Part shown: positions 1 through 23,039 of the stretch, piece by piece
Position numbering within the stretch: position 1 is the stretch's first letter
How the letters are laid out: each line of letters starts with the position of its first letter
IMG/VR virus record: IMGVR_UViG_3300009509_000107
Span: 1-23,039 of that record
Direction: 5' to 3' (one strand)
From: a virus
Length of the DNA: 23,039 bases
Notes under the pieces: generated by a model
The model's input: the letters and a program-made list of their open reading frames with translations, nothing else
What the model was told of the DNA's origin: nothing
Databases searched by the model: none
Program-made: the position numbers and the translations under genes

Positions 1-2046
1 GTTGGGTGACTTGAATGTCACCGGCACGGCTATGGTCCGGCCGTCAGCAGTCGTAACGTTGCGCGTTACAAGGAACCCATTGGTGTCATGCAGCACGTAA
101 CCGACTCCGGGCTGGTGCTCTGGGTAGAACCCAATGTCTTCACCATACCCAAGCTCGGCTCGGATGCCATCACTGTACCAGTCCATTGCTTTCTGTAGGT
201 CGTCCTGCTCTACGCCGGGCATGTTCACCCACACACCAGTGTCAGAGCCCTGAGGCTTGTACGCGACATGGTTGGCCTCGAACTTCTCGAAGTACATGTC
301 CAGCGCATCCTCGGCGGACATGCGCCCACCGCTCTTAACAATGGCAGACCGAACGAACGAGAGTGCCTCTTCCTGATACGCGGCAGTGTTCGCCATCTCG
401 TACTCGAAGCTGAATACTCCGGGGTCGTAGGTGCTGAGTCGATCGGACACTTCACCACTTATGACATTCGCCTGCTTGGCCGTCACCATCTTGTGGCCCA
501 ACTCTAGGGCCTCTGGTGAACCATAGGCACGGGCCATCTGGAACGCCTCTTCGGGAGGGACGCCGTTATTGATCTGCGTCTCGTACAGCTTGCGCCTTGC
601 GCGCATGTCATCGGAGATGTGGCTCTGAACTGCGGCCACACCTGAGGCGCCCTGAACTTCCATCAGGTTCATCGTGTTGATTGCCTCAACGAATGCACCG
701 AAGTTATCAGGCGACGGGTTAAGCTCGCGCTTCAGCACGTCCGACTTGCGGCCGGTGCCAACGGTGTTGTTAGACAGCACCCGCAGGGCATAGGCTGCTT
801 CTTGTGGATTGGACTCAGCGTTCTTATGGTAGTAGCTGATCAGGTTGCCATTGGTCTTGTCGATGATCTTGTCCCGGTCAGCGGACTTCAGCAGTCCCTC
901 GTCAACCAGTAGGTCGATCCCGGCGAAGTCGCCAGTCAGCATCAGCCCGTTCACCACGTTGGACATGTCGGCGGCATTCTTAGCCTTGGCCATGTTCTCA
1001 CGATCGGAGCGCGCCTGCTCGGCTGTCAGCAGTCCTGATTCAACAGCATCGTCCAGCATCTTCAGCTTCAGGCCACTGTTGGTCTCAGCCTCGAATGCCT
1101 TATAGAAGGCGTTCTGCCGGACCTCCTTGGACTTAACCTCGAACGCCGTCTTCGAGCGCTCAGCCTGTTCCTTGAACTCGGCAATAGCCGGGCCATAGGT
1201 CATGCTGGTGGACAGTCCGGGGATCGTTTGATCCGGCTTGTCGGTGTCCTGCGTAGCAATGTTGAACGCATCAAGCAGCTCGGGGCGTCCGGTGTCGACT
1301 GCGATCCTGCCGACGTTGGTGACCAACACCTTGTTGATCTCGTCAGACGTCAGACCGTTCATCTTGCCAAGCTCACGCATGGCGGCCTTGTCGGTGGCCA
1401 GGTCCTGAGCCGACTTGTTGTCCGCTCCAACTGAGAACGTCTGGTTCACAACAGCGGAGAAGTTGTCGATCTGCTTAGAGTGCGCGACCACTGATTGGTA
1501 CTTGGCATTCTTAGCAGTCAGCTCGGCCTCTACAGCCATCATTCCCTCGAGGTACGCAACGCGCATCTCAGGGCTGTCTACTCCTTGCAGGTCGGCCTTG
1601 ATCCTGTTGGCGACCATGTTCTGGATTTGGGCCTGCGTGAGGAACGCGTCAGGGTTCTCGTCGTAGATCGCATACAGGTCAGCGGTAGCCTTGGAGGCGC
1701 CCAGCTTGCCACTCATCAGGTCATAGCCCTTGATGAAGTAGATCGACTTGTCCATCGTGTCGGCAGTGCGGTCAGCCGCATCACCAGCCTCTAGGCGGGC
1801 TTGAGTGCCAAGCGCCAAGTCAGACTGGCGCTCCTTCACGATCTGCCCGCGTGCGACCTCTGAGGCAACCTGAGACAGGGTATTGAACGCCTGAGCGATC
1901 AGCTGCGTGTCGGGGTTTGCCTTAGGACGGTAGTCCCCTTGAGGAAGCGACATGCCGGTCGGATGAGCCTGTATGCGCAGGCCGGAAGGGCTCAGCGCAG
2001 GCTGTACCTCCGTTCGTACGCTTGCTCTTGTAGTATCTCTTGGCAT
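1..2046 (-). CDS. Internal virion protein C, T7 gp15-like (partial, C-terminus outside window)
   Basis: An open frame starts at the ATG at 2046 and runs without a stop to the left edge: 682 codons, 3' end missing. The product begins MPRDTTRASVRTEVQPALSP and is mostly hydrophilic, helical and rich in Ala, Asp, Glu and Lys, with no membrane segment. T7 gp15 is 747 aa, so most of the protein is visible. In T7, gp15 forms part of the core stacked on the portal inside the head and is ejected to help build the channel that carries DNA into the cell. The call rests on position (after gp14, at the far end of the structural genes), length and composition; no catalytic motif is visible. The start is supported by an AGGAG just upstream, 11 bp after the preceding stop. 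A shortened gp16-like protein is a less likely alternative. Confidence 0.75.
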   Translation of the reverse strand, partial: MPRDTTRASVRTEVQPALSPSGLRIQAHPTGMSLPQGDYRPKANPDTQLIAQAFNTLSQVASEVARGQIVKERQSDLALGTQARLEAGDAADRTADTMDKSIYFIKGYDLMSGKLGASKATADLYAIYDENPDAFLTQAQIQNMVANRIKADLQGVDSPEMRVAYLEGMMAVEAELTAKNAKYQSVVAHSKQIDNFSAVVNQTFSVGADNKSAQDLATDKAAMRELGKMNGLTSDEINKVLVTNVGRIAVDTGRPELLDAFNIATQDTDKPDQTIPGLSTSMTYGPAIAEFKEQAERSKTAFEVKSKEVRQNAFYKAFEAETNSGLKLKMLDDAVESGLLTAEQARSDRENMAKAKNAADMSNVVNGLMLTGDFAGIDLLVDEGLLKSADRDKIIDKTNGNLISYYHKNAESNPQEAAYALRVLSNNTVGTGRKSDVLKRELNPSPDNFGAFVEAINTMNLMEVQGASGVAAVQSHISDDMRARRKLYETQINNGVPPEEAFQMARAYGSPEALELGHKMVTAKQANVISGEVSDRLSTYDPGVFSFEYEMANTAAYQEEALSFVRSAIVKSGGRMSAEDALDMYFEKFEANHVAYKPQGSDTGVWVNMPGVEQDDLQKAMDWYSDGIRAELGYGEDIGFYPEHQPGVGYVLHDTNGFLVTRNVTTADGRTIAVPVTFKSPN

Positions 2047-2057
2047 GTCTGCCTCTC

Positions 2058-2570
2058 CTATTCCTTGTTCATGTAGTGGTAGGTCTGCAGCGCACTAGCT
2101 GCACCTGCTAGGATGGTTGCGAAGCTGCCTGCAGACGATCCTTCGTACTTCGGCAAGTTCACCTGTAGGCCGGCCTCAACCGCTGAGATGTCACGCACGG
2201 TCTGCCGCTGGTAAGCCTTGAGGTTGTAGATTTCAGTGCCACGGGCCTCGGCCTCATGCTGGTAACTGGCGAGGAGCTGGCTGGAGACTGAGCCTCCAGC
2301 TACTCCAGCTTCACCAGCACCGGCAAGGATGCGACCACGTTCCAGCATAGACTGGCGGGCCATCACAGAAAGATTCTGGACGGCCTGCTGCTCTGCCTCA
2401 GTGCGCGCATCGAGGATTGCCGAGGTCTGTACCTGCGCCTGATAGCGCACCAGCTCGGCGTCATGCTTAACTTTATCCTTGGCGTTGCTCTCGGCTTCCT
2501 TTCCGCCCAAGTAACTAATCCCCATGCCCGCAGCCTGAAGGCCTAGGGCAGCGATAGCTAGATACGGCAT
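2058..2570 (-). CDS. Internal virion protein B, T7 gp14-like
   Basis: This is a 170-aa protein; T7 gp14 is 196 aa. It opens with a hydrophobic, Gly/Ala-rich stretch (residues 3-22, MPYLAIAALGLQAAGMG) followed by a long charged helical region rich in Ala, Gln and Glu. A Gly-Ala-Ser segment sits near residues 82-98, and a second mildly hydrophobic stretch lies near the C-terminus. This layout is typical of gp14 proteins, which are ejected first and inserted in the outer membrane. The ATG at 2570 shares its A with the stop of the tail protein B gene (TAATG). The GGAGGAGA ribosome site lies inside the last codons of that gene, so translation is probably coupled. Order gp12-gp14-gp15 is as in T7. 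Confidence 0.85.
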   Translation of the reverse strand: MPYLAIAALGLQAAGMGISYLGGKEAESNAKDKVKHDAELVRYQAQVQTSAILDARTEAEQQAVQNLSVMARQSMLERGRILAGAGEAGVAGGSVSSQLLASYQHEAEARGTEIYNLKAYQRQTVRDISAVEAGLQVNLPKYEGSSAGSFATILAGAASALQTYHYMNKE

Positions 2571-4660
2571 TAGCGTCTCCTCCCCGCTCTGGGTGAATAG
2601 TTACCTTGCCACTCCGCGCTTACGATTGCGGAAGGAACATGGCTGTCGTTTATAAGGTCCATGGTTACGCGGCTGCTATCAGCAGACACAGGGTACCGGA
2701 ACGTGCCGGTCGTTATGTTGGGTGTACCGATCAACAGGTCGGCGGCCCCGATCAGCTTACCGCTGAACGTGTACTGGAACGTGGTTGCTCCCGACCTTGG
2801 GGTCACCTCTGCACGCAGGTAGCCAGTCTGCGAGTACCGGATGTTCATGGTACGCAGATGCAGCACTGCATTCAGGATTGGCGAGCCCTTGTCCGGGTCG
2901 GTTCCTTCGCGCATGAACAGCTCGGAGAACCGATACAGGAACGTGTAGATGTGTCCTATGTAGACCGGATGCGTGCTGAAGTCTCCATCGACTCTGACCT
3001 GATTAGTTCCAACGAGAGTATGTCCGGGGATGAGAGCACCGTAGCTTGAGGTCCATGCTCCTGACTTAACAAGCTGGAAGTCCGCAGCAGTGTGGGCAGT
3101 ATGGACGTAAGGTAGGGTCCAAGTTGTCCAATCATTAACACCATCATACACTCCAGTCAGTAGTACACGATCGTCGAGGTGGCACACGAAGCCCATCTCG
3201 GTTAGCGAGGGGTCATCCTGCAGATCAATCCGGTGCAGGTGGGTGCCATCAGTCTTGTCGACCAGCAGGAACAGGCTGGAGCCGATCACGTCCATAGACA
3301 GGATCGAGGTGTCGGTATCGAACTCCCAATACGACCACGCATTCTGCACCTTCTGATCGTTGAACCAGAAGTACTTGTACACGTAGAGCCGCTGCTGGTT
3401 GCCACTGGTCAGCACGAACAGCGTGTCATCGTTCTCAGCTACAGCCAGCTTGAAGACACCAGCGGGGATGTAGGCCGGCACGTGCGCCGTCACGTCCTCC
3501 GCAGTGTTCGCCACTTGGCTATCATCGGACACAGTGTACTCACGCAGCGATGCGAACAGGGTGTTCTCGCTTGGGAAGTAGGCTGAGTTGCCAGCCACCA
3601 CGGGCTTCGCTACGGAGTTCGCAGCGTAGTTCGTTGCCACGTCGATCGCAGCCGTGCTCGGGGTCAGTAGCTGGCCAGCTCCGGTCCCTAGGATGAACTG
3701 CGTTCCTTGGGACAGAGTGAGCAGCTGCTTGTTGAACGGCACTGCGAAGTTCAGCGTGGAGACCTTGATGTTCGCCGCGCGCACGTCGATGAAGTCATTG
3801 TCCAGTATGTCAGTGGCTGACTGCCTGAAGAAGTTCTGGTAGTCAGGACCTGACTGCGACAGGACGCAGTACTCACCGGCCAGCAGTCCGAGACGGTTGC
3901 GGAAGAAGAAGATGTCTCGGATGGAGCGCGAGATAATGTTCGGCTCAGGCAGCGAGGTCAGTGAGCCGGCCGGACGCGTGCCCCAAGTTTCCTTCTGGAA
4001 CGTGAAGGCAGAGCCAGACCACGTCAGCTTGTAGGGCATCTTGGCCGGGTCGAGGGTTGTGTTCACGCCAACAGCTGGGCACTCCTGCCAGTAGTAGCTA
4101 CCACCGGAGTTGACGCCTATGACATAGTAGCCAGTCAGCACAACGGAGTCGTCACCGACAATCCGGTACACCTGACCTACAGTGCCGGCACCAGCGGCCG
4201 GGAGATTGGCAAAGGTCTGCACATAGCCAGTGAACGTGCCACCTGCAACAGTGGCGTCGTAGTCGACCAGAATAGTCTTGTTGGCAACGTACGCAATGTC
4301 CTCCACGGCAACGACAGCGAAGTCGGTCACCGGGTCGGTCACGTTCAGGTACGTCTTGCCATCAGGGAAGTTGATGGTCTGGCTAACCCCAGCGGTGTCG
4401 AAGATGAACATGTCGTTATCGACGATGACCAGCAGGAACTGATCGGTGCCACCGTAGTCCAGCGTGGTCACATAGGCCGAACCATAAGGCGTGCCGGCCA
4501 GCTGAGCAATGTGGTACGAGGGTGGGCGCTTGATCAGACCATCAGACAAAGAGGGATAGCCGTTCACCAGTTGCTCGCACTGAGAGGCTTGCCGCAGGCT
4601 CGGTGGCTGTTGCGACACGCCATTAAGCAGCGACGGGATATTTCGGCTAACGAGAGGCAT
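2570..4660 (-). CDS. Tail tubular protein B (nozzle), T7 gp12-like
   Basis: This is a 696-aa protein; T7 gp12 is 794 aa. The N-terminus (MPLVSRNIPSLLNGVSQQPP, then a QCEQLVNGYPS stretch) is the highly recognisable signature of the T7 gp12 family, in which these first residues read almost the same across podophages. The rest is beta-rich, as expected for the nozzle that forms the distal tail tube below gp11 and helps attach the tail fibres. The C-terminus is basic (AGRRR) because the Shine-Dalgarno site of the next gene is encoded there. The ATG at 4660 overlaps the tail protein A stop by one base (TAATG), again with an AGGAG in the end of the upstream gene. Confidence 0.95.
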   Translation of the reverse strand: MPLVSRNIPSLLNGVSQQPPSLRQASQCEQLVNGYPSLSDGLIKRPPSYHIAQLAGTPYGSAYVTTLDYGGTDQFLLVIVDNDMFIFDTAGVSQTINFPDGKTYLNVTDPVTDFAVVAVEDIAYVANKTILVDYDATVAGGTFTGYVQTFANLPAAGAGTVGQVYRIVGDDSVVLTGYYVIGVNSGGSYYWQECPAVGVNTTLDPAKMPYKLTWSGSAFTFQKETWGTRPAGSLTSLPEPNIISRSIRDIFFFRNRLGLLAGEYCVLSQSGPDYQNFFRQSATDILDNDFIDVRAANIKVSTLNFAVPFNKQLLTLSQGTQFILGTGAGQLLTPSTAAIDVATNYAANSVAKPVVAGNSAYFPSENTLFASLREYTVSDDSQVANTAEDVTAHVPAYIPAGVFKLAVAENDDTLFVLTSGNQQRLYVYKYFWFNDQKVQNAWSYWEFDTDTSILSMDVIGSSLFLLVDKTDGTHLHRIDLQDDPSLTEMGFVCHLDDRVLLTGVYDGVNDWTTWTLPYVHTAHTAADFQLVKSGAWTSSYGALIPGHTLVGTNQVRVDGDFSTHPVYIGHIYTFLYRFSELFMREGTDPDKGSPILNAVLHLRTMNIRYSQTGYLRAEVTPRSGATTFQYTFSGKLIGAADLLIGTPNITTGTFRYPVSADSSRVTMDLINDSHVPSAIVSAEWQGNYSPRAGRRR

Positions 4661-5256
4661 TACAGTCTCCTAACTTGCATCCTAGCGATGCCTGAGCCCG
4701 GACCTTCCATCGAGCCTTCCATCATACTACGGTCGGCGTTCTTCAGCTCGGCCCGCTTGGCATTGGCGCGCGCAGTCTTCTCGTCTTCTTCAGTCAACTG
4801 AGAGCCGGTGCTGTCACCCAACATGCGGGCGGCGAATACTCGAGCTGCACGTACTGCCATGTACTGGCGGATGTACTGCGGGCAGTTCTCAAAGGTGAAC
4901 TCCCACGTCACGTCACAGTACAGGGCGTCGGTGAATACGAAGGTCTGGTCGGTCTTGTTATAAAGTTTGCCCGCGCGGACAGTGACACTTACGTCGCTGG
5001 AGCGGGCGCTGGTATCGACGGCAAGCATGTCGTCGGTAATAAGAATGTTGCCGCTCATGTCAGGCGACAACAGGTAGTCTTCATCGAAGTTGAACTCCCA
5101 GCGGCCATTCAGCACCGCTCGGGTAGTCTCATCCAGTATGACAATAGCCGTGGCAACGAACACGTCTCCTTCGGCGCCTGTCAGGGTGCTTACCGGGGAC
5201 TCACCGATGTTTGACAGCATCAGGTTCACGGCTTGGAGTTTGGTCATTCCGGCCAT
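4660..5256 (-). CDS. Tail tubular protein A (gatekeeper), T7 gp11-like
   Basis: This is a 198-aa protein, against 196 aa for T7 gp11. The family signature is at the N-terminus: KLQAVNLMLSNIGESPVSTL, followed by acidic residues and a conserved NGRWEFNFDEDYLL-type segment around residues 50-63, then an ITDDMLAVD beta segment and an Arg/Ala-rich helix. In T7, gp11 forms the ring joining the portal to the nozzle protein gp12. The start at 5256 is preceded by GGAGG at good spacing. The gene follows a strong terminator, so its expression depends on read-through of that terminator or on a promoter I could not identify. Confidence 0.93.
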   Translation of the reverse strand: MAGMTKLQAVNLMLSNIGESPVSTLTGAEGDVFVATAIVILDETTRAVLNGRWEFNFDEDYLLSPDMSGNILITDDMLAVDTSARSSDVSVTVRAGKLYNKTDQTFVFTDALYCDVTWEFTFENCPQYIRQYMAVRAARVFAARMLGDSTGSQLTEEDEKTARANAKRAELKNADRSMMEGSMEGPGSGIARMQVRRL

Positions 5257-5275
5257 GGGTCCTCCAAGGGAATAG

Positions 5276-5312
5276 TGAAAAAAAGCCGGGCCTCAATTAA
5301 GAAGCCCGGCTA
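5276..5312 (-). terminator. Rho-independent terminator after the head genes
   Basis: Read on the minus strand, an 8-bp GC-rich arm (AGCCGGGC, matched by GCCCGGCT) can be extended by three weaker pairs and closes on a TTAATT loop. A run of seven T follows (5284-5278). It lies between the head protein gene ending at 5319 and the tail gene starting at 5256. This corresponds to Tphi in T7, which lies just after the capsid gene and lowers transcription of tail genes relative to capsid. Confidence 0.92.
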
Positions 5313-5318
5313 TGGGTG

Positions 5319-5930
5319 TTACGCAGGGACGCTGTATACATGCACGTCGAGGTCGGCTGCGGTCACGATGGACCCAGTTACCAGACGCATGATGGTGTCC
5401 TTACCGGCGTTGCTGAAGAAGCCACCACCGGCTGCGGTAATGGCAGTAACGCCACTGTCAACGTACAGGGTGCCATCGGGGCTATGACTCAGCGTCACAG
5501 ACGCAGAATCAAAGGTGCCCTTGATGAACACGGCGCACGCACCGTTCCGATTAAGAACGAAGTCAGTGTTGCCGTTGGCAGTGATGGGACCAACGTACTG
5601 AGCCTCAGACTGAGAGACTCGTTCCGCCTTGATGGTCACAGTCAGAGACGGAGTAGTCGCGCCGGACAGGCTCAGGCGCAGGTCCTTGCCGAAGCAGCGG
5701 AGTGCGCTAGAGGTGAGCAGGCCGTCACCAACGGTCCACGATGCGGAGGGTACAGCAACCCAAGTCGTGCCACCATCGAACGAGGTCTGCAGGATCAGAG
5801 TGCCGGCGCCCCACGTCTCAGCGTCATTGAGATACACAAGGACGTCATTGACGTCACCGGGCAGCTCAACGCTGGCGGACTGGCCATTAGCGGTCAGCTC
5901 AGCGAAAGTGTGAAAGAGTTTGTCGGACAT
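5319..5930 (-). CDS. Putative head decoration or fibre protein with two repeated beta domains
   Basis: This is a 203-aa protein that I cannot assign to a named family. It lies directly after the major capsid gene and before the terminator, so it is probably made in high amounts as a head protein. It is beta-rich, with many Thr, Ser, Val and Gly, and has no signal peptide or membrane segment. Two halves align with each other. The first, from about residue 12, carries LTANGQSASVEL, then TLILQTSFDGGTTW. The second, from about residue 115, carries ITANGNTDFVL, then SVTLSHSPDGTLY. Each half continues with a Gly-rich turn and a closing beta stretch. An AGGAG precedes the ATG. Possible roles are capsid decoration or an exposed adhesion domain; neither is proven by the sequence. 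Confidence 0.75.
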   Translation of the reverse strand: MSDKLFHTFAELTANGQSASVELPGDVNDVLVYLNDAETWGAGTLILQTSFDGGTTWVAVPSASWTVGDGLLTSSALRCFGKDLRLSLSGATTPSLTVTIKAERVSQSEAQYVGPITANGNTDFVLNRNGACAVFIKGTFDSASVTLSHSPDGTLYVDSGVTAITAAGGGFFSNAGKDTIMRLVTGSIVTAADLDVHVYSVPA

Positions 5931-6022
5931 TGAAGTCTCCTAAGGATTTGGTAAATAACCCCCATCCTACCCGCACCCGCATTATCGGCTTGGGGGAGTT
6001 GAGGGTTGTGTTTCAGTTAGCC

Positions 6023-6949
6023 TTAGGCGCTCTTCAGCTCGACCGCGCACTCAGGACGCAGGATGCCATGACCCAGAGCGTACTTAGCGACGATCAGGGT
6101 GCCCTGACGGCGGATGTCGTATTCCATCTCGACGGCCAGGTCCATCAGCTTCACGGTACCCATGGCTTTGCGGTTCATCACCACTGCCTGAGTATTGCTG
6201 AAGTCGCCCTGATAGGCGGCAGGACCAGTCGCAACGTTCGTGCTGGGCACGTGGTTGCTCTTGACGATGTGGACACCAGCGACCTTCAGGACCGCACCTT
6301 CCGCGTACACGCCAGCGCCGCCCCAATCACGGTTGAGGACGTCGGTCGTCTGCGCCAGAATGTAGTACTGAGCCGGACGCCAGATCGCATAGCGATCCAT
6401 CTCTTCGACGTCCTTCTCGTCCAGCTTCTGGGCAGCCGAGAAGATGCCAGCGGCCATGGTCGAGCCAGTGGTCGCGTAGCCAGCAGCGGTCAGCTGGGTG
6501 CCGCCATTGCCGCCGGTCACAGTCGCGCTCGCGCGCGCAGCCAGCACGGCAACCTGCAGCGAGTTCGTGTCGAACTTCTTGGCCAGCGCACGGCCGGACT
6601 GCTTGGTGTATTCCGAGCGGTACTCGTAATGATTCTTCGCCTCGTCGATCGACGGGATGAACACGTCAGAGATCAGGAGGTCGTCGATGGTGATCACACG
6701 CTCAGACACGGCGCTGGTCTGGCCAACGATTTCGGCGCCCGGAGTGTGGTAGGAGGCATTCACCTTCCAAGTCGCGGGGAACTGAGCGCTCTTGCCGGAC
6801 TGGATGTTGCGGATAACCTGCAGCTGTTCCATGACATTTACTTCATCGAACGCAGTCAGGACTTCGCCGCCATAGACTTTCAGGAACAGCGCAGCGGCGT
6901 CACCACCGAGGTTGTTCTCGCCAATGCGAAGGGGAGTTGCAGCAGACAT
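6023..6949 (-). CDS. Major capsid protein, T7 gp10A-like
   Basis: This is a 308-aa protein; T7 gp10A is 345 aa. It belongs to the HK97-fold capsid family of T7-like phages, shown by the N-terminal LFLKVYGGEVLTAFDE segment, then an RNIQSGKSAQFPATWK region and an ITIDDLLISDVFIPSIDEAK segment. Later come RPAQYYIL-type and DWGGAGVY-type segments and a C-terminal AVEMEYDIRRQGTLIVAKYA stretch. It forms the icosahedral shell. Neighbours are scaffold upstream and a beta-rich head protein downstream. It is the only gene here with its own recognisable phage promoter. The ribosome site AAGGA (6962-6958) is 8 bases before the ATG and lies partly in a small hairpin. No slippery site or extended second frame at the end suggests a T7 10B-type frameshift product. 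Confidence 0.96.
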   Translation of the reverse strand: MSAATPLRIGENNLGGDAAALFLKVYGGEVLTAFDEVNVMEQLQVIRNIQSGKSAQFPATWKVNASYHTPGAEIVGQTSAVSERVITIDDLLISDVFIPSIDEAKNHYEYRSEYTKQSGRALAKKFDTNSLQVAVLAARASATVTGGNGGTQLTAAGYATTGSTMAAGIFSAAQKLDEKDVEEMDRYAIWRPAQYYILAQTTDVLNRDWGGAGVYAEGAVLKVAGVHIVKSNHVPSTNVATGPAAYQGDFSNTQAVVMNRKAMGTVKLMDLAVEMEYDIRRQGTLIVAKYALGHGILRPECAVELKSA

Positions 6950-6955
6950 TGTGGT

Positions 6956-6969
6956 ATTCCTTTTGGAAT
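6956..6969 (-). promoter_or_regulatory. Small hairpin overlapping the capsid ribosome-binding site
   Basis: The minus strand reads ATTCC AAAA GGAAT, a perfect 5-bp stem with a four-A loop. Its 3' arm contains most of the Shine-Dalgarno sequence of the capsid gene. The stem is short and A/T-rich, so it may only tune initiation weakly. Confidence 0.45.
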
Positions 6970-6980
6970 TAAGGGTTTAT

Positions 6981-7000
6981 GATTATAGTTCTACCTTAAT
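6981..7000 (-). promoter_or_regulatory. Putative phage RNA polymerase promoter (SP6-like) for the capsid gene
   Basis: The minus strand reads ATTAAGGTAGAACTATA, followed by ATC. The SP6 promoter ATTTAGGTGACACTATA matches at 13 of 17 positions, including AGGT and the whole ACTATA core shared with T7-type promoters. Transcription would begin near 6983, about 34 bases before the capsid ATG. SP6 starts on G; here the predicted first base is A. The position just after a terminator and before the capsid gene is that of phi10 in T7. The match is by eye, and I found no second copy in the other gaps. Confidence 0.65.
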
Positions 7001-7031
7001 ACCCTTCTCACAACGCAGTATGTCCAAGCGG

Positions 7032-7101
7032 GAGACCTCGGTCTCAACCTGTCCTTGGGCTGGTGCTTCTCGGGAATCTTGGTAACATCCTGATTGCCAA
7101 G
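7032..7101 (-). repeat. Two inverted repeats in the capsid leader region
   Basis: Two possible hairpins lie between the terminator and the promoter. At 7078-7101 the arms CTTGGTAA and TTGCCAAG pair over 8 bp with one G-T pair and an 8-base loop. At 7032-7045 the sequence GAGACC-TC-GGTCTC has 6-base arms almost back to back. No reading frame of convincing quality covers this stretch. Either could be a protein-binding site or an RNA processing element; neither function is shown. Confidence 0.5.
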
Positions 7102-7128
7102 AAAAAAGAGGGGACATTGCGTCCCCTC
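7102..7128 (-). terminator. Rho-independent terminator after the scaffold gene
   Basis: On the minus strand, GAGGGGAC and GTCCCCTC form a perfect 8-bp stem (7128-7121 with 7115-7108) around a 5-base loop, followed directly by six T. It would end transcripts coming from portal and scaffold, isolating the capsid gene under its own promoter. Confidence 0.92.
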
Positions 7129-7151
7129 CAGACAGACAACACAGGAGGCAC

Positions 7152-7200
7152 GGAGACCATTGTTTTTATTGGAATCCTTTAGCAGGAATGTTTGGTCTCC
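7152..7200 (-). repeat. Inverted repeat with 33-base loop downstream of the scaffold stop
   Basis: GGAGACCA at 7152-7159 is the exact reverse complement of TGGTCTCC at 7193-7200. The loop is AT-rich. It lies between the scaffold stop and the terminator and could form a long stem-loop at the 3' end of the upstream transcript. The same GAGACC/GGTCTC core reappears at 7032-7045. Confidence 0.5.
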
Positions 7201-7218
7201 ACAATGCAGGGAATTAGA

Positions 7219-8154
7219 TTACCACACGTTCCCATTCTCAATGCGTCTTGCCACCTCAGCCCGGTACGCGGCGTCCTTGGAATACCGGGGGTCTTTCATT
7301 GCGTCGATCATCTCGCGCTTGGACTGGAAGCCGGGGGCCTTAGGCTGTCCCGTGGTCGGAGCCACACGCCGGCCTTGGTCTGACCCTACTGCCGAGAGAT
7401 AGGCGGCATGCACGCCCCGGACTGCGACGGCTATCTTGGCCTCGCTGCCGGTTCCCATTGCCTCGTCGTATGCCTCGACCTCGGCCTTAGGCAGGTTGCC
7501 GACCATCCACTGAAGCATGGCTTCGTAGGTGTCCGGGCCGCCGACCATCGAGTGGACCTTGGTCACCAGCTGCTGGGCGATAGCCTGCTGGCCGGCGATA
7601 TAGGCGTCGACGGTTCCACGGTCGAGGCCGGACTTCTCGGCTGCGGCGTAGTCGGCTTCGGTCAGCTTGCCGTTCTCAACGAACTTGGCCTCGATCGACC
7701 TCAGGTCAACGTGTCCGCTAGGTCCTTCAGCATCTGAGCCAGCATCACTACCATCCCCGCTGCTATCAGGCTCACCACCATCAGCTGCAGGAACTCTACG
7801 AGAGCCCTCCAGCACTTTGTAGGATTCGGCCAGCTTCTGCATAGCCTCTTCAACTGATCCCTTACGGAACTTCTCTGGGATGTACTCGGGGTATTCGATT
7901 CCGCCTTCTTCATCTGAGCTATCTCCTTTCTCGTCAGAGGACGTATCTTCTGGTGTTGCAGGGGCTGCGCCATTGGGTTTCCCCTCATGTGGGTCGGTCG
8001 GTACACCAACGCCTGCGGCCTTGTCGAGCATAGCCTTGACGTGGCTGATGTCTTGGCCGGGGAAGGCTTCGGCGAGCTGTTCATCGGTATAGGCGGCCGA
8101 ACCAGTCGGCGCCGGGGTTCCGCTCTCGATTGTGTTGGTCGTCTCATCGGTCAT
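7219..8154 (-). CDS. Capsid assembly scaffolding protein, T7 gp9-like
   Basis: This is a 311-aa protein, against 307 aa for T7 gp9. It is strongly acidic, with an Asp/Ser/Glu-rich low-complexity middle (about residues 65-145), a YTDEQLAEAFPGQDISHVKAM-type N-terminal segment and a basic, helical C-terminal end (from about residue 270). The C-terminal basic helix is the part that usually contacts the capsid protein. The scaffold directs procapsid assembly and is then lost. It lies between portal and capsid genes as in T7. AAGGA lies about 8 bases before the ATG, and the stop of the small upstream gene is one base away. Confidence 0.9.
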   Translation of the reverse strand: MTDETTNTIESGTPAPTGSAAYTDEQLAEAFPGQDISHVKAMLDKAAGVGVPTDPHEGKPNGAAPATPEDTSSDEKGDSSDEEGGIEYPEYIPEKFRKGSVEEAMQKLAESYKVLEGSRRVPAADGGEPDSSGDGSDAGSDAEGPSGHVDLRSIEAKFVENGKLTEADYAAAEKSGLDRGTVDAYIAGQQAIAQQLVTKVHSMVGGPDTYEAMLQWMVGNLPKAEVEAYDEAMGTGSEAKIAVAVRGVHAAYLSAVGSDQGRRVAPTTGQPKAPGFQSKREMIDAMKDPRYSKDAAYRAEVARRIENGNVW

Positions 8155-8155
8155 C

Positions 8156-8323
8156 TTAGTTGTCCTTTACGACCGTGCCGTCAGGCAGTTCGTAGTAGTT
8201 GCCGGGGGCGGCCGGGATGTGGGTCTGAACCTTCGCCGGGCCTGACTGTTGAGCCGGCTTCTTGGCCGGTTTCTCGGCTGCTTCTTCAGGAGCCTTGGGG
8301 TGTACGGGTACTGCGTTAGCCAT
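8156..8323 (-). CDS. 55-aa Pro/Ala/Lys-rich protein between portal and scaffold
   Basis: The product starts MANAVPVHPKAPEEAAEKPA and ends with GNYYELPDGTVVKDN. The first 40 residues are rich in Pro, Ala and Lys and look disordered; the last 15 could form a small beta hairpin. No known family is recognised. The ATG at 8323 has a GAGGA nearby, and the stop is one base from the scaffold start, so it belongs to the structural operon. It may be a minor head protein or an assembly factor, as small genes at this place often are in T7-like phages. The fit between the two neighbours and the clean ribosome site support it as a real gene. Confidence 0.7.
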   Translation of the reverse strand: MANAVPVHPKAPEEAAEKPAKKPAQQSGPAKVQTHIPAAPGNYYELPDGTVVKDN

Positions 8324-8335
8324 GTGTCAATCCTC

Positions 8336-8356
8336 AAAGGGGACCCGAAGGTCCCC
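8336..8356 (-). terminator. Stable UUCG hairpin after the portal gene
   Basis: The minus strand reads GGGGACC-TTCG-GGTCCCC, a perfect 7-bp stem with the very stable UUCG loop, followed by only three T. It lies between the portal stop and the 55-aa gene. The short T run suggests a weak terminator, or an RNA element that protects or separates the messages for portal and scaffold. Confidence 0.65.
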
Positions 8357-8364
8357 GTGGTTGG

Positions 8365-9864
8365 TTACTGTTGGGGTTGGGCGGCAGCCTGAGCTTGCGC
8401 TTGGGCTTCCATCATCTGCTGACGGCGCTGCTGAACCTCGTCGTCCGAGCGGACCAGGCCCTCGGTCGGGATGTTCATCGCGGCGGCGCTGCGCTTCATG
8501 TACTCGTCGACCGACAGGTACTCTACGACAGCCTCAGGACCGAACGTGCCGGCAGAGTCAGCCACGAACATACGCAGGCGCTGGTGCTCTTGGTTGCGGC
8601 CAAGGGCCTCGAGTCCGGTGATGATCTCCGGCTTGACTTCCTTCGGCAGCGGCGGCAGCGTCTTGTTCTTGGTCAGCCGGCGGATGCTGGAGCGGACCAA
8701 TGGCAGCTGCAGTTCCTGCGCGAGCAGGCTGTAGATGCCGCCTTGAGCGTCCTCTAACTCTTGCGCCATGAACCGTATCTCCTCAGCGGTCACGCGCTCG
8801 GCGTTACGCTGGATCGACTGGTGCATCAGGAACGCAGACGACAGGTCGGCCTTCAGCTCCACAAGGTACTCGCGGGCCACTCGGAGGTCGCCGAACTTCT
8901 GTACCTGCAGCACGCTGATGTCCTGCTCCCGGCCGGTAGCGAAGCCACCATTCGGACAGTCCGCAAGGTCGTCAGCTTCGGTCGAGCCGTTGGGGTCCAC
9001 AAGGAACTTCACCAGCGATGCGATCGCCGAGCCCTCAGCGATGGACTGCTGCAGGGAGTCGACGGTGTTCAGGTCACCGTAGATTTCCTCGATCATCCCA
9101 CGCCCGTAGTCCTCGCCCTCGACGCTAGTCCAGCGCAGCGGGATGTAGGGACTGCCCTCAGCCGGGTAGCTGGTCATCGAGTCAGGGACGGGGACGCCCT
9201 CGACTTCCTGCCACACCTGCCACTTGTTGCCGACCAGCTGCACACCCGTGTAGATGTTGACAGAGGTGTCATCGGTGGCACCATTGCCGCTACCGGCGTC
9301 AACCAAGGCCTGCTGGAGGTCGGCACCAAGCGAGGCCCAAGTCGTTACATCGAGGGTGATGATCATGTAGAGGTGGCCGCCGGGGGTGCGCTTGCAGACG
9401 TACCGGGACAGCGGGTACATGCGAACGTTGCCGGTGTCCGGCTCCTCGTAGATCAGAGCGTTGCCGCCCACGATGAGGTGCTTGAATGCGTTGAACAGAC
9501 TCGAGCGCGTCTTGCTGTTCTCGATCTCACTCATCACCACACGCTCGTATGCAGCGAGGCCTTCCTCGACGTCACCCTTGGTGGCTTCGCCCAGCTGCTT
9601 CATGTCGGCTTCGCTGATCTTCAGGCGGAAGTACGAGGAGCCCGGAGCAAACAGCGACAGCAGCAGCTTGCTGGACAGGTTGTTGACACCCTTCGCACCC
9701 AGCGATTGCCACGGGGTCGAGAAGGATTGGGTCTTGTTATGACCGTCCTCAGGTATCAGGGAAGGTATGGTCAGCTTGGCACAGGTGCGGGCCCGGTCCA
9801 GATACGGACGCCGGTCAGCATCGGCTAGCTTCTCATACCTTGACTTTAGCGTTGCGCCGTTCAT
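8365..9864 (-). CDS. Portal (head-tail connector) protein, T7 gp8-like
   Basis: This is a 499-aa protein; T7 gp8 is 536 aa. Family features are the N-terminal YEKLADADRRPYLDRARTCA segment, then FSTPWQSLGAKGVNNLSSKL and LFAPGSSYFRLKI. Further on are an NALIYEEP segment, RWTSVEGEDYGRGMIEEIYG, and a C-terminal AERVTAEEIRFMAQELE region. The tail is Gln/Ala-rich and low in complexity. Twelve copies form the ring at the unique vertex through which DNA is packaged and ejected. The ATG at 9864 lies inside the end of the preceding 77-aa gene (32-base overlap), with a GGAG 10 bases before it. Confidence 0.96.
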   Translation of the reverse strand: MNGATLKSRYEKLADADRRPYLDRARTCAKLTIPSLIPEDGHNKTQSFSTPWQSLGAKGVNNLSSKLLLSLFAPGSSYFRLKISEADMKQLGEATKGDVEEGLAAYERVVMSEIENSKTRSSLFNAFKHLIVGGNALIYEEPDTGNVRMYPLSRYVCKRTPGGHLYMIITLDVTTWASLGADLQQALVDAGSGNGATDDTSVNIYTGVQLVGNKWQVWQEVEGVPVPDSMTSYPAEGSPYIPLRWTSVEGEDYGRGMIEEIYGDLNTVDSLQQSIAEGSAIASLVKFLVDPNGSTEADDLADCPNGGFATGREQDISVLQVQKFGDLRVAREYLVELKADLSSAFLMHQSIQRNAERVTAEEIRFMAQELEDAQGGIYSLLAQELQLPLVRSSIRRLTKNKTLPPLPKEVKPEIITGLEALGRNQEHQRLRMFVADSAGTFGPEAVVEYLSVDEYMKRSAAAMNIPTEGLVRSDDEVQQRRQQMMEAQAQAQAAAQPQQ

Positions 9865-10066
9865 TTATCTCGCGCTCCTTTTTCAGTAGCAAGGTTTCAA
9901 TCAGGTCGCGTTTGCCGGACTCGAACATGATGTACGACTGTGAGTGTACGTCAGGCTGAGCAAGCATTCGCGGGAATAGCTCGGCGAGGATGTCGATCAG
10001 CTCATAGCTGGTCAACTCATCGAGCTGGTAGTCGCGCAGTCCGCGCGGGGTGTAGGGTCCAGACAT
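9833..10066 (-). CDS. 77-aa hypothetical protein before the portal
   Basis: No family is recognised. It is a hydrophilic, mostly helical protein. The first half is acidic (DYQLDELTSYELIDILAELF) and the end is strongly basic (LLLKKEREINERRNAKVKV). GGAGG lies just before the ATG at 10066, directly after the reductase stop. Its last 32 bases overlap the portal start. The position fits the small gene found before the portal in many T7-like phages (T7 gp7.3 is a minor tail protein there), but I see no sequence similarity that would prove this. Confidence 0.75.
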   Translation of the reverse strand: MSGPYTPRGLRDYQLDELTSYELIDILAELFPRMLAQPDVHSQSYIMFESGKRDLIETLLLKKEREINERRNAKVKV

Positions 10067-10074
10067 AGTGCCTC

Positions 10075-11787
10075 CTATTCACAGGACTTAATGCCGGTCT
10101 CAGGATCAATGTAGCAGGCCTGTGGCTTGTCCTCGGCCTTCACCTCATTGAGGATGCCGAAGCGTTTGCCACCGGGGTTGAACGTAGTGCAGCCTTTGCA
10201 GCCGGTCTCCCATGCGCGCATGTAGATTTCCTTGAACTCCTTCCAAGGAGTGTTGGGGTCCACGTTGATGGTCTTGCTGCAGGAACTGTCGACGTAATGC
10301 TGGGCCACTGCCAGCACGCTCAGGTGTTCCATTGCGGTACACTCGGTCGCCGTCTTGCCCCTGATGCCGTGCTCCCGGTAAGCCCAATCCTCTACACGCT
10401 CGACCTTGGGACCATCGAAGGTCTGGATGGTGCGATCGTAGTAGTGGCTGAACACCGGCTCAATGCCTGAGCTGATGTTGTCAGCGGACAGACTGATGGT
10501 GCCGGTTGGTGCTACAGACAGGAGGTGAGAGTTGCGGATGCCATGCTTGGCGATTGCGTCCTGCACCGTATCAGGCAGCGTGAGTACGAACTTGCTGTTC
10601 AGGTAGTTCACATCGTACATCGGGAAGGCGCCCTTCTCTTCGGCCAGCATTGCGCTCGCCAAGTAGCACTCATCACGTATGATAGACATCACCCTTGCGG
10701 TGAACTCGAGGAACTCCTCGGAACCATAGGTGTACCCTAGGACTTCGCCAGCGTTGGCCAGGCCAGTTATACCAAGGCCCATGCGCCGCTTCATCTTCGA
10801 CTCCTTGGCCTGCTCCTTCAGCGGGAAGAAGGTGTTGTCATGGATGTTGTCCATGGCTCGCACCACCACCGGGATGTCGGCTCGCAACTGTTCCTCGTTG
10901 AACGCCCAATCCCCTCCGACAAAGCTGGGGATGAGGTACTTGGTCAGGTTGAAGCTGCCCAGCAGACACGCCCCATACGGGGGCAGCGGCTGTTCCCCGC
11001 AGGGATTGGTAGCCGCGATCGTCTCGCAGTAGTACAGGTTGTTCATCTGGTTGATGCGGTCGATGAACAGAACGCCGGGCTCTGCCCACTCCCAAGTGCT
11101 GCGCATGATCTCTTCCCACAGGGCGCGGGCGTCGACCTTCTTGTACGTTCTGCCACCGAAGCGCAGAGCGAACTCGTCGCCGTTCTGAACAGCACGCATG
11201 AACTCGTCGGTCACACCAACGCTGATGTTGAAGGCGCGGAACCGGCTGTCGTTCTGCTTGGAGCGGATGAACTCTTCGATGTCGGGATGGTCAACGCGCA
11301 TGACTGCCATCTGCGCCCCGCGACGGTGGCCGGCGCTGCTGATGGTGTCACACACTGCGTTGAAGATTCCCATGAAGGACACCGGGCCCGAAGACTTGGA
11401 GTCTAGGCTGACGATGGTGTCCCCGCGAGGGCGCAGCGTACTGAAGTCATAGCCGATGCCACCACCTAGGCGCATGGTCTCGGCTGCCTCAGTGGCACGC
11501 TGCATGATGCTGGACATGGAGTCCTCGATAGTGCCGGACACAAAGCAGTTGAAGGCTGTCACCTTACGGGTCGAGCCGATAGCTGCCTGCGTGCGGCCAC
11601 CACCGAGGAAGCGCATGTTGAGCAGGATGTTGTACAGCTTCCTGAAGTGGTTGGGATCGTCCGCCAGCGCATTCGCAAAGCGCGCGCATGACTCGCTGAA
11701 GGACTCACCCTTACTCCGGTACTTCATCGCATGTATCTCTTGCGAGATCGGAAGCGACGGACCATAGGTCTCATCACCCTTGCTCAT
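10075..11787 (-). CDS. nrdJ: Adenosylcobalamin-dependent (class II) ribonucleotide reductase
   Basis: This is a 570-aa protein that reduces ribonucleotides to deoxyribonucleotides for phage DNA synthesis. The glycyl-barrel signature NPCGEQPL carries N261, the radical cysteine C263 and E265. C81 (in AFNCFV) and C274 (in GACLLGS) are the expected redox pair. Other marks are GGGIGYDFSTLRPRGD (108-123), HRRGAQMAVMRVDHPDIEEF (154-173), and PTGTISLSADNISSGIEPVF (427-446), typical of the NrdJ branch. The C-terminus has C530/C533 and ends in C558 and C569 (YIDPETGIKSCE), likely the shuttle cysteines. No partner small-subunit gene lies nearby, in line with the B12-dependent class. A ribosome site (AAGGAG) overlaps the stop of the upstream gene. 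Confidence 0.9.
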   Translation of the reverse strand: MSKGDETYGPSLPISQEIHAMKYRSKGESFSESCARFANALADDPNHFRKLYNILLNMRFLGGGRTQAAIGSTRKVTAFNCFVSGTIEDSMSSIMQRATEAAETMRLGGGIGYDFSTLRPRGDTIVSLDSKSSGPVSFMGIFNAVCDTISSAGHRRGAQMAVMRVDHPDIEEFIRSKQNDSRFRAFNISVGVTDEFMRAVQNGDEFALRFGGRTYKKVDARALWEEIMRSTWEWAEPGVLFIDRINQMNNLYYCETIAATNPCGEQPLPPYGACLLGSFNLTKYLIPSFVGGDWAFNEEQLRADIPVVVRAMDNIHDNTFFPLKEQAKESKMKRRMGLGITGLANAGEVLGYTYGSEEFLEFTARVMSIIRDECYLASAMLAEEKGAFPMYDVNYLNSKFVLTLPDTVQDAIAKHGIRNSHLLSVAPTGTISLSADNISSGIEPVFSHYYDRTIQTFDGPKVERVEDWAYREHGIRGKTATECTAMEHLSVLAVAQHYVDSSCSKTINVDPNTPWKEFKEIYMRAWETGCKGCTTFNPGGKRFGILNEVKAEDKPQACYIDPETGIKSCE

Positions 11788-11789
11788 TG

Positions 11790-12167
11790 TTATCTCCTTG
11801 GACAGTTAAGGTTCATGCAGGTTGCACAGTCGTTGCACTCATCCTCATTCAGTGAGTACGCATGCTCCGACTCTGAGATTAGGACACCGAAGGTCTCAGG
11901 CTTCTTGTACTGCTCCGGCTCGTCCCACTGCTTCAGGTCCAACTCCCTTACTAAGTAGTCGGTCAGCATCTTGGCGTAGGTCTCAGCCTTCGCAATGTCC
12001 TGCTCCAGCTTGTCCTTCTTGCCAGCCCGCAGCCGGTACTTCAGGACGTTGCCCTTGCAGTAACCCCGGAACTCCTCCGGGGTCAGCGTGGCGCGGATGA
12101 CGTCGATGGCTTCTGTTCCATCTGCGAACAGCATGTAGTGGTTGGGCTTGCTGACGGGATCGCTCAT
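11790..12167 (-). CDS. DUF3310 / T7 gp1.7-like nucleotide kinase family protein with Cys-rich tail
   Basis: This is a 125-aa protein. It starts MSDPVSKPNHYMLFADGTEA, followed by IDVIRATLTPEEFRGYCKGNVLKYRLRAGKKDKLEQDIAKA. These are the DUF3310 marks: a DPV.HY motif, an ECID-like IDVIR, GN..KY..RAGKKD, and a Lys/Ala helix. T7 gp1.7 is a nucleotide kinase acting on dGMP and dTMP. After a spacer, the end holds four cysteines (C-x2-C-x2-C-x4-CP). The ATG at 12167 overlaps the stop of the preceding gene by four bases (ATGA); an upstream in-frame start would lie deeper in that gene and is less likely. The gene sits directly before the ribonucleotide reductase, pointing to a nucleotide supply unit. 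Confidence 0.8.
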   Translation of the reverse strand: MSDPVSKPNHYMLFADGTEAIDVIRATLTPEEFRGYCKGNVLKYRLRAGKKDKLEQDIAKAETYAKMLTDYLVRELDLKQWDEPEQYKKPETFGVLISESEHAYSLNEDECNDCATCMNLNCPRR

Positions 12168-12406
12168 TTCCACACCACTGCAAGCAGCAGCCACGGCAGT
12201 AAGATAGCCATGATGTGCCCTCCTAGGTAAGCCGAGGCTCTGATGAACTCAACGAACACGTTGACGTATGCGTGACTGAAATCGTCGCGCGCCATGGCAC
12301 CGGACTTCTTGCTGAGCAGGTGCGTCAGGGAGTACCAGAAGCGCCCCACGTCCCACGTCCACCAGTCACGGTAATCTTCACTTACTTTACGGACTCGAAA
12401 TCCCAC
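12164..12406 (-). CDS. 80-aa small membrane protein
   Basis: No family is recognised. The product has a basic, Trp-rich N-terminal half (DYRDWWTWDVGRFWYSL) and a hydrophobic C-terminal segment (about residues 55-79: LGGHIMAILLPWLLLAVVW), likely one membrane helix. The best start is GTG at 12406, with AGAGGG 8 bases upstream, inside the end of the exonuclease gene (25-base overlap). The stop overlaps the next gene by ATGA. The tight overlaps on both sides support it as a real gene; the exact start is less sure because ATG codons further in are possible. Confidence 0.65.
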   Translation of the reverse strand: MGFRVRKVSEDYRDWWTWDVGRFWYSLTHLLSKKSGAMARDDFSHAYVNVFVEFIRASAYLGGHIMAILLPWLLLAVVWK

Positions 12407-13206
12407 GGTATTACCCTCTTGTGTTTGTAGTCATAATCCTCATGGCGGCAGATGCGCGCCACGCGGGCCTGTGCTAATGCGTCTTCTTCGGTGAAGCCTT
12501 TGGTCTCGTACAGTGCCACGACCATCGGCCAGAACTGTTTCACGGTCATGCCCTCGCAGTCCTTCATCTCGCCGAGGGTTCTGATGGCGGCCACCTTGCC
12601 GGCGCCGGGACACCCCTTGTACCCATCGGTCGCGTCCCCAATGATGGTCTGATACATCCAGTACCAGTCGGCCATGGACTCGGTGATGCGTTCCAGTTTC
12701 GCCTCGCCCTTCATCGGCAGGTGGTATAGCAGATTGTCTGAGCCACGCTGCTTACGCGAAGGGATGGTGCGAAGGTCCTTGTCGATCGTCACGATGATCT
12801 TCCGACCCTTGATGTAGTTCGGGTTGGTCGCGAGTATCCCGAGGATGTCATCACCTTCAAGTCGCGGCCTACGGTAGGCCTCGAAGTGTTCTGCCAGAAC
12901 TACCTCAAGCATGTCGTGCAGGATGGGGCGAGACTTGCGCTCACCCCTGCACTCCTTGTAGCTGGGCAGAACGTCCAACCTCCAGTTAGCTCGTCGGTTC
13001 AGGTCGGTGAAGCAGAGCACCACGTTGTCGGCGTCCAGCTTCCCCTTCAGATCGTCGATGTACTCGAGCATCCCGGCTATTGCAACTTGCTCGGGAGGGG
13101 GGATCACAATCGGGTCATCCCCCTCATCCCAGACTATCTCCGACTGTCCGCGCGCGGCGAACTGGTATGCCGGCACATCAGCGTCCAGTAGGATTGTCGT
13201 CTTCAT
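12382..13206 (-). CDS. 5'-3' exonuclease, FEN/PIN family (T7 gp6 role)
   Basis: This is a 274-aa protein; T7 gp6 is 300 aa. It has the metal-binding set of the flap endonuclease family: LLDADVPAYQ (D8, D10), the helical-arch region with YKECRGERKSRP, RLEGDDILGIL (E, D, D), VTIDKDLRTIPS (D, D) and GDATDGYKGCPGAGKVAA. The last is the GD..D start of the helix-three-turn-helix that binds DNA. In T7, gp6 removes RNA primers and degrades host DNA to nucleotides. The ATG overlaps the previous stop by four bases, showing coupling. It sits after the polymerase, as in T7, but with four or five small genes in between. Confidence 0.93.
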   Translation of the reverse strand: MKTTILLDADVPAYQFAARGQSEIVWDEGDDPIVIPPPEQVAIAGMLEYIDDLKGKLDADNVVLCFTDLNRRANWRLDVLPSYKECRGERKSRPILHDMLEVVLAEHFEAYRRPRLEGDDILGILATNPNYIKGRKIIVTIDKDLRTIPSRKQRGSDNLLYHLPMKGEAKLERITESMADWYWMYQTIIGDATDGYKGCPGAGKVAAIRTLGEMKDCEGMTVKQFWPMVVALYETKGFTEEDALAQARVARICRHEDYDYKHKRVIPWDFESVK

Positions 13207-13517
13207 GTCTGTCCCCTTCTGAGTTTGTCGATGAGGTCGGTGAGCCGGTCCATCACTGGTATGACAGACGGGTCGCGAACACTGAATAGCTGCTTGCGGA
13301 GTCCGCTCAGCTCCTCAATGACATCCCCGAAGATTGTCCGCTGGATTCCCTCGGACAACAGCCGACGCGAGCGGATGGTTACCTCGCGTTCGCTTTGGCT
13401 CAGCAGCGCGTCAGAGATAGACATCTGTGAGTGGAAGGTGAGTACTGCCTTGACCATCTTCTGCTGGTGGACATAGTCATCCCACGTATGGAACTGAATG
13501 TCGTTGAGGAATTTCAT
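13203..13517 (-). CDS. 104-aa hypothetical protein
   Basis: No family is recognised. It is a soluble, helical protein with alternating charge, rich in Leu, Arg, Ser and Asp. The N-terminus is MKFLNDIQFHTWDDYVHQQK; the middle has SQSEREVTIRSRRLLSEGIQ, and the end is a likely coiled or amphipathic helix (VMDRLTDLIDKLRRGQT). There are no cysteines and no membrane segment. It overlaps both neighbours by four bases (ATGA at start and end), so it is translated with the membrane protein before it and the exonuclease after it. This arrangement makes the gene itself quite certain although its job is unknown. Confidence 0.8.
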   Translation of the reverse strand: MKFLNDIQFHTWDDYVHQQKMVKAVLTFHSQMSISDALLSQSEREVTIRSRRLLSEGIQRTIFGDVIEELSGLRKQLFSVRDPSVIPVMDRLTDLIDKLRRGQT

Positions 13518-13924
13518 TTACTGCCTCCGTATCCAAAGTAAAGCCCGGCCACCGAAGCAGCGAGGTGTGTATCAAGTGGAGTTATCGGAACCCCGGCCAC
13601 CGTGTAGTACACCGTACCGGCGGATGAGGAGAATAAGCCCCACAAATAGGACACTCCCGGCTCCGACGTAAAGACTACTACGGGCGCGCCACCCAAGGCC
13701 GCGAGCTTCGGCAATACTACAACCGCAAAGATCACCGTGAGTGCTATCGTCCGGCGTGTGAACTGAAACTGCTGAGTCCCGCTGTTGCTGCGAGCAATCG
13801 CATCCTTGTTCAGAGACTCCATCATTGTCTGCTGGGCTTTGGCCTTGGCGTCCATTGCCTTGCCAATCATTCCAACTACCGTGGACACGCCCATGGTCAG
13901 CATTTCTAGTGGTATAGGGATCAT
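13514..13924 (-). CDS. 136-aa membrane protein, holin candidate
   Basis: The chosen start is the ATG at 13924 (MIPIPLEMLTMGVSTVVGMI). A longer version from a TTG at 13960 is possible but has a less natural N-terminus. The protein has an amphipathic N-terminal region, a Lys/Ala/Gln-rich helix (KAMDAKAKAQQTMMESLNKD) and an RR-flanked membrane helix (TIALTVIFAVVVLPKLAALG). A second hydrophobic part contains VSYLWGLFSSS, and a C-terminal stretch (LAASVAGLYFGYG) may form a third helix. The pattern of a charged N-terminal helix followed by two or three membrane segments resembles small three-helix phage holins, so a lysis role is possible but not shown. Another ORF in a different frame (13572-13991) covers most of it. 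No clear ribosome site precedes the ATG. Confidence 0.65.
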   Translation of the reverse strand: MIPIPLEMLTMGVSTVVGMIGKAMDAKAKAQQTMMESLNKDAIARSNSGTQQFQFTRRTIALTVIFAVVVLPKLAALGGAPVVVFTSEPGVSYLWGLFSSSAGTVYYTVAGVPITPLDTHLAASVAGLYFGYGGSK

Positions 13925-13991
13925 TGGTAGGTACCGAGGTACAGCCAGTGGCCGCCACAAGGGCGACCACCAGCAGCAGCTTTAGTGACAT
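13572..13991 (-). CDS. Overlapping ORF with lipoprotein signal peptide
   Basis: This 139-codon frame begins with a textbook-like export signal: MSLKLLLVVALVAATGCTSV, with Lys, a hydrophobic core and a lipobox-like ATGC at residues 14-17 (Cys17 would be lipidated). Its ATG lies 10 bases before the end of the previous gene. It fills the 57-base gap between the previous stop and the ATG of the membrane protein, and the gap is unusual in this packed region. The remainder overlaps the membrane protein gene in another frame. It is low in complexity and looks like a shadow apart from a C-terminal hydrophobic segment (LYVGAGSVLFVGLILLIRRY). It may be a true overlapping lipoprotein gene, or only the first part may matter. 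Confidence 0.4.
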   Translation of the reverse strand: MSLKLLLVVALVAATGCTSVPTNDPYTTRNADHGRVHGSWNDWQGNGRQGQSPADNDGVSEQGCDCSQQQRDSAVSVHTPDDSTHGDLCGCSIAEARGLGWRARSSLYVGAGSVLFVGLILLIRRYGVLHGGRGSDNST

Positions 13992-14242
13992 ACCGGCTTG
14001 TCGTCTTCGCCGAAGGATACCTCTGCGGAATCCAACGTGCCGTCACGATGCGCACGGTACAGGGATGCGATGAATGTTACCAGTGCCCGGCGAGATGCGG
14101 TGTTCAGCAGCTGCATCACCATCTTCAGTACGACTGCGATGGAGTAGGACATTGAGGTCTGGTCTGGGTCTTCACCCTCGACCAGCTCGCTGAATACCGG
14201 ACGACCGCCTTCATCGTCTTCAAGAATCATGGTTACTTTCAT
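13982..14242 (-). CDS. 86-aa hypothetical protein
   Basis: No family is recognised. The protein starts MKVTMILEDDEGGRPVFSEL, has an acidic loop (VEGEDPDQTS), a central helix with some hydrophobic character (YSIAVVLKMVMQLLNTAS) and a helix with basic residues (RRALVTFIASLYRAHRDG), and ends in an acidic tail. It shares a general plan with the 86-aa protein encoded just upstream: a short beta start, an acidic or polar loop, then a helix rich in Leu and Ala. The two may be related by duplication, but the identity is low by eye. The ATG overlaps the upstream stop by four bases. Confidence 0.75.
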   Translation of the reverse strand: MKVTMILEDDEGGRPVFSELVEGEDPDQTSMSYSIAVVLKMVMQLLNTASRRALVTFIASLYRAHRDGTLDSAEVSFGEDDKPVCH

Positions 14243-14499
14243 GTGATGTCCTCCTCGATAGGGTTGTCGCGTTCTTTCAATTGCTCCGCTAACGTCCGAA
14301 ACGCAGCGATCGACGTTGCGAATGGGTTCCCAATCTCTGGGTGATACAGCAGCTCAGTCGCAATCTTGAGCGTCTGCAGTAGCGCCACCGCAGTAGACTC
14401 GGGAGTGTCGGTTGTGCCGTTCTCCTTGCTGCCTGAGCTTACCTTAACTCCCGGCCCGTTGTCGTTCACAACGTCTTCAATGTTGATCTGTGCTTTCAT
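14239..14499 (-). CDS. 86-aa hypothetical protein after DNA polymerase
   Basis: No family is recognised. The start at 14499 (MKAQINIEDVVNDNGPGVKV) is preferred over an ATG 24 bases upstream because AGAGG lies 6 bases before it. The middle is a polar, Ser/Thr-rich loop (SSGSKENGTTDTPES), followed by an amphipathic helix (TAVALLQTLKIATELL) and a helical, charged C-terminus. It starts 14 bases after the DNA polymerase stop and ends in an ATGA overlap with the next gene. It belongs to the replication operon and may be an accessory factor. Confidence 0.75.
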   Translation of the reverse strand: MKAQINIEDVVNDNGPGVKVSSGSKENGTTDTPESTAVALLQTLKIATELLYHPEIGNPFATSIAAFRTLAEQLKERDNPIEEDIT

Positions 14500-14513
14500 C
14501 TCTACCTCTTGTG

Positions 14514-16508
14514 TTAGTGGCATTCACGCCAGTTGTTTCCGATCTTCGCCTCTGCATCCACCTTGACTCGCAGCTTGAAGAACTCACCTGCCAAGCGCGC
14601 CGCGTCTATAGCTATCGCCGCGACTCCCTCTGCAACCTCAGGCTCACAGTCGAACTGCAGCTCGTCGTGCACCCACAGGATTTGTTGCACCCGGTCTAGC
14701 GGTGTAACTACCCACGAATGTTCTTCGATCAGTCCGGCTTCCATGAGTCTGTCTTCCACGATTATCATCCATACCTTAGCCAGCAGTCCTCCCAGATGCT
14801 GCAGCAGAGTGTTGAGTGATGAGTGGCGCGACGGCACACGTATGCGCCGGCCGTCCAGTGCCCTCAGGCTGCCACGCTTGGCCGCCTTGTAGCACGCATT
14901 CATCAGCGGCTCCATGCCGTGCAGTCCCTTCACCAGCTTGGACCTAGTGGCCCTGCCTAGCGCCGTCAGCTTCTTCTGGGTTACCTCCCCGAACTCAGCC
15001 TTCTGTGCTTCGGTCATGTCATCGTAGGTGATGAGCCCCAGCTTGTAGTCGCCGGCACCATACAGGTAGGCATACTCAGCTGTCTTGGTATTGTTGCGGT
15101 CGTTGAACGTGATGACGTGCATGGTCTCGGAGTGTACGTCCCCGTTGATCACAAGGTCCGCGTACTTGCCGTTATCATACCGCGCCATGTAGTTGCCCAG
15201 CGCACGCAGCTCGATGCCGCTAAGGTCCACACCAACCTGCTTGCGTCCCTTGGACACCTCGAACAGCTCGCGCATCTCTGCGCCCCAACCACCCTCGATG
15301 CCCTCCTTGATGGAGCCGTCCTTGTTCTTCTTCACCTTGGGTACTTGGCCGAGGTTCGGATTGACGTGGCTGGCTCTGGTGGTTCTGGTTCCGTTCTGAT
15401 TGACACGGCCGTGTATGCGCCCGTTGCGGGCCTGCTTGAACCACGCTTGGTTGCCCTCAGCCAGCATACCGAGACGCTTGTCGATCATCAGGTATGTGTT
15501 GAGTAGCCTGGCCTCGGGGTATAGGAGACCTGACAGCACCGTCTCGTCGATCTTCGGATCGCCGGTATCGGTGAACGCAGTGGGCTTCCAGCCATTGCGT
15601 ACGATAAGCCGATTGGCTATGTGCTGCCTGCTGCTGGGGTTGAACTCCACCAGCTTGACCGGGGTGTAGGGCTCGCCCTCGTCCACCCATTCCTTGCAAC
15701 CCAGCTCCTTGTTGTTGCGCTTCATGCTGCGCTTGGGCGTAACCATCGGTCCCTTCTTCAGGTAGAAGCTGCCGAACATTGCGATCAGCTCAGCCTCGAT
15801 GCGGAGTTTGTGCTTCATAATCTCCGCATGCAGTTTCTGCGCCTTGCTCTCATTGAACACCACGCCGAACTGCGTCTGCTTGGTCAGGATGCGAGCCACT
15901 CGGTTCTCTATACGGACTGCATCAGCTGCCTCCGTATAAGGGAACTTGGCTTCGAGGTAATCGAACAGGTCGATGTTGACCAGCACGTCCTCCATGCAGT
16001 ACTCGGCCCGCTGGGTAGCGTATGGTTCCGGCAGCTCCGGGTCCCACGGGTCCAGACCGATCGCTTCCATGCGCTTCTTGAAGTCATCCTTCAGGTGCCG
16101 GCCGATGCGCTGGCCCCACGCCTCCAGTGAGTGGCGACCATACAGCTTGCGGTCGATCCACTTGCCGTACTTGCGCTCGGCCGCGAAGTCCTTGGACTTC
16201 AGGTCGGACGCTGGGTACCACATCTCGGACTCCACCTTCGAGTCGCGGATGGTTCCGGTCGGCTTCCACCACGGCTTACACTTCTGGATGTACGGAATGT
16301 CGAACCCGTGGATGTTGTGTCCGCCGAGGTCCTCATGCTCCAGCTCGCGGAGAAGGTTGTCGATCTGCTCTTGGGTCCGCGCGAGGCGACGGTCGCCGGT
16401 CTCCCGGTCGACCGCAGCCAGCACGGTGATTACCTTAGGCTCGTCGTTGTTGATCCATGCGGGGTTTGAGAAATCTACCCCTGCTGATTCTACGTCAAAG
16501 ACCCACAT
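14514..16508 (-). CDS. DNA polymerase, family A, T7 gp5-like with 3'-5' exonuclease
   Basis: This is a 664-aa protein; T7 gp5 is 704 aa. The exonuclease residues D5 and E7 (WVFDVESAG), D70 (HNIHGFD) and D174 (YCMEDVLVN) are all present, so proofreading should be active. Polymerase motif A is VGVDLSGIELRALGNYMARY (D428). The nucleotide-binding helix has R471, K475 and Y479 followed by AYLYGAGD, and motif C is WVHDEL with H614 and D615. The protein ends GNNWRECH, like the NW..CH end of T7. Between FGSFY (245-249) and PYTPV (280-284) only 30 residues are seen, where T7 has about 59 containing the thioredoxin-binding loop. AGGAGG precedes the ATG. Confidence 0.96.
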   Translation of the reverse strand: MWVFDVESAGVDFSNPAWINNDEPKVITVLAAVDRETGDRRLARTQEQIDNLLRELEHEDLGGHNIHGFDIPYIQKCKPWWKPTGTIRDSKVESEMWYPASDLKSKDFAAERKYGKWIDRKLYGRHSLEAWGQRIGRHLKDDFKKRMEAIGLDPWDPELPEPYATQRAEYCMEDVLVNIDLFDYLEAKFPYTEAADAVRIENRVARILTKQTQFGVVFNESKAQKLHAEIMKHKLRIEAELIAMFGSFYLKKGPMVTPKRSMKRNNKELGCKEWVDEGEPYTPVKLVEFNPSSRQHIANRLIVRNGWKPTAFTDTGDPKIDETVLSGLLYPEARLLNTYLMIDKRLGMLAEGNQAWFKQARNGRIHGRVNQNGTRTTRASHVNPNLGQVPKVKKNKDGSIKEGIEGGWGAEMRELFEVSKGRKQVGVDLSGIELRALGNYMARYDNGKYADLVINGDVHSETMHVITFNDRNNTKTAEYAYLYGAGDYKLGLITYDDMTEAQKAEFGEVTQKKLTALGRATRSKLVKGLHGMEPLMNACYKAAKRGSLRALDGRRIRVPSRHSSLNTLLQHLGGLLAKVWMIIVEDRLMEAGLIEEHSWVVTPLDRVQQILWVHDELQFDCEPEVAEGVAAIAIDAARLAGEFFKLRVKVDAEAKIGNNWRECH

Positions 16509-16523
16509 GGTTGCCTCCTGTGG

Positions 16524-16685
16524 TTAAAGAAGAATGACGGCCCCGATTACTTTGCCAATCAGGTAGCCAACAGCCATGCCTGTCAGGATGTGAAGGCACA
16601 GGGATATGCGCGCCAGCCACATGTTGGCTTCTTTCAGCTGGACGGTTACATTCTCCAGCACATAGTCTGCGTATGGTGAACTCAT
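16524..16685 (-). CDS. 53-aa small membrane protein between helicase and polymerase
   Basis: The ATG at 16685 shares a base with the helicase stop (TAATG), and the stop is 15 bases before the polymerase start, so the gene fits the gap exactly. The product starts MSSPYADYVLENVTVQLKEA. It has a hydrophobic C-terminal half (residues 23-53) with ISLCLHILTGMAVGYLIGKV, then IGAVILL. It likely has one long or two short membrane helices, with the N-terminus in the cytoplasm. It belongs to no family that I recognise. Membrane attachment of replication is possible; a lysis-related role is another option. Confidence 0.7.
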   Translation of the reverse strand: MSSPYADYVLENVTVQLKEANMWLARISLCLHILTGMAVGYLIGKVIGAVILL

Positions 16686-18313
16686 TAGAAGTCCTCTTGT
16701 GTTTCGTTGAATGGATTACCCTTCGCCTTCGGCATAGGGATTGGTGCCTCGTACAGCAGGCCGGTCTCGAAGTCATACCTGAGTCCGATGGTCGTCCCGG
16801 TGCTCGTCCCGTACCTGTCCTTCAGTATGCGGAACACCGTAGTGCATGCGACAACCTCGTCCTCTGACTGCTGGTCTCTCTCGAGGCCTATCATCAGGTG
16901 GGACCAGAAGCCAATGGCGCGCGCACCCTTGAAGTGCCGGATGAATACACGCCCGCCTTCCTCATGCGGCTTGCCTTCCGGCGTGGCAAGGTGGCTGATG
17001 ACATGGATGATCAGTCCCAGCTCCTGAGCCAGACCCGCGAGGTCAGCCATCAGTGCCTCCAGCTCCCGGCGTTCATCCTCGGCGTGTGCCGCGAGTGCCG
17101 TCAGGTGGTCGAGGTAGATGTGCTTGCAGTCCATGGTTACTGCCATGTACCGGATGCGGGACTCGATGGTTTCCCAATCGCTGACACCGAAGTGGTTGTA
17201 CAGCACGATGTTGTCGGTACCATCAAGCGTGTCGATGGCGGCCACCAGCTCGTTCACTGTCCAGCCGGCGTCAGGTAGATGGAACTTCTTACCCATCAGC
17301 TTGCCGGCCAGTCGGCGCACCGTCTCCACGGGCGACTGCTCCAGATAGATGACGCCGCACTTGATGCCCAGCTCGACTGCATCGAACTCGATCATCTGGG
17401 TGAACACGTCAGTCTTGCCGATGCCAGTGCCGGCGCCGACCATGATGACCTGTCCTTCCCTCCGACCCTTGGTTGCGTCGGTGACTCCCTTCCATGGCCA
17501 AGGTGCGCCCTGCTTGATCGGGGTGATAGCCTCGTCCTTCAGGTCGCTGACACGTAGGATACCGTCAGGTCTCCACGGCTTGGCTGCCCAGAAGGCATCG
17601 ACCACCTCGGCACCACGCCCTTCCTGCAGCATGGCATTGGCGTCCTTCAGCGGCAGCTCGGCGATCTTCACCTTACCCGGCGGCAGGATTGCAGCCACGT
17701 CCTCGGCAGCCTTGCGGCCGGCATCATCCATGTCGAACATCAGGATGATCTGGTCGAACTTGTTGACCCAATCGTACTCCTGCTTGATGGCTTTGACTGC
17801 GCCTTGGGCCCCGCGCGGGATCGAGACGACCGGCCACTTGTTGCCGAACAGCTGGCTAACTGACATGGCGTCGATCTCACCCTCGGTGATGCACAGGTTC
17901 TTGCCGCCGTCTCGCCACAGGTGCTGGCCATACAGCCCGCAGTCCTTGCCGTCACCCAGCATGAGGAAGTCCTTGTCAGGGAAGCGCACCTTCTGAGCGA
18001 CGATGCGCCCGTCCTTGTAGTAGTTCGCGATCTGTACTGGCTTCCCTTTGAAGGTGCCGACTCCGTACTTCCACTTGGTTACTGTCTCCTCGGACAGCCG
18101 GCGTTTGCTAAGCGCCTGGTACTCATAGTCTTTTATGAGATCGCCACTCATGGGCTTGCTCCTGTGGTTCTGTTGTGAGCCGTCTGTCGGTGGCTCATGG
18201 TGCTCGCAGCCCGGTGTAAAGCAGTGGGCGTGCCCGTCATCGTACCGTGCGAGGTTGTTTACACTGCCGCACTTCGGGCACGGCTCTTTACCAACGCACG
18301 TGTCGCCGGACAT
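16685..18313 (-). CDS. Primase-helicase, T7 gp4-like
   Basis: This is a 542-aa bifunctional replication protein; T7 gp4A is 566 aa. The N-terminal zinc domain has C12, C15, C31 and C36. The TOPRIM primase core follows with CITEGEIDAM (E144) and ILMFDMDDAGRKA (D194, D196). The RecA-like helicase has Walker A GAGTGIGKT (K300), a YLEQSPVETV segment and Walker B HIYLDHLTAL. It ends TQEDF, and an acidic tail with terminal Phe is how T7 gp4 docks on the polymerase. A second start at 18151 (M55), with AGGAG 7 bases upstream, would make a helicase without the zinc domain, like T7 gp4B. The ATG at 18313 is one base after the preceding stop. Confidence 0.96.
   Translation of the reverse strand: MSGDTCVGKEPCPKCGSVNNLARYDDGHAHCFTPGCEHHEPPTDGSQQNHRSKPMSGDLIKDYEYQALSKRRLSEETVTKWKYGVGTFKGKPVQIANYYKDGRIVAQKVRFPDKDFLMLGDGKDCGLYGQHLWRDGGKNLCITEGEIDAMSVSQLFGNKWPVVSIPRGAQGAVKAIKQEYDWVNKFDQIILMFDMDDAGRKAAEDVAAILPPGKVKIAELPLKDANAMLQEGRGAEVVDAFWAAKPWRPDGILRVSDLKDEAITPIKQGAPWPWKGVTDATKGRREGQVIMVGAGTGIGKTDVFTQMIEFDAVELGIKCGVIYLEQSPVETVRRLAGKLMGKKFHLPDAGWTVNELVAAIDTLDGTDNIVLYNHFGVSDWETIESRIRYMAVTMDCKHIYLDHLTALAAHAEDERRELEALMADLAGLAQELGLIIHVISHLATPEGKPHEEGGRVFIRHFKGARAIGFWSHLMIGLERDQQSEDEVVACTTVFRILKDRYGTSTGTTIGLRYDFETGLLYEAPIPMPKAKGNPFNETQEDF
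18140..18165 (-). promoter_or_regulatory. Internal ribosome site and start for a short helicase form
   Basis: Within the primase-helicase gene the minus strand has AGGAG-CAAGCCC-ATG, with the ATG at 18151 in frame as codon 55 (MSGDLIKDYE). The spacing of 7 bases is ideal. Starting here would give 488 aa lacking the zinc domain, matching T7, where gp4B starts at codon 64. Confidence 0.75.
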
Positions 18314-18314
18314 A

Positions 18315-18506
18315 TTACTTCTCCGTAGGTCTGTAAGGTGGATGTCGAACTAGCATGCCGTGCAGGAACTCGATCTCCTGCCCCAGCTGCTCGAGCTGGG
18401 ACTCGACCATGCCCTTGTTGCCGGCCCGGTTCTGCAGCTTTGTGTCGGCAATTATCAATGCCATGCTGCGCACCTGACCCATGATGTAGTCGCTGGTCTC
18501 GCTCAT
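18315..18506 (-). CDS. 63-aa helical hypothetical protein
   Basis: The start at 18506 (MSETSDYIMGQVRSMALIIA) shares a base with the previous stop (TGATG), with GGGAG 8 bases upstream. A longer frame with an upstream ATG exists but would lie inside the zinc-ribbon gene. The protein is a likely all-helical, coiled-coil type: ADTKLQNRAGNKGMVESQLE, then QLGQEIEFLHGMLVRHPPYR. There are no cysteines or membrane segments. Its job is unknown; it is co-translated with the primase-helicase, whose ATG is one base after this stop. Confidence 0.72.
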   Translation of the reverse strand: MSETSDYIMGQVRSMALIIADTKLQNRAGNKGMVESQLEQLGQEIEFLHGMLVRHPPYRPTEK

Positions 18507-18673
18507 CACTTCGGCTCCCGCTTGAAGTCGCGCACTGCGTATCGTCCGCAGCGGGGGCACGTGTGCTCCACCTTCGCGTTGTAGACTGCCTCACCACTCA
18601 TGCGGAACTGGCATCCGGGGCAGGTGTAGGTACTGGTCTTGATCCAATCTGAAATGTTTGTTGCGTTTGTCAT
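18506..18673 (-). CDS. 55-aa zinc-ribbon protein
   Basis: The start at 18673 (MTNATNISDWIKTSTYTCPG) is preferred because GGGAGG lies 5 bases upstream; an ATG six codons earlier lies before that site. Two CxxC pairs are seen, CPGC (residues 18-21) and CPRC near residue 39, separated by 17 residues. This is the zinc-ribbon pattern of small DNA- or RNA-binding or adaptor proteins. A basic end (RDFKREPK) fits nucleic acid binding. It is the first gene after the terminator and starts the run of genes leading into the primase-helicase. Its specific target cannot be told from sequence. Confidence 0.75.
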   Translation of the reverse strand: MTNATNISDWIKTSTYTCPGCQFRMSGEAVYNAKVEHTCPRCGRYAVRDFKREPK

Positions 18674-18691
18674 GGTTGCCTCCCAAAACAA

Positions 18692-18721
18692 GAAAACCCC
18701 CAGACCATAAGGTCCGGGGGT
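18692..18721 (-). terminator. Probable rho-independent terminator after the RusA gene
   Basis: On the minus strand an ACCCCCGGACC arm pairs with GGTCTGGGGGT around a TTAT loop: 11 positions with one mismatch. It is followed by TTTTC and a further TTGTTTT. It sits in the gap between the resolvase and zinc-ribbon genes and would separate the SSB/RusA transcript from the replication genes. The interrupted T run suggests partial termination. Confidence 0.8.
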
Positions 18722-18750
18722 GGGGTAGTGGCTGCCTGTGGTCTTACGCC

Positions 18751-19191
18751 TTAAAACTGTACAACGAGAATCTGAGTGTGGGGTTCCTCCACGGTGAACT
18801 GTTTGGTTCCGGTCACCAGCGCAACCTGATCATCGTCTGACCAGACCGCACCGCACTTGGTTACGGCATCCAGCGTAGCCTTGAGGTAGTTGTCGACGTC
18901 GCCCCTCGGTGCGTGCAGCTTGGTGGTCTTCGGCTGCTGAACGTAATGCTCAGCCAGCACGGCCACCAGCCCGGATGGGAACGCAGGGTCTCCCTTCGGC
19001 AGGTGTAGTGCAGCCTGCTTCATCCAAGTAGCGTACGTCTTCAAGTAGTAGACACCCGCGTGCCTAGACACACGGGGACGACTTGCGGGTACCGGGTTCA
19101 GGGGAACCGTCAGCTCAATCTGACGGCGCCCCTTCGCCCATTTCCTCAGTGCCTCGACGCCAGCGTGATTAGAAATCACCCGAGCCGTCAT
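18751..19191 (-). CDS. RusA-family Holliday junction resolvase
   Basis: This is a 146-aa protein from the ATG at 19191, which has GGAG 6 bases upstream; a longer frame to 19290 lies fully inside the SSB gene and is not used. The RusA signature is present: an N-terminal beta strand with PLNPVPASRPRVSRHAG, then RGDVDNYLKATLDAV, and GAVWSDDDQVALVTGTKQ. The acidic residues in GDVDN and SDDDQ are the catalytic Asp set that binds metal and cuts four-way junctions. E. coli RusA is 120 aa. It occupies the place of the unrelated endonuclease I (gp3) of T7 and probably resolves branched replication DNA before packaging. It overlaps the SSB gene by 23 bases. Confidence 0.88.
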   Translation of the reverse strand: MTARVISNHAGVEALRKWAKGRRQIELTVPLNPVPASRPRVSRHAGVYYLKTYATWMKQAALHLPKGDPAFPSGLVAVLAEHYVQQPKTTKLHAPRGDVDNYLKATLDAVTKCGAVWSDDDQVALVTGTKQFTVEEPHTQILVVQF

Positions 19192-19834
19192 CGTCGGCTC
19201 CACCCTCGTCGTCACTGTCGAACGGTGCAGCAGAGCCGGCCTCATAGCCGTCCTCTTCACCGAACCCGTAGCTGTCAGCGTCACCACCACCGGAGCCGGA
19301 CACCAGCTCGATGATCTGCACGGCTTCCAGCTGCAGCTTCACGCCTGCACCCAGCTGCTTCGTGTACCAGAAGATGGGCTTGAAGGCCACCTTCAGTACG
19401 CTGCCGGAGTAGACAGCCGGGCACTTGGCCAGCTCGTTCTTGTGGGCGTCGAAGATTTTAGGCTTCAGCTCAAACTCTTCGCCGGTCTTGCGGCTCTTGA
19501 CCCGCGCCTTCATCTTGAAGTTGACCTTGATGACGCTGGTCTCTTCACCGTCCTCGTCCTCGACCACTGAGTACGGAAGGTCGGCGCGCTTGATCTTCTT
19601 GCGGGCCAGTGCCTCGGTCTTGAACTCACCCTTCTCGACTGCCTCAGCAACAGCCTGATCGAAGGCCTTCTCGGCCAAGTCGTCAAGGTAGTCCTTGAAC
19701 TTGGCGCCGGCCTGCTCGTCGGTGTCGATCTTCAGCGGGGCCTTGTACACGCCGTTCGCATCGAACTGAGTGTCAGGCTTGTTCAGACGGGGATAGGCAG
19801 CGATGCCCTTGGGGGAAATTACGGTCTTGCTCAT
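19169..19834 (-). CDS. Single-stranded DNA-binding protein, T7 gp2.5-like
   Basis: This is a 221-aa protein from the ATG at 19834 (MSKTVISPKGIAAYPRLNKP); T7 gp2.5 is 232 aa. The longer open frame upstream is not needed, and GAGG lies 10 bases before this ATG. The N-terminal two thirds form the OB-fold type core, with DTQFDANGVYKAPLKID, a basic region (LARKKIKRADLPY) and KVAFKPIFWYTKQLGAGVKL. The C-terminal 40 residues are Gly, Ser, Asp and Glu only in large part, ending DDDGSGDF. In T7 the acidic tail with terminal Phe is essential for binding gp5 and gp4. It protects and anneals ssDNA during replication and recombination. Confidence 0.92.
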   Translation of the reverse strand: MSKTVISPKGIAAYPRLNKPDTQFDANGVYKAPLKIDTDEQAGAKFKDYLDDLAEKAFDQAVAEAVEKGEFKTEALARKKIKRADLPYSVVEDEDGEETSVIKVNFKMKARVKSRKTGEEFELKPKIFDAHKNELAKCPAVYSGSVLKVAFKPIFWYTKQLGAGVKLQLEAVQIIELVSGSGGGDADSYGFGEEDGYEAGSAAPFDSDDEGGADDDGSGDF

Positions 19835-19841
19835 GTGTGTC

Positions 19842-19991
19842 TTACCTCGATTGGTTGCGTCGACGCTCGCACTCGCGGGCGCCTTGGTGTGGGACGTACT
19901 TGCTGCGGTCGCCCGCATCTCGGAGCTTACTGTCCAGCTTGACCAGCTTCTTGGCCAGCCGCTGGACTGCCTTCTTCAGTTCTGGGTCCAT
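19842..19991 (-). CDS. 49-aa basic hypothetical protein
   Basis: The ATG at 19991 shares its A with the previous stop (TGATG), and the TAA ends at 19842, just before the SSB start. The product starts MDPELKKAVQRLAKKLVKLD and ends with GARECERRRNQSR. The first 25 residues are a strongly amphipathic basic helix; the end is Arg-rich with one Cys. No family is recognised. The basic charge suggests nucleic acid binding or binding to the acidic SSB tail encoded next door, which is only a guess. Precise packing between two genes supports it. Confidence 0.6.
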   Translation of the reverse strand: MDPELKKAVQRLAKKLVKLDSKLRDAGDRSKYVPHQGARECERRRNQSR

Positions 19992-20209
19992 CACGACTCC
20001 TGTGCGTAGACTTCGATGACCTTGCCACAGGTCCAGACCTCAGCCTTCACCCCCGGCAGCTGCTTGCCGGCATCGTACTTCTCGCCGACCTCGTAGTTCA
20101 GCTCAGCTGCCATCGTCCGGCACTCGTTGAGTCCGAACATCTGGTTGTGGATGACGCCCTGACTGAGCGTGTTGTTCGCCATGAACAAGGTGAGAATTAA
20201 AACATACAC
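19991..20209 (-). CDS. 72-aa small exported or membrane-anchored protein
   Basis: The GTG at 20209 shares a base with the previous stop (TAGTG), and GGAG lies 8 bases upstream; a GTG three codons earlier is too close to the ribosome site. The product starts MYVLILTLFMANNTLSQGVI, a short hydrophobic N-terminus that looks like a weak signal peptide or anchor. Two cysteines follow, in GLNECRTMAAELN and EVWTCGKVIEV, which could form a disulfide after export. Proteins with this plan (N-terminal hydrophobic stretch, a Cys-helix, then a beta strand with a second Cys) are common among small phage genes of unknown function. Confidence 0.65.
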   Translation of the reverse strand: MYVLILTLFMANNTLSQGVIHNQMFGLNECRTMAAELNYEVGEKYDAGKQLPGVKAEVWTCGKVIEVYAQES

Positions 20210-20469
20210 TAGCGACACTCCTTCTTGATGTAGTCGAGCGTGCCCCTGATCTCACTGGTGTTGTGTTCCATAGCGTACTTGATGCCACGGTCTATCATCT
20301 CCAGTGCTCGCTTGCGGTCGACGCTAAGGGCGTCCAGATAAAGGGCGAACGTGTAACTCAGGACGGCAAGCCGAACCCGAGGGTCTTCGATGGTCTGCAG
20401 CCGGTCGATCACCAGCACGATGTTGGTGTCTAGGGCTGCGGGGTTAATCATGGACAGTGCTTCAAGCAT
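20209..20469 (-). CDS. 86-aa helical hypothetical protein
   Basis: No family is recognised. The product starts MLEALSMINPAALDTNIVLV and continues with helices rich in Leu, Ala and Arg (VRLAVLSYTFALYLDALSVD, then RKRALEMIDRGIKYAMEHN). It ends LDYIKKECR. It looks like an all-helical soluble protein. The ATG overlaps the end of the previous gene by eight bases. The stop is shared with the start of the next gene. It belongs to the run of small genes between RNA polymerase and SSB, where T7-like phages keep host-takeover genes; no such role can be shown here. Confidence 0.72.
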   Translation of the reverse strand: MLEALSMINPAALDTNIVLVIDRLQTIEDPRVRLAVLSYTFALYLDALSVDRKRALEMIDRGIKYAMEHNTSEIRGTLDYIKKECR

Positions 20470-20716
20470 CGTTGTCCTCCTGTTCGTTTGGGTTGTCCAC
20501 TATGCAGGTAATTACTTTGGTGCCCATCAGATGACTGGGTCCACGGTACTCATAGATGTTCTTGGCCAAGTGGTCCGGTAGTGAGTCGAGCTGCTGCTGC
20601 GCCAAGTCAATCTGGTGCTGCAGCCAGTTGTCCTGCGCTTCCCTGCGCCGGTCCTTGTGCGCCGCGCCCTTCCCCAAGATCGGGGGCAGGCGTGGCATAC
20701 GGGTCTTGCGTCCCAT
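20462..20716 (-). CDS. 84-aa basic hypothetical protein
   Basis: The start at 20716 (MGRKTRMPRLPPILGKGAAH) shares a base with the HNH stop (TGATG); an ATG four codons upstream is also possible. The N-terminus is very basic and Pro-rich, the middle is a Gln/Asp-rich helix (NWLQHQIDLAQQQLDSLPDH), and the end is acidic (VDNPNEQEDNDA). No cysteine pair or membrane segment is visible. The basic start could bind nucleic acid. Its function is unknown. Confidence 0.65.
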   Translation of the reverse strand: MGRKTRMPRLPPILGKGAAHKDRRREAQDNWLQHQIDLAQQQLDSLPDHLAKNIYEYRGPSHLMGTKVITCIVDNPNEQEDNDA

Positions 20717-21141
20717 CAGGCTACCCAAGAATGAGACTTGTGCAGCTGGTGCAGCCGGACGTGCTGCTCGCGCGTCAGGTACTCGAGGTTGTCCGGCCGG
20801 TTGTTCATGGAGTTGAAGTCGATGTGGTGAAGCTCCATCCCCTCCGGCCTCTCACCCAGAAACGCCAGCGCTACCAGCTCATGGACGCCGATGCGGATGC
20901 GCTTGCCCTCCGCATTGATGGGGCCTACGCGCAGGTAGTCCGGGGCTGTCGGGGTTGTCCAGTAGCACAACAGGTTGCCGGACTTCCCGATGATCTCCCC
21001 CTCCTCGGTGGCGTAGTAGCCGGGGAACCCCGGTATCGGGAGCTTCTTGACCAGCTGGGCCTTCAGCTCGGCCAGCTCGTTATGGGCGCAGGCCAGTAGG
21101 TAGGAGATGTGGTTGATGCGACGGTTGGTTTCATTGCTCAT
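20716..21141 (-). CDS. HNH homing-type endonuclease with NUMOD4-like motif
   Basis: This is a 141-aa protein. After a helical N-terminus (about 30 residues), a NUMOD4-like motif is seen (IPGFPGYYATEEGEIIGKSG, about 51-70), which often binds DNA in homing endonucleases. The HNH domain follows: HELVALAFLGERPEGMELHH, with ID, then FNSMNNRPDNLEYLT. The His-His-Asn set and NN..NLE are the marks of the metal-binding catalytic fold. GGAGG lies before the ATG, 11 bases after the RNA polymerase stop. As a free-standing HNH gene with no intron visible, it is likely a selfish element spreading among related phages, or a nuclease harming competing phage or host DNA. Confidence 0.88.
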   Translation of the reverse strand: MSNETNRRINHISYLLACAHNELAELKAQLVKKLPIPGFPGYYATEEGEIIGKSGNLLCYWTTPTAPDYLRVGPINAEGKRIRIGVHELVALAFLGERPEGMELHHIDFNSMNNRPDNLEYLTREQHVRLHQLHKSHSWVA

Positions 21142-21152
21142 GGTGTGCCTCC

Positions 21153-23039
21153 TCAGGCAAAGAAGTAATAAGAGTCCTCGACCTTGGTCAGGTCAAGGGT
21201 ACCACGGGCCGGCGGAGCCGGGAGTTTAGCCGCTACCTCAATCGGCAGTTGATCAGTGAATTGAATGAACAGGTCACAGAGACGGTCTGTCGAATACATC
21301 TCGATGAACACTGCACGTAGGCTTGCTGCCAGCTCACCCACATTGCAGGCGTGCGTGGCATAGCTGTCATGCACCATGCAGAACGTGCGGATGTTGAACT
21401 CCTCCGCAGCCCGCAGGATGGTCAGCATCATGTGGCTGGCATCGAACGAATGGATGACGTTAGGTGACATGCCGCTGGCCTGCCGGCGCTTGTTGACGTC
21501 GTCAGTCTTCTCCATCAAGCGGAACTGACGGCGCATTCCTCCAACAAATACCTCCCTCAGATCACTCATCACCATCCGGTAGTCCTGCACCGCAGGGAAA
21601 CCAGACGGTGCCACCCAAGAGATGGCCCGGCCGGCATCAGCTGCCACCCGCGCGCACTCCTGCAGCCAGTCCATTACCTGCTTGCTGGCGACCACCACCT
21701 CGTTGATCGACTCCTCGACCAGCCCCGCAAGCAGCATGACGTGGGCGAACTGCTCTGCCTTGTCACCCGGCAGCTTGTCATACATCCCCTGCTTGCGCAT
21801 CTCACTGACGATCATGTCCCGCACCCCGAAGCCTGTGCTTCCGTAGGGCCGGGTCATTACCGGGCGCTTCACGATCTTGCGGTTCAGTCCCACGTTCAGC
21901 AGGACTACAGCCCTATCATGCTCCTCCATGTCCCCAAGAATCAGGGACGCACGCTCAGTCAGCTTCGCCACCGTGCGATCCAGTACCTGCGTGTAGATGT
22001 CCTGAGGCTTGTCAGCTGGCACCAGATTGGTAGCCTTGCCGCCTTCCTCGTCGAGCATCATGGCACTCAGGTTCTGCAGTCCGTTGCAGCTGCCGTCCAT
22101 GGCGATCGGCAGGTGGCTGACGTACTCCCGGTGGTCATCCGCTACCACCGCACCGAACAGCTCGAAGATGGCAGCCAGTGCCTGCCATGGCTTGTCCGCC
22201 TGCTGCCAGAAGTCCACGTCCAGTGGGCTGATAGCACATTCCATCAGCATCGTAAGGTTCTCATTGACCCACTGCACCCGCTCCTCGAAGTTGACCTTGT
22301 CCACCCCGAACAGGTTAGCCACATGCACCTTCAACCAGAACAAACCATCCTGGCCCAAGGGCTTACCATCGGCGAACGTCAGCAGACCCTTGGCTTGGTC
22401 ACTGCCCTGCGGCTGCAGATCAACCGGCACCGGGTAGGCCCGGCCCCTGAAGTCCAGCGTGTGCGGGAAGTAGATAGCCTCCTCGCCCTTGAACTTCTCA
22501 GCCAGATTCAGGATGCGCATGTTGACCAGCCGCTGGTTGCGCTTGGCCGCATTGCGGTCGTGACGCTCGCGCTCCAGCTGCTTCCATGCCTTGCGTGCCT
22601 CGGTGTTGGTCTTGATGTCAGCCGGCTTGGCGTTCTCCGGCTCCAGCTCCTGATCCACCAGCCCGGCGACAGCTGCGTTGGACTCCATGGCCGCGCGCAT
22701 CACATTCAACACCCCGATGTTGATCTTGAAGGGTGTCTCTTGCATCAGGTTGACGGCCGCATAGACTGCCGACAGGTCGGCCGTGCGCAGGAACGCTTGG
22801 TACTTCTCGTTGTCCTGCTTGACTAGGAACTGCCGGCGCGTCAGGTACCCCCCGTTGGTAGGGGTAGACCATGGCTTCGGCGGCACCACCATCGGCATGA
22901 ACAGCGGGTCCAGCAGGCTGTACCGATCGTCCTGTTCCTTCAGCCACGTAGCCGTCTCGTCGGTCAGCTCGACCATCTTGAGCTTGTTGCCGTGCTTGAA
23001 CACAGTCGGCAGCTTGATCAGTCCGGTATGCTGAGCAAT
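21153..23039 (-). CDS. Phage single-subunit RNA polymerase, T7 gp1-like (partial, N-terminus outside window)
   Basis: The frame is open to the right edge, giving 628 visible residues; roughly 220-255 N-terminal residues, compared with the 883 aa of T7, lie outside. The palm and fingers are complete: motif A IAMDGSCNGLQNLSAM (Asp at visible residue 315, equal to T7 D537), motif B RKIVKRPVMTRPYGS (Lys 391 and Tyr 399, equal to K631 and Y639), and motif C MVHDSYAT (His 557, Asp 558, equal to H811 and D812). The specificity-loop region is FVGGMRRQFRLMEKTDDVNK. The protein ends YYFFA, like the FAFA foot of T7. It transcribes the middle and late genes; the only candidate promoter seen is before the capsid gene. 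Confidence 0.97.
   Translation of the reverse strand: MAQHTGLIKLPTVFKHGNKLKMVELTDETATWLKEQDDRYSLLDPLFMPMVVPPKPWSTPTNGGYLTRRQFLVKQDNEKYQAFLRTADLSAVYAAVNLMQETPFKINIGVLNVMRAAMESNAAVAGLVDQELEPENAKPADIKTNTEARKAWKQLERERHDRNAAKRNQRLVNMRILNLAEKFKGEEAIYFPHTLDFRGRAYPVPVDLQPQGSDQAKGLLTFADGKPLGQDGLFWLKVHVANLFGVDKVNFEERVQWVNENLTMLMECAISPLDVDFWQQADKPWQALAAIFELFGAVVADDHREYVSHLPIAMDGSCNGLQNLSAMMLDEEGGKATNLVPADKPQDIYTQVLDRTVAKLTERASLILGDMEEHDRAVVLLNVGLNRKIVKRPVMTRPYGSTGFGVRDMIVSEMRKQGMYDKLPGDKAEQFAHVMLLAGLVEESINEVVVASKQVMDWLQECARVAADAGRAISWVAPSGFPAVQDYRMVMSDLREVFVGGMRRQFRLMEKTDDVNKRRQASGMSPNVIHSFDASHMMLTILRAAEEFNIRTFCMVHDSYATHACNVGELAASLRAVFIEMYSTDRLCDLFIQFTDQLPIEVAAKLPAPPARGTLDLTKVEDSYYFFA

Follow-up and report, generated by a model that had tools for sequence, protein, structure and literature searches.

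A lipoprotein frame of probable u-spanin type overlapping a holin-like membrane protein gene in a T7-like podophage fragment

A conserved lipoprotein gene is read in a second frame across a membrane protein gene in a viral DNA fragment. The overlapping pair is real, and it is unusual in its arrangement and origin. Both readings of the 353-base overlap are kept by selection, and dual coding is well supported. Quite probably, the pair belongs to the lysis machinery, a u-spanin reading frame having been overprinted on an older holin-type gene and the two having since been exchanged as one piece. We infer the export, topology and lysis function of the lipoprotein and the holin function of its partner.

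The window, i.e. the whole stretch of 23,039 nucleotides that was analysed, covers part of the genome of a T7-like podophage, with genes for RNA polymerase, helicase-primase, a family A DNA polymerase, exonuclease, head-tail connector and nozzle proteins. An HNH endonuclease gene (20716-21141, minus strand) was observed directly behind the RNA polymerase gene. A first-pass annotation had described a lipoprotein-like frame of 139 codons that starts at 13991, 10 bases inside the previous gene, and crosses a membrane protein gene in the +1 frame, with 57 bases between the two ordinary genes. All these numbers were confirmed. The lipoprotein frame has its ATG at 13991 and ends at 13572, and the membrane protein gene has its ATG at 13924 and its stop at 13514. 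The features of the locus in window coordinates are:

13982..14242, minus strand: preceding gene, 86 amino acids, function unknown; shares 10 bases with the start of the lipoprotein frame
13572..13991, minus strand: u-spanin-like lipoprotein gene, 139 codons; open and conserved in all five clade members
13941..13991, minus strand: lipoprotein signal peptide MSLKLLLVVALVAATG and lipid-acceptor Cys17, lipobox ATGC; PROSITE-type lipobox pattern
13680..13940, minus strand: polar linker, residues 18-104, predicted periplasmic, 4 cysteines; 84-90 residues in all five
13623..13679, minus strand: predicted transmembrane segment SSLYVGAGSVLFVGLILLI, residues 105-123; from hydropathy and an AlphaFold helix
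13575..13622, minus strand: C-terminal tail of 16 residues starting with RR, predicted cytoplasmic; exactly 16 in all five
13514..13924, minus strand: holin-like membrane protein gene, 136 amino acids; PHROG 38283 (unknown function)
13572..13924, minus strand: dual-frame region, the last 353 bases of the lipoprotein frame
13617..13696, minus strand: near-invariant tract of about 80 bases, coding for the juxtamembrane and transmembrane part of the lipoprotein

A clear Shine-Dalgarno sequence was not found at the lipoprotein start, and translation is likely coupled to the preceding gene. Further along the strand, a small protein with a C-terminal hydrophobic segment is encoded at 12164-12406 (minus strand), overlapping both 12382-13206 and 11790-12194; it could be another lysis or membrane gene.

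The frame was followed in a clade of five sequences, the window contig and four relatives (L002 to L005) with a membrane protein identity of 77-91%. A longer contig, L001, encodes a membrane protein identical to that of the window. When viral contigs were scanned with three different queries, the same five overlap-bearing contigs were found each time; one genome scan yielded no relative. In all four relatives the second frame is open across the same 116 overlap codons and ends at the same point, and no clade member has a stop before codon 117. Each starts with a lipoprotein signal, followed by the linker, a single C-terminal hydrophobic segment of 19 residues (mean hydropathy 1.99-2.13) and the tail. 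All five members thus keep the frame together with its signal, its linker length, its transmembrane segment and its tail, far above what chance would give.

The proposed lipoprotein signal was borne out by the relatives, since the lipobox pattern is matched in every member (ATGC in the window, AAGC, LSAC, TAGC and STAC), with LSAC as the only one that fits the strictest consensus. The linker contains 2-4 cysteines across the five. Both proteins of the pair were modelled with AlphaFold, and the models are poor (mean pLDDT 46.0 and 48.9). In that of the lipoprotein, a helix from residue 95 to 131 contains the predicted transmembrane segment, and neither a beta-rich periplasmic domain nor strands appear in this model of very low confidence (mean pLDDT 46). 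The lipoprotein gave no significant match to Pfam and PHROG profiles, and tblastn against phage records gave no match.

Upstream of the overlap the clade members differ. The signal regions of the window with L002, of L003, of L004 and of L005 align poorly in DNA, and DNA similarity rises abruptly close to where the membrane gene begins. In L003 to L005 the signal itself overlaps the end of a different upstream gene. The lipoprotein signal is therefore present in several unlike upstream settings. L003 to L005 belong to another phage lineage than the window. L003 encodes an SU10-type portal, a DnaB-type helicase and a T7-type endonuclease I. Between the lineages the membrane proteins are 76-80% and the lipoproteins 40-47% identical at the protein level, and the next best common gene, the exonuclease, has about 27-31% identity. 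Apart from this pair the two lineages have little in common; the pair therefore seems to travel as a unit and to have been exchanged between them as one piece.

For comparison with chance, the synonymous codons of each membrane gene were resampled from the codon usage of the same phage, under one null with saturated synonymous sites and two tighter ones. The chance of an open second frame was 0.108, 0.167, 0.014, 0.140 and 0.093 for the five contigs. With saturated sites, none of 3000 sets had all five open together; with the fourfold-site identity fixed at 0.52, about the level observed for the whole overlap, 9 of 3000 did. The exact counts from all these null sets are indicative, since kinship was simplified to a star-like form. 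In the second half of the overlap, the sum-of-pairs conservation of the lipoprotein was 2134, compared to null means from 997 (SD 105) to 1565 (SD 124), and no set of the 3000 reached the observed value under any null. The hydropathy of the C-terminal segment was 0.46-0.93 in the saturated null, well below the observed range, and the two tighter nulls matched the observed values in 1-8% of the sets for a given contig. Hence, the hydrophobic segment and the conservation of the second frame are not forced by the membrane protein.

The comparison of synonymous-site constraint among relatives, proposed by the first-pass annotation, gave a fourfold-site identity of 0.57 in codons 53-117, which is higher than in codons 1-52 (0.35) and outside the overlap (0.30). 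A comparison gene of L003 to L005 with similar protein identity had 0.36-0.46. In the tract of about 80 bases at 13617..13696, even the synonymous sites are nearly invariant in the five contigs.

Of the two hydrophobic helices of the membrane protein, that at about residues 59-77 is strong and that at about 116-131 is weaker. In three roseophages its homologue overlaps or directly follows genes for peptidoglycan hydrolases of the SLT, Hydrolase_2 and LysM/GH19 kinds. Given these helices and the position of the homologues behind three kinds of hydrolase gene, a holin is the likeliest role, and the protein is probably a holin on grounds of context and hydrophobicity. Holin profiles, including those of Pfam, matched the protein in none of the clade members. 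Near the overlapping pair, no canonical endolysin was found in the window or the contigs. Lysozyme domains were found only in large virion proteins. One of these is encoded at 1-2046 (minus strand) of the window and continues in L113 (6674-9568); its lysozyme domain (PF00959, E 1e-26) sits at the far end of the protein, which is cut off in the window, and a separate endolysin gene was not seen.

Two further observations concern holin-like genes and homologues. L003 encodes a 90-residue membrane protein (1073-1345, plus strand) that matches phrog_7045 (holin, E 8.7e-11), so this contig may have two holin-like genes, and the membrane protein of the pair could act in it as an additional holin or as an antiholin. 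In Skadi-4 (L019, 3001-3432) and similar pelagiphage records the homologue is annotated as 'peptidase M15'. Pfam found no peptidase domain in the Skadi-4 protein, and the label on the pelagiphage homologues is probably a copied misannotation.

A u-spanin is defined by an N-terminal lipoylation signal and a C-terminal transmembrane domain in one chain (PMC6139136). If the lipoprotein works in this way, it would be exported, cleaved and lipidated at Cys17. The lipid would take it to the outer membrane, the C-terminal transmembrane segment would remain in the inner one, and a single molecule would in this way bridge the envelope. After degradation of the peptidoglycan, it would join the two membranes and disrupt the outer one. 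The product of the overlapping gene, as a holin-type inner-membrane protein, would help to open the inner membrane.

It is also conceivable, though we consider it unlikely, that the lipoprotein gene is real and its product is an o-spanin with a separate i-spanin, or has another role in the envelope such as the exclusion of other phages, the hydrophobic segment serving otherwise. Directly downstream of the pair, L003 (4411-4689), L004 (about 4411-4662) and L005 (4404-4667, all plus strand) encode proteins of 80-92 residues with an N-terminal hydrophobic segment, which are membrane-anchored. For the L005 protein, the similarity to an Rz-like spanin family is not significant (E 0.015). These small proteins might be i-spanins and could make a two-component system in the three contigs. 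The cysteines of the linker point in the same direction, since they are usual in two-component spanins (PMC6139136). However, a different gene, one without an evident membrane segment, follows the pair in the window and in L002, and the C-terminal hydrophobic segment is found in all five members beyond what the other frame forces.

A frameshift that fuses the signal with the membrane protein had been suggested earlier and is very improbable; its product would be a lipid-anchored variant of that protein. The signal is indeed encoded just ahead of the membrane protein gene, in a frame that runs over the start of that gene. Yet the lipoprotein frame is conserved over its whole length and most strongly towards its far end, a part that would be missing from a frameshift product, and the junction DNA is not specially conserved. 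A chance origin, in which the G+C-rich codons of a conserved membrane protein incidentally leave the other frame open and the lipobox-like starts are accidental, is just as hard to credit and was rejected. Taken singly, the window is not very remarkable, as its membrane protein and codon usage leave a second frame open with a probability of about 0.11, and about 1-4% of open frames start with a lipobox-like N-terminus by chance. But the signal, hydrophobic segment and equal tail recur in five of five members, the observed conservation was never reached in the null sets, and synonymous constraint increases where the lipoprotein is most conserved.

Returning to a u-spanin over a holin-type gene, its origin can be traced in the homologues of the membrane protein from roseophages, pelagiphages and other viruses, which have 25-44% identity. 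In these outgroup genes, the frame that corresponds to the lipoprotein is interrupted by 5-15 stops. In a wider scan with 76 further distant homologues, the second frame was broken in the 46 that were checked, and it was broken in 14 isolated or named phages too. Lipoprotein genes of o-spanin type did not recur near the outgroup homologues. Relatives that break the lipoprotein frame had been named as evidence against the gene. None occurs among the near relatives (at least 77% identity), whereas the distant ones lack the frame, which dates the overlap and does not refute it. Because the distant homologues have so many stops in the second frame, overprinting is the simplest account, and the second gene was probably overprinted on an older holin-type gene within the clade. 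The membrane protein residues 77-112 have a pairwise identity of 0.61 among the outgroup phages versus 0.91 within the clade, and the same stretch codes for the juxtamembrane and transmembrane part of the lipoprotein.

The chances are about even that a complete u-spanin arose de novo over a holin-type gene and that the module spreads between unrelated phages, with the signals supplied upstream locally. If the lysis reading is true, the disruption of the inner and the outer membrane is coded by one piece of DNA. The birth of the u-spanin could then be placed, as the ancestral holin-type gene without the second frame exists in many phages, and the derived form reveals the segment in which the new frame has frozen the older protein. 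The present pair also suggests that some spanin genes absent from annotations may hide over holin genes, because gene callers tend to drop overlaps. About 13% of the surveyed phages are without a spanin gene, and u-spanins, whose origin is unknown, have no sequence in common with o-spanins (PMC6139136).

In the mainly open-access literature, we found no description of a u-spanin that overlaps a holin-type gene. The roseophage and pelagiphage proteins of PHROG 38283 are homologues of the membrane protein, in roseophages directly behind hydrolase genes, but their second frame is filled with stops and encodes no lipoprotein. The lysis cassette of the KP34-like phages, with the u-spanin, holin and endolysin genes one after the other, resembles the present locus in being from T7-like phages and in having the u-spanin first and the holin second; there, the spanin and holin genes are not described as overlapping, and the endolysin comes next (PMC4411677).

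Neither in sequence nor in profile searches did the lipoprotein resemble any known u-spanin. In its layout it is like the T1 gp11 type, with a lipoprotein signal, a periplasmic linker, one C-terminal transmembrane segment, a short tail and a holin-type gene adjoining. It differs from this type in that most of the gene overlaps the holin-type gene in another frame, and in having linker cysteines and no predicted beta structure in a model of very low confidence. A beta-rich periplasmic domain is typical of the T1 gp11 family and lies outside the u-spanin definition. The same is true for the lack of periplasmic cysteines, a trait of all 58 catalogued u-spanins (PMC6139136) that the present protein does not share.

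The first-pass annotation had been reminded of Rz/Rz1-type lysis pairs. The likeness to lysis genes and the overlap stand: in the two-component spanins of lambda (Rz/Rz1) and P2, a lipoprotein gene also overlaps a membrane protein gene in another frame. The reading as such a pair is less apt than that as a u-spanin, because the lipoprotein carries its own C-terminal transmembrane segment. An i-spanin partner would have an N-terminal transmembrane segment and a helical periplasmic domain. Here, in contrast to lambda and P2, the lipoprotein starts first, and its partner looks holin-like and unlike an i-spanin, with homologues right behind hydrolase genes and with its hydrophobic helices in the second half, at about residues 59-77 and 116-131.
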